DNA from: Terriglobia bacterium | GTDB lineage: Bacteria > Acidobacteriota > Terriglobia > JAIQFV01 | Assembly: GCA_028716525.1 (NCBI GenBank) | Contig: JAQUPQ010000009.1 | Coordinates: 1-64,000 of the forward strand | DNA length: 64,000 nt | Direction of reading: 5' to 3' | Shown here: positions 1 through 64,000 of the stretch, piece by piece | Layout: each line of letters begins with the position of its first letter | How positions within the stretch are numbered: position 1 is the first letter of the stretch | Made by a program: the position numbers and the translations under genes | The notes under the pieces: model-generated | Seen by the model: only the letters and a program-made list of their open reading frames with translations | Told to the model about the DNA's origin: nothing | Databases searched by the model: none

Positions 1-2
1 GT

Positions 3-2735
3 GGAACCGGTTGTTCCGATCTCATGACGGGAGCCAGCACGGCGCAACTGGGAGGGACCGATTGCACAAACTCTCCCTGCGACAACTACTCATTGACGAT
101 TGTCTCAGCCAACACTGGCGACGTCGTGGATATCGCCATCACTTGGACGAATCCTGCCAATGACTTTGACTTGTATGTCTACGACTCCAAGGGGAACCTG
201 GTTGGATCGTCAACGGGTGGAGCCCCAGAAACGGAAGAGAAGGTTACGATTGCCGCCATCCCGGGAACTTACACGGTCACTACGCTGGAGTTTACAGTGG
301 TTGCAAGCAACTACACGGGAACCGTGAACTTGCATGCCGCCCCGGCCACAATCATTCCGGCATTCGTCACGGGCGGCGTTACGTTCAGTCCCAATGTAAC
401 CATCAAAGCCCCTGTGGCGGATCGCGATGGAGAGCCCAGTGACCGTGTGGACTTCCTCGGGAATGCCTACACCTCGGGAATTCGAGGCGTTCCCGCGGGC
501 GTGGATCTGTGGTGGTTCGATCTCAATCCGTCGTCTTCGACCTTTGATCCGCAGTTGCGGAATCCGGCTTATCGCGGTCAACCCGATTCTTTTCCGGAAT
601 CCTCGGTCCTCGATGTCGGTGCGGATGGTGGCGGCGATGTGGATTTGGCTGTCGGTTTTCAACCTCCCAGCATTACGACGAATGGAATACCTAATCTGAC
701 GGTGACAAGCTTGGTTGCTGCCAATGTGTCGTCGGCACGCTCTCAGGATACGGGTCTTACGTTTGAAAAGGATCCCAATGCTTCAACCATTCCCTCCGAT
801 GACCGTCAATGGGTGGAGGCCTTGGGTGGCGATGTGGTCTTCCTGAGTTATCGGGCACCCGTTCCTGCGACCGCCCTCTTTGTTGGAACTTCCACGGATG
901 GCGGGCTGACTTATCCAACCACCTCTATTGTCAGCACGGGTGGAAGCACCCCGGGCTATATATCCGTGGATCAGCAAAACCAGATCGTTTATGTCGGTCA
1001 CCACAACAGCTCCGCGATGTTTGTGAGTGCTGCGAAATTTGATTCCAACAATCCTCAGCTTCCGATGACCTTTTCGACGACCACCGTGGACAGCACCACC
1101 AGTCACGGCCATTTGTTCGATGTTGTGAAGGTCGGCCATGACGGCACCGTGTATGGGTTGTGGTCCAACGATCAAAATGTGTATCTCTCCTATTCTTTGG
1201 ATCATGGGCGAACTTGGAGCAACAAAATCCAGGTGAATAATCCCAACTTCGTGGTCAACGACCGTTTCGGAAATCCCCAAACAGTCAAGACCAACATCTT
1301 CCCCTGGATGGAAGCCGGCAGCGCGGGTCGTGTGGATATTGTTTGGTTTGGCACAACCGAGTCGACCAACGATGACAATGCCGATTGGAACGTGTTTTTC
1401 GCACAATCCCTGAACGCCAACACCTCTTCTCCCACGTTCCGCCAAGTGAAGGCCAGCGACCATTTCATTCATGCCGGAAATATCAGCGAGGGAGGTCTCA
1501 CCGGGACCGCCAACCGAAACCTTGCGGATTACTTCCAAGTGGCCTTGGACCCGCAAGGCGGGGCGTTCATCTCGTTTTCCGACGATCACAATGACTTTAG
1601 CGGCAACGTCTATGTGACACGGCAGTTGAGCGGGCCGAGCGCGTTCTCTGCGGCCAATGGAAACGGCACGGTGGCCACGGTGAAGCCGGCGCCGATCCCG
1701 ACTCAGGATCCGTCAGCTCCACAGGTTACGGACTTTGTTCATGATGCGGAAGCGTCGTTGTTGGGGCCTATCAACACCGACAGTCCGTATGACATCGCTT
1801 CCATCCGCTACGGTTGTGAAACGACAGTGGACGGGAACACTCTGATCACGGCGGCTATGAAAGTGTCTAACCTGAGCACGGTGCCGCCCCAAGCCAATTG
1901 GCGAATCAGCTTCACGGCCAATGCATTGGCTGGACTGGCGGACCGGGGAGATCAGTTCTTCCTGCAAGCCAGCACAGAAACTCAGACCCCCAGTTTCACT
2001 TATGGAACGGCCGTGCGCAATTCTGATGGCAGCACCACCTATACGACGCGCGGCAGTGCAGATGTGGGATTCTTTGATACCACCACGAATACGGTGAATA
2101 TCAAAGTAAATACCCAGGCGCTCAACATGTTTGCGAGCAAGCCCCTCGTAGCCGGGAGTTCCTTTATTGGGCTTCGGGGACGCGTGTTCTCGCTTCCGGT
2201 CTCCGTTCCTGCGGTGGGCACCATTCCGGTGATTCAAGACATCACTCGCGGCGGCTCCATTCCCATCGGAAGTCCGCTTCAAGGAGACTCCACGGCGGGG
2301 ATCGGCGAGACTTCCTTCAGCATTTCGCAGTGCGCGGGAGCCACCACCAATCCGCCGCCACCGCCTCCCCCGAGTGGCGAGCAAGAAGACACGGGAATTT
2401 CCGGCTCCGGGAGTATCAGTCCCAATGGCCAGGATGAGAAATTCGATTTCGAGGCTGACAATGTTCCCTCCGGTCATGTCCAATACCAGGATAAGGCCAA
2501 TAACATTGATCTGGTCAGCACATCCATGAGCTTCTTCCAGAGTTCGGGAGCCAATTGTATTTCCTTTGGAGGAACCGCGCGTGTCAACGGCAGCGCCGGA
2601 CATCTCTTCACCATCAACGCTTGCGATAATGGAGAGCCGGGTACGGGAACTGATTCGTTCTCTATTTCGATCGACAACAGCTACTCGCGGTCCGGAACAT
2701 TGACCAAGGGGAACATCGAGTTTCAAGACAAGTGA
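3..2735 (+). CDS. Large secreted BNR-repeat protein with PPC-like and post-COAP-like domains (5' partial)
   Basis: The reading frame is open to the left edge, so the true start and any signal peptide lie outside the window; the first in-frame ATG is at 24. Near the N-terminus is a beta-sandwich like the bacterial pre-peptidase C-terminal (PPC) domain, with the typical NDFDLYVYD stretch. The middle resembles a sialidase-type propeller with BNR/Asp-box motifs (STDGGLTYP and SLDHGRTWS). A proline run (seven P) links to a C-terminal beta domain like those called post-COAP, ending in GTLTKGNIEF. It is probably exported and binds or processes carbohydrate or protein outside the cell; catalytic residues were not identified. 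It is monocistronic and followed by a strong terminator. Confidence 0.8.
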   Translation, partial: GTGCSDLMTGASTAQLGGTDCTNSPCDNYSLTIVSANTGDVVDIAITWTNPANDFDLYVYDSKGNLVGSSTGGAPETEEKVTIAAIPGTYTVTTLEFTVVASNYTGTVNLHAAPATIIPAFVTGGVTFSPNVTIKAPVADRDGEPSDRVDFLGNAYTSGIRGVPAGVDLWWFDLNPSSSTFDPQLRNPAYRGQPDSFPESSVLDVGADGGGDVDLAVGFQPPSITTNGIPNLTVTSLVAANVSSARSQDTGLTFEKDPNASTIPSDDRQWVEALGGDVVFLSYRAPVPATALFVGTSTDGGLTYPTTSIVSTGGSTPGYISVDQQNQIVYVGHHNSSAMFVSAAKFDSNNPQLPMTFSTTTVDSTTSHGHLFDVVKVGHDGTVYGLWSNDQNVYLSYSLDHGRTWSNKIQVNNPNFVVNDRFGNPQTVKTNIFPWMEAGSAGRVDIVWFGTTESTNDDNADWNVFFAQSLNANTSSPTFRQVKASDHFIHAGNISEGGLTGTANRNLADYFQVALDPQGGAFISFSDDHNDFSGNVYVTRQLSGPSAFSAANGNGTVATVKPAPIPTQDPSAPQVTDFVHDAEASLLGPINTDSPYDIASIRYGCETTVDGNTLITAAMKVSNLSTVPPQANWRISFTANALAGLADRGDQFFLQASTETQTPSFTYGTAVRNSDGSTTYTTRGSADVGFFDTTTNTVNIKVNTQALNMFASKPLVAGSSFIGLRGRVFSLPVSVPAVGTIPVIQDITRGGSIPIGSPLQGDSTAGIGETSFSISQCAGATTNPPPPPPPSGEQEDTGISGSGSISPNGQDEKFDFEADNVPSGHVQYQDKANNIDLVSTSMSFFQSSGANCISFGGTARVNGSAGHLFTINACDNGEPGTGTDSFSISIDNSYSRSGTLTKGNIEFQDK

Positions 2736-2757
2736 AGAGCTCCTAGTTGCTCTGGTT

Positions 2758-2791
2758 GCCGGTCCGAGGTGATCCTCGGGCCGGCTTTTTT
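2758..2791 (+). terminator. Rho-independent terminator
   Basis: A 12-bp stem (GCCGGTCCGAGG pairing with CCTCGGGCCGGC, one G-T pair) has a 4-nt TGAT loop and is followed by six T. It begins 22 nt after the stop codon of the secreted protein. Confidence 0.9.
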
Positions 2792-2935
2792 GTTCATGAG
2801 ATTCAATGCGCACGGACAGGCTCTGATTTGCCGCGGTCGCACCTCGCAAGGCGGGGGCATAAAAATTGACAGGATATTCAAACATCCAAGGTTTCTAAAC
2901 TCGAGGCAATTCGTCATGGGGCGATGTCGCACTCA

Positions 2936-3091
2936 GGAGCATGAAAACAAATGATTCGGTCTTTGGACCACCGTTCACCGCAGAGACGCTGAGGTCGCCG
3001 AGACTGCGCAGAGAACCTTCCGGATGTTTTCTGAGCAAAAGACTATCCCCGGCACCTGACACCCGGCACCCGACACCTTTTTTCAGAGCAG
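2936..3091 (+). repeat. Dispersed repeat, copy 1 (about 150 bp)
   Basis: This segment is nearly identical to 33965-34113 in the same orientation. It starts at GGAGCATGAAAACAAATG and ends in TTTTTTCAGAGCAG. The main difference is a short insertion in the CCCGGCACC stretch near the end. It contains the common CACCGCAGAGACGCTGAGG motif, which recurs alone elsewhere in the window. An ATG-initiated frame runs through it, but conservation is of DNA, not of a protein. With the terminator at 2758-2791 this accounts for most of the gap 2736-3131; I see no gene there. Confidence 0.85.
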
Positions 3092-3131
3092 AAGGATTGA
3101 AGGAAAAAAGAGCCGGGATGACGCGGGGTCT

Positions 3132-4217
3132 TCAGCAAATTCTGGGAAGTTGCTCGCCACTGAGCATGTCAATGACGCGCGTGGCGCCAATGCGGCTTTT
3201 CATGGTCACAAGTCCGAGTGCAGTGGACGGTGAAGCGGACGCAGATTTCACCTCGCCAATGATGTTGGCAGATGCTCCTAGAGTGTGTTGTCGCATGACT
3301 TTCAGGGCTCGTTCGGCATCCTGTGGCGCCACAAAAGTGACAAGCCGTCCTTCGTTGGCCACATACAACGGATCAAAACCAAGAATCTCGCATGCTCCGC
3401 GCACTTGTTCGTCGACGGGGATGGAAGCTTCCTCGATTTCAATTGTTCTTCCGGAAGCCTCGGCAATCTCTACCAAGGCGCTCCCTAAGCCGCCCCGTGT
3501 GAGGTCGCGCAGGCAGTGAATTTCCACTCCTCCCGTGATCAAAGCTTGTACCAAGCCGACCAAGGGAGCGCAGTCGCTTTCAATCGTGGTTTCAAATTCC
3601 AATCCTTCACGCGCCGCCATGATGGCAATGCCATGCCGTCCGATATCGCCGCTGAGGAGCACGGCATCGCCCGGGCGAACATTTTGCGGAGTAATGCTCA
3701 GAGAGTGTTCGATGATTCCAATTCCCGAGGTGTTGATAAAAACCCCGTCGCCTTTGCCGCGGTCGACCACCTTGGTATCGCCTGTGACAATTTGAACTCC
3801 GGCCTCTTTCGCGGCCTGTTGCATGGCCTGAGCAATCCGCCACAACACGTTCATCTCCAGTCCTTCTTCAAGAATGAAGCCTGCACTCAGATACAGAGGT
3901 TGTGCACCGCTCATAGCCAAATCGTTGACCGTTCCGTTGATCGCGAGTGTTCCAATGTTTCCGCCGGGGAAAAAGAGCGGATGAACAACGTAAGAATCTG
4001 TCGTAAAAGCCAGCCGTGGCCTTTCTCCGGAGGTGAAATGGGCGAAGACAATGACGGCCGAGTCATGGCGAGTTTCCAGAATGGGGTTGTGAAGAGCCGC
4101 CATGAACATTTTTTCAATCAGCTGGTGCATCAGCTTGCCCCCGCCGCCGTGGGCCAGAAGAACATAAGGATATTCGGTAAGGGAAATAGGGCAGGAAGAG
4201 GAGAAGTCAGTGTTCAT
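3132..4217 (-). CDS. hypE: [NiFe]-hydrogenase maturation protein HypE
   Basis: HypE dehydrates the carbamoyl group, loaded by HypF on its C-terminal cysteine, to a thiocyanate and passes the cyanide to iron on HypC-HypD. The 361-residue protein has the N-terminal glycine run HGGGG (about residues 23-27) of the AIR-synthase-like ATP-binding fold and ends in the diagnostic PRIC, so the acceptor cysteine is the last residue. It is the last hyp gene on this strand, separated from hypD by about 300 bp of repeat sequence, so it may be transcribed by read-through or from its own promoter. The ATG start has no clear ribosome site. It is distinct from the related selenophosphate synthetase SelD because of PRIC. 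Confidence 0.95.
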
Positions 4218-4255
4218 GGTTTTATCCGGTTTGTTGCTCCAAAATGCGCAGGAAC

Positions 4256-4495
4256 GTTTTATTGAACCCCCTCAGGGTTCGGATCCAGACTTGCTCCACG
4301 ACCGAGGGCTGCCAAGAGCGCAACCCTGGGCTATTGAAGACGTCCCCTTCAGGGACGAGCCGCGATTTGGTTCAATCCCATCCAGCCAAACTCGGCTCCT
4401 CGACTACGATCACTTATCATGAGTAACTTCCTAAAAATAAATTGATTGTATTCTGCGAATTCTCTGCGCCCTCTGCGTCTCGGCGGTGAATAGGC
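4256..4495. repeat. Composite of two dispersed repeat families between hypE and hypD
   Basis: Bases 4256-4390 hold the element with CAACCCTGGGCTATTGAAGA and CGTCCCCTTCAGGGACG, found in opposite orientation at about 38140-38265 and in pieces at 34187-34300. Bases 4452-4490 hold TCTCTGCGCCCTCTGCGTC followed by TCGGCGGTGAA, the common motif also seen at 2976-3012, 36056-36093, 38040-38078 and 43098-43140. The gap 4218-4514 contains no gene that I can see. The last codons of hypD run close to this repeat. Confidence 0.7.
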
Positions 4496-4514
4496 CCGAG
4501 TGAGCGAACCATAT

Positions 4515-5663
4515 TCATGTGCTGCGTTGCTCTGATCCGTCGGAGCTTGGGCGGTTGGACGCCATCCTCCGGTATCGAAAATACGCCGCGCAGGCGCCTT
4601 CCGAAGAAACCATGGGGGCGCCGAGAGGGCGTTCCGGTGTGCATCTCGTACCGAAAACCAAGCATTCATGCGGCTTCTTGACGCCTTGCAGCACCAGCCC
4701 GGCAATGCAATCGAGCGAATCGGCAACGGTCCATTCGGTTACGCCGAATACCTTCTCGGCGTCGTAGGCGGCATATTTTTGCCGCAATCGCAAACCGCTC
4801 CGCGCAATTTCTCCAATGCCCCGCCAGGCTCGCGGAACAACTTCAAACACCTCCTGAATAATCTCTTGGGCCGGCTCGTTTCCGGCGGGCCGCACAGCTC
4901 GAGTGTATTGGTTCTCCACTTGCGCACGCCCTTCCTCCAATTGTTTGACGCAGAGAAGAACGCCTTGCAATATGTCGAGCGGTTCGAAGCCCGTTACGAC
5001 GATGGGGACGTGGTACTTCCGCGCCAGCGGTTCGTATTCGTGAATTCCCATCACTGTGCACACATGTCCTGCCGCCAAAAAACCTTGGACGCGATTGCCG
5101 GGAGACGACAAAATCGCTTCCATCGCCGGCGGCACCAACACATGAGAAACCAGCATAGAAAAGTTATTCAGTCCTTGTTCGTGAGCTTGGAGGACGGCCA
5201 TGGCGTTGGCTGGAGCCGTGGTTTCAAAGCCCACCGCAAAGAAAACCACGCTTTTGTTTGGATTTTGTTGTGCTATTTTCAAGCAGTCGAGCGGCGAATA
5301 CACCATACGGATATCGGCGCCCTGGGCTTTGACAGACAGCAAATTCGCGGGTTTGGTTCCATCCCCGACTTGCGCGGGTACACGGAGCATGTCGCCAAAA
5401 GAGCAAAGAATGGTGTTGGGACGACCGGCAATTTCAATGGCTTTCTGAATCATTTCGGCGGGAGTTACGCACACCGGGCATCCCGGGCCATGGACTAAAG
5501 TCACGTTCGACGGCAAAAACTCGTCGATTCCAAATTTGATGATGGAATGCGTTTGACCTCCGCACACCTCCATCAAGGTCCAAGGTCGGGTGGTGAGTCG
5601 ACGAAGGGATCGAGCCATCGCTTGGACAGCCTCGCCGTCACGATATTCATCCAAAAACTTCAT
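4515..5663 (-). CDS. hypD: [NiFe]-hydrogenase maturation protein HypD
   Basis: HypD is the Fe-S scaffold on which, with HypC, the Fe(CN)2CO unit is built. Family cysteines are visible: C34 in [10 protein letters not shown]62 and C65 in GPGCPVCV, and a C-terminal group in [10 protein letters not shown] and SEGACAAYF, which hold the [4Fe-4S] cluster. The start at 5663 ([10 protein letters not shown]) is the usual HypD start and has GGAGG six bases upstream; the frame itself runs nine codons further. The stretch after the last conserved cysteines looks lengthened beside repeat DNA. It follows hypC by 39 bp in the same operon. Confidence 0.96.
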
Positions 5664-5702
5664 GCGATGCCTCCAACCATGGCCAGGCATTTCAGCAAGA
5701 CA

Positions 5703-5951
5703 TCAGGTTTCCTGCAGTTCCTTCAATTCGTCCATCTCCGCCAGATACTCAAAAATCTGGTTGGCGGCCTGTTCATCGATGATGCCGATCGCAAACCCGA
5801 CGTGAACCAGGAGGAAGTCTCCAACTTTGGCTTCGGGAACGCAGGCCAAGTTGACCTGTTTGATAATTCCGCCGAAACTGACTCTTCCTGTGCGAATGAG
5901 CGGCGCGTTGTTGTCGATGCTTTTGAGCTGCCCTGGAACGGCTAAACACAT
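5703..5951 (-). CDS. hypC: Hydrogenase maturation chaperone HypC
   Basis: This 82-residue OB-fold chaperone carries iron ligands with HypD and delivers the Fe(CN)2CO unit to the large subunit HydA. The start MCLAVPG contains the essential cysteine 2, which is exposed after methionine removal. The reading frame overlaps the end of hypF by 10 bp, so the genes are translationally coupled. Length and sequence are typical. A single hypC fits the single hydrogenase seen here. Confidence 0.96.
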   Translation of the reverse strand: MCLAVPGQLKSIDNNAPLIRTGRVSFGGIIKQVNLACVPEAKVGDFLLVHVGFAIGIIDEQAANQIFEYLAEMDELKELQET

Positions 5952-8350
5952 ACAAGTTTCTCTTTTCGAATTTGATGCAAGGCCACGGCCATTTGGCCCA
6001 AGGCGATTCCACCGTCATTGGGTGGGACTCGTTGATGCCAGTAAGGCTGAAATCCCTCTGCTCGCAACCGTCCCACTGCTTGTTCCATTAACACCCGATT
6101 TTGAAAACAGCCGCCGCTCAGCACGACGCGAGGTCGCTTGGCGCGTTGGGCTGCGGCTACAATCATCTCAGCAAGAGTCTGATGAAATCGCGCAGCCACG
6201 GCTTCAACCGTAGCGTGGGGAATTTCCTTCAGAATGTTTTTGATCATCGGTTCCCAATCCAACCAGTACTCGGGCAGGGCGTCTGAATCAGCTGCACGAT
6301 GGGGAGGACGCGAAATAGAACCGCCGTGCTGCGGATCAAGGAACCGGAAAGGATAGGCGTTTGCCGGTTCCTTTTCGTCGACCCGAAACTCCAGGTCCAT
6401 GGCGGCTTGACCTTCGAAGCTGATGCGCTGACGCACATCCAACAGGGAAGCGACTGCGTCAAACAATCGGCCGGCGCTTGTTGTGACCGGGCAGTTCACA
6501 TTCTGTGAAAGCATCTGTCCTATCAGATGCCGGTCTGGGGGTGAAAAACTCCCAATTGGAACGAGATGTTCGTGCTTAAGAACATCTTCATGAAAGATTT
6601 CCCACAACAATCCAAAAGCGGTGCGACGAGGTTCCTTGATCGCGGCCGTACCTCCGGGCAGTCGAAACGGGCGTAGAGACCCCACGCGTCGAAAGCCCCC
6701 GTTCTCGACCAAAAGAAATTCTCCGCCCCAGATCGTGCCGTCTTGACCCCACCCGGTGCCGTCCCAAGCTACCCCCAAGACCGGACCTTCAATTTGGTTT
6801 TCAGCCATACAGGCGGCGACGTGCGCGAAATGATGCTGAACGGCCAGAGGTTGGGACGTGTTCTTCTTTGCGAATTGAGTGGAAAGATAATCGGGGTGGG
6901 GGTCGGATGCGATGCGCTCTGCAGAAATCCCATAGAGTCTTTGAAGGTCACTCACCACGGTTTGAAACGTTTCGAGCGACTCGGCCGTTTCCAAATCTCC
7001 AATGTGCTGGCTGAGGAAGACATTGCCATCACCTGAAGTAACGGCCACAGTGTTTTTCAAATGGCCGCCAACCGCCAGAATCGGGGTGCGGGGTTCCGAA
7101 TCGTTATTCCGGGGACCATCAGACGCATGTTCCTTCGAGGTTTCTGAAAGGATTCGAACGGGCAGTGGCGCATATCCGCGGCTTCGGCGCAACACGAGTT
7201 CGCGCTCCAGCACCACGCGGACGACGGAATCATCGGCGTGCCGTACGATGGGCCTGTCATGAATCAAGAAGAAGTCCGCAATGTCATGCAATCGGTGCAC
7301 GGCTTCTTGTTCGTCAATGCAGAGGGGTTCGTCGGAGAGATTTCCGCTGGTGGCCACGATGGGGAATTGAACCTCATGCATCAGGAGATGATGAAGCGGT
7401 GTATAAGGCAGCATGACGCCAAAGTACGGATTCCGGGGTGCCACTGAAGGAGCAACAGGATATTTTGTCGAGCGCGGGTCGGATGTCTTGCGCTTCAGCA
7501 AAACAATGGGCGACTCGGGTGACTGCAGCAGCCTTTGCTCGAGCGGTGAGACCGTGCACAATTCCAGGATCGAAGCCAGATCAGGAAACATCAGTGCCAG
7601 CGGTTTCTCTTCGCGGTGCTTTCGCCGGCGCAGTCGTTCGATGGCCTCGTGATTGCATGCGTCAGTCAGTAACTGAAATCCTCCCAACCCTTTCAAGGCC
7701 ACAATGCGACCTTCACGAATGGCTTGGACGGCACTCTCCAAGGCTTGGTGGTGCGAAGAGAGGGGTTCTCCCCGGGCACCCCAAAATTCCAAATGAGGAC
7801 CGCACAAGGTGCAGGCATTCGGTTGAGCATGGAAGCGTCGGTCATGAGGGTCGTCATACTCACGCCGGCATTGCTCACACATCCGGAATCGTTTCATGGA
7901 GGTGTTTTCGCGGTCGTAGGGCAGCGATTCGATCAGTGTGAATCGAGGACCGCACTGGGTGCAGTTAGTGAAAGGGTAGCGGTAGCGGCGGTTGGAGGGA
8001 TCGAAAATTTCTCGGCGACACTCGTCGCAGGTGGCAATATCTGGAAGTATGAGCGCCTGCTTCGCCCCTTCCTGAGCGCTGGCGCGGATGCGGAATTCGG
8101 AGAAACCCAGGAGGTCCAGGTAAGAAAATTCCAAGCTTTGAATGGAAGCCAGCGGGGGTTTGTCCTTTTCAATTCTCAACAGAAAAGATTCGAGCGCCGA
8201 TCTTTCACCCTCGGCTTCAATGAAGACCCCTTGGGCAGAATTTGACACTCCACCCGCCAACCGGAGATCGGTGGCAAGGCGGTAAATAAAGGGTCGGAAG
8301 CCGACGCCTTGGACCGCACCCCGAATGATGACCTGTAATCGTTCTTTCAT
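5942..8350 (-). CDS. hypF: Carbamoyltransferase HypF
   Basis: HypF makes carbamoyl-adenylate from carbamoyl phosphate and ATP and loads it on HypE. All four parts of the 802-residue protein are visible: an acylphosphatase domain (residues 1-90, GAVQGVGFRPF); two zinc fingers with four CxxC pairs (CDEC, CTQC, CEQC, CTLC) at about 108-185; a YrdC-like nucleotide-binding domain; and a Kae1-like domain with HFAHVAACMAE and WDGTGWG. The start overlaps hypB by 4 bp (ATGA), showing coupling. Length is slightly over the usual 750-780. Confidence 0.97.
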   Translation of the reverse strand: MKERLQVIIRGAVQGVGFRPFIYRLATDLRLAGGVSNSAQGVFIEAEGERSALESFLLRIEKDKPPLASIQSLEFSYLDLLGFSEFRIRASAQEGAKQALILPDIATCDECRREIFDPSNRRYRYPFTNCTQCGPRFTLIESLPYDRENTSMKRFRMCEQCRREYDDPHDRRFHAQPNACTLCGPHLEFWGARGEPLSSHHQALESAVQAIREGRIVALKGLGGFQLLTDACNHEAIERLRRRKHREEKPLALMFPDLASILELCTVSPLEQRLLQSPESPIVLLKRKTSDPRSTKYPVAPSVAPRNPYFGVMLPYTPLHHLLMHEVQFPIVATSGNLSDEPLCIDEQEAVHRLHDIADFFLIHDRPIVRHADDSVVRVVLERELVLRRSRGYAPLPVRILSETSKEHASDGPRNNDSEPRTPILAVGGHLKNTVAVTSGDGNVFLSQHIGDLETAESLETFQTVVSDLQRLYGISAERIASDPHPDYLSTQFAKKNTSQPLAVQHHFAHVAACMAENQIEGPVLGVAWDGTGWGQDGTIWGGEFLLVENGGFRRVGSLRPFRLPGGTAAIKEPRRTAFGLLWEIFHEDVLKHEHLVPIGSFSPPDRHLIGQMLSQNVNCPVTTSAGRLFDAVASLLDVRQRISFEGQAAMDLEFRVDEKEPANAYPFRFLDPQHGGSISRPPHRAADSDALPEYWLDWEPMIKNILKEIPHATVEAVAARFHQTLAEMIVAAAQRAKRPRVVLSGGCFQNRVLMEQAVGRLRAEGFQPYWHQRVPPNDGGIALGQMAVALHQIRKEKLVCV

Positions 8351-9003
8351 GGGTGCACAGGTACTTTTTGAGCCAGCCAGTCACACCATTGGGAGATCCC
8401 GGCTCGAGTCGTGCAGGAAGTCTCAAATATTTTCAGCGACGGATTGATCTGGAGCGCATTTTGCTTCAGGTCTTCGAGATGGCAATTTACATACGGCAGA
8501 AGATCCACCTTGTTGATCACGAGGGCCCCGGAGTTTCGAAACATGGCCGGATATTTCAAAGGCTTGTCGTCTCCTTCGGTGGTGCTCATGAGGACGACCT
8601 TCATGGTCTCTCCGAGATCGTAGTTGGCCGGACAAACCAGATTGCCGACGTTTTCGATGATCAACAGATCGACGCTTTTCAAATCAAAATTGGTAAGGGC
8701 GTTTTTGACCAGATTAGCTTCGAGATGGCATCCGCCATTAGTCACAATCTGAACTACTGGGATGTGATATCGCGCCAAACGCTGCGCGTCGTAATCTGTC
8801 TGCACATCGCCTTCAATGACGGCGAGTCTCTTCTTGGACCCGAGGTGTTCGATCGTCCGCTCCAAAAGGCTGGTTTTGCCGGAGCCCGGCGAGCTGACCA
8901 TGTTGACGACGAAAAGACGATGACCGGAAAAAAGCTCGCGGTTTTGTGCGGCGAGGGTATCGTTTTTCTCAAGAACCTTACGCTCAATGGTGATGACGCT
9001 CAT
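8347..9003 (-). CDS. hypB: Hydrogenase/urease nickel-insertion GTPase HypB
   Basis: HypB is a SIMIBI-class GTPase that inserts nickel into the hydrogenase large subunit together with HypA. The P-loop SSPGSGKTS is at residues 37-45, with IEGDVQTDYDA and later NKVDLLPY as G-protein motifs. The N-terminus begins directly with the core and lacks both the histidine-rich nickel store and the CxxCGC motif of some HypB proteins, so this form probably does not store nickel. It overlaps hypA and hypF by 4 bp each. Confidence 0.97.
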   Translation of the reverse strand: MSVITIERKVLEKNDTLAAQNRELFSGHRLFVVNMVSSPGSGKTSLLERTIEHLGSKKRLAVIEGDVQTDYDAQRLARYHIPVVQIVTNGGCHLEANLVKNALTNFDLKSVDLLIIENVGNLVCPANYDLGETMKVVLMSTTEGDDKPLKYPAMFRNSGALVINKVDLLPYVNCHLEDLKQNALQINPSLKIFETSCTTRAGISQWCDWLAQKVPVHP

Positions 9004-9362
9004 GCAACCTCAACTTTCTCGTCGGCCAATTCCACTTCCACCACTTGCAACTCTCGCCCCGAAAGCACCTCCAAATCCGAAGAGCTGCAAGAGGGACATG
9101 CAAAGACATAGTCCTCCACCCGGAAATCGTTTCCGCAGGTCTTGCAATTGGCCATGACGGGAACGGATTCAATCTCAAGCTTCGCGCCGCCCATCGTTGT
9201 GTCGGAGATAAGCACACTGAAGCAGAATTCCAGCGAATCAGTGACCACACCGGCCATCTCTCCTATTTTCAGGCGGACACATTTCACCGGCGGGGCAGGT
9301 TCAGGCGGGAGGCTTTGCTGGACGATCTCAAGAATATTTTGCGCGATGGAGAGCTCGTGCAT
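9000..9362 (-). CDS. hypA: Nickel metallochaperone HypA
   Basis: HypA binds nickel through its N-terminus (MHELS, histidine 2) and passes it on with HypB. The structural zinc site is visible as C73/C76 and C89/C92. At 120 residues the length is normal. It is the first gene of the hypABFCDE operon; the next gene upstream on this strand, the maturation protease, is 800 bp away across repeat-rich DNA, so hypA probably has its own promoter, which I could not pinpoint. Confidence 0.95.
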   Translation of the reverse strand: MHELSIAQNILEIVQQSLPPEPAPPVKCVRLKIGEMAGVVTDSLEFCFSVLISDTTMGGAKLEIESVPVMANCKTCGNDFRVEDYVFACPSCSSSDLEVLSGRELQVVEVELADEKVEVA

Positions 9363-10162
9363 GGCGGATCGTTCTCAGACGGGTAATTTAGCCCGTTGGA
9401 GAGGACCAAGCAATGGATATTTTGGAGTGCGGCTTTTGGGGTGCGCCGGCAATCCCGTCCTGCCCTGCGGGAGGAGCGAAGCCTCTGTCGGTTGTCACAT
9501 TGAAAGAGAGCACGGAAAAACAGGAGTGTCGAAGCAAGAAGTAGGAAGCCGCCATCCAGAGCGCCGCCGAAGGCGGCGCACTCCAAGATTGGTAGCCCCG
9601 CCCGTTCTTTAGGGCGGGGGTAGTTAGACCCAAATCGCACCAATACCTCCCTCTCACCCAAGGCGGGCATCGAGAGCTGCCACTCTCAGAACGTGTCCTG
9701 CCGCGACAAGCCAACCACGCTTGGGGGTGCCGCATCTCCTTTTGACGTCGCGAAGAAATCCTTCGGCCCTCTGAGCGATAGTCCCGAGCGTTAGCTGTGC
9801 GAGAGAAGACTTTTTCGGATGAAGTCCCGAAGGGACGATGTTTAGTAGCCCGGAGCGCCAGCTCCGGGAAATGATCGGTCATCCGCGTTGAGCCCCGCAG
9901 GGGCGACGTTCTTCATTTCGTCCAAAGTAAGGGCTCAAGGAAGGGCAGACTGAATATGAATATGCGATAGAGACGACTCACTTGGTACTGCCACAAAGAC
10001 AATGTCGCCCCCTCCGGGCTGGAATGAATGCGTCCTGTTTTCTGAGGATCGTCATGAAGGAAGAGAGGTAAGAAGGAGAAGGACAACTAATGTCAAAAAA
10101 TACGCTGCCCCATCCAAAGCTCCGACTCGTCGGAGCACTCCCAAAGCTGGACTCCCATCTGA
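9363..10162. repeat. Gene-free gap with short hairpin repeats
   Basis: No coding frame here is convincing. The stretch holds several short palindromes: TAGCCCCGCCCGTTCTTTAG followed by GGCGGGG at about 9591-9620 (a near copy is at 49686-49725), CCCGGAGC-gcca-GCTCCGGG at about 9850, and GAGCCCCGCAGGGGCGACG at about 9891. They look like REP-type extragenic repeats of the family seen at 34187-34620. Confidence 0.55.
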
Positions 10163-10690
10163 TTACCCCGACGTCTTCCTGCTGTTTGATTCGAAGATTT
10201 CTGTCCGGATTAGAGTGATAGTCTTCTGAACGGCTCCTTCGACGGCCTGACAAATACCGGCGCCGAGATCGAAGCACTCTCCCTCAATCCCAAAGAGAAT
10301 CAGCTGTTTGGGAAGCTTGCCGAGAGCGCGAGACAATTCAATAGCGTGAGCGATACCGAAGTCGTGCGTCGATCCAGACCGTAGCATGGAGTGGGGCAGG
10401 ACTTCGTGGAGCAAATCAAAACGCCGAACGCTTCCCGGCGGCGATCCGGAGGACATGGCGTCAACAAGGATGACGCGTTTTTCCTTTTTCCACATTTCGA
10501 TAAGGTCACCGGCATCACCGCTGCTTTCAACGACGAGATGGCGATTATTTGACAGACGCATCATGCGTCGAGCCACGACCAGGCCGGCCCCATCGTCTCC
10601 CCGGTCCATATTTCCGACCCCAATGACAAGCCATTGCTTGGTCCCCAGGGCGGGTTTTCCGGAGCGTTGAGTTAAAGAAGGCTTTTTCAT
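10163..10690 (-). CDS. Hydrogenase maturation protease (HyaD/HybD/HycI family)
   Basis: This nickel-recognising endopeptidase removes the C-terminal tail of HydA after nickel insertion. The N-terminal nucleotide-like loop GVGNMDRGDDGAG (about residues 24-36), the central aspartate in ILVDAMSSG and the histidine in STHDFG match the metal-binding Glu/Asp, Asp and His of the family. HydA in this locus has a 12-residue tail after its last metal ligand, a fitting substrate. The ATG at 10690 has no strong ribosome site and the first 18 residues are not conserved in the family, so the start is uncertain. The gene is cut off from hydA by an opposite-strand gene. Confidence 0.9.
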   Translation of the reverse strand: MKKPSLTQRSGKPALGTKQWLVIGVGNMDRGDDGAGLVVARRMMRLSNNRHLVVESSGDAGDLIEMWKKEKRVILVDAMSSGSPPGSVRRFDLLHEVLPHSMLRSGSTHDFGIAHAIELSRALGKLPKQLILFGIEGECFDLGAGICQAVEGAVQKTITLIRTEIFESNSRKTSG

Positions 10691-10894
10691 TGCTGATAGG
10701 AGTCTATCGCGGTAATTGGGGTCATGACAAATGCGGCCATGGGCGCATTAAAATCTCTCCTTGTAAACGCCAGGTCCACGCTGTAGAATCGTGCCGCTTT
10801 AATGGTGATCGACAGCCCCTGAACGAGCGACCCGCAGAACAAGTTGTCATGCCAACCTCCTGTTGAATTCAGTTGATCGCCTAGAGGAGGACAA

Positions 10895-12115
10895 ATGTTT
10901 CGCCGACCGACCGGCCTCGGTGTTCTTGCCATTCTTCTTTTTTCTTCCAGTTTCATCAGTTTTGCACAGGCCGTTCCACATTTTATTTTGAGTGGAACCA
11001 CCACGTTGATTCGTCAGCATGGACAAGCGGAGGTGTTGGGTGACCTCACCTTGACGTGTACTGTCGCGGGAACATTCCCGGCCAGTTCTTCGTTTGCTGT
11101 TTTCTATTCACCCATTTTCTCCATTGTGAACGCGGCCGATGTGACAAACTCCTTCGTCGTCACCAGTGGTGTGCCGCAAGATGCCCGCGTGGGCTATGTT
11201 GAAAGTGAAGGTTCATCCGGCATCACGATCGGGAACGCCACTCTGGGCGTGGGAGATGCCACCAGTCTCAACATCCGAATCTCCGGCAGCGCTGCCGTCG
11301 GCGACATCATCCGCGTCTTGGGCATTCGCGTGAATGTGGGTGAGACGCAGGATCCTGTCCGGACTCAAGTGCAGGCTTTTGTTTTTGGCAATCCGCCCAA
11401 TGCGTTTCAAATCGACAACACCAATACGTTTCCGGTAGCCTTTACCCAGGATGAAATGACGGTCGGCATTGTGGATGCCAATCCCATTGCCGTTTGCTTT
11501 CCGGGTTCCAGTGGAACCGGATTTGTCAACGTCACGGAAGTATTTGCGGGGGCCTTTTCGTCGGCCGCTGATGAAAACGATCTTCAACACAAACCTTCCT
11601 CGCCCTCGGCAAAGGCAGCCAGCTTCGGAACTCAAGTGAAGATCACGATCATAAATTTGTTGCCGGGAGTGAGGGTCTCGGTGAACCCCACGGTTGTCGG
11701 CACCGACGGAATTTTGAAACTGAACTTGGCCGGCGGTTCACCCTCAAGTTTTACGGACACTTCGACATCCAATCCCATTACGGTGACCTTCGTCTACGAG
11801 GTTGTCGCGGATGACCCTCTCAACATTGAACAGGCACGAATTCCCCTCACTTTCACGAATGTTGCGGTTCCCTATCCGCCTGTGTTGGGGAACATGTTTG
11901 CCAAGGTTATGCTGGGACCTAACGCCGGGGTTCAATTCAAATCGACCATTCCCTCCACGGACATTCTCAGTTTTGCCAACGTCCCGATCTTAGGCGACGA
12001 CCCGCCGAACCTCGTGCTGGAGCCCTTTGCCCCGACCATCCTGCGTCGGACTGAATCGGGCGGCACACATCATGAACGTTTGAGTGGTCCTGCTCCATTG
12101 ACGCCCAACAATTAG
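10895..12115 (+). CDS. Secreted beta-rich protein of unknown function
   Basis: I do not recognise a family. The 406-residue product has a clear signal peptide (hydrophobic run around residues 8-24, cleavage probable after SFAQA), then repeated beta-strand patterns rich in Val, Thr, Gly and Asn, as in cell-surface or extracellular structural proteins. A strong ribosome site, AGAGGAGGACAA, precedes the ATG. It lies on the opposite strand between the hydrogenase operon and its protease, and is convergent with hydA. Nothing in it suggests a hydrogenase role; it looks like an insertion into the locus. Confidence 0.75.
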   Translation: MFRRPTGLGVLAILLFSSSFISFAQAVPHFILSGTTTLIRQHGQAEVLGDLTLTCTVAGTFPASSSFAVFYSPIFSIVNAADVTNSFVVTSGVPQDARVGYVESEGSSGITIGNATLGVGDATSLNIRISGSAAVGDIIRVLGIRVNVGETQDPVRTQVQAFVFGNPPNAFQIDNTNTFPVAFTQDEMTVGIVDANPIAVCFPGSSGTGFVNVTEVFAGAFSSAADENDLQHKPSSPSAKAASFGTQVKITIINLLPGVRVSVNPTVVGTDGILKLNLAGGSPSSFTDTSTSNPITVTFVYEVVADDPLNIEQARIPLTFTNVAVPYPPVLGNMFAKVMLGPNAGVQFKSTIPSTDILSFANVPILGDDPPNLVLEPFAPTILRRTESGGTHHERLSGPAPLTPNN

Positions 12116-12124
12116 CGCATTCCA

Positions 12125-12152
12125 CGGAGTGCTCCTGAAGATCGGCACTCCG
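12125..12152. terminator. Possible bidirectional hairpin between convergent genes
   Basis: CGGAGTGC pairs with GCACTCCG across a 12-nt loop in the 109-bp gap between two converging genes. There is no T-run, so termination is only suggested by position. Confidence 0.3.
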
Positions 12153-12224
12153 GCCATCGCCCGTGAAGTTCCTTAGGGAATTTCGGAGGAGTCTGGATCC
12201 GGGCCCCTGTTTAAAGACCTCTAT

Positions 12225-13646
<1,422 letters not shown>

Positions 13647-14377
13647 TGAATCCGCGATACGCCCGGCAAATATCCGCGTTCATCATTCCATGGGACGACC
13701 ACCACTGGCTAAGCGAATGGGTATTGGGAGTCTCCTTGGGGCCGAAACATCCGTAGCAGGAGCGGCGATAAGAAGGGCACAGCGCCCCGCATCCCGCTTG
13801 CGTCACCGGGCCGAGACAATGCGCCCCCGCATTCCCCATGACACAGACCGTTCCTTGGCGTTTGCACTCGATGCAGACACTGTGCGGAGGGGTGTTCGGT
13901 TTGCGGCCATTCAAAAAGGCGCTCAACACTTCCACCAGCTGCCGTTTGTTGATCGGACAGCCGCGGAGCTGGAAGTCCACAAAAACATGGTCGGCAATGG
14001 GTGTGGACTTATTGAGAACCTGAATGGTTTCCGGAGAGGCATAGACCAGTGGGATGTACTGATTTACATCGGCAAAATTCCTCAGCGCCTGAATGCCTCC
14101 CGAGGTGGCGCAAGCTCCAATCGTCACTAAAAACTTGGAGGCCCGACGTACTTTGTGAATGCGCTCGGCGTCGTGGGGCGTGGTGATGGATCCTTCCACC
14201 AGTGAAAGATCGTAGGGTCCGCGGACGACCGCACGGGAAGCCTCGGGAAAGTTGGCAATCTCGATCACTTCGGCCACCTGGAGCAGTTCATCTTCGCAAT
14301 CCAGCAGGCTCAGTTGGCAGCCGTCGCAGGAGGCGAACTTCCAAACCGCCAGCTTCGGTCTTCGTGTTGATGGCATT

Positions 14378-15247
14378 TCAAATCTCCCGCAGAGGGATCA
14401 AATCTTGAACCTGATCGTAGCGAAACACCGGACCATCCTTGCACACGTAGTAAGGACCGAACTGGCAGTGCCCGCACAGCCCAATTCCGCATTTCATGTT
14501 GCGTTCCATGGAGATGTAAATTCGGTTCTTCGAAATCCCGCGCTTGGACAGTTCCATGACAGTAAATCGCATCATCACCTCGGGCCCGCACACCAGGGCC
14601 ACGGCCTGGGAGGGATCAAAAGGGGCTTTGGGGATCAACGTGGTGACCACACCCACATTGCCCTGCCAATCACCGTGGGCCCGATCCACCGTGACGAAAG
14701 CCTCTAATCCCAATTGCGTTCTCCATTGTTGCAGTTCGTGAGTAAAAAGAATTTCGTCGGGCGTGCGGGCGCCATAAAGCAGCACAACGCGTCCTCTCTG
14801 ATCACGCTGCGACAGGAGTTGGTAAATCATCGGACGCAAGGGAGCCAGGCCGATGCCCCCCGCCACGATGATGACTTCTCGGGCCGACACCTCATTCACG
14901 GGCCAGCTCGCTCCGAAGGGGCCGCGAATTCCCAGGACATCACCCCGCCGCAATCGCCTCATGGCTTTGGTGACGGCCCCGACGGCCCGAGTGGTATGGA
15001 AGAGAGCGTTAGGACGGTTGGGATCGCCGCTGATGGAGATGGGCACCTCGCCGACCCCGAAGACGTATACCATGTTGAATTGCCCCGGCAGAAACTGGAA
15101 GCCGTCGGAAGGGCCGCGGGAGCGCAACTCCAGCGTAAAGGTGTCGCGCGTTTCCTGTCGCACCCGATGGACCTCGAACAGCGCAGGGCGCATGGGATCA
15201 GTGCCCGGTGCGTTCCTCAATTTCAGTCCCTCAGATTCCGTTGCCAT
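14378..15247 (-). CDS. hydG: Hydrogenase FAD/NAD(P)-binding (gamma) subunit
   Basis: A ferredoxin-NADP reductase-like subunit that links the hydrogenase to NAD(P)H. An N-terminal FAD-binding barrel is followed by a NAD-binding half with [10 protein letters not shown] and [10 protein letters not shown]-terminal [2Fe-2S] site is visible in [12 protein letters not shown] and the later YVCKDGP, as in dihydroorotate dehydrogenase electron-transfer subunits. The start overlaps the preceding cyclic-nucleotide-type gene by 17 bp. Whether NADH or NADPH is preferred cannot be read from the sequence. Confidence 0.93.
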
Positions 15248-15692
15248 ATAAATCCAGGAGTTGAAGCCGTGTGGCGGCCAAGCGTTCTTCGATGATATGC
15301 GAAAAGCGTTTCATCAGCTCGTAACCCAGGTGATAATCCTTTTCACACTTGCCGCGCAGGCATTTGCCATCCAACGCAATGGCCCGGGTCACCTCCACAG
15401 CGCGCGCGTCAAAGTGCCACTGGTAGGGAGGAATGAGCCACGACCACCCCAGGATTTCCCCGGCGCCGACCGTTTGAATGATGACCGGGCCTTTTGTTGC
15501 GGAATGAATCTCGACGGCCACATGGCCATCCCGAATGATGAAAAACTCGTTGGCTTCCTGGCCTTCGCGAAAAAGATATTTGCCGGGATCAAAACGAACG
15601 TTTTTGGCGCATCCCACCACCAAATCCAGGTGCTCGGCGGAAAGGTCCCTTAAGAACGGATGTTCTTCCAAGAGAGGTTTCAGAGTTTCCAT
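15231..15692 (-). CDS. Cyclic-nucleotide-binding-type (CRP-like) domain protein in the hydrogenase operon
   Basis: A 153-residue protein made of a single cNMP-binding beta-roll plus a terminal helix. There is no helix-turn-helix, so it is not a CRP/FNR transcription factor. [10 protein letters not shown] matches the phosphate-cassette start, but the usual Arg-Ser/Thr-Ala is replaced by DARA, so cAMP binding is doubtful. It sits between hydB and hydG with a strong ribosome site (GGAGGAGGACG) and overlaps hydG by 17 bp, so it is made in step with the enzyme. It may modulate or anchor the complex; the function is inferred only. Confidence 0.85.
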
Positions 15693-15703
15693 CGTCCTCC
15701 TCC

Positions 15704-16858
15704 TTACTTCATCCCGGGGGTTGAAGTGGAGTTGCTTTCAAGGATGGCAGCAGTTTCTTCGGTGAGGTCGATGCCCACCGGACACCAGGTGATGCACCTT
15801 CCGCACCCCACACAGCCGAAAGTTCCGAATTGGTCGACCCAAGTGGCCAGCTTATGGATCAGCCATTGCCGATAACGCGATTTTGCTGAACTCCGGATGC
15901 TGCCCCCGTGGATGTAAGAAAAATCGGTAGTGAAACACGAATCCCATTTGCGCCAGCGTTCTGCCCGCACGCCGGAAAGATCGGTGACGTCCTCCATCGT
16001 GTTGCAGAAGCAGGTAGGACAGACCATCGTGCAGTTGCCACAATTTAAACAACGCTCTGCGGTTTCTTCCCAGCGCGGGTGGTCATAGCTCCGATAAAGC
16101 TGTTTCTTGAGGTCGGAGGTGTCGAGCCGACGCCCCATGCGGGTGCGGGCATCGTTTAACATCGTTTCAACTCTTTCGAGGTCGGTCGAAGATGCCTCCT
16201 CCTGAGGAATCTTGGCGGCGATCGTGCGACCGCTCTCGCTTCCGGCTTGACCCACGAAGAAGTGTCGACCTTCATCCTCGATTTCGGTCAAAACGAGATC
16301 AAATCCTTCATCCACTTGCGGTCCGCACTTCATCGACTCGCAGAAACACGTCCCGCCCGGTGAAGTGCAATTCACAGCAATCACCAGAAGTTGAGAGCGC
16401 CTCAAGGCGTATGACGAGTCGGGCAGTGGGCCCGCTTTGAACACTTTGTCCAAAATCGCGAGGGCATGCAGATCGCATGCCCGCACTCCCACAAAGGCAA
16501 GTTTGCCGGCTTCCTGGACTTTCTCCATTATTTCAAATCCGTGGCCGTTTCGAGAGGCGGTCCATAAACAGACCGAAGGAGGATGCAAATACTGCTTGAG
16601 TGAGTGCGGGCCGGATGCGAAATGGAAAAATTCGGGTCGGCTATGGCGCGCCAGTCGGTAGGATCCTCCGGATTGTTCATCAGTCCATCCCACGGGCAAA
16701 TCCGCAGTAGAATTCAATTCCCCAAGGACGATCGCGTCATCGTTGACCGTCGGGCCAATAATTTTGTAGGCTTGCTCGTGCAAGACGACAAATAGACTCT
16801 CGAGATCTTCGGGTTTGAACCGGAAGGGAGGACCCCATTCGGAGGGACGCGGCGTCAT
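15704..16858 (-). CDS. hydB: Hydrogenase Fe-S (beta) subunit
   Basis: This electron-transfer subunit of group 3b hydrogenase (sulfhydrogenase beta) is 384 residues. Two [4Fe-4S] motifs are near the C-terminus: [17 protein letters not shown] and [14 protein letters not shown]. Further cysteines (ACDLHAL region, [12 protein letters not shown]) match the family. It is the first gene of the operon; a promoter and a palindrome lie just upstream. The name beta reflects similarity to anaerobic sulfite reductase A-type subunits; sulfur reduction activity is not implied. Confidence 0.92.
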
Positions 16859-16879
16859 AACACTTAGCCTCTGCGGTCC

Positions 16880-16908
16880 ATTATAGATTTTTTCGTCGAC
16901 CCGCTATA
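16880..16908 (-). promoter_or_regulatory. Candidate sigma-70 promoter of the hydrogenase operon
   Basis: A perfect TATAAT (minus strand, 16880-16885) lies 22 bp before the hydB start. At 17-bp spacing the -35 position reads poorly, which suggests an activated promoter. Confidence 0.4.
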
Positions 16909-16935
16909 GCGAATTTTCTTTTTTTGACCTAACCG

Positions 16936-16959
16936 CGCCGTTACGTCAACGTAACGGCG
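16936..16959. promoter_or_regulatory. Palindrome upstream of hydB
   Basis: CGCCGTTACGT and ACGTAACGGCG are perfect 11-bp arms around CA. It is about 50 bp upstream of the -10 and 78 bp from hydB, a natural place for an activator or repressor. The rest of the gap 16859-17198 shows no gene. Confidence 0.55.
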
Positions 16960-17198
16960 GTTTCCACCAGATCAGAGGAAGATTTAGTCGTCAGTCTTCT
17001 CATAGTCTAGGCGGCCTGTCATATCAGGGTGTGAGGGATTCAGTGCGGTGATAAATGCGGCGGATTTATGAGATCAAGGCGTTCATAAACTACTTCCTGA
17101 AGATCGCAGGAAGATTCTGGAAGTAAGCCTCAGCAGGATCACACCGGGCACTGCGATCAATGGAACTTCATCAGCGAATGGCCCGATGATGGAACAAG

Positions 17199-17414
17199 TC
17201 AGGGCCCCTGAAGCTCGACGACGCGTTTATCAAAATCGGCGTCGGCTTCGGAAAGTATGAAGAAGTAGTTGCCCAGGATGAAGTACGAGTCAGCGTCGGG
17301 AGGGCACACCTTGATGTGGGTCGCATAGACACCCGGTTTAATGAGCCGCAGAACAATCTGGCTGGGATACCGGCCTTCTAGCTCGACCAAGGCGCCTTCT
17401 TTGATGACTTCCAT
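17199..17414 (-). CDS. Small conserved-looking hypothetical protein (71 aa)
   Basis: I do not recognise this protein. It starts MEVIKEGALVELEGRYP with GAGGAG two bases from ATG, has a balanced soluble composition and no membrane segment or signal peptide. The beginning resembles a small beta-barrel. It is divergent from the hydrolase-like gene at 17514, with a 16-bp palindrome between them. Confidence 0.5.
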   Translation of the reverse strand: MEVIKEGALVELEGRYPSQIVLRLIKPGVYATHIKVCPPDADSYFILGNYFFILSEADADFDKRVVELQGP

Positions 17415-17465
17415 GGCTCCTCACAGGACAACAGTCATGCAGAATGTACCTGATTCGTAAGAAGT

Positions 17466-17481
17466 TGAAAATCGATTTTCA
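17466..17481. promoter_or_regulatory. 16-bp perfect palindrome between divergent genes
   Basis: TGAAAATCGATTTTCA reads the same on both strands. It lies 51 bp from one start codon and 32 bp from the other, so it may be an operator serving either gene. Confidence 0.4.
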
Positions 17482-17513
17482 CTGATGTGATGGATTGGCG
17501 AAAGGATAGCTTC

Positions 17514-18440
17514 ATGAAAAATCAGAACAGCGCCAACAGACTCCGGCCCGTTGAAGTATTGGCGGCTGTCTCACTGCTGGTTGTTCCGATAATTCTTACA
17601 GCTCAAGCACGATCGAATCCGATGAATCAGAATCCTTCGCCCATGGTCGACACGATCCGGCCACACCGGCGCATCGAGAAGAGGGATGATCCGGGGAAAC
17701 GATTCACGCTTTCGACAGGCACGCTTTTTCTTTCATCGAAATTCCGCGCGCGCCCCCGAGTTCCATTGATTATTCATTTCCACGGAGCGCCCTGGCTTTT
17801 GGAACATTTTGTTGCCGAAACCATCCCCCAGGCGGCATTGATTACCGTGCAGTTGGGCTCCGGATCATCGATCTATGAAAAGGCGTTTTCAAATGAGGCG
17901 GTGTTCGAAACCATGCTCTCTGAAGCTCTGGCTCATATTCAACAACAGACCAGCGCCCGGGTGGAATGGAAGTCCATTACTCTGACCTCCTTCAGCGCCG
18001 GTTACGGGGCGGTCCGGGCGATTTTGAGCAATGAAGTCTCGCGTCGGCATATCGATGCGATCTTTCTGGCCGATTCACTTCATACCTCCTACGTTCCCGA
18101 AGGCAGTCCGTCCAAGATGTCTGAACTGCCGTTGGAGCCTTTTGCCGTTTTTGCGGAGGACGCCCTTCAGGGACGCAAAGCCATGTGGATGACCCATTCG
18201 GAAGTTTATCCGGGAACTTTTGCCAGCACTACGGAAACGGCCGATTTTATACTCTCCCGCTTAGGCCTTCAAAGAACACCCGTCTTGCGGCGCGGGCCCA
18301 TTGGAATGCAAGAGTTAAGCCGCGCATCGGCGGGGAACTTTTATCTGACCAGTTTTGCGGGAAATTCGGCCCCCGATCATATGGATCATCTCTATGCTTT
18401 CGGTGAGTGGCTCAGAGAGATGAAAAAAGTGATAAAGTAG
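17514..18440 (+). CDS. Secreted alpha/beta-hydrolase-like protein
   Basis: A 308-residue protein with an N-terminal signal or anchor (hydrophobic stretch around residues 12-31). The fold looks like an alpha/beta hydrolase: strand VPLIIHFHG with the oxyanion-type HGA, nucleophile elbow SFSAGYGA (first Gly of GxSxG replaced by Ser), an acid in FLADSLH, and a C-terminal histidine in DHMDHLYAF. The substrate is unknown. The start at 17514 has AGGA seven bases upstream and is preferred over an ATG nine codons earlier. Confidence 0.7.
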   Translation: MKNQNSANRLRPVEVLAAVSLLVVPIILTAQARSNPMNQNPSPMVDTIRPHRRIEKRDDPGKRFTLSTGTLFLSSKFRARPRVPLIIHFHGAPWLLEHFVAETIPQAALITVQLGSGSSIYEKAFSNEAVFETMLSEALAHIQQQTSARVEWKSITLTSFSAGYGAVRAILSNEVSRRHIDAIFLADSLHTSYVPEGSPSKMSELPLEPFAVFAEDALQGRKAMWMTHSEVYPGTFASTTETADFILSRLGLQRTPVLRRGPIGMQELSRASAGNFYLTSFAGNSAPDHMDHLYAFGEWLREMKKVIK

Positions 18441-18536
18441 TCGACAACCTCGACGGACCTTCCGGCCCTCGCTAAGGGAAGGGTATGTTGGTCCTCGAGT
18501 TGATGTTTACATCTCTACATGAGAATTGGGGGCGCG

Positions 18537-18992
18537 ATGGCTGGACCTGCGAATTTTGAACGATTGTTGAGAGTCGCGATTGCGGAGGCGTTTGAAGGCC
18601 TCGCGGAGGGTGGCATACCCATCGGGGCAGCGGTGTTCGACCACGATGGAAACCTTTTGGGCGCCGGTCACAACCGTCGTATTCAAGACGGCGATCCCTC
18701 GACCCATGCCGAGACCGACGCCTTTCGCCGCGCCGGTCGGCAGCGATCTTACGTCGATAAAATCATGGTCACCACGTTGGCGCCGTGCTGGTATTGCAGC
18801 GGTTTGATTCTCCAGTTCAAATTCAGCCGCGTGGTTATCGGAGAGTCTGTCAATTTCCGCGGCGGCATCGATTGGTTGCGGGAACACGGCGTGGAGGTGA
18901 TTGATCTGGAGTCTCAAGAGTGCGCCAAGGTGTTAAGCGATTATATTAAAGCCAATCCGGAAATCTGGAATGAAGACATCGGCGAAGAGTAA
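18537..18992 (+). CDS. Cytosine deaminase-type nucleobase deaminase
   Basis: A zinc-dependent deaminase of the CDA fold with HAE at residues 57-59 (zinc His and proton-shuttle Glu) and PCWYC (C84, C87). The C-terminus, with SVNFRGGIDWLREHGVEV and NPEIWNEDIGE, closely resembles yeast-type cytosine deaminase (FCY1-like) rather than the tRNA deaminase TadA, so cytosine to uracil is the likely reaction. The start at 18537 is chosen for the GGGGG five bases upstream, six codons inside the longest frame. The end overlaps the next gene by 23 bp. Confidence 0.85.
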   Translation: MAGPANFERLLRVAIAEAFEGLAEGGIPIGAAVFDHDGNLLGAGHNRRIQDGDPSTHAETDAFRRAGRQRSYVDKIMVTTLAPCWYCSGLILQFKFSRVVIGESVNFRGGIDWLREHGVEVIDLESQECAKVLSDYIKANPEIWNEDIGEE

Positions 18993-19389
18993 ACGGAAAT
19001 TATCCTTTTCATTGGATCAACCACGGCCCCGCAGTATTCCTCACCGCTATCAATGGATTCTCGACAGCCTGAGTGACCAGCCCTCTTTTCTACAAAAGCG
19101 CATGTTCGGCTCCCTGGCTTGCTATCTCGACGGCAAGTTGGTACTGGCGCTGACGGGCCAAAATAAAGAACCCTGGTATGGGATTCTTGTGGCCACGGAG
19201 CGGCAAAACCACAAATCGTTGATGGCAGAATTTCCATCCTTGAAGCCTCATCCCATCCTGGGGAAATGGCTCTATCTTCCCGAGTCCACGGGAACGTTTG
19301 AAGAAACGGCGAACCGGCTGGTGGAAAGAATTTTGGAGCGGGATCCGCGAATCGGCGTCGAAACGCGAGGCCGTGGTCGATTTGGATAG
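18970..19389 (+). CDS. TfoX N-terminal-domain-like protein
   Basis: A 139-residue soluble protein whose core (KRMFGSLACYLDGKLVLAL, then LGKWLYLPES) looks like the TfoX/Sxy N-terminal or YjbR-like fold of small MmcQ-type proteins. The function is unknown in this family outside competence regulators. Its start lies within the end of the deaminase gene, so they are co-translated. The basic C-terminal end may be disordered. Confidence 0.55.
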   Translation: MKTSAKSKRKLSFSLDQPRPRSIPHRYQWILDSLSDQPSFLQKRMFGSLACYLDGKLVLALTGQNKEPWYGILVATERQNHKSLMAEFPSLKPHPILGKWLYLPESTGTFEETANRLVERILERDPRIGVETRGRGRFG

Positions 19390-19444
19390 CGGTACCACGG
19401 CGTCCGTTCCCGATGCGGATCGAATGCCACTCCGTGGCTTTGAT

Positions 19445-19669
19445 TCATTTTCGTTCCATCTGGCGGATGTAAATAAACAGTCCGAAATTCAGGCCGAGGC
19501 ACACCCCGCTCACCACAGCAGCCGGAATGATGGCTGATTCATCTCCCCCCAAGTAGGCATTCATCGTCGCCACCAGGAGCCACAATTGGACCACCACCAG
19601 GACCAGCACGATGCACAAAATGCCATAAATAATGGTGGTCTTTTGTTCCCGACTAAATTGTGATTTCAT
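19445..19669 (-). CDS. Small two-helix membrane protein at the end of the redox operon
   Basis: Of 74 residues, two hydrophobic helices (about 12-36 and 46-68) are separated by a short polar loop, with charged ends (MKSQFSREQ at the start, RQMERK at the end). I do not recognise a named family. It follows the Rieske gene by 68 bp on the same strand, so it is probably a small accessory or assembly subunit of that membrane complex. Confidence 0.65.
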   Translation of the reverse strand: MKSQFSREQKTTIIYGILCIVLVLVVVQLWLLVATMNAYLGGDESAIIPAAVVSGVCLGLNFGLFIYIRQMERK

Positions 19670-19737
19670 AAGGCGCCTTCTCGCGTTCCTACCCGGTTGT
19701 CACTCCACTTTTCCCTGCGACGGGGATGTGAGTCAGG

Positions 19738-20289
19738 TCAAACAGTCCGTATTTCTATCCCGGTGGCATAGACCATTCCATTTTTGACCTGCAGCTGAAT
19801 CCGGTTCAGAGGCCGGCGCGGGGGCCCGGCGACAGGGCGTCCGCTCATCAGGTCGAAATGACCTTCATGACAGGGACAATAAAATTCATTTTGCTTGGTT
19901 CGAGGAACCACCGCGCACGACAGATGCGTGCACTTCTGGCTGAATGCAATCAAGGTGTGCTCATCAGGACGAAGCAAGAGGCAGCCATCATGCTCGCGGG
20001 GATAACTGAATTCTAGAATTCCACCGACCGGCACTCGTTCCAGAGGAGCAACAGCCTGCACCGGCAATTCACCGCGTCTTCTTCGAATGAAATTCTGAAC
20101 CACAATCCAAAGCTGACCCGCGGCAAAGGCCAGGCTGGTGAGCACCAGGAACTTTGTAAAATCACGTCGGGCGACGAAGTTGTCGAGAGGCCAATCGATG
20201 GGAAAATCGCGACGCCAGCGCGGCTGTTCCGACAGGGGGCGCCCGTTGGGAGGAACAGTGTATGTGTCTCGTGGCTCGGGCATGATCAT
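19738..20289 (-). CDS. Rieske [2Fe-2S] protein with N-terminal membrane anchor
   Basis: The Rieske ligands are visible as CTHLSC and CPCHEGHFD; both spare cysteines for the disulfide are present, as in quinol-oxidising bc-type Rieske proteins. Residues about 41-66 form one membrane helix preceded by RRDFTK, which resembles a Tat twin-arginine motif, so the cluster domain may face outward. AGGAGGG precedes two possible ATGs (20289 and 20283). It overlaps the ferredoxin gene by 4 bp. No cytochrome bc1-type b subunit is nearby; the partner is presumably the cytochrome b-like protein at 23264-24418. Confidence 0.9.
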
Positions 20290-20927
20290 TTCCCTCCTGT
20301 AAACGGTTCCTCGAGGATATTGAAGAAAATATCCTGGCCGATGGCCTGAGCGTTCAAAGAGGAGGTGACATCAACGTACTCAACGGCCGGAGTTTTTGGG
20401 GCCATGACCCGGACCTGGGTGGTGATGGTTTGGTCGCCGAATTGAAATCTGTTGACCGGGACAGAGTTGGGCCGAAGTCTCTCAATCTCATCTTCGGTTC
20501 CATAAAAGAGAGCCTGGCTCGGGCAGACCGTCGCACACATGGGTTTCTTTCCGACCGAGGTGCGGTCATAGCACATGTCGCATTTCATCATGAGTTCCAG
20601 GTCCGTGGCCATTTTGGGAACTCCGAACGGGCATGCCAGAACGCAGTTGTTACATGCGATGCAGCGCGGCTTACGGGCCGCCTGAACCACTCCATCGGCG
20701 GTGCGTTTGATGGCATCGGCCGGGCACACCTCAGCGCACGTGGGCGAATCACAGTGCATGCACACGACGGGGGCCGTTTGAACCGAGTGCGGTCGATCCA
20801 AGTATTCCAGATGAATCATGGAATGCCCCTTGTGAGATTCGCATTCTCCGCAGGCCTGCACGCACGATTGGCAGCCGATGCACCGCGAGGCATCGATGTA
20901 AAATCCCAGGTGAGCTGGTTTTGCCAT
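20286..20927 (-). CDS. Four-cluster ferredoxin subunit (NrfC/DmsB-like)
   Basis: This electron-transfer subunit typical of molybdopterin enzymes has four cysteine groups: [37 protein letters not shown] and CDMCYDRT with a later CATVCP, enough for four [4Fe-4S] clusters. There is no signal peptide or membrane helix, so it is cytoplasmic. I use the ATG at 20927 ([10 protein letters not shown]); the frame also has a TTG five codons upstream. It lies between the catalytic and Rieske genes and should pass electrons between the Mo enzyme and membrane subunits. Confidence 0.9.
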
Positions 20928-20967
20928 GACTGAATTTTTCAACCGCTCGATCGGTCGGACGCTGTGT

Positions 20968-23187
20968 TCATGAGCCGGTCGATGGCGTCTTCCGCAAGCG
21001 CACGGCGCACACTTTGAACTCCGGAATCCTGGAAATGGGATCCTGTGCCGAGATGGTCAGCTGGTTCACGCTCTGCGAGCCGGCCCAATGGTACGGAATG
21101 AAAATGGTGTCAGGACGAATGGTCGTGACGACTTGAGCCCGCAGCGTCAGTTGTCCGCGGCGCGACTCCACGGTGGTCCAATCGCCGTCGGCGATTCCCA
21201 GGCGCGAGGCCAAACGGGGATGCATTTCAACACGAGGCTCCGGATATTGGTCCACCAGGGGGCCAATGCGCCGCGTTTGTGTTCCCGAGAGATATTGACT
21301 GACCACCCGCCCGGTGGTGAGGATGACCGGATAGTCCTCATCCGTCGTTTCGGCGGACGGGGTGTAGGTGGCCACGTTGAATCGCGCCTTGCCGTCGGCG
21401 AAATAAAAAGGTCCCGCGCCTTGAGCCACGGGATTCCATGATCCCGGTTCAAAAAGCCGCGGCGTCCCCGTGTGTTTTTCGTCGGGGCAGGGCCAGAACA
21501 CGCCGTTTTGTTTTTCGATCTTTTCATAGGTGATTCCCGAGTAGTCGGCGATCCCTCCTCGTGAGGCCCGGCGCAATTCCTCAAAGATTTCTCGTGGCGA
21601 CTGAAAACTGAAACCGCGCTCGCATCCCAAACGGTGGGCCAGGTCCTGAACAATTTTCCAGTCGGGGCGTGCATCGCCGGGGCAATCCACGGCCTTGTTG
21701 ATCTTGATGACGCGGCCTTCCAATTGGGTCACCGTTCCTTCATCCTCTTCCTGCAGGGCGCTCGGCAAAACCACATCGGCGTGATGGGCTGTCTCGTTGA
21801 GAAAGAAATCAACGGCGGCGTAGAACTCCACTTTGTCGAGGGCCCGGCGGATGAAATTGTTATCGGGGAGCGATACCATGGGGTTAAAGCAGATGGAGAG
21901 CAGCCCTCGAATCTCTCCGCGATCGATCTTTCGGAAAATTTCATAGGCATCCGCGCCGGCATGGGGCAATTCCCGGGGATCGATTCCCCAAACTTGTGCC
22001 ACCTCGGCGCGATGCGCCGGGTTGTTCAACTCACGATAGCCGGGCAGCTGGTCGCACTTTTGACCATGCTCGCGGGCCCCTTGGCCGTTGGCCTGTCCCG
22101 TGATGGTTCCGTAGCCGCAGCCTGGGCGGCCGATCCGCCCGGAAGCCAACACCAGATTAATGGCGCCCAGAACATTCTGGACACCGTGGCTGTGATGCTC
22201 GATGCCCCGGGCGTGCATGAGAAAACTTGTTTTCGCACGGCCCCACCATTCCGCCGCTTGTCGGATGCCGCGTTCGGAAACGCCGGTGACGGCGGCGGTC
22301 TTCTCGGGCGTCCAAGCCTTCACGCTCTCCGCCACGTCGTTGAAACCCGCGGTGTGGGAGTTGATGAATTCGTGATCGAGCCAATCATTCTCGATCATCA
22401 AATGAAGAACTCCGTTGAACAAGGCGACATCGCTTCCGGGTTTGATCGGCAGAAACAAATCGCAAGTGCGGGCAATCGGGGTGATGCGGGGGTCGATGAC
22501 AATGACTTTGGCGCCGAATTCACGCGCCTGCCAGATGTAGTTGGTTGTGATGGGCGCGCACTCCGCCACGTTGGCTCCCGAAATCCAAATCACTTCCGCT
22601 TTTAAGATGTCGCTCCAGGGATTCGCGGCTCGATCGACGCCGAAGGCTTTCTTGTTTCCCGCGCCGGCGCTCACCATGCACAGACGCCCGTTGTAATCAA
22701 TGTTGGCAGTCTTCAAGGCCATATGGGCAAACTTGCCGATCAAATAGGCCTTTTCGTTGGTGAGACTGGCGCCGCTCAAAAGCGCGAAGGCGTCGGGCCC
22801 GTAAGCCGATTGAATGCGTTGGATCTCAGACGCCACGCGTTCGATGGCTCTTTCGTAGGGCAGGGGACGAAAGCCGCCGGGCGACCGGGGATCCCGTTCA
22901 TAGCAGGATAAAAGCCGATCCGGATGCGACCCTTGCAAATATCGTTTTACTCCCTTGGGACAGAGCATTCCCTGATTGAACGGAAAATCTTCGCGGGGTT
23001 CGAAACCGAACACCTGATTGTCTTTCACCTTGAGCCGGATGCCGCATTGCTGGCCACAAAAACAACAGTGGGTATCGACAATTCGATCGGGCTCGACGCC
23101 GGTGGTCAGGCGCAATCCTTCGGAGTATGCGAGGTGCGGACCAAAACGCTCAAGGATGGCCGTGCAATCAACGGGTAGGAGTGCCAT
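20968..23187 (-). CDS. Molybdopterin oxidoreductase, assimilatory nitrate reductase (NasA/NarB)-like
   Basis: A 739-residue bis-MGD enzyme of the DMSO reductase superfamily. The N-terminal [4Fe-4S] motif is CCFCGQQCG...CPKG; the molybdenum ligand region reads GRLCMVSAG. Cys followed by Met is the NapA/NasA/NarB pattern, whereas formate dehydrogenases have Sec/Cys followed by His, so I favour a nitrate reductase-like reaction over formate oxidation. The C-terminal MGD-binding barrel ([19 protein letters not shown]) is complete. There is no Tat signal, so it is cytoplasmic. No nitrite reductase or nitrate transporter lies near, and the partners are unlike those of NasA, so the true substrate is open. 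Confidence 0.85.
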
Positions 23188-23263
23188 AAAGACGAATCCT
23201 CAGAACTACTCTCGAGTGAATCCCATGAGAAGCGCTCATCGAGTCTTCTTCTTGCGCCTCATC

Positions 23264-24418
23264 CTAAGGATGAAAATTTTCCTCATCTTCTTTCCCCAAA
23301 GGTCCAAAATCGATGTGGGGAATACCCAGCGCCGATTGCGGCAGAGTCGGGAGGGCTGCGGTGACGATGGGCTGGCCGCCTCGAATCCCACCCCACAAGG
23401 CGCTCTGCGCGAGAATCAGCATGGCCCGCCGGCAACGGGGACAGAACCACTGATAGTGATCGGAGGCCGGATCCGCCATGGTGTAGTTGTAGCCAAGTTC
23501 CCGTTCGACCTTGATGAGGTCTTCGACTTTCATGCGGGACGTAAAAGCATGGTCGCATCGGCGACAGTGAGCTTTCTCTTCATGTTTACCCACGTCCTTG
23601 TAAAAGCTCACTCCCAGCTGTGCCGGGCGCTGGAAGATGTGAAAAAATTTTCCGAACGGCAGCCACAGCAAGCCGAAGATCACCGTTATGGCATGCAGGA
23701 TCGTTATGAAATCGTAGGCATAGCCTTTCATCCAGGTGTAGCTGCCGGTGAGCATCAAGCCGGTGACGCTGATGGCGAAGAGGATGACCAAGGGGAGAAA
23801 ATCTTCTCCGAACATCTGGAGCGACGCCGCATCGTGGTCGCGCATACGGCGACGCATGGCCAGCATGACGCCGGCAATCACCACGACGGCGGCGAAATCC
23901 AGCGCGTGGTAGATCAGAAATCCCAGCCCGGAGTGAAGGGGAAATGCCAGAGTCGGAAAGCCGAAGAGATAGGCTCGATAGTCCCGGAGGTGCCCCGGAA
24001 CCGATTCAAAATGAATCCAACCGAAGCTCAACGGCACGGTGATCAGGACGGCCACAATGCAGCCCCACATGATCAGCCAGTGGGCCAGACCGCGGAGTCT
24101 ACCGCGGCGAAAAATGAATCGGTTGAGGGCAAAATCGCCAGCTACTCGGAGAAACCAGCGGCCTGTATTGGGAAGAAAGAACCGTCTTCGGAAAAAAACC
24201 TGCCAGCCTCGTTTCCAGTAGAGAGCCGTGGGGGGGCGCTGCAGCCACATGGAGTAACGGTACGCAATGGCAAACACCGCGAACAAGACCGCGAAGGTGT
24301 AAGCGATCAACTCGGCGTCAAAATAAGCCAGATTGCGTGACCCGGCCACCACCAGGAGGGCCGTGACGGCGGCCGTTGCCAGTCCCCACAGCATGGCCTT
24401 CAACGATTCTTTCGACAT
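23264..24418 (-). CDS. Cytochrome b-like (NarI-type) membrane subunit with zinc-ribbon tail
   Basis: A 384-residue integral membrane protein with about six to seven helices. Histidines placed for two haem b groups are seen in [24 protein letters not shown] and TILHAITV...KFFHIF, as in NarI-like quinol-oxidising subunits. The C-terminal soluble part has CRRCDH and CPRCRR, a zinc-ribbon-like pair absent from classical NarI. It is the first gene of the five-gene redox operon, with an 18-bp dyad 29 bp upstream. It likely links the quinone pool to the Mo enzyme through the Fe-S subunits. Confidence 0.78.
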
Positions 24419-24447
24419 AGACTTGGCCCGACAACTCTTGGAACTAT

Positions 24448-24465
24448 ATATCTTAACACGATATA
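24448..24465 (-). promoter_or_regulatory. Operator-like dyad upstream of the redox operon
   Basis: On the minus strand it reads TATATCGTGTTAAGATAT, an inverted repeat (TATATC/GATATA) 29 bp before the cytochrome gene. It matches 37980-37997 in front of the ClC gene in 14 of 18 positions by eye, at nearly the same distance from the start codon. Both sit where a repressor would overlap the promoter. Confidence 0.55.
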
Positions 24466-24514
24466 AATAATCCGGCGAGACCGTCTGCTGAATCCCTCAT
24501 TCTCTTCTGCGCGC

Positions 24515-27160
<2,646 letters not shown>

Positions 27161-27391
27161 TACGCTGCTCCCTCTGAAGCAGACCCCGAACTCCATGCGG
27201 TGCGCACTGTGACCGGTTCGTGTGCCGTCGCCCGAAGAAGAACGGGAATCAGCGACGAGAATTACTGACGGCCGTCGCTGCCATCGGTTCAGCGGCGCGC
27301 ACGGGTCATTTTATAATTCGGCCCGCACCGCGGGCAAAAGAGCCGGGTGCAACGGAGCACCCGGCTGAACACTCGGCGCCAGGGCGCCGTC

Positions 27392-27595
27392 TCAATCCAG
27401 AATTCTCTTAAAGACTTTCCTCAATTCCCCCGCAATCTTTTTAACATCCTCGGCTTTCGTCCTCTGCTGCGCTTTGTGGAAGATTCCAGTAGAGGGGAGG
27501 AACACCTGAATGGATTGCTTGGTTTCAGCATTCTGAAACGAAATCAGGAACATGGTTGAAGATGCAATTTCATATTGGTCGTAATGCCATGACAT
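27392..27595 (-). CDS. Small hypothetical protein (67 aa)
   Basis: I do not recognise it. AGGAGGG eight bases before the ATG gives good support that it is translated. The product is soluble, with an N-terminal beta-like half and a basic C-terminal amphipathic helix (KKIAGELRKVFKRIL). It lies 78 bp before the kinase gene's end, on the same strand as the glycosidase downstream. Confidence 0.6.
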   Translation of the reverse strand: MSWHYDQYEIASSTMFLISFQNAETKQSIQVFLPSTGIFHKAQQRTKAEDVKKIAGELRKVFKRILD

Positions 27596-27673
27596 GGCGC
27601 TAACCCTCCTTGTGTGTGGAATGACGGTTTCAGAGCCCTTCGATCAACGAGTTTGGCATGCACCTGTTCAACT

Positions 27674-30133
27674 CTAGGAAGCCGGGAATCCCATTTGTTT
27701 GATCATCTCGATAAAGCGCGGATCGCTGTGCAGCGGAGCAAAATCCGGTTCCACCTGGACGAAGATGAGCTCACTGTTTCTTTCCTGAATGGCTTTGTTA
27801 AGCCAAAGCAAAGCTTCGTCGCGATTCTTCAAGGCGGCGTAGACTCGGGCAATCGAATAAGGAGAAACATAGCGATGCTGCGCGGATTGAAGCAACTCGT
27901 TCAAGGTCGATTGGGCCCGAGGGAGATCTCCCGAGAGGGCATAGGTGCGCCCCAATTCCGCGCTGTAGTCGGGGTTTCCCGGAGACAAAGAGACCGCGGT
28001 TTTGAACTCTGAAATGGCTTGAGCGTACTTGCCCTGCTGGGCCCAAGCCATGCCCAAGATGGCATGGGCGGGGATGAAGTGAGCATCCAAGTCCAGGGTG
28101 CGTTTCTGCTGGTCAATCACCTGGTCATATTTCTTCGCGAGGTAGAGATGCCAGCCGGCGGATGAATTGATAATCAGGGACAGCGGATCCAATTCCAAAG
28201 CGCGTTTGATCTCCGCCAGCGCCTGATCGGTGCGTCCTACGGCCATCAGGTAATTGGCGTACCATTGATGCGCGGTGGCGTAGCCCGGTTTTAAGGCGAG
28301 CGCGCGTTGATAGTGTTCTTGAGCGCTGCGCCAATCCCATTCGTAAAGGCGAGCGTGAGCCAGCGCCGTGTGGGCCTCGGCCAGCATGTCATCAAGCTGC
28401 AAGGCGTGGGCTGCTGCCTCTTCCGCTTTCGGATAGGCCTGTCGAGGCGCCAGGACTTGGTAATCACCCAACAGATTGTAAGCGTCCGCCAATCCTGCCG
28501 ATGCCAATGCCAGATGAGAATCTGTTGCCGCGGCCTGCTGGAAGAATTCAATGCTCTTGGTTAAATCCTCGGGGGTTCTGCGATTCAAATGGTATTGACC
28601 TTTCAGGTAAAGCTGGTACGCCACCGGATTTGCCACAATGCGTTGTGACAGCAAATGCTGCTCCTCACCGGTCAATCGCAGGCGCAATTTATCTGAGATC
28701 TGCTGGGCGATTTCCTCTTGAACCTGGAAAATATCTTCAAAGCGTCGCGTATACCGCTCGCCCCCCAGCTCGGTCCCGTCGGAAACATTAATCAAATCGG
28801 TTTGAATGATGAGGGTGCCGCCCATTTGATTGACATAACCGGTCAGGACGGCGTCCACGCCCAGCTCTCGACCTACCTTTTGGGGGTCCATGGCCTTGCC
28901 TTTGTATCGAAAGACTGTCGTGCGGGCGATCACTTTGAGGTTCGAGAGGTGGGTCAAATTATCGATGATGCTTTCGGTGACGCCGTCGCTCAGGTAGTCG
29001 TTGTTGGGATCGCCACTGTTGTTGGCAAGAGGAAGCACCGCCAGCGAGGTGATTGGTTTTCCCGTAATAGCCGGATTCGTGCGGTGGCGCCAGTAGATGA
29101 AAGCTAACACCGCTAAAAGAACCATCACTGCCGGGACCAAAATTCGAAGAACCCGGGCCCTCAGTGTCCGGTTTGTCGACGTCGCAACGGGCGCCGCTTT
29201 CAAAGCCTCTGTGCCACCGAGATTCTTCAAACTGAAGATCACATCTCGCGCTGATTGAAATCGCCGCGTTCGATCCTTCGCTAGGCAGGCTTCGACAATC
29301 CGGTCGAGACCCGCCGAGGCCGCGGAGGATTCCGCAAGGGAGGGAGGGATTTGGGTCAGAATCTGGGTGATCGTATCGGCAGTCGTTTGTCCACGAAAGG
29401 GATTCTTCCCGGACAGCATTTCGTAGAAAACGGTTCCGAAGCTGAAGATATCGCTGCGGGCGTCCAGTTCCAGACCGCGGACCTGTTCCGGTGACATGTA
29501 GGGAACGGTCCCCGCCATCATCGGTTCGACCGTCGAGAATTGGGTACGTGTTTCGGCATCGTTGGTTGATTTCGAAGTAAAAGACGACATCTTGGCCAAA
29601 CCAAAATCCATCAACTTGGCTTGGCCCCTGGGAGTCAGCATGATGTTTTGAGGTTTGAGGTCGCGGTGGATGATTCCCCGATCATGGGCCTCCGCCAGGG
29701 CTTCAGCAATTTGGAGAGCGATGGAACAGGCCTCCGACAATTCCAACCGTCCACCGTCGAGGCGCGCCGCCAGCGTTTCACCTTCCACAAATTGCATGAC
29801 GATGAAAGGGCGCTCCGCGCGTTCGTCGACTTCATGGATGGTGCAGATGTTGGGATGATCCAAGTGGGCAGCGGCTTGAGCCTCTTTCAGCAGGCGTTTT
29901 CTCGAAGCCGGGTCCGAGGTTTCCTGTGACAAAAGGAACTTGATGGCGACCTTTCGGTTCAAAGTCAAATCTTCGGCCAGATACACTTCGCCCATGCCTC
30001 CGCTTCCAAGCGGTGCAAGAAGGCGATAATGAGAAACCGTGGCGGGCATGGGGGTCGAAAGTTCCATCGAGGTCTCGCTCGGAAATGAGTCCGAAGACAG
30101 CGGAAAACAACCGCCTGCCTTTGGTCTCGTCAC
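27674..30133 (-). CDS. Ser/Thr protein kinase with TolB-like and TPR domains
   Basis: A membrane-bound signalling kinase. The PknB-type kinase domain spans roughly residues 35-300, with GSGGMGEVYLAED, VAIKFL, HRDLKPQN, MDFGLA and MSPEQV. A proline/basic linker and one membrane helix (RILVPAVMVLLAVLAFIYW) follow, then an extracytoplasmic TolB/FlgO-like domain starting TSLAVLPLANNSG, then about seven TPRs. This layout is common in Acidobacteriota and relatives. I choose GTG at 30133, which has AAGAGG seven bases upstream; ATG at 30067 is the alternative. The 290-bp gap to the next gene upstream shows only scattered repeat pieces. Confidence 0.92.
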   Translation of the reverse strand: MTRPKAGGCFPLSSDSFPSETSMELSTPMPATVSHYRLLAPLGSGGMGEVYLAEDLTLNRKVAIKFLLSQETSDPASRKRLLKEAQAAAHLDHPNICTIHEVDERAERPFIVMQFVEGETLAARLDGGRLELSEACSIALQIAEALAEAHDRGIIHRDLKPQNIMLTPRGQAKLMDFGLAKMSSFTSKSTNDAETRTQFSTVEPMMAGTVPYMSPEQVRGLELDARSDIFSFGTVFYEMLSGKNPFRGQTTADTITQILTQIPPSLAESSAASAGLDRIVEACLAKDRTRRFQSARDVIFSLKNLGGTEALKAAPVATSTNRTLRARVLRILVPAVMVLLAVLAFIYWRHRTNPAITGKPITSLAVLPLANNSGDPNNDYLSDGVTESIIDNLTHLSNLKVIARTTVFRYKGKAMDPQKVGRELGVDAVLTGYVNQMGGTLIIQTDLINVSDGTELGGERYTRRFEDIFQVQEEIAQQISDKLRLRLTGEEQHLLSQRIVANPVAYQLYLKGQYHLNRRTPEDLTKSIEFFQQAAATDSHLALASAGLADAYNLLGDYQVLAPRQAYPKAEEAAAHALQLDDMLAEAHTALAHARLYEWDWRSAQEHYQRALALKPGYATAHQWYANYLMAVGRTDQALAEIKRALELDPLSLIINSSAGWHLYLAKKYDQVIDQQKRTLDLDAHFIPAHAILGMAWAQQGKYAQAISEFKTAVSLSPGNPDYSAELGRTYALSGDLPRAQSTLNELLQSAQHRYVSPYSIARVYAALKNRDEALLWLNKAIQERNSELIFVQVEPDFAPLHSDPRFIEMIKQMGFPAS

Positions 30134-30424
30134 TGAATTACCTCTTGGCAAACTTCATGTTGTTTGCAGGGCCGGAGATCATGATATCACTCTCGCCCCA
30201 GACTCTGAAAATGGCAAGGGACTCCGTCACTTTTTGGAAAGCCTTTTGGAGTTAAAGTCGGGTCACCGGATGAGATCTCAGGGAATCATCTTTCGGGAAT
30301 ATGAGCGCTGTCCTGCGGGCAAACCCACTCAATGCCCTGAAGTGGTGTCTTCCTCGCGTCGACGAACGGATCAAGGATCTTGGCTCCGAAACGACGTCCT
30401 TGGACAGGGGGGCAGAACCGATTC

Positions 30425-31270
30425 TTATTTCCCCTTTTTCTTGTAGGTGGTTTCAATTTTGGCGCCAATAGACTTGAGCATTGTTTTAACGTCATCGGCG
30501 TGGGGGCCGTCGGGGGCCAGTTCAAGGTATTTGTTGAGGGCCTCAGCAGTTCCGGGTGGCAAGGTGATCCGGCCCTCCTTGTCGGCGTTGGCCTCACTCA
30601 TCATCAATGACCCCTTGATGAAGTATGTGTCTGCCTTGTTGGGATCGGCGGCAATCGCTTTATCGCAGGCATCCAAAGCGCCCACCGTATTGCCGATGTT
30701 GTACTGCGTGGCGCACAGGTTGAAATAGGCTGTGGCCGGATTGGGATCCAGGCTGGCGGCTTTAGTGTAAGCGGCAATGGCCTCCTTATTCTTGCGCAGC
30801 TTGAGAAAAGCGTTCCCTTGGTTGGTCAGCATGGTGGCTTCGCCAATTTTCGTTCTTGCCAAGTCCGGGCTGGCGTTTTTCGAATCACCCGAGGTGCTCC
30901 TCTCAGCCGCCTGAACACCTTTCGCATAGGCATCAATGGCCTGGTCGTATTGTCCTAGATTCAACCGGGCAGTGCCCAATCCCGAGTAGTATTGCCATTG
31001 ATCGGGGTTTGCCGCGATCAATTGTTGTAATGGGGCTAGGGCGGCCTCCCAGTTCTTGGCAGTAAAAGCATCATTTAATTGCTTGACCAAGGCGTTGTGT
31101 TTTGCGGTTTCCTCGTTCTGCTTCTTCATTGCCTCGAACTGTTCTTTGGTGTACTTGGTTTGCTCCTGCTTTTGTTGGCTGGCTGAGGAGGAGGGCTCCT
31201 GAGCGTTGCAGAGATGTCCGGCACCAGGGACCAGCGCTACGAAAAGTGCCATTGCGATCAATCGTTTCAT
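30425..31270 (-). CDS. Exported TPR protein
   Basis: The 281-residue protein has a signal peptide (MKRLIAMALFVALVPG..., cleavage near CNAQ), a low-complexity Gln/Lys/Glu stretch and about four tetratricopeptide repeats with YSGLGTARLNLGQYDQAI and TAYFNLCATQYNIGN. It is probably a periplasmic protein-protein scaffold. ATG at 31270 with AGAGGA six bases upstream is clearly better than the longer frame to 31570, which would run into the neighbouring gene. Confidence 0.85.
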   Translation of the reverse strand: MKRLIAMALFVALVPGAGHLCNAQEPSSSASQQKQEQTKYTKEQFEAMKKQNEETAKHNALVKQLNDAFTAKNWEAALAPLQQLIAANPDQWQYYSGLGTARLNLGQYDQAIDAYAKGVQAAERSTSGDSKNASPDLARTKIGEATMLTNQGNAFLKLRKNKEAIAAYTKAASLDPNPATAYFNLCATQYNIGNTVGALDACDKAIAADPNKADTYFIKGSLMMSEANADKEGRITLPPGTAEALNKYLELAPDGPHADDVKTMLKSIGAKIETTYKKKGK

Positions 31271-31292
31271 TGAAATCCTCTCTTCGGCACAG

Positions 31293-31424
31293 ACGTTTGT
31301 CGCGCAGTTGCGAGCTGCGAATATCAAAGTGGAGATCGATCCACAGCAATGCCCCAATGGCCGGTTTCCTCGATTGTCGGATCCGGGTGGCAATCCCATT
31401 GAATTGTGGGAGCCTTTCGGGAAG
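31293..31424 (+). pseudogene. C-terminal fragment of a VOC/glyoxalase-family gene
   Basis: In the gap between the TPR and haem-protein genes, the plus strand encodes LRAANIKVEIDPQQ...NGRFPRLSDP and GGNPIELWEPFGK. This is the signature end of a vicinal-oxygen-chelate (glyoxalase/bleomycin-resistance) protein, with the metal-ligand Glu in the PIELWEP strand. There is no N-terminal half or start. The reading frame then runs on into the opposite gene without meaning. It is a remnant of a lost gene. Confidence 0.7.
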
Positions 31425-31448
31425 CCGTCGTCGAACTCATCCTGCAAA

Positions 31449-33707
31449 CTAAGGACGTCCCCCCGAAGCTGCAACGTCCGGGCCTTGGGGCGCCGCCAAC
31501 GCCAGTGCCATGGAGGCCCAGTTGGTACCCGTCGCCGAGATAAATTGATCACGGCCGTTGGGGAATCCACTCTCGAAATAAGGCTGGATCGGAATGGCGC
31601 GCGATTTCACGCTCCACGATCCGTCCTGATACTGTGTCCTCAAAAGGAAGCGGATTCCTCGTTGAAAGGCGGGGTCGTTGGTTGCCACCGCTCCACTTTC
31701 TCTCAGAGCGACCAACGCTTGGCCCGTGGCATAAGCGTCGCTTTCCAAGGATGGAATTTGTGACCATCCGCCGTCGCTTCGTTGCAATGCCAGAAGCTTT
31801 TGACCTTCGTCCTTGATCTTCGCCCTGTCGCTTCCCGCCCAGCCCATTCCCAGAAGTTGAAAAGACCGATCCTCGATGCTTTGCGGCTGGGTTTTCTCGA
31901 GCCAGTCGGCGGCTTTGTGAACAGCTTTCGCGTACTCGGTGCGATTGGCAACCGGGGCATAGGCTTGGAGCGCATGCATGGAAGCGGCGGTCACTTCAAA
32001 ATTGCTGGACTCCAAAGGAGGGCGGTGGGCCAGAATCATCCACTCTCCATTCGGGAGCTGCCGGCTCTTCAGATAGTGTGCCATGGCGTCTGTGGCAATG
32101 TCGGGCGGATAGTGTTCTGCCGCCATGCCGATGAGGATGTAACTGACTGTGTCGGAGTCGCCGGGGATTCCCACACCTTGCAGAACTCGTTCACGCCACG
32201 AATCGAGATACTTTGCAATGGTGGCCACTTGTTTGTGAGCAATTTGATCATCAACTCGGAAACCGCCCTGACGCGCTGTCGCCACCGACATCGCGGTCAG
32301 CGTGTCGTTATGGCAGGAGACGCATCCGGTCTTGGGGATAAACGCCGCGTCGGTCCGCTGCAACAGCGGCATACTTCTTTGGAGTGCCACGCGGATGGAC
32401 TCCGCAGGAGTCGCTTTGGCGGTCGAAGCAGTCCTGGCGCCGGATCCCTGAGCTCCGGCCTTCTCCAACACCTCGACGACTGAAGTCTTGCCGTGTTGCA
32501 TAGCGAAGTCCAGCGCTGTCAGACCGGCTGCACTCTTGGCGTTTACGTCGGCGCCACGAGCGATTAAAGTCTTGATGATATCGACCGGAAGCGCATCGGA
32601 ACTCGCGGCCAACATGAGAAGGGTGAGACCTCCCGGACCTCGGGCGTTGATATTGGCACCGTGATCGAGGAGCACGTTGACGGCGCGTGCGTCACCCAAG
32701 GGCGGCGCTGAAAAGAACATCGCGCCGGTGACGACTTCGGGCGAAGCCGACTTCAGCAATAGGTTGATGCAGGCCGTGCAGTTGGCGCGAATGGCGAAAG
32801 CCAGCGAGATTGGACCGGCCGTTTTCACATCGGCGCCCTTGTCGATCAACATTTGCAAGACGCCGGCATCTCCCGCATAAGCCGCTCCACTGATCGGCGT
32901 TTCATCGCCAAACAATCCCGGAGCTTTCACGGAAGGATTGGCGCCGTGGTCGAGCAACAACTTCACGACGGGGCCGGATCCGAACAGGCTGGTAGCAATC
33001 ATCAGTGGGGTTCTGTTGCCATCCGACTTGGCATTGACGTCCGCGCCATGATCAAGAAGCAATCGTGTCTTATTGATGTTGTCCACCGCCCACATCAAAG
33101 CGGTCGCTCCGGCATCATTTGGAATATTGGGATTGGCCCCGGCTTCAAGCAGGGCACGGACATCATTGGCCTGGCCGTACAGCACGGCATACATCAAGGG
33201 TGTCGAACCCCCCAAACCCTTCAAATTGACCGCCCGGGGATTCTCATGAAGTATTTTCCTGAATGAAATGGTGTCGCCCTTTCGGATGGCGTCCATCATG
33301 CGTACGGCCGCGGGGTCAGGAGGAGTGGGTGGTGTTTCACCTGAAACGTCATCGGGCCATTCCGCTCCCTGGTCGATCCAATCTTTGATGATCTTGATTT
33401 GTTGAGGGCTCAATGCGCCCGTGGGCGGCATCTGAATTCCGTAGTCGCTCCCGATCAACCTCTGGTAAAGACGGCTGCCGGCACTATTTCCTGCGCCGAT
33501 CACGGGGATAGTACCGCCTCGCATGGCATCGCTCCGCCGGTCCAAACGAAAACCGTTCATTTGGAGCGAAGGCCCGTGACAACCAACGCAATACTGCTTA
33601 AATAGTGGTTGGACGTCACGGCGGAAATCAACCTTGGCGGGGGATTGACCAAACAGCACTCCGGTCATTAATAATACAAACAGACCCACAGTACATTTTT
33701 TGCGCAT
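31449..33707 (-). CDS. Exported haem-c/ankyrin/cyclase-repeat protein
   Basis: A 752-residue mosaic. After a signal peptide (MRKKCTVGLFVLLMTG) comes a planctomycete-type cytochrome c domain with haem site CVGCH and distal Met region QMPPTGALS. Eight or so ankyrin repeats follow (STPLMYAVLYGQANDVRALL and similar), then a second haem-like motif CVSCH. Last is an alpha-alpha toroid of squalene-cyclase/prenyltransferase repeats (QLPNGEW, QRSDGGWSQIP, QYQDGSW). It probably acts in the periplasm as an electron-transfer or sensing scaffold; cyclase catalytic acids are not evident. The start at 33707 has GAGGAGGG just upstream. Confidence 0.88.
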   Translation of the reverse strand: MRKKCTVGLFVLLMTGVLFGQSPAKVDFRRDVQPLFKQYCVGCHGPSLQMNGFRLDRRSDAMRGGTIPVIGAGNSAGSRLYQRLIGSDYGIQMPPTGALSPQQIKIIKDWIDQGAEWPDDVSGETPPTPPDPAAVRMMDAIRKGDTISFRKILHENPRAVNLKGLGGSTPLMYAVLYGQANDVRALLEAGANPNIPNDAGATALMWAVDNINKTRLLLDHGADVNAKSDGNRTPLMIATSLFGSGPVVKLLLDHGANPSVKAPGLFGDETPISGAAYAGDAGVLQMLIDKGADVKTAGPISLAFAIRANCTACINLLLKSASPEVVTGAMFFSAPPLGDARAVNVLLDHGANINARGPGGLTLLMLAASSDALPVDIIKTLIARGADVNAKSAAGLTALDFAMQHGKTSVVEVLEKAGAQGSGARTASTAKATPAESIRVALQRSMPLLQRTDAAFIPKTGCVSCHNDTLTAMSVATARQGGFRVDDQIAHKQVATIAKYLDSWRERVLQGVGIPGDSDTVSYILIGMAAEHYPPDIATDAMAHYLKSRQLPNGEWMILAHRPPLESSNFEVTAASMHALQAYAPVANRTEYAKAVHKAADWLEKTQPQSIEDRSFQLLGMGWAGSDRAKIKDEGQKLLALQRSDGGWSQIPSLESDAYATGQALVALRESGAVATNDPAFQRGIRFLLRTQYQDGSWSVKSRAIPIQPYFESGFPNGRDQFISATGTNWASMALALAAPQGPDVAASGGRP

Positions 33708-33842
33708 AAGCCCTCCTCGCGGAACGCGGGAATTGATCTGAAAAGAAGCAACCCTCTTCTCGATTCCAATTTTGGACAGGCACTTCGTGCCTGAATATAA
33801 GTACTGGCTTGATTGAAGATAATATTTTACCCATCGGATCAC

Positions 33843-34640
33843 GGGTCGTCAATATTGGTATCGTCTGAGGAAAGTGTACCAGGAGATGGATCGGGAAGTG
33901 CGGCGCGATAGATCGGGCCAGTGTCGTTTTCCAGGCTGTTCCTCATGCCCCGAGGTGGCACCCGGGAGCATGAAAACAAATGATTCGGTCTTGGGACGAC
34001 CGTTCACCGCGGAGACGCTGAGGTCGCCGAGACTGCGCAGAGAACCTTCCGGATGTTTTCTGAGTAAAAGACTCTCCCCGGCACCTAACACCCGACACCT
34101 TTTTTCGGAGCAGTTCTTCATGCCCCGATGGGTCGGGGCACCCAAGAGCATGGAAATGGACTCCGGTACTTGAGGCGACAGTTTTGTGGTCCCTGAAAGG
34201 GACATCTTCAATAGCCCAGTCCCCCGCGGGGGACTGGGCTGACAATCTTGCGGACGGGTAAGATGCCAAGCCCCGTCAGGGGCGACAGAGAGCTATTTTC
34301 GGAGCAGTTCCTCATGTGGCATGGTCACACCCGGGACATGAAAATCGTACAAAGTGAGCGATCTTAGGCCTGGGAATGCTGGTCCGCCAGCTTTCCGGCG
34401 GATAGCCCACCAGAAGTTCCGTCCGCCTAGGCCGGGGAACATCCCGGAAAATAGGCACGGACACCACTGCATACCGACCCCGCAGAGGATTGAACGGTAA
34501 ATGTCTGCGCCCAATTTCTATTTCGCCCCTTCGGGGCTCCGTCGTTAAAACGCGCCCTTTCCCGGGGCTCACGCCCCGGGCTACTGAACGCCGTCCCTCC
34601 GGGACTATTTTCGGGACAGGTGGCATGGCGGATAAGAGAT
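33843..34640. repeat. Mosaic of dispersed repeats
   Basis: The gap 33708-34796 has no convincing gene. It contains the second copy of the 150-bp repeat (33965-34113), the AGTCCCCCGCGGGGGACTGG hairpin at about 34217, TTCGGAGCAGTTC repeated at about 34104 and 34298 with CATG following, and a CCGGGGCTCACGCCCCGGG palindrome at about 34563. A GGCAGCCTTCGCCCTGCAG element at about 34741 is also at 49631. Several of these units recur at 4256, 9591, 38140 and 49627. Confidence 0.7.
33965..34113 (+). repeat. Dispersed repeat, copy 2 (about 150 bp)
   Basis: Near-identical partner of 2936-3091, same orientation, 31 kb away. A handful of substitutions and one short deletion separate the copies. Confidence 0.85.
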
Positions 34641-34796
34641 GAATTTTGTCAACCGAGGGATTTCGTGTTTTCAGAAGCGCTTGTCTTGGGAATGAAACAT
34701 GCGTGGAAATCAATCGGGTCCCCGATTACTGCACGCAAGAGCGGCAGCCTTCGCCCTGCAGTGCGGACTCGGCTGCGCTACCGATGCTACCAATGC

Positions 34797-35879
34797 TCAT
34801 TTCACATGTGCTTTCTCTGTCTCAAGCAGCTGCTTTTTGCGGGGAAGGCCCCAACGATAGCCGGCCAGATTTCCATCGCGGCGAATGACGCGGTGGCAGG
34901 GAATCAGAATGGAGACGGGATTCGTAGCACACGCCCGAGCCACGGCTCGAGAGGACGAGGGTCGGCCCAGCGAGCGGGCAATTTGGCTGTAAGTTCTGGT
35001 CGAGCCGTAAGGAATCGATTGCAGTTTCTTCCATACCTTCATTTGAAAAGCCGTGGCTTGCAAATCCAGGGGCAGATTCAAATTCGGCTGCGACCCTTGA
35101 ACATGTTCGAGAACTCGCATGACCGCTGGCTTCAGGCGCGAACGATCCTCTTGAATCGCCGCTTCCGGATATTCCTGGCGCAACTCGGAGATGAGATGGG
35201 CGTCGGAATTTCCCATGTAGATGGCGCAGATTCCGCGTTCGGTCCCACCGACCAACAGGCGGCCCAAAGGCGAGTCCACGATGGAGTATTCAATCTTCAT
35301 ACCGATACCTCCACGACGATAGGTTTTGGGCGTCATGCCCAGGTGGGCGTTCGATTTTTCGTACAGGCGGCTGCTGGAACTGAAACCGGCTTCGTACATG
35401 GCATCGGTCACTCCATTGCCGTTTCGAACCTGAGATTTGAATTGCTTCATGCGACGCCCCTCCGTGTAATGGCGTAACGTAATTCCCATAACCGACTTGA
35501 ATGTGCGTTGAAGCTTATGAGGACTGATGTGGAATTGCCGGCTCAATTGCCCAAGTGTTGGCGTCGCGCTCAGGTCTTCATCGATGGCGGCGCAAACCCG
35601 GTGCACCAAATCGGCTTGTTTGTGATCTCCTCCGTTTTCGTTGGGGCGACATCGAAAGCAAGCCCGAAATCCCGCAGCTTCGGCTTTGGAAGCCGTGTTG
35701 AAAAACACCACGTGCTCCCGTTTGGCGTGCCGCGCGGGGCACGAAGGACGACAAAAAACTCTCGTGGTTGAGACCGCAAAAACAAACTGTCCGTCGTAGA
35801 CGGCATCGCGGTTCAGCACGGCTTGCCAACGAAGCCTTTCCTGCGTGCTCTCTTTATGAACCGGTTCCAGGGCGCTCAT
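34797..35879 (-). CDS. ada: Bifunctional Ada: methylphosphotriester sensor and O6-methylguanine-DNA methyltransferase
   Basis: Ada repairs alkylated DNA and activates its own regulon. The N-terminal zinc domain has FCRPSCPAR and later CFRC; an AraC-type helix-turn-helix follows (TLGQLSRQFHISPHKLQRTF). The C-terminal methyltransferase has PCHRVI with the acceptor cysteine. The 360-residue length is typical. ATG at 35879 (MSALEPVHK) has a GGAGAG-type site; another ATG lies ten codons upstream at 35909. No alkA or alkB is adjacent. Confidence 0.95.
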   Translation of the reverse strand: MSALEPVHKESTQERLRWQAVLNRDAVYDGQFVFAVSTTRVFCRPSCPARHAKREHVVFFNTASKAEAAGFRACFRCRPNENGGDHKQADLVHRVCAAIDEDLSATPTLGQLSRQFHISPHKLQRTFKSVMGITLRHYTEGRRMKQFKSQVRNGNGVTDAMYEAGFSSSSRLYEKSNAHLGMTPKTYRRGGIGMKIEYSIVDSPLGRLLVGGTERGICAIYMGNSDAHLISELRQEYPEAAIQEDRSRLKPAVMRVLEHVQGSQPNLNLPLDLQATAFQMKVWKKLQSIPYGSTRTYSQIARSLGRPSSSRAVARACATNPVSILIPCHRVIRRDGNLAGYRWGLPRKKQLLETEKAHVK

Positions 35880-36134
35880 GGGTTTGTTCTCTCCACCCAG
35901 TCTCCTCATTTACTTTCAGACGCAAAGATATTTCAATTTGAAAATGAAATCTATCCGAAATTTGCAGTCAAATTGGGAAAGGAAATTGGGGTGTTATTAT
36001 TGTGCCTCGATGGGCCGAAGGACACAAAGTCTTCCCTATTCGGCCTGAGTGATCACCACAGAGGCGCCGAGGACGCAGAGATTTCGCAGAGCAAGACGGC
36101 GTTATCTTCGAAGCATAGATTTTTCAGGTTATCG

Positions 36135-37946
36135 TTAGGTGGATCGTTTTCGAAAGGGTCGGCGGAGCCAACCGATTTCGCGGATATGTTCCTCTTCAAT
36201 TCGATGCAGGCGTGCGGAAAGTGCGTGGGCGCGACCCAGATATCCCACCAATTTATGAGGGTCGTTCCGATCCACCACAGGGAGACGCCCGATATTATTT
36301 CTCAACATACGAGTCACAGCGGCATCCAGGTTTTCATTGGGAAAGGCCGTAACGACCGGTTTGGTTCCCGCCTCAGCGACCGTCATGTTTCCATCGGGAT
36401 TGGAATTGATGGCCCGCAACAGGTCGCCGCGCGTGATAATGCCTACCAATTTGCCTTCTTCATCCACCAGAGGAATAGCCTGGTGTTGTGTTACCTGAGG
36501 GTCGCCATGGCCGACGCGTTCCTGTAATTCCGTCAACTTCATGGTCGCCGGGATGGTATTGACGGAATCGCCCATGACGTCGGCGACGGTGAACTGGTGC
36601 AACACATCGGCTTCGTATTCCGAGGGCACACGCAAACCGCGTCGCGCCAGTTTTTCGGTCATGATGGTCTTGTCTTTCAAAAAGACGATGGCCATGCCGT
36701 CGGCGATGACGCCGACGAACATCAGCGGGAGAACGGCGTTGTAGTCGCGAGTGATTTCGAAGGCAAAGATGATGAAAGTAAAGGTGGCCCGTGAAGCGGC
36801 TCCAAAAACCGACCCCATAGCCACGAGGGCATAGGCGCCCGGGGAAAGATGAGCGCCCGGTATGAGCTTATTGCACCCCCAGGCAAATGCAGCACCCAGC
36901 GCGGCGCTCGACATGAACATCGGGGCCAGCAAACCACCCGAGGTTCCAGAGCCGAGAGAAATCACCAGACCCAGCGCTTTGAAGATCATCACAGCCAATA
37001 GCATTCCAAGCGCCAGGTGATTATTCAGAATGTCGGAAATGGTGTCGTACCCGACTCCCAAGACGCGGGGAACAAAGAAACCGATGATTCCGAGTCCCAA
37101 AGCGCCAACCGCCGGCCACCACATGGGATCCAATGGAAGGTGATCAAACTGGTCTTCAACCCAATAGAGCGATTTGCAGAATCCGACGGCCGCCAGTCCG
37201 CATAACACCCCCAGCAGCATGTAGTAGGGCAGACCACGGGGAACACCAAAGTCCAAGGTGCCGACCTGGAACATGGCTCCGGCACCTAACAGAGCAAATC
37301 GGACGCCAGTGGCCAGAGTGCTGGCGATCACAAGCGGAATGAACGAACGAGAGCGAAATTCAAACAACAACAATTCAATCGCCAGAATGACGCCTGCGAT
37401 GGGAGTGTTAAAGGTCGCCGACATTCCGGCGGCGGCGCCACACGCCAGAAGAACTTTCCGTTCGGCCGCCGTAGTATGAAGGATCTGACCCACAATGGAG
37501 CCAATGGCTCCACCGGTTTGGATGATGGGGCCTTCGGCGCCGAACGGCCCGCCGGTCCCAATGGCGATGGCGGCCGAGATCGGCTTCAACAGAGCCACTT
37601 TCGGCTCAATGCGGCTGCGGCTGATGAGTACCGCTTCCATGGCCTCCGGAATGCCATGTCCTTTGATTTTTTCGGAGCCGTACTTGGCCATGAGCCCAAC
37701 GATGATCCCGCCGATGACCGGAACCAGGATGATCCAGGCGCCCATTTGATTCAGCCGTGCGCTGGTGAAATCAAATGAAACACGATGAAACATGGCCAGA
37801 TTGGTGACAAATCCGATCAGGTGGTAGAGCAGGTAAGCCACCACCCCTGAAGCGGCGCCCACGAGCCCCGCCAAGAGGGAAACAAAGAGCATCCGAAACT
37901 GGGCCGTCGGTGCCACCGGCCCCTGCGCTGGACTGGCGTCCGTCAT
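36135..37946 (-). CDS. ClC-family chloride/anion channel or antiporter with CBS pair
   Basis: The 603-residue protein has the ClC transmembrane core: GHGIPEAMEA (selectivity motif 1), GPFGAEGPIIQTGG with the gating glutamate, and GSGTSGGLLAPMF (motif 3). Two C-terminal CBS domains (about 450-575) suggest nucleotide control. It could move chloride or nitrate coupled to protons; the selectivity motif has His in place of the second Ser of GSGIP, so the anion is uncertain. ATG at 37946 follows GAGG; an 18-bp dyad like the one before the redox operon lies 33 bp upstream. Confidence 0.93.
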   Translation of the reverse strand: MTDASPAQGPVAPTAQFRMLFVSLLAGLVGAASGVVAYLLYHLIGFVTNLAMFHRVSFDFTSARLNQMGAWIILVPVIGGIIVGLMAKYGSEKIKGHGIPEAMEAVLISRSRIEPKVALLKPISAAIAIGTGGPFGAEGPIIQTGGAIGSIVGQILHTTAAERKVLLACGAAAGMSATFNTPIAGVILAIELLLFEFRSRSFIPLVIASTLATGVRFALLGAGAMFQVGTLDFGVPRGLPYYMLLGVLCGLAAVGFCKSLYWVEDQFDHLPLDPMWWPAVGALGLGIIGFFVPRVLGVGYDTISDILNNHLALGMLLAVMIFKALGLVISLGSGTSGGLLAPMFMSSAALGAAFAWGCNKLIPGAHLSPGAYALVAMGSVFGAASRATFTFIIFAFEITRDYNAVLPLMFVGVIADGMAIVFLKDKTIMTEKLARRGLRVPSEYEADVLHQFTVADVMGDSVNTIPATMKLTELQERVGHGDPQVTQHQAIPLVDEEGKLVGIITRGDLLRAINSNPDGNMTVAEAGTKPVVTAFPNENLDAAVTRMLRNNIGRLPVVDRNDPHKLVGYLGRAHALSARLHRIEEEHIREIGWLRRPFRKRST

Positions 37947-37979
37947 GTACACCTCACTCTAAACTGTTGATAATTTATA

Positions 37980-37997
37980 ATATCGTATAACGATATA
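37980..37997 (-). promoter_or_regulatory. Operator-like dyad upstream of the ClC gene
   Basis: Minus strand TATATCGTTATACGATAT; arms ATATCGT/ACGATAT around three bases. It is shared with 24448-24465 in sequence and placement. TATTAT and TATAAA -10-like strings lie just downstream, so a bound protein would probably block or adjust transcription. Confidence 0.55.
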
Positions 37998-38035
37998 CTT
38001 TGTCTACTCTTGTACCTAGCCCACCGGCACACAAC

Positions 38036-38265
38036 ATTCACCGCCGGTGCGCCGAGCACCCAGAGATTCGTAGAGGATCGTCGTCATTTACAGGCCAAAA
38101 CATCTTGATTTCCATCTCGAGAAAGAGACACGTCCGTTGAGATCTGTCGAATCAGTCCCTGAAGGGGACATCTCTAATAGCCCGGGGTTGCAAAGTGCGC
38201 AACCCCGGGTTTGGAGACACATTGAGGTCTTTACCCCGTAGGGGTTATCTAAACAACATTTTGAT
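38036..38265. repeat. Repeat-rich gap before the module-repeat gene pair
   Basis: Bases 38040-38078 match the CACCG...GCGCCGAG...AGAG family. Bases 38146-38265 are an inverted copy of the 4256-4390 element, with TCCCTGAAGGGGACATCTCT and the palindrome CCCGGGGTTG...CAACCCCGGG. No gene is seen between 37947 and 38353. Confidence 0.65.
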
Positions 38266-38353
38266 TCCCCCATCCAAATCCCTGAAAAAGAACTGAACTT
38301 TTTTCAGCGAATTACGTTATTAAAATCAGTAATCATAACCAGGGAGGACGACC

Positions 38354-38971
38354 ATGAAAAAGATGTTTGCAGTAGGGTTGATGTGGGTGGCCTTGTGTTC
38401 ATCCGCATTGGCCGCGACGGAAGGACGCTGGCTACACATCAAAGTAGACAGCAAGGAAGTCAACGGGGAAATGGTCCGTGTCAATGTTCCGCTGAGTTTT
38501 GCAGAGAAAGTCCTGCCAACCTTGAACATGAATCGTATGCATCAAGGTCGCGTGCGGATGGGCGACATGCCTATGCAAGGTGTCGACCTCCGTGCCATGC
38601 TGGATGCCGTGAAAACCACGGGCGATAGCGAGTTTGTAACAGTGCAGTCGGAAGGGCAGAATGTCCGCATTGCGAAGGTGGGTGACAGCCTGATCATCAA
38701 GGTGAGCGATGAAGGTAAAGCAAAACAAGAAGCCAAGCCCAAGGCCGAAGGGAAAGCAACCAAGGTCCACAAACACGGGCCCGAGCAGGTGGACATCAAG
38801 ATTCCCATCTCCGTGGTGGAAGCCTTGCTTTCCGGCAACAAGGGAGAACTCAATATTGCAGCGGCCGTTCGTGCTCTCGCGGATTATGGCGATACGGTTT
38901 TGTTGACGGTGCAGGATGCGGAAAACACCGTGCGGATGTGGGTGGATTCAAAGAATATATCAGAGAAGTGA
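38354..38971 (+). CDS. Exported protein with two copies of an unrecognised module
   Basis: A 205-residue protein with a signal peptide (cleavage near SSALAA). Two related modules follow: residues about 28-115 (VNVPLSFAEKVLP...FVTVQSEGQNVRIAKVGD) and about 145-198 (IKIPISVVEALLS...VLLTVQDAENTVRMWVD), joined by a Lys/Ala/Glu linker. The pattern is a strand with IP or VP, a helix, then a strand ending TV-x2-x-VRI. The same module appears in the next gene. GGGAGG precedes the ATG. The function is unknown. Confidence 0.75.
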   Translation: MKKMFAVGLMWVALCSSALAATEGRWLHIKVDSKEVNGEMVRVNVPLSFAEKVLPTLNMNRMHQGRVRMGDMPMQGVDLRAMLDAVKTTGDSEFVTVQSEGQNVRIAKVGDSLIIKVSDEGKAKQEAKPKAEGKATKVHKHGPEQVDIKIPISVVEALLSGNKGELNIAAAVRALADYGDTVLLTVQDAENTVRMWVDSKNISEK

Positions 38972-39001
38972 ACGGACCCAATCCGATCGGCGAGGTGACC
39001 T

Positions 39002-39463
39002 ATGTGGAATCGACTGAACGGTTTTGGAAAATTCATGGCGGTCGTCATTTTGGCGGTGGCTTCGATCTTCTTTGCCGTGGCGATCGCCTATTGTTTTGGA
39101 ACCGTGAACGTGCGAGTGGATGAATCGAAGCCCGGTGGAAATCACTTTGCCATTGCCGTTCCATCCGCGGTCATTCCGATCGGGATGCAGTTCGTTCCCG
39201 ATCAGGTTTTCAAGAACATTGACCCGGAAGTGCGCCCGTATCTCCCGGCGATTCGAGCCGCCGCAGAAGAGCTCAAGAAATGTCCCGACGCTCTGCTGGT
39301 TGAAGTACGCGATGGTAAAGACCACGTGATGATTCGAAAAGCGGGCCGGAATATTGTCATCGATGTGAAATCTTCAGATGGCGAAGAGGTTCACGTTTCG
39401 GTTCCGGTGTCTTCACTAGTATCGGTCGCGGAACGTATGGAAACGGCACAGCCGGGCAGTTGA
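39002..39463 (+). CDS. Membrane-anchored protein with the same module
   Basis: 153 residues with one N-terminal membrane helix (about 11-33) and an outer domain. FAIAVPSAVIPIGMQFVP, a helix LPAIRAAAEELKK, the strand ALLVEVRDGKDHVMI and HVSVPVSSLVSVAERM match the modules of the preceding protein. The gap is 30 bp, so the two genes form an operon. They could interact through the shared module, one tethered and one free. No family is recognised. Confidence 0.7.
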   Translation: MWNRLNGFGKFMAVVILAVASIFFAVAIAYCFGTVNVRVDESKPGGNHFAIAVPSAVIPIGMQFVPDQVFKNIDPEVRPYLPAIRAAAEELKKCPDALLVEVRDGKDHVMIRKAGRNIVIDVKSSDGEEVHVSVPVSSLVSVAERMETAQPGS

Positions 39464-39465
39464 AA

Positions 39466-39696
39466 CAGGTATCAGGTGTCAGGGGCCAGGTGTCGGGGGT
39501 CAGAAAACAGCTGTCAGCAATCAGTTTTCAGCCATGAGCTTCAAGCCATAAGCCTGAAGCGAGCGAGAACCACTGAAAGAAAAGGAAACTCCTTAGAACC
39601 GTTTTGTTTGCTTGGAGCTTAGGGCTCATAGCTGAGAGCTGAATGCTGACGACTGATTACTAACCCCTGACACCCGACCCCTGATACCTGACACCC
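39466..39696. repeat. Fold-back (MITE-like) repeat, copy 1
   Basis: This element is near-identical to 41870-42087. The ends are inverted (CAGGTATCAGGTGTCAGGGG against CCCCTGATACCTGACACC) and the inside is largely complementary (CAGCAATCAGTTTTCAGC against GCTGAATGCTGACGACTGAT), so a single strand can fold into a long hairpin. It contains no open reading frame of note. It ends 50 bp before the selenocysteine tRNA. Confidence 0.75.
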
Positions 39697-39746
39697 GCTT
39701 GTCCTTCCCCTTGAAAAAGCCTCCGAAAAGTTCATAATGCCGCACC

Positions 39747-39846
39747 GGAAGTGGATTGGGTCTGGTGATCTGCCTGGTCTTCAAAACCAGTGGGACGTTG
39801 CCTTTCGGCAGGGTTCGGTGGGTTCGATTCCCACACACTTCCGCCA
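39747..39846 (+). tRNA. selC: tRNA-Sec (anticodon UCA)
   Basis: The acceptor stem is GGAAGTG with CACTTCC, the discriminator is G and CCA is encoded. The anticodon stem CTGGT/ACCAG encloses loop CTTCAAA with anticodon TCA (39781-39783). A D-stem GGGTC/GATCT with a four-base loop, a long variable arm with TGCC/GGCA, and a T-arm GTGGG-TTCGATT-CCCAC give about 97 nt before CCA, the size of selenocysteine tRNA. The eighth acceptor pair usual in bacteria is a G-A mismatch here. No selA, selB or selD lies in the window and no gene read here needs selenocysteine. Confidence 0.95.
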
Positions 39847-39848
39847 AT
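39831..39848 (+). repeat. 18-bp direct repeat at the tRNA-Sec 3' end (attL-like)
   Basis: CCACACACTTCCGCCAAT covers the T-arm and acceptor 3' strand of the tRNA gene and is repeated exactly at 39996-40013, as left by site-specific integration at a tRNA. Confidence 0.7.
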
Positions 39849-39995
39849 ACTCCCATTTGGAGTGCTCCGCCTATGGCGGAGCTTTGGATGTGATGTTTGA
39901 TTTCAGGACACCGAATGAAGTGAATGAAGCATTAGTGTGACGGCATTTGACTGCGTCATTTGTCTGCTTCGGTGATCTCTACCGATAGATCGGGA

Positions 39996-40013
39996 CCACA
40001 CACTTCCGCCAAT
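39996..40013 (+). repeat. 18-bp direct repeat downstream of tRNA-Sec (attR-like)
   Basis: Exact second copy of the tRNA-Sec 3' end. The 147 bp between copies contain no integrase or gene and could be the scar of a lost element. Confidence 0.7.
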
Positions 40014-40057
40014 GGAGAAAGATCTTTCCCCCCCGTCCTATCGAACCTGTGGGATAG

Positions 40058-41077
40058 TTACCCTTTAATGAACAAGCGGAGAAGGTAGTAGGTGAAAGCG
40101 GCAACCAGCGCGGAGGCGGGAATGGTCAGAACCCAGGCCCACACGATTCGGGTGGCCACGCCCCAGCGCACGGCTGAAAGGCGATGGGTCGAACCGACAC
40201 CCATGATGGCCCCCGTAATGGTGTGAGTGGTGGAGACGGGGATGCCGAGATAGGAGTTCCCAAACAGGGTTAGCGCGGCCGCGCTCTCTGCACAAAAGCC
40301 GCCCACCGGTTTCAGCTTGGTGATTTTTGAGCCCATGGTCTTGACAATTCTCCAGCCACCCGAGAGAGTTCCCAGTGCGATGGCCGCATAACACGCCAGC
40401 TCCATCCAAAAGTGAACGTGAATGTCCTGAGGATTTTGGCCAATGGATTTTTGATAGGTGAAGATGAGAATGGCGATGATGCCGATAGTCTTTTGAGCGT
40501 CGTTTCCACCGTGGCCCAAGCTGTACAAACCTGCCGAAACGAGTTGCGCCTTTCGGAAGTACTTATCGACCCGGCCGGGATGGGCGTGTTGAAAAATCCA
40601 TGAGACAGCGGTCATCAGGATAAATCCGATGATCAAGCCAATCACCGGTGAGATGAACATCGAAAGAATCGTTTCTGTCCAGCCCCGATAGATGATCGAA
40701 CCGAATCCGACGTGAGCGATGGCGGCGCCGGCATAGCCGCCCATGATGGCGTGGGAAGAGCTGGTGGGAAGCCCGAAATACCATGTGATGATGTCCCAGG
40801 CGATGGCGCCGATCAGAGCCGCCAGAAGAACGTACTCCGTGACGCTATCCGGATGGATCAATCCCTTGCCGATGGTTTTAGCCACATTGAGCGGGAAAAT
40901 AAACGCCGCAGCGAAGTTGAAGAAGGCGGCCCACACGACCGCCAGACCCGGGGTTAGAACTCGGGTTGATACGACCGTGGCGATGGAGTTGGCGGCGTCG
41001 TGGAATCCGTTGAAGAAATCGAAGATCAAGGCCACAATGACGATTCCAATGACCAACAAGAGCATGGGATTAGGCAT
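40058..41077 (-). CDS. Pit-family low-affinity inorganic phosphate transporter
   Basis: A 339-residue membrane protein of the PiT/PNaS family with ten or so helices. Both family signatures are present: FDFFNGFHDAANSIATVVSTR near the N-terminus (shown in two parts, FDFFNGFHDAAN and SIATVVS) and SLGHGGNDAQKTIGI plus PVSTTHTITGAIMG in the second half. It moves phosphate as metal-phosphate with protons or sodium. The start at 41077 (MPNPMLL) overlaps the PhoU-like gene by 8 bp; the frame upstream begins with TTG. Confidence 0.93.
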   Translation of the reverse strand: MPNPMLLLVIGIVIVALIFDFFNGFHDAANSIATVVSTRVLTPGLAVVWAAFFNFAAAFIFPLNVAKTIGKGLIHPDSVTEYVLLAALIGAIAWDIITWYFGLPTSSSHAIMGGYAGAAIAHVGFGSIIYRGWTETILSMFISPVIGLIIGFILMTAVSWIFQHAHPGRVDKYFRKAQLVSAGLYSLGHGGNDAQKTIGIIAILIFTYQKSIGQNPQDIHVHFWMELACYAAIALGTLSGGWRIVKTMGSKITKLKPVGGFCAESAAALTLFGNSYLGIPVSTTHTITGAIMGVGSTHRLSAVRWGVATRIVWAWVLTIPASALVAAFTYYLLRLFIKG

Positions 41078-41684
41078 TTTTAACGACCACACCTTCAATC
41101 ACGTTGGCAACGTCTTCGCATTTGTCGATGGCCTTTTCCAGCACCTCGTAAATTTCCTTCCACTTGATGACATAAAACGGATCCTGGCCGTCATCGAAGA
41201 GGCGGGCGATGGCAATGCGGCTGATCCGGTCGCCTTCGTTCTCGAGGCGATTGATTTCGATGCAGTGGTCAATGACATGGTCGTGTGTTTCCAAAACCCT
41301 TAAGGCTTTCACAATGGTCGTCGAGGCGCTGTGAATCAATTCCGCCAAACGGATGGCGTCTTCAGTGGGTTTGTCGATTTTGTAGAGCACCATGCGGCTG
41401 GCCACGGCGTCGATCATATCCATAACGTCGTCCAACTTGCTGGCCAGTTCGTGGATGTCTTCCCGATCGATTGGCGTGATGAATGTTTTGTTGAGGCGGG
41501 TAATGAGATTGTGTGTCATCTGATCGCCCAAGTGTTCCTTGTCCTTGAGGTCCTGCACCCGGTCGGGGATATGGTCGTATTGCTTCAATAACTCGACCAG
41601 TTCTTTCGACGCGTCCTCAATGTTCTTGGCCATGTCGACAAACAGGTCAAAGAATTTTCCTTCGCGGGGCAGAAATCGAAGCAT
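41070..41684 (-). CDS. PhoU-like (DUF47) Pit accessory protein
   Basis: A 204-residue all-helical cytoplasmic protein of the DUF47/PhoU-like family, which is normally encoded next to Pit transporters and thought to regulate them. Metal-binding-type E/DxxxD motifs of PhoU proteins are seen in KLDDVMDMIDAV and RLENEGDRISR. GGAGA lies upstream of the ATG. It overlaps the transporter gene, so both are made together. Confidence 0.92.
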   Translation of the reverse strand: MLRFLPREGKFFDLFVDMAKNIEDASKELVELLKQYDHIPDRVQDLKDKEHLGDQMTHNLITRLNKTFITPIDREDIHELASKLDDVMDMIDAVASRMVLYKIDKPTEDAIRLAELIHSASTTIVKALRVLETHDHVIDHCIEINRLENEGDRISRIAIARLFDDGQDPFYVIKWKEIYEVLEKAIDKCEDVANVIEGVVVKNA

Positions 41685-41869
41685 GGGGTCAGATTCTCCT
41701 TACGGTTTTGAAAGGTAAGCGCTCAACGATGGTGGACTCAAGAAATGCTCAAGCTACTATCGCAGAAAAAAAGTCGCCTGACAAGGGAGATGGGCATCTA
41801 CTGCGCGACATTCCCACGAGGCATCAAAGGCATGGTGCTTCGAAAATAGGTGACGGGTGTCCGGAAAGG

Positions 41870-42087
41870 CAGGTATCAGGTGCCAGGGGTCAGAAAACAG
41901 CTGTCAGCAATCAGTTTTCAGCCATAAGCTTCAAGCCATAGGCCTGAAGCGAGCAAGAACTACTGAAAGAAAAGAAAACTCCTTAGAACCGTTTTGTTTG
42001 CTTGGAGCTTAGGGCTCATAGCTGAAAACTGAATGCTGACAACTGATAACTAACCCCTGATACCCGACACCTGGCCCCTGACACCTG
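41870..42087. repeat. Fold-back (MITE-like) repeat, copy 2
   Basis: Partner of 39466-39696, same orientation. It fills most of the gap 41685-42132 between the phoU-like gene and lipA; no gene is seen in that gap. One terminal repeat is shorter than in copy 1. Confidence 0.75.
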
Positions 42088-42132
42088 TTTTATGGTCCCG
42101 GCTGCGACCATGGCCCATGAGAGATTTTCCCG

Positions 42133-43023
42133 CTATGCGGGTGAGGTGAGTGTCGCCACTTGGGTCTCGGCGTGATAGGAACTTCTAACGAGCGGGCCTG
42201 ACTCGACGTGCGGGAGCCCCAGCGATTCGCCGACTTGTTTGAGTTCTCGAAATTCCTGCGGCGTGCAGAAGCGCGCCACCCGGGCGTGTTGGCGCGTGGG
42301 TTGAAGATACTGGCCCAAGGTCAGAATGTCGACACGAATGGCCGATAGATTTTTCATCACATCCAATAATTCTTCCTGAGTTTCGCCCAGGCCCAGCATC
42401 AGGCTGGTTTTGGTAAGAATCTGCGGCGCTCGTCTTTTTGATTCCTCAAGCAGATGCGTCGACCAGGCAAAACGTGCTCCCGGACGGATGGAGTGATACA
42501 GCGAGGGGACGGTTTCAACGTTGTGAGCAAAAACGTCGGGCCGGGCTTCGAGAACTGTTTGCAGGCAATCAACGGACCCGCGAAAATCCGGTGTCAGGAC
42601 TTCGACCTTGGTCGGAGGAGTCAAAGCACGAATCTGGCGGATCGTTTCGGCAAAAATGAATGCCCCCTGGTCTTTCAAATCGTCCCGATCGACCGAGGTG
42701 ATGACGGCGTGTTTGATCCCTAAATTTCTGACGGCCTCGGCAACGCGTCGAGGCTCATCGAGATCGTAGGCGTTGGGCAGACCCGTCTTGACGGCACAAA
42801 ATCGGCAGGCTCGTGTACACACATCCCCCAAAATCATAAACGTGGCCGTGCGTTTCCCCCAGCATTCCGAGATGTTGGGGCAACGGGCTTCTTCGCAGAC
42901 GGTGTGAAGATTCTTTTCCCGCGCCAGGCGCTTCAGCTCGAAATAGCCTTCACTCGTCGGCAATGGAACCTTCAGCCATTCCGGACGGCGGAGAGGAGGT
43001 TCATATTCAGCGTTCTGCGTCAT
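42133..43023 (-). CDS. lipA: Lipoyl synthase
   Basis: A radical SAM enzyme that inserts two sulfurs into octanoyl-protein to form lipoate, here for the E2 protein of the same operon. Both clusters are visible: the auxiliary-cluster CEEARCPNISEC and the radical SAM CTRACRFC. The protein has 297 residues and ends with the conserved SSYHAE motif. ATG at 43023 is used; the frame also has a TTG seven codons earlier. No lipB is adjacent, so octanoyl transfer depends on a gene elsewhere. Confidence 0.95.
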   Translation of the reverse strand: MTQNAEYEPPLRRPEWLKVPLPTSEGYFELKRLAREKNLHTVCEEARCPNISECWGKRTATFMILGDVCTRACRFCAVKTGLPNAYDLDEPRRVAEAVRNLGIKHAVITSVDRDDLKDQGAFIFAETIRQIRALTPPTKVEVLTPDFRGSVDCLQTVLEARPDVFAHNVETVPSLYHSIRPGARFAWSTHLLEESKRRAPQILTKTSLMLGLGETQEELLDVMKNLSAIRVDILTLGQYLQPTRQHARVARFCTPQEFRELKQVGESLGLPHVESGPLVRSSYHAETQVATLTSPA

Positions 43024-43070
43024 GTCTTTAGTTTCCAAGGTCAATCATAAATTAAACGAGCCGCATTGAG

Positions 43071-43150
43071 GTGCCAGGTATCGGGTATCAGGGAATTCTC
43101 TCTGCGTCATCTCCGCGCCCTCGGCGCCTCGGCGGTGAAGAAGCTCCCGG
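43071..43150. repeat. CTCTGCG/GGCGGTGAA-type short repeat
   Basis: CGCCCTCGGCGCCTCGGCGG followed by TGAA at 43116-43139 repeats the motif at 4452-4490 and, inverted, at 2976, 34000, 36056 and 38040. It begins with a GGTATCGGGTATCAGGG piece like the ends of the fold-back repeat. Confidence 0.6.
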
Positions 43151-43171
43151 AATTCGAAAATCGGGACCGAG

Positions 43172-44527
43172 TTATAGGGTCTTCCATTCCTCCAAACGTT
43201 TCTTGACGGCCGCCATGAATTGGTCGGCCACGGCGCCATCGATGACGCGGTGGTCGAACGAAAGACTCAAGATCACCATCGATCGAACCGCAATGGCATC
43301 GTCTTCAATCACCACCGGACGTTTCTTGATCCCCCCAACTCCCAGAATAGCCACTTGCGGCTGGTTGATGATGGGCGTCCCGAAGAGGCTTCCGTAGATT
43401 CCCGGATTGGTGATGGTGAAGGTTCCGTTCTGTACCTCCTCGGGTTTCAGCTTCTTGGTGCGAGCGCGTTCCGCGAGGTCGCCAATCGCCTTGGCCAAGC
43501 CCACGAAACTCTTGTCTTCGGCGTTCTTGATTACGGGGACAATCAAACCCCAATCCAAGGCCACGGCAATGCCCAGGTTGATGTCTTTCTTGTAAATGAC
43601 ATTGTTTCCATCGACTGAAGAGTTGACGATTGGAAACTTGTGAATCGCCTCGATCGCGGCCTTGGCGATGAATGCCGTGAAGGTGAGGTGTGCGGCATTC
43701 TCCTGCTCGAATCGCTCTTTCTCGCGCTCGCGGAGTTTGATGATGGGCGTCACATCCACTTCGAAAATCGCGTTCACATGCGCCGAGGTCCGCTTGCTCA
43801 TCACCATGTGCTCGGCGATCTGTTTGCGCATAGGGGACATAGTTTCAATGGTCAATCGGGCCGGCGCGAAACCTGCAGTTGGTGACACAGCCGGCGCCGG
43901 AGCCGTTGGCGGCGGAGGCGCGACGGCGGGAGCAGGCTTAGTGGCGGGAGGCGGTTGCACCGGGGGCTTTGTCGTTGGTGGCGGCGCGGCAGGCTTGGCC
44001 GGTTGAACCCCTTTGTTGGCAAGGAAGCCTTCAACATCTTGCTTGGTGATGCGTCCCCCAATGCCGGTTCCTTTCACTTGTCCCAAATCAATTTTGTATT
44101 CTTTCGCCATCTTACGAACCAGGGGTGAGGAATGAATGTCCTCAGCCGCGGGCGGTGCCGGTTGTTTGGCCGCTTGAGGTGCCGGCTGTACCGTTGAGTC
44201 TGACTTTGTCGGGGATGCTTTGGAAGGTTCTGGAGGAGCTGTCGTCGGAGCCGGGGTGGAAGGTTGAGGCGCTTCTGCGGGTGCGCCGCTTTCTCCGTCC
44301 AACACTCCAACGACGGTGTTGATTTGAACCGTCTGTCCCTCCGGGACCAAAATTTGGGTCAGAGTTCCGGCAGCCGGCGAGGGTATTTCCGAATCCACTT
44401 TGTCGGTTGAAATTTCGAACAAAGGTTCATCGCGTTTGACGGGGTCTCCGACTTTCTTCAACCAACGTGTGACGGTGCCCTCAAAGATCGATTCGCCCAG
44501 TTGCGGCATAATCACGTTTGTCGCCAT
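43172..44527 (-). CDS. 2-oxoacid dehydrogenase E2, dihydrolipoyl acyltransferase
   Basis: A single N-terminal lipoyl domain (residues 1-78) carries the lipoylation lysine in STDKVDSEI. A long Pro/Ala linker leads to a peripheral-subunit-binding domain (SSPLVRKMAKEYKIDLG), a second Pro/Ala-rich linker and the acyltransferase core ending in SFDHRVIDGA with the catalytic His and Asp. Of 451 residues. The acyl specificity (acetyl, branched-chain or succinyl) cannot be fixed; alpha/beta-type E1 genes next door favour pyruvate or branched-chain substrates. It is 52 bp downstream of the E1 beta gene. Confidence 0.93.
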   Translation of the reverse strand: MATNVIMPQLGESIFEGTVTRWLKKVGDPVKRDEPLFEISTDKVDSEIPSPAAGTLTQILVPEGQTVQINTVVGVLDGESGAPAEAPQPSTPAPTTAPPEPSKASPTKSDSTVQPAPQAAKQPAPPAAEDIHSSPLVRKMAKEYKIDLGQVKGTGIGGRITKQDVEGFLANKGVQPAKPAAPPPTTKPPVQPPPATKPAPAVAPPPPTAPAPAVSPTAGFAPARLTIETMSPMRKQIAEHMVMSKRTSAHVNAIFEVDVTPIIKLREREKERFEQENAAHLTFTAFIAKAAIEAIHKFPIVNSSVDGNNVIYKKDINLGIAVALDWGLIVPVIKNAEDKSFVGLAKAIGDLAERARTKKLKPEEVQNGTFTITNPGIYGSLFGTPIINQPQVAILGVGGIKKRPVVIEDDAIAVRSMVILSLSFDHRVIDGAVADQFMAAVKKRLEEWKTL

Positions 44528-44579
44528 AAATCTTCTCCTTCGGGTGAGGCTGCGAGTGTCGCCTCCAGGGCGATGTAGC

Positions 44580-45554
44580 TCAATAGGCGGCCAATCCTCG
44601 AACAGCTTCCATCACCTTTTCGACGCTGGGAATAAATTGTTCCTCCAGCGGCGGCGAATAAGGCACCGGCGAGTCCGGCGCCGTCACGCGAACCACGGGG
44701 CCGTCCAGAGAATCGAAAATTTTCTCGGAGATGGTCGCCGCCAATTCGGCGCCCAGGCCCAAGGTGCGTGTGTCTTCGTGCAAGAGTATTACTTTAGATG
44801 TTTTCCGGACAGAATTCAAAACGGTTTCTTCATCAAAAGGATAAAGCGTCCGCAAATCTACAACTTCCAAATCCAATCCCTCATTCATTAAACGCGTCGC
44901 GGCTTCCAAGGCAATATGCACCATGGCGCCGTACGAAATAACAGAAATATCCTTTCCTTCCCGGGCGATGCGCGCCTGACCGAGAGGCACGATGTAATCC
45001 TCATCAGGAATATCTTCCTTGATGCGGCGGTACAGAAACTTATGTTCAAAGAAGATGACGGGATTATTATCGCGGATGGCGGCTTTCACGAGGCCCTTGG
45101 CATCATACGCCGTTGCGGGCTCCACCACCTTCAAGCCGGGTGTGTGCGCAAAATAAGCTTCGGGGTTCTGTGAATGGAAAGGTCCGCCATGGACACCGCC
45201 GCCGGAGGGCCCGCGAATAACCAACGGCACGGCTTGTCCCCAGCGATAATGCATTTTGGCGGCGTAGTTGACGATTTGGTTGAAGGCGCAGGAAATGAAA
45301 TCCATGAACTGCATTTCCAAGACCGGGCGCATTCCCATGACGGCGGCTCCAATGCCCGCGCCGACGATCGCTTCTTCGGAAATCGGCGTGTCGATGACGC
45401 GTTGAGGCCCGAAACGATCCAGTAGGCCGGCGGTCACTTTGAAGGCGCCGCCGTAACGGCCGATATCTTCGCCCATCAGAAACACATCCGGATCACGCTC
45501 CATCTCCTCCCAGAGTCCTTTCCGGATGGCTTCCAGATAAGTTACGGTTGGCAC
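44580..45554 (-). CDS. 2-oxoacid dehydrogenase E1 beta subunit
   Basis: The thiamine-diphosphate-dependent decarboxylase partner of E1 alpha. Typical strands are LMGEDIGRYGGAFKVT, TPISEEAIVGAGIGAA, GGGVHGGPFHSQNPEA and VVDLRTLYPFDEETV. The true start is GTG at 45554 (VPTVTYLEAIRKGL) with AAGGA six bases upstream; the frame runs 61 codons further only because it overlaps the small ferritin-like gene. 324 residues is the usual length. Confidence 0.94.
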   Translation of the reverse strand: MPTVTYLEAIRKGLWEEMERDPDVFLMGEDIGRYGGAFKVTAGLLDRFGPQRVIDTPISEEAIVGAGIGAAVMGMRPVLEMQFMDFISCAFNQIVNYAAKMHYRWGQAVPLVIRGPSGGGVHGGPFHSQNPEAYFAHTPGLKVVEPATAYDAKGLVKAAIRDNNPVIFFEHKFLYRRIKEDIPDEDYIVPLGQARIAREGKDISVISYGAMVHIALEAATRLMNEGLDLEVVDLRTLYPFDEETVLNSVRKTSKVILLHEDTRTLGLGAELAATISEKIFDSLDGPVVRVTAPDSPVPYSPPLEEQFIPSVEKVMEAVRGLAAY

Positions 45555-45588
45555 GTTGTGTCCTTGGAGTCGAAGAGACCGACCGCGC

Positions 45589-45858
45589 TCAAGCTTCTTC
45601 GGTATCGGCTTTATTTTCGCCTTCCGCGATGGCGGCTTCCATTTCGACCTGGGCCTCGATCTCCTCGAGCTGGCCGGAAAGATCGTCACGATGCACCAGT
45701 TCTTCCTGCGCCAGGCGGTCGTACACGTCTTTCTCATATTTCTTCTTGGTCTTTTTGGAGGCCTGCACGTAAAAGTCGTACGAGGCTTTCTCCCGTTCGA
45801 TGGCCTGCTTCAGAATTTCCGCTTGAGCCTTAAGTTCGAGCACTTTCGGGGAATCCAT
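45589..45858 (-). CDS. Half-ferritin/rubrerythrin-like small protein
   Basis: Of 89 residues, nearly all predicted as two long helices. AIEREKASYDFYVQAS and RLAQEELVHRDDL match the E-x6-Y and EExxH metal motifs of ferritin-like (rubrerythrin) proteins, but only one helix pair is present, so it would have to dimerise to build a di-iron site, as in encapsulated ferritins. The tail is acidic. It lies between the E1 alpha and E1 beta genes, 11 bp and 34 bp from them, with GGAGG before the ATG. The function in the dehydrogenase operon is unknown. Confidence 0.7.
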   Translation of the reverse strand: MDSPKVLELKAQAEILKQAIEREKASYDFYVQASKKTKKKYEKDVYDRLAQEELVHRDDLSGQLEEIEAQVEMEAAIAEGENKADTEEA

Positions 45859-45869
45859 AACCTCCGCCT

Positions 45870-46925
45870 TTAATCGGCGTACACTCCGGGCAACTCCGTG
45901 TGTTCGTCCGGCAGGGGACTCGCCTCTGCGAACGCCACCTCGTCGTCGAGCTCGCGAGTGATGCGCGCAATCACGGTTTGTTGTTCAGTAGGAGTCATCA
46001 AGCCATTTTCCTGCAGGTATTTTTCAAAACGTGCGAGAGGATCTTTCTTGCGCCACTCCGCCACCAGCTGCGAGGGCACATACTTGGCGTCATCGTGTTC
46101 GGCGTGGCCTTTCATGCGAAACGTCTCACACTCGATGAGGGAGGGACCGCCGCCTTTGCGGGCACGTTCCACGGCCTTCTTGGTGGTGGAATAAACCTTC
46201 AGCACGTCGTTCCCATCAATGGTTTCGCCGGGGATTCCGTAGGCCGCAGCAAAATCGGAAATGCGGGTATTCCTCATCTGATGGCTCACGGGAGTGGAAT
46301 AGGCATACTGATTGTTTTCCACGATAACGACCAGGGGGAGGTTTAGAGTTGCCGCAAAATTCAGCCCTTCGTGAAAATCGCCGACCCGTGTGCCCCCATC
46401 CCCGATGTAGGTCAAGGCCACTCGATTTTCTTTGCGAAGAACAGAGCTTAGTGCGATACCCGACATGACCGGGATCAGGGCGCCCAACATGGAAATGCAG
46501 GACATCACGCCGCGATTCAAATCTCCGAAATGGAGGTTGCAGTCGCGACCGTGGGTGGGGCCGGCCGCCCGGGCCATGTACTGACAAAAAATATCGCGGG
46601 GTTTGAATCCCCGGACCAGCGTAGAGCCGAGGTTTCGAATCATGGGGCCGAGGATGTCCTGTTTTTCCAGGGCGTAGGCTGTTCCCACGGAAATGGCTTC
46701 CTGGCCCAAGCTGGAATACAGCCCGCCAACCACTTTTCCCTGGCGGTAGAGGTGGCCCAGACGCTCATCCACGGCGCGATTCAGCCGCAAGAAATAAAAG
46801 AGCTCCTGCAGCCGGTCGCGCGTCAGAGTCCATGGGCTTGCAGACTTGACGGGCCGGGTGGGCGGCTTTTTTGTGGTCGGTCGAGATTTAACGGAGGTTC
46901 TACTTTTTAAGCTCTTTACTGAAAT
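45870..46925 (-). CDS. 2-oxoacid dehydrogenase E1 alpha subunit, apparent AUU start
   Basis: The thiamine diphosphate site is visible as GDGGTRVGDFHEGLNFA (GDG...N motif) and the phosphorylation-loop-like region as RNTRISDFAAAYG. Conserved N-terminal sequence (LQELFYFLRLNRAVDERLG) extends upstream of the only TTG/ATG-type start, and the frame stays open to a TGA at 46950. It has no ATG, GTG or TTG there. ATT at 46925, with GGGAG six bases upstream, gives a natural N-terminus (ISVKSLKSR), so I place the start there. An undetected base error or an indel are alternatives. Confidence 0.85.
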   Translation of the reverse strand: MSVKSLKSRTSVKSRPTTKKPPTRPVKSASPWTLTRDRLQELFYFLRLNRAVDERLGHLYRQGKVVGGLYSSLGQEAISVGTAYALEKQDILGPMIRNLGSTLVRGFKPRDIFCQYMARAAGPTHGRDCNLHFGDLNRGVMSCISMLGALIPVMSGIALSSVLRKENRVALTYIGDGGTRVGDFHEGLNFAATLNLPLVVIVENNQYAYSTPVSHQMRNTRISDFAAAYGIPGETIDGNDVLKVYSTTKKAVERARKGGGPSLIECETFRMKGHAEHDDAKYVPSQLVAEWRKKDPLARFEKYLQENGLMTPTEQQTVIARITRELDDEVAFAEASPLPDEHTELPGVYAD

Positions 46926-47008
46926 AACCGGCTCCCAGTCAATCGTTGCTCAAAGAGTTTCTTCATGGATTGGTGCGGATGCGCCCTCTCATTATAACAA
47001 GCTTCAAA

Positions 47009-48403
47009 TCAAATATGAATCGCCATATCAAAGGCGGCGTGAGCAGCCTCTCCCACGGCTTCTGCAACTGTGGGGTGGGCGTGAATGGTTTGAGCCAGGT
47101 CCTCAGCGGTGGCTTCCAGGGTCATGGCGGCGCCGGCTTCCGCGATGAGATCGGTGGCATGTGGCCCAATGATGTGGACCCCCAGAATTTCGCCGAACTT
47201 CTCGTCTGAAACGATTTTTACAAACCCTTCCGATTCCCCGATTATGTTGGCTTTGCCGTTGGCTTGAAAAGGGAACTTCCCAATCTTGACCTTGTGGCCG
47301 CGTTCGATGGCTTTGGCCTCTGTCCATCCAATGCTGGCCACCTCCGGATCGCAGTAAGTGCAATTGGGGCAGTGATCGTAGTTGATCGGGCGGGGCTCAA
47401 GTCCCGCCATATGTTCCACCGCGACGTGCGCCTCGAAGGAAGCCAAATGAGCCAGTTGCTGTTTGGGAACGATATCGCCGATGGCATACACGCTCGGAAC
47501 GCGGGTTTGCATGAAATCATTGATGGGAATATAACCGCGATCGGCTTGAATGCCGATTTTTTCGAGCCCGATATTGGCGGTGTTGGGCGCGCGCCCGACG
47601 GCCATCAATACTTTTTGCGCCTCCAAAGAAACGCTTTTGCCTTCCTCGGCGCTTTTTACAGTGACTGCGACAGCGTCTTTTTTGACTTCCACCTTCTCCA
47701 GCGCGGTCTTGGTCTTCACCGTGATGCCCTGTTTTCGAAAACTCCGTTGCAACTCGGCGGCCACCTCGGCGTCTTCAAACGGGAGAATTTGAGGGAGCAT
47801 CTCGATCAGCGTGATGTGACTTCCGAAGCGCGCATAAATGGAGGCGAACTCCACGCCCACGGCTCCCGCGCCGACAATCACCATCGATTGGGGCACGGCT
47901 TCCAGTTCCAGCGCTTCGTTATTAGTAATGATGCGGGTTCCGTCGATCTTGACGTTGGGAAAACTTTTCGGCTCAGACCCGGTGGCGATAATGATGTGCT
48001 TTGTTTCCAGAATTTTTTCCTCACCCGCTGGAGTCTTGACCCGAACTTTGTTGGGCGATTCCAGCGTGCCAAAACCGCGAAGGGATTCCACTTTGTTCTT
48101 TCGCAGCAAAAATTCCACGCCCTTGGCATTCTTTGCGACGATCTTGTTCTTGCGCTGTTGCACCACCTTCCAGTCGAGCGAAATATCTTTGAAGGAGATG
48201 CCAAACTCTTTGGAGTTTAAAAATTGCTGATACAATTTGGCGTTGAATAGTAATGCTTTCGTGGGGATGCAACCTCGAAGCAGGCAGGTGCCGCCGAAGC
48301 GATCGTCTTTTTCGACAATGATGGTTTTCAATCCCAACTGACCTGCCCGAATGCCGGCGACATACCCGCCCGGTCCGCTTCCGATGATGACAAGATCGTA
48401 CAC
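47009..48403 (-). CDS. lpdA: Dihydrolipoyl dehydrogenase (E3)
   Basis: A flavoprotein that reoxidises dihydrolipoamide of E2 with NAD. Visible are the FAD motif GSGPGGYVAG, the redox-active GGTCLLRGCIPTK, the NAD motif VGAGAVGVEFA and the C-terminal HAHPTVAEA with the active-site His-Pro-Thr-x-x-Glu. 464 residues is the normal length. It is first in the operon lpdA - E1 alpha - ferritin-like - E1 beta - E2 - lipA. Confidence 0.96.
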   Translation of the reverse strand: MYDLVIIGSGPGGYVAGIRAGQLGLKTIIVEKDDRFGGTCLLRGCIPTKALLFNAKLYQQFLNSKEFGISFKDISLDWKVVQQRKNKIVAKNAKGVEFLLRKNKVESLRGFGTLESPNKVRVKTPAGEEKILETKHIIIATGSEPKSFPNVKIDGTRIITNNEALELEAVPQSMVIVGAGAVGVEFASIYARFGSHITLIEMLPQILPFEDAEVAAELQRSFRKQGITVKTKTALEKVEVKKDAVAVTVKSAEEGKSVSLEAQKVLMAVGRAPNTANIGLEKIGIQADRGYIPINDFMQTRVPSVYAIGDIVPKQQLAHLASFEAHVAVEHMAGLEPRPINYDHCPNCTYCDPEVASIGWTEAKAIERGHKVKIGKFPFQANGKANIIGESEGFVKIVSDEKFGEILGVHIIGPHATDLIAEAGAAMTLEATAEDLAQTIHAHPTVAEAVGEAAHAAFDMAIHI

Positions 48404-48698
48404 GCTATTCTCCCTGGCTGAAGGATTTCGTATAAGGTTGTGAACTCACAAGGTCAAATTGGATTGACGGCGAGAATTATAACATAAGCCATTGTTGCGT
48501 GGATTTGCCTGAGGTGGTGCGCACTCAAACCTGGAAGAAAAAATGCTAATTGTCGCGACCAGATCCCTTTTGTTCTTCCTGTGACAAGCGCAAAAGTTCG
48601 CCAGCCATCCAGACCCAGAAACCCCTCAATTTCTCCGCCATTATTCGGGTGACAAGTGTAAGGCTACAGGCTACATTAGGACAGAAGGAGCAAACGCT
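48404..48698. other. Gap between lpdA and higA-like gene
   Basis: It should hold the lpdA promoter on the minus strand. I looked for a HigB toxin frame before the HigA-like gene and found none. No repeat of the families listed is obvious here. Confidence 0.4.
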
Positions 48699-49001
48699 AT
48701 GCCCATCAAAAATCCACCCCATCCCGGAGATTTCATTCGGACGGAGATTATCGCCCCCACAGGGCTGTCGGTTACGGCGGCAGCCGCAGCACTGAGGGTC
48801 TCCCGGCCCACGCTTTCGAGCCTACTCAACGGCAAGGCGGGTCTTTCCGCGGACATGGCACTGCGCATTGAGAAGGTTTTCGGAGTGAAGATGGACACGC
48901 TCATGCGTATGCAATTCTCCTACGAGATCGCGCAAACGCGCAAACGCGAGAAACAAATCCGTGTGCAGCGAATCCATCAATTCGCCGGCGTTCACACATA
49001 G
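48699..49001 (+). CDS. HigA-family helix-turn-helix regulator, no HigB partner
   Basis: A 100-residue XRE-type protein of the HigA/VapI antitoxin family, with the typical start NPPHPGDFIRTEII and the helix-turn-helix SVTAAAAALRVSRPTLSSLLNG. Such proteins normally follow a HigB (RelE-like) toxin gene and repress its promoter. The 295 bp upstream do not encode one. It may be an orphan antitoxin or a free-standing regulator. AAGGAG lies eight bases before the ATG. Confidence 0.85.
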   Translation: MPIKNPPHPGDFIRTEIIAPTGLSVTAAAAALRVSRPTLSSLLNGKAGLSADMALRIEKVFGVKMDTLMRMQFSYEIAQTRKREKQIRVQRIHQFAGVHT

Positions 49002-49209
49002 TCCTGATGAACAAAAGGGTCGGGCCGCGCCGAGCTGTTGTCGAAGTCTAATCCCCGGGTCAGCCCCGATGGGTCATGGGAGCCTCACCGGGCGCTCTGG
49101 AGTTTGAGCAACAGCCCGCGGAGATGTGGCCTAGTCCTCCTAATTTTAGCCAGGAGTTGACTCGGACTCAGAAAACGATATCATCATTCCCTCATCCGGA
49201 TCCCTGACT

Positions 49210-49371
49210 ATGAAAGGCCTTCTTTCTTTTCTTTGTGTCAGTGTCGGCGGCGCCATCGGTTGGTGGCTGGGGTCGTTCGTTGGAATCATGACGGCCGTCT
49301 TCCTCAGCGCCATTGGTTCGGGCGTGGGTCTCTATCTTGCCTTGCGCTTCCATCAGAAATACTCCGAGTGA
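49210..49371 (+). CDS. Small glycine-rich membrane protein (53 aa)
   Basis: ATGAAAGGC starts a frame for MKGLLSFLCVSVGGAIGWWL, then a second hydrophobic stretch and the end FHQKYSE. It has two membrane helices with small-residue packing (GG, GxG), a common pattern of conserved tiny membrane proteins. The function is unknown. The ribosome site is weak. Confidence 0.55.
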   Translation: MKGLLSFLCVSVGGAIGWWLGSFVGIMTAVFLSAIGSGVGLYLALRFHQKYSE

Positions 49372-49942
49372 TTGAGCGTATAGCGGGAATGGAGCGTTTC
49401 GTGGGGCCGTATCTCCGTAATGTGCACTTCTTGCAAAACAAGCTCCGCCAGGATGGTTTCCTGATTGAAGTGGCACCGTAAGGCCGAGTTTCATCCGGGG
49501 TGGGGCCTCCATAATGGCACTGGTAGCGCCCGGTTTTTGAGGCTGGCGGTTTTCTGCAGTGGGGACTTTTTCGGGCGAGATTGAAAGATCCGAGTATTGG
49601 CAGAATCTCCATTGATCGCGCCCAAACGCCGCAGCCTTCGCCCGATGAATCGGGGCTCGGCTGCGCTACCATTGCACCTCACGAGGGCCACGGGTAGCGC
49701 CGCCCGTTCTTTAGGGCGGCGGATTTTGCGTGTGGATTAGAGTCGAAATAGATTTCAGTGAGTTGAATCTCGCCAATCTCTAATCGGGCGTTCACCCAAT
49801 AGCCATCATATGGAATTGGTTGCATCAATCTGCGGCGGCGAATCTCCAGTCATTTCGTTGACAAATGAAAAGGGGTACGATACTTTACTTTTTTGAAGAG
49901 GCGGCACACTTATTACTGGAGTTGTTTGTTGATGAGGTATAA
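49372..49942. repeat. Gap with repeat units before the NuoI-like gene
   Basis: Bases 49627-49672 repeat the GCAGCCTTCGCCC...CTCGGCTGCGCTACC element of 34741-34780. Bases 49686-49725 repeat the GCCCGTTCTTTAGGGCGGC hairpin of 9591-9620. No gene is supported here. Confidence 0.55.
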
Positions 49943-50431
49943 ATGAATTTTTTGAAAGAGATTTTTGACGCGACATTTGCCATTGCGAAGGGCTACAGCA
50001 TCACCTTTAAACACCTTTTCCGGCCTACTATCACTGAAAATTATCCCGATGTGATGCCCAAGTTCGAGGAGCGCTATCGCGGTATTCACGAGTTGCAGCG
50101 CGATGAGAATGGTTTGGAGAAGTGTGTGGCTTGTTTTTTGTGTTCTGCTGCGTGCCCGGCTAATGCCATTTACATTGAAGCGGCCGAGAATACAGACCAG
50201 GAACGGTTCAGTCAGGCGGAACGGTACGCCAAGATTTACAACATTGATTATGGCCGCTGCATTTTTTGTGGGTTTTGTGTGGAAGCGTGTCCGACGGATG
50301 CCATCACTCATGGGCACAAATTCGAGTACGCCATATACGACACCAAGGATTTGGTTTACACCAAGGATAAGCTGTTAGTGCCCAATCCGAAGAAGGCCCA
50401 TTCGTCATCGGTTGAGGAAAAGGCGGCATAA
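49943..50431 (+). CDS. nuoI: NuoI-like two-[4Fe-4S] ferredoxin subunit
   Basis: The 162-residue protein matches the complex I subunit NuoI: KHLFRPTITENYPD near the start, then CVACFLCSAACPANAI and CIFCGFCVEACPTDAI for clusters N6a and N6b, and the usual YTKDKLL near the end. No other nuo gene is within the window, so it is either a split complex I gene or serves another dehydrogenase. GAGGTATAA precedes the ATG and a strong terminator follows, so it is monocistronic. Confidence 0.9.
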   Translation: MNFLKEIFDATFAIAKGYSITFKHLFRPTITENYPDVMPKFEERYRGIHELQRDENGLEKCVACFLCSAACPANAIYIEAAENTDQERFSQAERYAKIYNIDYGRCIFCGFCVEACPTDAITHGHKFEYAIYDTKDLVYTKDKLLVPNPKKAHSSSVEEKAA

Positions 50432-50473
50432 CGCAGGCTGCGGTCCATCCGGATTTTGGAAGTAATCAAAAAC

Positions 50474-50521
50474 AAAAAGCGGCGCCAAAGGGAAACTGGA
50501 AGTCTTTGGCGCCGCTTTTTT
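50474..50521 (+). terminator. Rho-independent terminator after the NuoI-like gene
   Basis: AAGCGGCGCCAAAG pairs with CTTTGGCGCCGCTT, a 13-14-bp perfect stem with a 13-nt loop and a T-run. The A-tract before it would let it work in both directions. Confidence 0.92.
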
Positions 50522-51280
50522 GCTGCGAGAAAAGTCAAATTCCCACGCGGTCAATGCCTGACCCGATGGGTTATTGCAGCTTCTTCAACTGGGTAGCACT
50601 TCTCACCTTCATCCTACTCGTGGGATCACCACGGTCAGATCGCTGGCCTTAATGACTCTTCAATTTAGTGGCGGTGGATGGGGGTAGCGCCACCCACCGC
50701 CAACTTCTGCCTCGTGAGAAAACTTCAAGGAGGAAATCGCTCACGGACAGAAACTCAAACGATCTGTCCTCACCGCTTCTTTGGGGTTGGCCCGAGGCGC
50801 TTCGATCGCCCCGGATCAATTTCTTTTCGACTTGAACTCTACTTGCCCTTTTCCCGAACCTGTCGGTGATTCTTTTTTCTTTGCTGCATCCGTGTCGCCA
50901 GCTCGGGATCGAAGGCCGCACTCACTCTATGCCCTGGTTCGTGGAAACCTCCCCGTTTCCATGAACCTCAAAGATCCGCGTTCTACCCTCAGAAAGATCC
51001 TACATTCTGGAACATGTAGCGATAGGGAAGAGCCCAGTGAAAATGAATATGAAATTTATTATTGGGCTCTCTTCCCCTGTGATTTCTTCTCCTGTTCCTT
51101 TCTTATAGCAATGATGCGGCCAAACCTCGCTAAGTTGCTAACTGATAGATAAGTAAGGAAGCCTTCGTAAAAATGACATATCTATTCTTTCGAAATCCAT
51201 TTAGAATCAGGGAAGCGGGGAAAATTTCCTTCAAGTGGTGAATCCAATGGCGTATAATCGCGCCTCAATACAAAAAACCT
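50522..51280. other. Gap before the sigma-54 regulator operon
   Basis: No gene is supported; a 123-codon plus-strand frame (50781-51152) and a 90-codon minus frame look random. A GGTAGCGCCACCCACCGCC piece at about 50684 resembles the hairpin repeats. A hairpin at 51025-51076 is listed separately. Confidence 0.45.
51025..51076 (+). ncRNA. Long hairpin, possible small RNA or leader element
   Basis: GGGAAGAGCCCA pairs with TGGGCTCTCTTCCC (two-base bulge) over an AT-rich loop. It lies 205 bp before the response regulator gene. It may be a terminator relic or structured RNA; no T-run is adjacent. Confidence 0.3.
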
Positions 51281-52654
51281 ATGAATCCGAATAAAGCGTT
51301 ATTAATTGCTGAGGATGACTCCTCCATGCGCCAGATGCTGGCCATGGCGGTTCGCGAGTGGGGATTTGAGCCTGTCGAAGCCAAGAATGGAGAAGAGGCG
51401 CTCGCGCTCTTTGATAAACAGCCGGTTTCGTTGGTCATAACAGATGTTATTATGCCGAAGATGGACGGCTTGGAATTGTTGACCCGGTTGCGACAGAAAT
51501 CCGCAGAAGCCAAGGTCATTTTGGTCACCGCGGAAGGCACCATCGATCTGGCCGTGAACGCCATGAAACAAGGGGCGGTGGATTTTTTCACAAAACCCAT
51601 CGATTTTAAGAAGCTCAAGGTTCTGCTGGACCATCTTTTGGAAGATGAAGCGGCCGTCCGCGAGCTCAACGACATTGACGCGGCGCTTCAATCCGACGGG
51701 TCCTATCAGGGTATCGTGGGGCAGGCGCCAGGCATGCGGTCCATTTTCAAGTTGATTCAAGAAGTCGGCCCGCGCGATGCCACGGTTCTCATTACAGGAG
51801 ACAGTGGCACGGGGAAAGAGCTGGTGGCGAAAGCGCTTCACGCCGTCAGCCCGCGCGCCGGCGGGCCTTTTGTGGCCATCAATGCCTCTGCAATTCCGGA
51901 AACGCTGATTGAAAGTGAGATCTTCGGGCACGAGCGGGGGGCTTTCACCGGAGCGGTGGATCGTCGTGCGGGATGCTTCGAACAGGCGGACAAGGGCACT
52001 CTGTTTCTCGATGAAGTTTCGGAAATGCCGTTGCAGCTCCAGCCCAAACTGCTTCGTGTGCTGGAAGAGAATTGTTTGCGTCGCCTCGGGGGCCGGGAAG
52101 CCATCCCGATTGACGTCCGCATTGTGGCCGCCACCAACCGCCGCCCCGAACAGGCCATGCAGGACGGGAAGCTGCGAAAAGATCTGTTCTATCGACTCAA
52201 CACCGTGCACGTCGAGTTGCCGCCCTTGGCGGATCGGCGCGAAGACATTCCCTTGTTGGTCCGTTATTTCATCGAGCAGTGCAATCAAAAACATCAAACC
52301 AAGATCAAATCCATTTCGCGCCGCGCCCGGCAGATCTTTATGGATTACGCCTGGCCGGGCAACGTCCGGGAACTCCGCAATGTGGTCGAACGCGGAGTCA
52401 TTGTGGCGCACTCGGAATGGATTGAGCCGCAGGATTTGCCTCCCTACTTGAGCCAGGCCATTGACGAGCAGCGGCAAGTCATCACCATCAAGCCCGGGAC
52501 TCCCTTCCTGGAGGCCGAGAAAGAAATTATTTTGAGAACCCTGGAGTCGGTTGAAAACAACAAGGCCGAGGCCGCGCGTCTGTTGGGGGTAGATGTGAAG
52601 ACCATTCGCAACAAACTGAAATCGTACGGCCTCATGGATTTGAGCGTCAGCTAG
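51281..52654 (+). CDS. Sigma-54-dependent response regulator
   Basis: An NtrC-type activator of 457 residues. The receiver (residues 1-120) has phospho-acceptor Asp in LVITDVIMP. The AAA+ domain has Walker A GDSGTGKE, the sigma-54-contact loop GAFTGA intact, and Walker B GTLFLDEV. A Fis-type helix-turn-helix (NKAEAARLLGVDVKTIRNKL) ends the protein. It pairs with the kinase 8 bp downstream and should activate a -24/-12 promoter; a good match lies at 57514-57529. Order and partners recall GlrR (QseF). Confidence 0.95.
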   Translation: MNPNKALLIAEDDSSMRQMLAMAVREWGFEPVEAKNGEEALALFDKQPVSLVITDVIMPKMDGLELLTRLRQKSAEAKVILVTAEGTIDLAVNAMKQGAVDFFTKPIDFKKLKVLLDHLLEDEAAVRELNDIDAALQSDGSYQGIVGQAPGMRSIFKLIQEVGPRDATVLITGDSGTGKELVAKALHAVSPRAGGPFVAINASAIPETLIESEIFGHERGAFTGAVDRRAGCFEQADKGTLFLDEVSEMPLQLQPKLLRVLEENCLRRLGGREAIPIDVRIVAATNRRPEQAMQDGKLRKDLFYRLNTVHVELPPLADRREDIPLLVRYFIEQCNQKHQTKIKSISRRARQIFMDYAWPGNVRELRNVVERGVIVAHSEWIEPQDLPPYLSQAIDEQRQVITIKPGTPFLEAEKEIILRTLESVENNKAEAARLLGVDVKTIRNKLKSYGLMDLSVS

Positions 52655-52662
52655 TCCGGACT

Positions 52663-54207
52663 ATGAAACTTCGCACACAGATTTCGCTGGGTTATCTGGG
52701 GCTGGTTCTGATCGTCATGGTGTCGGCGATTTATTTCATTTTTGAAATGAACCGCCTGGACCGCATCAACCAGTCGTTGACCAGTGTGGATTTTCAAGCC
52801 CGCCGGCAGGAAATCGAAGAAAAGGGCATGCTGGACGATATTTTCGATTACGACCTGAAATATCTCGCCACATCGGATCCCGATTATCTCAAGGGAATGC
52901 GCAATCGTCAGGCCGATTATGAGTCGAATTTTTCGAGTTTGACGCGGCTTCTGGAAGATCCCGTTGAGAAGCAACGGGCCGATCAGATCGGAGTCACCTA
53001 CACCCGTTACAAAGCGGTCTTCGACCGCCGCCGGGCGCCCGCGGTTGCAGATTCTACTGAAGCGCAGATTGACCTGGATAATCAGAAATATGATCTGACG
53101 CAGCAGCTCCGAACCTTGTATGGCGACCTGGAGCAGGCCACCCACGATTCCATGCAGCACCGATTGGTGGAATCCGATGCGGCACGTGAACGCGCCCAAC
53201 GAGTGGCTCTGGCAGCGGGATTGTTGGCGATCTTCCTGTCCGTGGTGCTGAGCCTTGTTTCCGCCCAGAGGATCTCTTCGCCCCTGGCGAAATTGATCGA
53301 GGGCACCCGCAAGATTGCCGGTGGAAAATTCGAATCGGAAATTGAGATCCTGCGCCGCGACGAATTCGGTGAACTGGCTCAGGCGTTTAACAAGATGGCC
53401 CGTCGCCTGCACGAGCTGGATGAAATGATGAAAGGGTTCGTCATGCATATTTCTCACGAACTCAAATCCCCCCTGGCCGCCATCCAGGAATCCAGCGATT
53501 TGTTGCTCATGCAGGAAATGGGAACGTTGACCGAAAGCCAGCGGCGTTTGGTGACCATCTCCAAGGAGAAATCCGTGGTCTTGGCCAGGCGCATCAACGA
53601 TTTGCTGGATCTATCCCGGATCGATGCCGGAGTCATGGAGTATCAGTTTGTACCGTCGCGATTATCGGAGGTGCTGCAACCCGCCATTGAAACGGCCACG
53701 CCTCTGTTGCGCGAGAAGAATTTGACCCTGAGCCCGGCCGTGGAGTCGGACACTGAAATCACCATGGATCCGCACCGCATTACCCAGGTGATTGAAAATC
53801 TGCTCTCCAACGCCATCAAATTTTCAAGGAATGATTCGATCATTTGCTTGAAATCACGGCAGGCGTCGGCGCTGGAACTCCAACCCGTATTTCAAAGCTG
53901 GGATGGGGCCGCGGCCAAGATGCGAAATGCGGGCGCCCGATTTCTGGTGGTCACGGTGGAAGACAACGGTCCGGGAATTCCGGTCCGGGAATCCAAAAAG
54001 ATTTTTGAGCGCTTTTATCAAACCTCCCATGGTAAACAATACTTCCAGGGGGGCACGGGGTTGGGCCTGGCCATTTGCAAGAGCATTGTGGAGGCTCATC
54101 AGGGATTGATTTGGGTGGAAAGCGAAGTGGATCGCGGCAGTCGCTTCAGCTTTGCCATTCCGGAGGGCCTGGCCACAGGGTTAAGGAAATCCGACCACGT
54201 GGTGTAG
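52663..54207 (+). CDS. Membrane sensor histidine kinase
   Basis: 514 residues with two membrane helices (about 7-27 and 182-202) enclosing a helical periplasmic sensor, then a HAMP domain. HisKA box HISHELKSPLAAIQESSD holds the phosphorylated His, with N box IENLLSNAIKFS and G boxes VEDNGPGIP and GGTGLGLAI. It is the likely partner of the sigma-54 regulator. The layout resembles GlrK (QseE). Confidence 0.95.
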   Translation: MKLRTQISLGYLGLVLIVMVSAIYFIFEMNRLDRINQSLTSVDFQARRQEIEEKGMLDDIFDYDLKYLATSDPDYLKGMRNRQADYESNFSSLTRLLEDPVEKQRADQIGVTYTRYKAVFDRRRAPAVADSTEAQIDLDNQKYDLTQQLRTLYGDLEQATHDSMQHRLVESDAARERAQRVALAAGLLAIFLSVVLSLVSAQRISSPLAKLIEGTRKIAGGKFESEIEILRRDEFGELAQAFNKMARRLHELDEMMKGFVMHISHELKSPLAAIQESSDLLLMQEMGTLTESQRRLVTISKEKSVVLARRINDLLDLSRIDAGVMEYQFVPSRLSEVLQPAIETATPLLREKNLTLSPAVESDTEITMDPHRITQVIENLLSNAIKFSRNDSIICLKSRQASALELQPVFQSWDGAAAKMRNAGARFLVVTVEDNGPGIPVRESKKIFERFYQTSHGKQYFQGGTGLGLAICKSIVEAHQGLIWVESEVDRGSRFSFAIPEGLATGLRKSDHVV

Positions 54208-54254
54208 TAGAATTCCTCCCGCAACCGATTCGATTACAGTTGGGGTAGACACAC

Positions 54255-54839
54255 ATGCGACGAAATGCAGCAGTCTGGGTTGTTTCAGGGATGAGCTTGT
54301 CGCTGATCTTGGTGTTGCTCTCGACCGACGGATGTGCCAAGAAGAAAGTCGTTAAGGCGCCACCGGATACCACCATAGAACAACAGAATCACATTTCCCG
54401 CATCGGCAGATTGATGGCCACGAACCAAACGCATGAAGCCATGACGGCCTGCAGTAGTTTCTTTGAGAAGTATCCTCGCAGTCCGATCTTGGACCATGCT
54501 TTGTTCGAGTGCGGGTTGGTTTACACCTCCGAGCCCGGTGAAGACCGCGGTTACACCCAAGCCTTGACCTATCTGAATCGAGTTTCGGAAGTCAATCCGC
54601 TCAGTCCTTACGCCGACTCCGCAAGAACGCTGGCCAGCCTAGTGAACACCATGGTGAAACTGCAGGGGACCTACACCCAACAGACCAACCAATTGCAAGC
54701 CTGTCAAAATGATAATGCCACGCAATCGAAAACGGTAAAGGATCTCCTGACCGCCCAAGCTCAACAGCAAAAGACCATCCGCGATCTGCAAAACGAGATC
54801 GAAAAAATCAAACGCATCGATCTCAACAAACATCCCTGA
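54255..54839 (+). CDS. Lipoprotein with TPR-like and coiled-coil parts
   Basis: A 194-residue exported protein. The signal ends LLSTDGC, a lipobox with Asp at the -2 position, which is unusual but leaves the lipid-modified Cys. The middle has two TPR/BamD-like helices (EAMTACSSFFEKYP), and the C-terminus is a long Gln/Asn-rich coiled coil. It follows the kinase by 47 bp. In the GlrK-GlrR locus of enterobacteria, QseG, a lipoprotein regulating the kinase, has the same place; common function is inference. Confidence 0.78.
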   Translation: MRRNAAVWVVSGMSLSLILVLLSTDGCAKKKVVKAPPDTTIEQQNHISRIGRLMATNQTHEAMTACSSFFEKYPRSPILDHALFECGLVYTSEPGEDRGYTQALTYLNRVSEVNPLSPYADSARTLASLVNTMVKLQGTYTQQTNQLQACQNDNATQSKTVKDLLTAQAQQQKTIRDLQNEIEKIKRIDLNKHP

Positions 54840-54902
54840 TCAAGCTGACATTATTTGAATTGAGGAAGGGGACTTTCATATTGCGCGATAAAAACCATTT
54901 GA

Positions 54903-55012
54903 GATTTGGATATTGCGCAATTGCGCGATTTAGCGATTTCGTTATTTACACACCTTGTTGCTAATATATCGTCAGGCTCTTTTAAATCGCGCATTCGCGC
55001 AATATCCAAATC
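54903..55012. repeat. 30-bp inverted repeat with 50-bp centre
   Basis: GATTTGGATATTGCGCAATT... (54903-54932) is matched by the reverse complement of 54983-55012 with two mismatches. A third GCGCGAT piece lies just before. It can form a long cruciform or RNA stem. Apart from this the gap 54840-55185 shows no gene. Confidence 0.65.
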
Positions 55013-55185
55013 ACGAAATCTGAAATAAAAATATTCAGGCCTCCCGCTGTTTCTTTCAATCGCCAGGGTTATGCGATCGGCAGGGTTTAAGGAGGGAAAA
55101 GCAGGAGGCCTGAAACTGTTATCAACCCATTAAAAATTCAAAGATCAATAAAACCCATTGAACCGTCTAGACCGGGCCGCGATGT

Positions 55186-55848
55186 TTATCGCCCCGGGTG
55201 AACCTCCAGCGGGCGCTCCAGTTGAATGACCAGAGTGGTTCCCGCGGGCAGTTCCAGATCTTTGCCACGACGTCTCATACTGTCGGCCAGGCCAATGATG
55301 GCTCCGGCACCGCCGCCGATGGCTGTTCCTTTGGCTCCACCGGCAATGGCACCTATCCCGGCGCCTACTCCGCCGGCGACGGCCGTTTCTTCAACATCAC
55401 GCTTTCGGGAAGATGGCCCGTTGATGGTTCCTTCTTCGTTGACCTTGGTCCCTTTCGGGCCCTCTGTTCCACGGGTAGAAGCCACCAGGGGTTCAGAGTC
55501 TCCATTGGGAAGAATGATACGCTCATAGGCAATATCCATTTTTCCCACGCCGTGAACACGTCCCGGTCGTTGCACTTCACTGACTCGACCTTCGATCGTG
55601 GATCCATAAGGAATCACTTGGCGTCCCTCAACGTAAATCGGTTCACGCAGCGTGGCCGTAAAACGGTCGCCCTGTCGAGCAGTTCGGGTCGAAAGTGTAG
55701 TTTCCAAACTCGCGCGGAGCGTTGTTCCTTCAGGTATCATCCACCGATCCCGATCGCGGTCGTGATCAGGCCCCGCCAAGGCGATGCCACTCAGCATCCA
55801 CATTCCAAACATGAAGGCAACTGCCGAACTCCAAAGCTGGCGTTTCAT
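55186..55848 (-). CDS. Exported glycine-zipper protein, paralogue of 56799-57479
   Basis: 220 residues with a signal peptide ending near GIALA. The N-terminal half (IPEGTTLRASLETTLSTRTARQGD and so on, written here in part) matches the domain of the other glycine-zipper protein here. The C-terminal half has a glycine zipper (GGVGAGIGAIAGGAKG). Such proteins sit in the outer membrane or periplasm of Acidobacteriota-like bacteria; their role is unknown. It is third in the minus-strand order zipper-OmpA-zipper. Confidence 0.72.
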   Translation of the reverse strand: MKRQLWSSAVAFMFGMWMLSGIALAGPDHDRDRDRWMIPEGTTLRASLETTLSTRTARQGDRFTATLREPIYVEGRQVIPYGSTIEGRVSEVQRPGRVHGVGKMDIAYERIILPNGDSEPLVASTRGTEGPKGTKVNEEGTINGPSSRKRDVEETAVAGGVGAGIGAIAGGAKGTAIGGGAGAIIGLADSMRRRGKDLELPAGTTLVIQLERPLEVHPGR

Positions 55849-55879
55849 GTGTTGGTACCTCCGTTTCTTTCAATTTCGT

Positions 55880-55913
55880 CCTCCGCTCCGGCTCTTGAAC
55901 ACCGGAGCGGAGG
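55880..55913 (-). terminator. 12-bp hairpin between the OmpA-like and glycine-zipper genes
   Basis: CCTCCGCTCCGG pairs perfectly with CCGGAGCGGAGG across a 10-nt loop, 26 bp after the end of the OmpA-like gene. There is no T-run, so it may be an attenuator or RNA-stability hairpin rather than a terminator. Confidence 0.55.
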
Positions 55914-55938
55914 CCAAACCCCATAGAGTGCGAACCGG

Positions 55939-56655
55939 CTACTTGCTGGCCTGCATGATATCGGGGTTTTCCAGCAAATGGACTTCGACGCGGCGGTTCT
56001 CGGCACGACCCGTCCGTGTCTTGTTACTATCCACCGGCTTGGACTCGCCTAAACCGATAATGAACAACCGATACAGCGGGATGTCATATTTTTCCGCCAT
56101 GTAGCGGACCACCGATTCGGCGCGTTTTTGACTGAGATTGTAGTTGTATTCTTTGTCGCCCACGGAGTCTGTGTATCCTTCGATCTGGACGATGTATCCG
56201 TTCTGATCCTTGATCTTCGAAGCCAGATCATCCAGATCACCCGTGGCTTTCTCGTCCAGCTTGTACCGATTCGTCTTGAAATTGAGTTTCACCGTGTCGG
56301 TGACCTTGTAATTATCGATGTTTCCGAGCTTGGACTGAACGGTGTCCACCTGGCCTTTGAGATCGGTGGCCATGGACTGAGCAGAGTCCGCCTTCTGTCC
56401 GGCTAAATCAGCCTTCTGTCCGGCATTGTCCGCTCGCTCGGTGGCACTTTGGATGCCTTGTTGAGCCCGCGTATCGACATCCTTGATGTCGTTGGTGTTC
56501 TTGCGGTTCAGATCGCTCAGCTCGGAGATTTGTCCCGTTAAAGGATCGATCTGCTGCCGAACGTACTTCTTGGTGGCGCATCCGCTGGCTACTAAGAGGG
56601 CCGCCACAACTGCTCCAACACTCAGGATTTGACCCACTTTTCGTCGGTAGTTCAT
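55939..56655 (-). CDS. OmpA-family peptidoglycan-binding lipoprotein
   Basis: 238 residues. The start leads to a lipobox (VASGC, Cys about 26), then a heptad coiled coil of Lpp-like type (QKADLAGQKADSAQSM and similar), then a C-terminal OmpA domain with NRYKLDEKATGDLDDLA, IEGYTDSVGDKEYN and the Asp-Arg pair in LGESKPVDSNKTRTGRAENRRVEV. It anchors the outer membrane to the cell wall. GGAGG precedes the ATG. Confidence 0.92.
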   Translation of the reverse strand: MNYRRKVGQILSVGAVVAALLVASGCATKKYVRQQIDPLTGQISELSDLNRKNTNDIKDVDTRAQQGIQSATERADNAGQKADLAGQKADSAQSMATDLKGQVDTVQSKLGNIDNYKVTDTVKLNFKTNRYKLDEKATGDLDDLASKIKDQNGYIVQIEGYTDSVGDKEYNYNLSQKRAESVVRYMAEKYDIPLYRLFIIGLGESKPVDSNKTRTGRAENRRVEVHLLENPDIMQASK

Positions 56656-56798
56656 TTTTTCCTCCTATACGGTCATCCCCGGTGACCCTTCTCAGATTGC
56701 GATCATCAGCGGATGTGAATTTAGATGAGGGAAACTTGTTAACTCAGCCCGCCCTTGGACTTCCCTCAAAGCCTGAGGACGTCAATCGAAGAGAACTC

Positions 56799-57479
56799 TT
56801 ATGACCTTTGGAGCCGGGTCGGTTCTTCCAGCCTGAAACGCAGGAGCGTTTCCGACGGAATGGTTACTTCGTGACCGCGGATCAATGCCTTCGTCGCTAA
56901 ACCGGCACCGAATCCGACCGGACCTCCAATGGCGACACCTTTTCCGCCGCCCGCCAGGGCACCAATTCCCGCCCCGATACCGGCACCACCACCCAAGAGG
57001 GCCCAGTTACGAGCCTTGTTGGAGGCGCCCAAACGACTTACGGAATTTGTCTCGGTCTCCAAGCGGTTTCCGTTCTTTAAATCAATCGACCTCAAGCGGA
57101 GCGAAATGTATGATCGTCCCTTGATTCGGCCGGATTCTTTGGCTGAGGTGACTACACCATAAGCCATGGCCCCCCTCGGGACGATTTCCTTTCCATCCAC
57201 TAGAATCGGTTCCTCAATCGAAGCCGAAAACTGATCGCCAACGCGACTTGTCTTGGAACTCAGGGTTTCGAGCAATCGAACCGAAATGCTGGTCCCTTCG
57301 GGTATTTCCATAGGCTCCAAATCACGCCCCGAACCGTTACGGTCGTTATCCGCCACGTTGCTTCCCGAAACGCCACTTGCTTCGGAGGAGTGCAGCTTAG
57401 AGGAAAGAAGATAACCCGATCCGCCCAGCAAGATGACTAACGCCAAGAGAATTGAGATACGCTTTAACATATGTTTCAT
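56799..57479 (-). CDS. Exported glycine-zipper protein under a sigma-54-type promoter
   Basis: 226 residues with an N-terminal signal/anchor (RISILLALVILLGGSGYLL), an IPEGTSISVRLLETLSS domain and a glycine zipper (GGGAGIGAGIGALAGGGKG). It is a paralogue of 55186-55848. ATG at 57479 is preferred; a GTG eight codons earlier falls on the expected transcription start. It is the first gene of the envelope trio. Confidence 0.75.
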   Translation of the reverse strand: MKHMLKRISILLALVILLGGSGYLLSSKLHSSEASGVSGSNVADNDRNGSGRDLEPMEIPEGTSISVRLLETLSSKTSRVGDQFSASIEEPILVDGKEIVPRGAMAYGVVTSAKESGRIKGRSYISLRLRSIDLKNGNRLETETNSVSRLGASNKARNWALLGGGAGIGAGIGALAGGGKGVAIGGPVGFGAGLATKALIRGHEVTIPSETLLRFRLEEPTRLQRS

Positions 57480-57513
57480 ACCCCCGTTCCCCTTGAAGTC
57501 CACGTAGCTTTAA

Positions 57514-57529
57514 TGCACCTGGTTCGCCA
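57514..57529 (-). promoter_or_regulatory. Candidate sigma-54 (-24/-12) promoter
   Basis: Minus strand TGGCGAACCAGGTGCA: GG and GC are separated by exactly 10 bp, and TGGC and TGCA match the consensus ends. Transcription would begin near 57503, about 24 bp before the start codon at 57479. Confidence 0.6.
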
Positions 57530-57714
57530 AACCTTTATTGCTTTTAAGTTGTTGAAAATACAATGTATTTTTTAATGGCAGGCCGATGAGGGTGGAAACC
57601 AGCACTCATCTTGGGGAAAAAATTCCCTGAAGGGAGGGGGAAACGGAGAAAGGGCTTATCCTTATTTAACTGGGAATTCCCAATCAAGGATTCGTAATTA
57701 AATGGAAGGACAAA

Positions 57715-58326
57715 TTACAGCCTTTGAGATTTGGAGTTTCGCAACAGCTCCAGGAACTCGAGGCGGGTTTGTTGTTCCTGTCGGAAGCATCCCAACATGG
57801 AGCTTGTCATGGCCAGGGAGTTTTGTTTTTCAACTCCACGCATGATCATGCACAGATGTTGAGCTTCGATGACGACCGCCACGCCCAGAGGATTGATTTC
57901 TTCATTGAGGGTTTCAGCGATTTGGCAGGTGAGCCGTTCCTGAATTTGCAACCGTCGTGAAAACATCTCAACCAAGCGGGCAATTTTGCTGAGGCCGATG
58001 ACTTTTTGATTGGGGAGGTAAGCCACATGGCACTTGCCGAAGAAAGGAAGCAAGTGGTGTTCACACAAGCTGAACAGGTCGATGTCCTTCACGATCACCA
58101 TTTCATCGTATTGCACCGTGTAAAGGGCATTGTTCAAAACGAGTTTGGAGTCTTCTTGATAACCCTGCGTCAAGTAGTTCAGAGCTTTGGCCACGCGTTG
58201 GGGGGTTTCCAGCAATCCTTCGCGGTCCGGATCTTCTCCCACCCGAACCAACAATTCGCGAATCAGTTCTTCGAGTGTTGCTTCCTGGAGTGGTTTATCA
58301 GTGCGTGTCAAACCGGATTTCGACAT
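57715..58326 (-). CDS. folE: GTP cyclohydrolase I
   Basis: FolE converts GTP to dihydroneopterin triphosphate for folate, queuosine or other pterins. Zinc and active-site residues are visible in [18 protein letters not shown] and [10 protein letters not shown]. Start at 58326 (MSKSGLTRT) with GAGGA eight bases upstream; the frame runs 23 codons further. 203 residues is typical. It is last in the minus-strand Fe-S operon, 111 bp after nfu, and links Fe-S and pterin genes only by position. Confidence 0.95.
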
Positions 58327-58437
58327 GAGTTCCGTCCTCAATATTCCTGAATCCTTCCGGAGTTTGTAGGTATGGGAAATGTAAAGATCGGGCAAGCGCG
58401 TGGACGGTCCAGCGGTTTCCTAAAGCGGTCTGTGGAA

Positions 58438-58674
58438 TCATTCAAAAGCTGAAACCGGGATGACGTGATCGAAATCCGGGATTTCGGCGCGCAAGGTCTC
58501 TTCGATGCCGAATTGCAGTGTCATCATCGAACTGGGGCATCCCATGCAGGCGCCCACCAATCGAATCTTGGCGCAATTTTCGACCACTTCCACGAGCTCG
58601 ACGTTGCCGCCGTCCATCATAATCGCCGGACGGATCTTGTCGAGCACATCCTCCACTTGTTCGCGTGTAACCAA
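58438..58674 (-). CDS. Nfu-type Fe-S carrier
   Basis: A single Nfu domain of 78 residues with GCP-type motif CMGCPSS holding the cluster between two subunits, and IRPAIMMDGGNVELVEV at the start. TTG at 58674 has GGGAG seven bases upstream and yields the normal family length; the longer frame overlaps iscU. It probably passes clusters from IscU to targets, lipoyl synthase among them. Confidence 0.85.
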   Translation of the reverse strand: MVTREQVEDVLDKIRPAIMMDGGNVELVEVVENCAKIRLVGACMGCPSSMMTLQFGIEETLRAEIPDFDHVIPVSAFE

Positions 58675-58729
58675 TCCACTTCTCCCGAATCGGCCTGGCG
58701 CGAAAGTGGAGGGGCCGTGCCCCCAAGGC

Positions 58730-59152
58730 TTATCCTTTCGCGGTGTCGGCAGACCCGGATGCGCTCTTGACGGCAACACTGAATCGTTTACGGTAGTCTT
58801 GAATGGCTGCCTTGATGGCGTCTTCCGCCAAGACGGAGCAGTGAATTTTCACAGGCGGCAGCTTCAATTCGTTCACGATCTCGGTGTTCTTGATGGAATA
58901 GGCCTCGTCGATGGATTTGCCCTTCACCATCTCAGTCGCCAGACTGGAACTGGCGATGGCGCTCCCGCAGCCGAAGGTTTTAAACTTGGCGTCCTCAATG
59001 ATTCCTTGATTGTTGATCTTCAGTTGCAACTTCATGACGTCCCCGCAGGCAGGCGCACCGACGATGCCCGTACCGACACCCTCTTCGCCTTTCGCAAAGC
59101 TGCCGACATTGCGCGGGTTGTTGTAGTGATCAATGACTTTGGGATCGTACAT
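58730..59152 (-). CDS. iscU: Fe-S scaffold IscU
   Basis: 140 residues. The three cluster cysteines are in GAPACGD, FGCGSAIASSS and HCSVLAEDA, the last being the IscU-type site where Cys follows His; the PPVKIHC motif is the HscA recognition LPPVK. It follows iscS by 88 bp. HscA and HscB on the other strand complete the machine. The C-terminal tail is somewhat extended. Confidence 0.96.
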   Translation of the reverse strand: MYDPKVIDHYNNPRNVGSFAKGEEGVGTGIVGAPACGDVMKLQLKINNQGIIEDAKFKTFGCGSAIASSSLATEMVKGKSIDEAYSIKNTEIVNELKLPPVKIHCSVLAEDAIKAAIQDYRKRFSVAVKSASGSADTAKG

Positions 59153-59240
59153 GCTAACTCCTTAACGATTCGATTTTATCGGCATTCCCGAAAATTCTCA
59201 TCATATTTTTTTCATTCCTTGATCTCCAGCCGCCCGGCTC

Positions 59241-60464
59241 TCATTGCTCGGCATTCCAATTGATGGTGTTGAGATCAATCCCTTCCAAAACCATTTCATA
59301 AAGCGGCGAGAGTTCACGCAGGCGGGTAACGTGTTTGACGACCGCCTCAATGACGTAATCCACTTCCTCTTCCGTGTTGAACCTTCCGACACAAAACCGG
59401 ATGGACGTGTGCGCCAGTTCGGGTCCCACGCCGATAGCCGTCAACACATAGGAGGGCTCCAAGCTGGCTGAAGTACAAGCGGAACCCGACGAGACGGCCA
59501 CGTCTTTCAATCCCATGAGCAACGATTCTCCTTCGACGAACTCAAAACTCAAATTGACGCTTCCGGGGATGCGTTTTTCGGGATGACCGTTTAAGTGTAC
59601 ATAGTCCAACCGTGTCGTCAGCCCTTCCCGCAGCCTTTCCCGCAGCCGCTTCAGGCGCTCCATCTCCGCCGGGAGATCTTTCTGGGCCAATTCGCTGGCG
59701 GCACCGAATCCCACAATGCCGGGAACATTCAACGTTCCCGAGCGTTTTCCCTTTTCGTGTCCTCCACCGTGAATCAAAGGCGCAGCTTTGATGAACGGTT
59801 TCTTCTTGCGAATATACAGGGCTCCGACACCTTTGGGTCCATAAATCTTGTGACCGGAAAGCGCCATCAAATCGACCGCCGTCTTCTGCATGTCGATAGG
59901 TATCTTGCCGGCCGCCTGAACCGCGTCGCAGTGGAAGAGAACGCCTTTTTCCTTGGCAATTTCGCCGATCTCCCGGATGGGCTGAACGGTTCCAATCTCG
60001 CTGTTGGCGTACATGATGGAAATCAAAATGGTTTTGTCGGTGATGGCTGCGCGCACCGTTTCGGGATCCACCAAGCCGTACTTATCGACGTCCAGATAGG
60101 TGACGTCGTAGCCTTCCTTCTGCAAAAACTTGCAGGAATCGAGAACCGCTTTATGCTCGGTTTTCTGCGTGATGATGTGGTTTCCTTTGCTCTTATAACC
60201 CCAGGCAATGCCTTTCAACGCCAGATTGTCGGATTCCGTGGCTCCGCTGGTGAAGATGATCTCATCCGGCGAAGAGGCGTTAATCAGCCGGGCAATTTGC
60301 TCGCGGCCCTTCTCGACCGCGGCCTCGGCGATCCATCCAAAAGAATGAGTGCGGCTGGCGGCGTTGCCGAAATTCTGAGTCAAATAGGGCATCATCGCTT
60401 CCAGAACACGAGGATCCAGCGGGGTCGTTGCGTTGTTATCCATGTAGATGGGCAGTTTTACCAT
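59241..60464 (-). CDS. iscS: Cysteine desulfurase IscS
   Basis: A PLP enzyme giving sulfur to IscU. PLP lysine in [12 protein letters not shown], catalytic cysteine in [17 protein letters not shown], and the N-terminal [13 protein letters not shown] are all present. ATG at 60464 ([10 protein letters not shown]) has GAGGGA just upstream; the longer frame runs into the regulator gene. 407 residues is a typical IscS/NifS length. Confidence 0.96.
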
Positions 60465-60492
60465 GATTCCCTCATCCATTTCCGATCGGCAA

Positions 60493-60969
60493 TTAAGACA
60501 CCAAGGCCTTAAAAGTAGTCGGGATTTCTCCTTCGTAAAAGATGCATTCCTGACAGTAACGTTCCAACGGTTCAAAACGGCATGTGGGGCAGCCTTCGAG
60601 CACCCGTAGTGTGCTCTGAAATTCCTCCCGCATCTTCGTGAGGAATGCAATCTTGAAGTTGAGCGCCTTTTCCTGTTCGCTCAAAATATCTTTGATCTTT
60701 CCAACCGCGTCCTTCTTTGTGGCGGCTTGATCTTTGGCGTTGAATATCGTCTCAATCTCAGACAGCTTCAATCCATACTCTTTGAGGTTGTTGATGGTGA
60801 TGATCTTGTCGACGCAATCCTGGGAATAGAGACGGTTTCCGCGGTGGCTGTGATCGGTGGGGTTAATCAAGCCGATCTCCTCATAAAACCGGAGCGTACG
60901 AGTTGTTATACCGGTCATTTTGGCCAGCTTACCGATCCGCATCAATTGACCGTTGCCATTCGTCGACAT
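60493..60969 (-). CDS. MerR-family regulator with a four-cysteine C-terminus
   Basis: 158 residues. Winged helix-turn-helix at residues 10-80 ([22 protein letters not shown]), dimer coiled coil, then [19 protein letters not shown] near the end: two CxxC pairs 12 residues apart. MerR proteins with this type of end bind metal or a cluster. It is first of the iscS-iscU operon, 28 bp upstream of iscS, where most genomes have the Rrf2-type IscR, so I infer an Fe-S or redox sensing role. ATG at 60969 with GAGGGA seven bases upstream. Confidence 0.88.
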
Positions 60970-60988
60970 ACGAATCCCTCGAAAGTTG

Positions 60989-61017
60989 ACGATAACGTAA
61001 ATTTTATAAGGTGTCAA
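60989..61017 (-). promoter_or_regulatory. Sigma-70 promoter of the merR-iscS-iscU operon
   Basis: TTGACA (61012-61017, minus strand) and TATCGT (60989-60994) are separated by 17 bp, giving a start about 13 bp upstream of the ATG, unusually short. Confidence 0.5.
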
Positions 61018-61088
61018 GGAATTTGTCCTGGAACGAAATTGGACGCGGGCGCCTGCGGGCCTAAGGAATTGCTCCATGAATCGGATCA

Positions 61089-61105
61089 ATGTTATTAAAT
61101 AACAT
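61089..61105. promoter_or_regulatory. 17-bp palindrome in the divergent control region
   Basis: ATGTTATT-A-AATAACAT has perfect 8-bp arms. It lies just upstream of the TTTACT...TATAAT promoter. Confidence 0.5.
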
Positions 61106-61110
61106 GTTTA

Positions 61111-61138
61111 TTTACTGTAGCTTATTAGTGTTTATAAT
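61111..61138 (+). promoter_or_regulatory. Candidate sigma-70 promoter toward iscA
   Basis: TTTACT, 16 bp, TATAAT. Transcripts would have a leader of about 155 nt before iscA. Confidence 0.4.
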
Positions 61139-61230
61139 TATGCGTAAGAGTAGCGATCTCATGTATTCCAAGGGTCTGAGTTAACGTCAGTTATGCATCA
61201 GATCATGAATAATAACCATCGATTTTTGAT

Positions 61231-61260
61231 TTGACAATATTTAACTTGGACGTTAAGTTA
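61231..61260 (+). promoter_or_regulatory. MerR-type promoter/operator before iscA
   Basis: TTGACA (61231-61236) is followed by the dyad TAACTT-ggacgtt-AAGTTA (61242-61260), the arrangement used by MerR proteins, whose dyad lies between -35 and -10. A good -10 is not evident at 19-20 bp, which fits an activator-dependent promoter. It is 42 bp before the iscA start. Confidence 0.5.
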
Positions 61261-61301
61261 CTGGGCGGAGGATATTTGATCGATGGTATCGAGGGAAAGC
61301 A

Positions 61302-61622
61302 ATGATAACTCTAACCCCAGCGGCGGCTGAGAAGATTCAAGAGACCATAAACAAGAAGGGCCATGCGGATGGCGGACTGAGAGTCCGGGTCGTGGGCGGT
61401 GGGTGTTCGGGACTGCAATATAATTTAGATTTGGAAACCCAGGAACGCAAAGGGGACAAGGTATATGAATCCAGCGGGATCAAGGTGTTCATCGACCTCA
61501 AGAGCCTTTTGTATTTGAAGGGGACGGAGATCGATTACGTGGACGCCTTGCAGCACGGGGGGTTCAAATTCAGGAATCCGAATGCCCATGGAAGTTGCAG
61601 TTGTGGAGAATCCTTCCACTAG
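61302..61622 (+). CDS. iscA: A-type Fe-S carrier IscA
   Basis: 106 residues with the three A-type cysteines: GGCSGLQYNLDLE (C35) and HGSCSCGESFH (C-x-C at the end). It delivers Fe or clusters to apo-proteins. First of the plus-strand Fe-S operon. Confidence 0.94.
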   Translation: MITLTPAAAEKIQETINKKGHADGGLRVRVVGGGCSGLQYNLDLETQERKGDKVYESSGIKVFIDLKSLLYLKGTEIDYVDALQHGGFKFRNPNAHGSCSCGESFH

Positions 61623-61667
61623 AAATCGCGGCCCGATTGAGAGTAACCCTTCGCAGCGAGGAATTGC

Positions 61668-61871
61668 ATGGACTGGGATGATACCCAAGAGATTGCCGAA
61701 AAGTTGAGCGAGACGCATCCTGAAATTACCGATCCCTACTCCATGCGATTCACGGAATTGTTCCAGTGGGTCATTCATTTGGAGGGGTTCGAAGGCGACA
61801 AAGCGCCCCAGACCTCGATGGAAGGGAAGCTCGAGAACATCGTCAAAGCCTGGGCCGAATACCTCCAATAA
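61668..61871 (+). CDS. iscX: IscX (YfhJ-like) accessory protein
   Basis: A 67-residue acidic protein matching IscX, with DWDDTQEIAEKLSE at the start and RFTELFQWVIHLEGFEG in the middle, the segment that contacts IscS. It is thought to tune IscS as an iron adaptor. It lies 45 bp after iscA and 71 bp before hscB, as in gamma-proteobacterial isc operons. Confidence 0.93.
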   Translation: MDWDDTQEIAEKLSETHPEITDPYSMRFTELFQWVIHLEGFEGDKAPQTSMEGKLENIVKAWAEYLQ

Positions 61872-61942
61872 CAAACATTCCCGGCCAACCCGACCCCGAA
61901 GTTTCGCCGGCTTCGAGCTGTCCCGAGGCGGAGAAGGAATGC

Positions 61943-62653
61943 ATGAGAGTCGTTTGTGTGAATTGTTCATCGCGGGAAGTCGGCCACTGGTGCAGTCATT
62001 GTGGCGCTGTTCTTCCGACGCCGGACAATGAGAACTATTTTTCGATTCTGGGTCTTCCCCAAAAGATCAATTTGGATGAAGAAATTCTCAAAGAACGGTT
62101 CTTTGACCTGAACCGGGCGTTTCATCCCGACCGCTCCTCCCGGATGAAGGACCCGCGTATGCGCGACATCGCCACTCGTAAATCCACACTTATCAACAAC
62201 AGCTTCAATACCCTGCGCGATCGCACACGCCGCATTCAATATTTAATTCGTCAGGGTCTGGGGGACCGCGAGGAGAAATCGGGGCAGATTCCTTTGACCC
62301 TGTTCGATCTCGTTGAACGCGTGAATGACCTCATGGTTGAACTGAAAGAAGCTAAAGAATCGTCGAAAGCTCCGGGTAGTCCAACCAACGGCCGGAAGGT
62401 CAGTGAAGCCGCCAAAGAGCTGGAGGGAGAACTGCAGGAGTTGGTGGCGCGGCGAGAAGCTTTTGAATCAAATCTCCATTCCAGGGAATCAGAATGGGAT
62501 GATTTGTGCGATCACACGGAAAATTTTGAGCGTTTGAGCGCCGACGACCTGGCGGCGCGCCAGCAGATTCTCCAGGCGCTTTCCGTTCGAATGGACGAAA
62601 TCTCTTATATTGATTCGCTGATCCGGAGAATCAAAGACACGCTCTTCGAGTAA
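61943..62653 (+). CDS. hscB: Co-chaperone HscB with N-terminal zinc-ribbon
   Basis: 236 residues. A CVNC/CSHC pair at residues 5-22 precedes a J domain containing FHPDRSS (HPD motif), then the HscB C-terminal three-helix domain. E. coli HscB lacks the cysteines; mitochondrial HSC20-like forms have a similar N-terminal pair. It brings IscU to HscA. ATG at 61943 has AAGGA six bases upstream; the overlapping longer frame is a shadow of iscX. Confidence 0.92.
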   Translation: MRVVCVNCSSREVGHWCSHCGAVLPTPDNENYFSILGLPQKINLDEEILKERFFDLNRAFHPDRSSRMKDPRMRDIATRKSTLINNSFNTLRDRTRRIQYLIRQGLGDREEKSGQIPLTLFDLVERVNDLMVELKEAKESSKAPGSPTNGRKVSEAAKELEGELQELVARREAFESNLHSRESEWDDLCDHTENFERLSADDLAARQQILQALSVRMDEISYIDSLIRRIKDTLFE

Positions 62654-62660
62654 CGACTTC

Positions 62661-64000
62661 ATGGCGCAGAAAATCATTGGAATCGATTTAGGAACGACCA
62701 ACTCGGTCGTGGCGGTCATGGAAGGGGGACAGGTCACGGTCATTGCCGATGACGATCAGCAGAGGCTGTGTCCTTCCATTGTCGCCGTCAACGACGGCGC
62801 GGCGCCTCTGGTGGGCTATCCGGCGCGCAATCAGCTGGTCGTCAATCCGCGCCAAACCATCTATTCGATCAAACGTTTCATGGGCCGGCGCCATCAGGAA
62901 GTTGCGGAAGAAGAAAAGAATATTTCCTATGAAATCGTGGGCGGGCCCGAGGAGATGGTCAAAGTTCGAGCCGGCCGCCGCATCTTTACACCTCCCGAAG
63001 TTTCCGCCATTATTTTGAGAACACTGAAGGACCGGGCCGAGAAATTTCTTCACTCGGAAATTCAAAAGGCCATTATTACCGTCCCCGCCTATTTTAATGA
63101 CAGCCAGCGCCAGGCCACCAAGGATGCCGGCGGTTTGGCCGGATTGGTGGTGGAGCGAATCATCAACGAACCCACGGCAGCGGCCTTGGCCTACGGCCTG
63201 GACCGGAAGCAGATCTCCAAGGTGGCGGTGTTTGATTTGGGCGGCGGAACGTTTGATGTTTCCATTCTGGAATTGTCGGAAGGGATTTTTCATGTGCTGG
63301 CGACCAACGGCAACACGCACCTCGGAGGCGACGACATCGACCGCCGGTTGGTGGAGTGGGTCTATACGGAATTTGAGAAACAGAACGCCTTCCCCCTGAA
63401 CCGCCAGCCTCAGGTGTTCGAACGGGTGCGGCAGGAAGCAGAACGCGTGAAATGCGCATTGTCGTTTGAAGATTCTGAGAGTTTCGACCTTCCGATTTTG
63501 GAGACGCGGGACGGCAAGGTGTTCAATTTTACCCGCCGCCTTTCTCGCGCTGACCTGGAATCCTTGGTGCGGGGGATCATCGACCGAACGATCAATCCCT
63601 GCCGCCGCGCTCTGGACGACGCCGCTTTGACCCCGGAGCAGATCAATGAAGTGATCCTGGTGGGCGGTTCCACCCGCATGCCGTTGGTGCGACGGGTGGT
63701 TCAGGAAGTATTTCGAAAAGAACCCAACACCAGCGTCAACCCCGATGAAGTTGTGGCCATCGGGGCGGCCATTCAGGGAGCGGTTTTGTCGGGAGAAATT
63801 TCTGATGTGTTGTTATTGGATGTGAATCCGCTTTCGCTGGGAATTGAAACGTACGGCGGAGCCATGAGCAAGTTGATTTTCCGGAATTCACCTATTCCCG
63901 CGACGGCCAAGGAAGTATTTACGACGGCGGTGGACCACCAAACCGCCATCGATGTTCACATTCTTCAAGGCGAGCGGGAAATGGCGGCCGACAACCGCAC
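62661..64000 (+). CDS. hscA: Hsp70-type chaperone HscA (3' partial)
   Basis: The ATPase domain is visible from IGIDLGTTNSVVAV through FDLGGGTFDVSIL and LVGGSTRMPLVR to VAIGAAIQGAVL, then the start of the substrate domain (DVNPLSLGIETYGG). It continues past the window edge. Proximity to hscB, 7 bp before, argues for HscA rather than DnaK, although the sequence alone resembles both. HscA uses ATP to release the cluster from IscU. Confidence 0.92.
   Translation, partial: MAQKIIGIDLGTTNSVVAVMEGGQVTVIADDDQQRLCPSIVAVNDGAAPLVGYPARNQLVVNPRQTIYSIKRFMGRRHQEVAEEEKNISYEIVGGPEEMVKVRAGRRIFTPPEVSAIILRTLKDRAEKFLHSEIQKAIITVPAYFNDSQRQATKDAGGLAGLVVERIINEPTAAALAYGLDRKQISKVAVFDLGGGTFDVSILELSEGIFHVLATNGNTHLGGDDIDRRLVEWVYTEFEKQNAFPLNRQPQVFERVRQEAERVKCALSFEDSESFDLPILETRDGKVFNFTRRLSRADLESLVRGIIDRTINPCRRALDDAALTPEQINEVILVGGSTRMPLVRRVVQEVFRKEPNTSVNPDEVVAIGAAIQGAVLSGEISDVLLLDVNPLSLGIETYGGAMSKLIFRNSPIPATAKEVFTTAVDHQTAIDVHILQGEREMAADNR

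Follow-up and report, generated by a model that had tools for sequence, protein, structure and literature searches.

The four-cysteine MerR protein encoded in the DNA analysed here is, in our judgement, probably the equivalent of IscR on a MerR fold: it would repress the isc regulon, its own operon included, at promoters with a 17-bp spacer and sense clusters through its four cysteines. Its gene (positions 60493-60969, minus strand; 158 aa, ATG start) lies in a stretch of 64,000 nucleotides, the whole of which is called the window. As originally predicted, a cysteine-rich MerR protein heads the iscS-iscU operon; the minus-strand order is merR-iscS-iscU-nfu, with a gap of 28 bp between merR and iscS. 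The cysteine desulfurase gene iscS (59241-60464; NF010611, 635.7 bits) and the scaffold gene iscU (58730-59152; TIGR01999, 221 bits) both scored above cut-off, and they are followed by a NifU C-terminal-type (Nfu) reading frame (58438-58779; PF01106, 85.2 bits) whose exact start is uncertain. Facing this operon on the plus strand are iscA, for an A-type carrier (61302-61622; PF01521, 80.5 bits; TIGR00049 above cut-off), iscX (61668-61871; TIGR03412, 67.9 bits, above cut-off), hscB, for a co-chaperone with a DnaJ domain (61943-62653), and a gene for an hscA-type Hsp70 (62661-63998) that continues beyond the window. The hscB assignment combines a PRK05014-type match slightly under the equivalog cut-offs with the place of the gene between iscX and hscA, and hscA was identified from its reading frame and sequence and named by operon position. 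The HscB homologue also has an N-terminal four-cysteine segment, CVNC...CSHC (61943-62100), that recalls the zinc finger of HSC20 from eukaryotes.

Profile searches of the merR product returned domains of MerR families only (PF13411, 66.8 bits against a cut-off of 21.6) and no Rrf2 domain. The structure model (pLDDT 89) had a MerR-type fold with a helix at residues 85-129, and profile and model together revealed the superfamily traits of an N-terminal winged helix-turn-helix and an antiparallel dimerisation helix. The predicted motifs CPTC (C127, C130) and CQEC (C139, C142) are both present in the C-terminal tail, where they form a C-x2-C-x8-C-x2-C loop directly after the dimerisation helix in the model. 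The conservation of these cysteines in orthologues, on which the original prediction hung, was confirmed, as all four were invariant across 25 aligned family members. In a fold search of the PDB the top matches all belonged to the MerR family, the nearest being CadR, CueR, MtaN and SoxR. The protein did not reach the SoxR profile (TIGR01950, 42 bits against a cut-off of 116.9) or any of the metal-responsive equivalogs CueR, ZntR, CadR-PbrR and MerR (at best 64 bits, against 168 for ZntR), and neither NCBIfam nor the fold search offered a closer named relative than ZntR, CueR, CadR or SoxR. It is a member of the MerR superfamily, and not SoxR, CueR or IscR. SoxR, which carries a [2Fe-2S] cluster, shares with it the MerR fold and four cysteines after the dimerisation helix, the cluster site of SoxR, but the SoxR ligands are Cys119, 122, 124 and 130 (C-x2-C-x-C-x5-C; PMC9909328), a spacing different from that found here. 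CueR, ZntR and CadR, the best structural matches, share the fold and a cysteine-rich C-terminal loop, whereas their targets are metal-efflux genes with 19-20-bp spacers rather than Fe-S assembly genes with 17-bp spacers.

The cysteines could be read in another way, in which the MerR protein represses the isc promoters without an Fe-S cluster and the four residues form a zinc or single-iron site or a thiol switch, the signal being zinc, iron or an oxidant. C-x2-C-x8-10-C-x2-C is a common zinc-site pattern too, and the zinc and cadmium regulator CadR was among the closest solved folds. Two relatives from Planctomycetota (L170, L171) have C-x2-C-x8-C-x2-H, with a histidine for the fourth cysteine; this substitution is compatible with general metal binding and, judged from the residues, seems to fit coordination of a metal or cluster rather than a disulphide. 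Against this, the steady neighbours of these proteins are Fe-S assembly genes and not genes for zinc or for oxidant defence, and the scores were far under the cut-offs for ZntR, CueR and CadR. We regard this alternative as possible, although rather unlikely.

The proposed comparative search for merR-iscS synteny gave a clear result. Two genomes of the same family (G001, G002) retained merR-iscS opposite iscA-iscX; identity was 83% and none of the four cysteines was missing. Linkage of merR to isc genes was found in several phyla. Elsewhere in the phylum the arrangements were iscA-folB-merR-nuoB (L012, L013) and merR-nifU-nifS (L014). A scan of named genomes revealed the order merR-iscS-iscU-iscA-hscB-hscA, in which merR takes the exact position of IscR, in L028, L038 and L044 (from a deltaproteobacterial MAG of the Myxococcota, a proteobacterial record and a Phycisphaera); Latescibacterota/Gemmatimonadota records (L017-L020) had merR-iscA-iscS, and a Bdellovibrio MAG (L034) had merR-nifU-nifS. 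Four-cysteine MerR proteins beside isc or nif genes were found in Acidobacteriota, Myxococcota, Latescibacterota/Gemmatimonadota records, Planctomycetota and Bdellovibrionota, and HMM searches gave matches in 101 of 284 genomes of the phylum of L028 and in 39 of 64 of that of L018. With near-copies removed, iscS, iscA, iscU or nifU adjoined 50 of 68 four-cysteine MerR proteins compared with 0 of 21 lacking the motif (Fisher p = 5e-10), figures that come from loci fetched by similarity, with short flanks, and do not amount to a census. The other 18 of the 68, which include a paralogue from the same genome, had no isc neighbour within the flanks examined. In a tree the four-cysteine proteins were strongly clustered (5 changes versus 19 when shuffled), yet did not form one clade; weak relatives from the class (L006-L008) were left out, as they lack the cysteines. 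The viral contigs searched contained no relative.

Dyads had been predicted in both promoters, and this was upheld. The merR promoter (60989-61017, minus strand) consists of TTGACA (61017-61012), a 17-bp spacer and TATCGT (60994-60989), and a dyad absent from the original prediction, TTTACG-TTAT-CGTCAA, overlaps its -10; this putative operator of merR-iscS-iscU, TTTACGTTATCGTCAA (60986-61001, minus strand), was kept in three genomes. In the iscA promoter (61231-61259, plus strand) the predicted TTGACA was found at 61231-61236, followed by a 17-bp spacer and TAAGTT (61254-61259). The partial dyad reported there, TAACTT-N7-AAGTTA, is present and ends at 61260, and the better conserved dyad of this promoter is TTAAC-N6-GTTAA (61241-61256). 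The latter forms the core, TTAACTTGGACGTTAA, of the putative operator of the iscA operon (61239-61258, plus strand), which lies between the -35 and the -10 and was recognised by its conservation and its matrix rank of 2. Across three genomes of the family the merR-iscA intergenic region contained mainly two conserved blocks, one in each promoter. A second palindrome claimed as part of the system, ATGTTATTAAATAACAT (61089-61105, 17 bp), does exist, but it was not kept in two relatives and scored far under the family operator in the matrix; it was rejected as an operator and probably lies outside the system.

The 64 kb window contains just two copies of the element TTGACA-N13-ACGTTA (expected 0.00), and each of the facing promoters holds one of them. 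Genome-wide there were 4, 4 and 3 matches in the three family genomes and 0 for a reversed control, and in all three the element was present at the promoters of merR, iscA and a second A-type carrier. This distant, ErpA-like gene had one element 75-95 bp upstream in each family genome (G000:C27:49046 in the genome of the window). In 58 members of the class that lack a close relative of this MerR protein, 12 scattered matches were obtained, none of them before an Fe-S gene. Across phyla the promoters of these operons had in common the palindrome CTnACG-N4-CGTnAG, which for the most part accompanies a sigma-70 promoter with the normal 17-bp spacer, and it was detected in 27 of 49 non-redundant linked loci versus 1 of 21 controls (0.15 expected), being absent from the other 22 linked loci within the stretch tested. 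Of the Myxococcota genomes, 16 of the 28 that have the MerR protein also had a 20-bp form of the operator, and none of the 20 that lack the protein did. A matrix trained on phyla other than that of the window placed its top match just upstream of iscA in L012 and L013, and gave the iscA and merR sites ranks 2 and 6 among the 64,000 window positions, both operators being weaker than those of Myxococcota. Further targets suggested by a genome-wide scan allowing one mismatch (for example nuoI, at window position 49858, and moaA) were discarded, as the counts equalled those of the reversed control, and exact matches at an aminotransferase gene (L117) and thiE (L122), which are not Fe-S genes, were taken as chance. 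The best match of the cross-phylum matrix in the window, CCGTTACGTCAACGTAACGG (16938-16957), is located about 80 bp before a gene for a 4Fe-4S dicluster protein (15704-16858, minus strand) with a cNMP-binding gene following it, and may be a further target or a mere hairpin.

The spacing of the promoters did not agree with the original prediction, which had described the dyad of the iscA promoter (61231-61260) as in MerR spacing. MerR activators typically require 19-20 bp between the -35 and -10 (PMC9909328, PMC8113463). Such a spacer enclosing the operator, a typical although not universal feature of the superfamily, was absent here: 17 bp gave the best -10 (TAnnnT) at all nine family sites, and most relatives also had good 17-bp promoters. 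Long spacers carried a penalty in the promoter scoring; MerR-type fits were also lower when unpenalised, with the exception of a few loci (L044/L158 and L213 among them) in which no good 17-bp promoter was found. The position of the operator varied as well, from between the -35 and -10 (L020 group) to over the -10 (merR in the window) and, in most Myxococcota, to a centre about 9 bp past the -10. Variation of this kind on good promoters suggests the behaviour of a blocking repressor, and the operator geometry as a whole, with its 17-bp spacers, points to repression rather than activation of the MerR type. As a precedent, altered spacing of promoter elements is reported in one study (reference 124 in PMC9909328) to convert SoxR from an activator to a repressor. 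The MerR fold itself, together with the position of the iscA operator between -35 and -10, would suit a classical activator on a 19-20-bp spacer, which would induce isc under stress by a SoxR-like twist of the promoter in response to oxidation or loading of its cofactor. SoxR is an activator that depends on a long spacer, whereas the promoters of the window have 17 bp. Distortion of the spacer cannot work from an operator lying past the -10, as in most Myxococcota, and with the evidence from the nine family sites and from most relatives a classical activator is very improbable.

A different possibility is that the MerR protein is a passenger and that another factor controls the promoters, for example the one Rrf2 protein that the genome encodes. 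The statement that no Rrf2-type IscR is present held for the 64 kb window, but the genome (G000, 96% complete) encodes one full Rrf2 protein elsewhere, unlinked to isc. It has three C-terminal cysteines and is conserved in relatives, and isc genes are under Rrf2 control in other bacteria (PMC8593673, PMC9973013). However, the genes on either side of it are rmlD-like and NicO/HupE-like, a setting repeated in a relative, no family operator is near it in G000, and the protein scored 60.5 bits against the NCBIfam IscR cut-off of 207.6. No evidence emerged for an IscR elsewhere in control of these promoters, which would have told against the original prediction. The operator, moreover, tracks the MerR gene across genomes, and one genome with merR-nifU-nifS (G112) had no Rrf2 protein above cut-off. 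We consider a passenger role the least probable of the alternatives and hardly credible. SufB/D was not found in the genome of the window or in its two family relatives, whereas the control was detected in 14 of 14 genomes; it is therefore very likely that these three genomes have no Fe-S assembly system of this kind besides ISC. Three other genomes (G349, G350 and G352; L264-L269) contain merR-iscA-iscS together with SUF, and there an Rrf2 gene is found about 2 kb from sufB/D, so that ISC and SUF may be separately regulated, the former by MerR and the latter by Rrf2.

Gene order, invariant cysteines, linkage across phyla, a common operator and a normal spacer are the features that can be read from the sequences, and from these we infer that the MerR protein itself binds the operator and represses. 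In the model that we favour, a MerR dimer would bind the palindrome CTnACG-N4-CGTnAG, represented in the window by the two operators described above, where it lies over sigma-70 promoters with 17-bp spacing, and would there block RNA polymerase. The targets would be its own operon merR-iscS-iscU-nfu, iscA-iscX-hscB-hscA and the distant gene for the second A-type carrier. The loop that follows the dimerisation helix would hold an Fe-S cluster on its four cysteines and so sense Fe-S or redox status, and in Fe-S shortage the cofactor would be lost or changed and the isc promoters released. The nature of the cofactor and the direction of the response, that is, whether the holo or the apo form represses, are assigned by analogy with IscR and RisR (PMC8593673, PMC9973013); the simplest model on that basis is negative feedback with the cofactor-loaded MerR protein as the repressor.

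The idea that a MerR protein occupies the place of IscR has strong support from its conserved cysteines, its linkage to isc in several phyla and the operator shared by the promoters. Like IscR, the [2Fe-2S] Rrf2 protein of E. coli (PMC8593673), it is encoded at the head of an isc operon and has cysteines as likely ligands, and the palindrome over its own -10 would be the repressor site of such a protein; by this analogy it probably works in the same way, through autorepression and negative feedback. IscR differs in its unrelated Rrf2 fold, its three cysteines and one histidine and its operator, compared with a MerR fold and four cysteines here, for which a cluster is proposed. RisR of Myxococcus xanthus is likewise a holo-repressor of isc (and suf), in a phylum in which the MerR version is common (PMC9973013), but it has an Rrf2 fold and is encoded with suf rather than isc, and no regulator gene heads the M. 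xanthus isc operon, unlike that of the window. SufR is a dedicated repressor adjoining an Fe-S assembly operon (PMC8593673), but has a DeoR-type fold and controls suf, not isc. A review of Fe-S regulation names IscR (Rrf2) and SufR (DeoR) as dedicated regulators, alongside general ones such as Fur and OxyR, and MerR goes unmentioned in it (PMC8593673). No description of a MerR regulator of isc genes was found in NCBIfam or in the open-access literature searched, and an earlier one may exist. With somewhat less confidence than for the protein of the window, we lean towards a wider proposal, namely that these proteins form an undescribed family of MerR-fold, cluster-binding autorepressors, dedicated to isc or nif in several phyla and often in genomes lacking SUF, which were recruited independently of IscR and RisR and block ordinary promoters without distorting DNA. 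Fe-S assembly is an essential pathway, and the candidate points to an undescribed bacterial way of controlling it and bears on how ISC output is matched to demand outside the IscR and SufR lineages. It supplies a regulator, an operator and targets that are directly testable in Acidobacteriota, Myxococcota, Planctomycetota and others, and could add to the MerR superfamily both a second type with cysteines that read Fe-S status and a group apparently acting as plain repressors.

The four-cysteine motif is also used outside isc. A second such MerR protein, with CARC...CGDC and 36-41% identical, is encoded in the same three genomes (L009, L010 and L011, the last at G000:C42:7879-8304), flanked by a sigma-54-type regulator and usp/ald and devoid of the isc operator. 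Another clade (L239-L246), from a Latescibacterota-type set, has sigma-factor and purH genes (L239, L246) and not isc as neighbours, and L210 adjoins folE. Folate or pterin genes recur near these MerR proteins: folE follows nfu in the window (57715-58395) and folB separates iscA from merR in L012 and L013. MerR proteins from Spirochaetota (L029, L036, L042, L051, L053, L056, L071, L081, L085 and L093), for which no isc neighbours were seen, have cysteines in an ending CPGxxCxxCxxxxxC, a pattern that possibly marks a separate group of cluster- or metal-binding MerR proteins.
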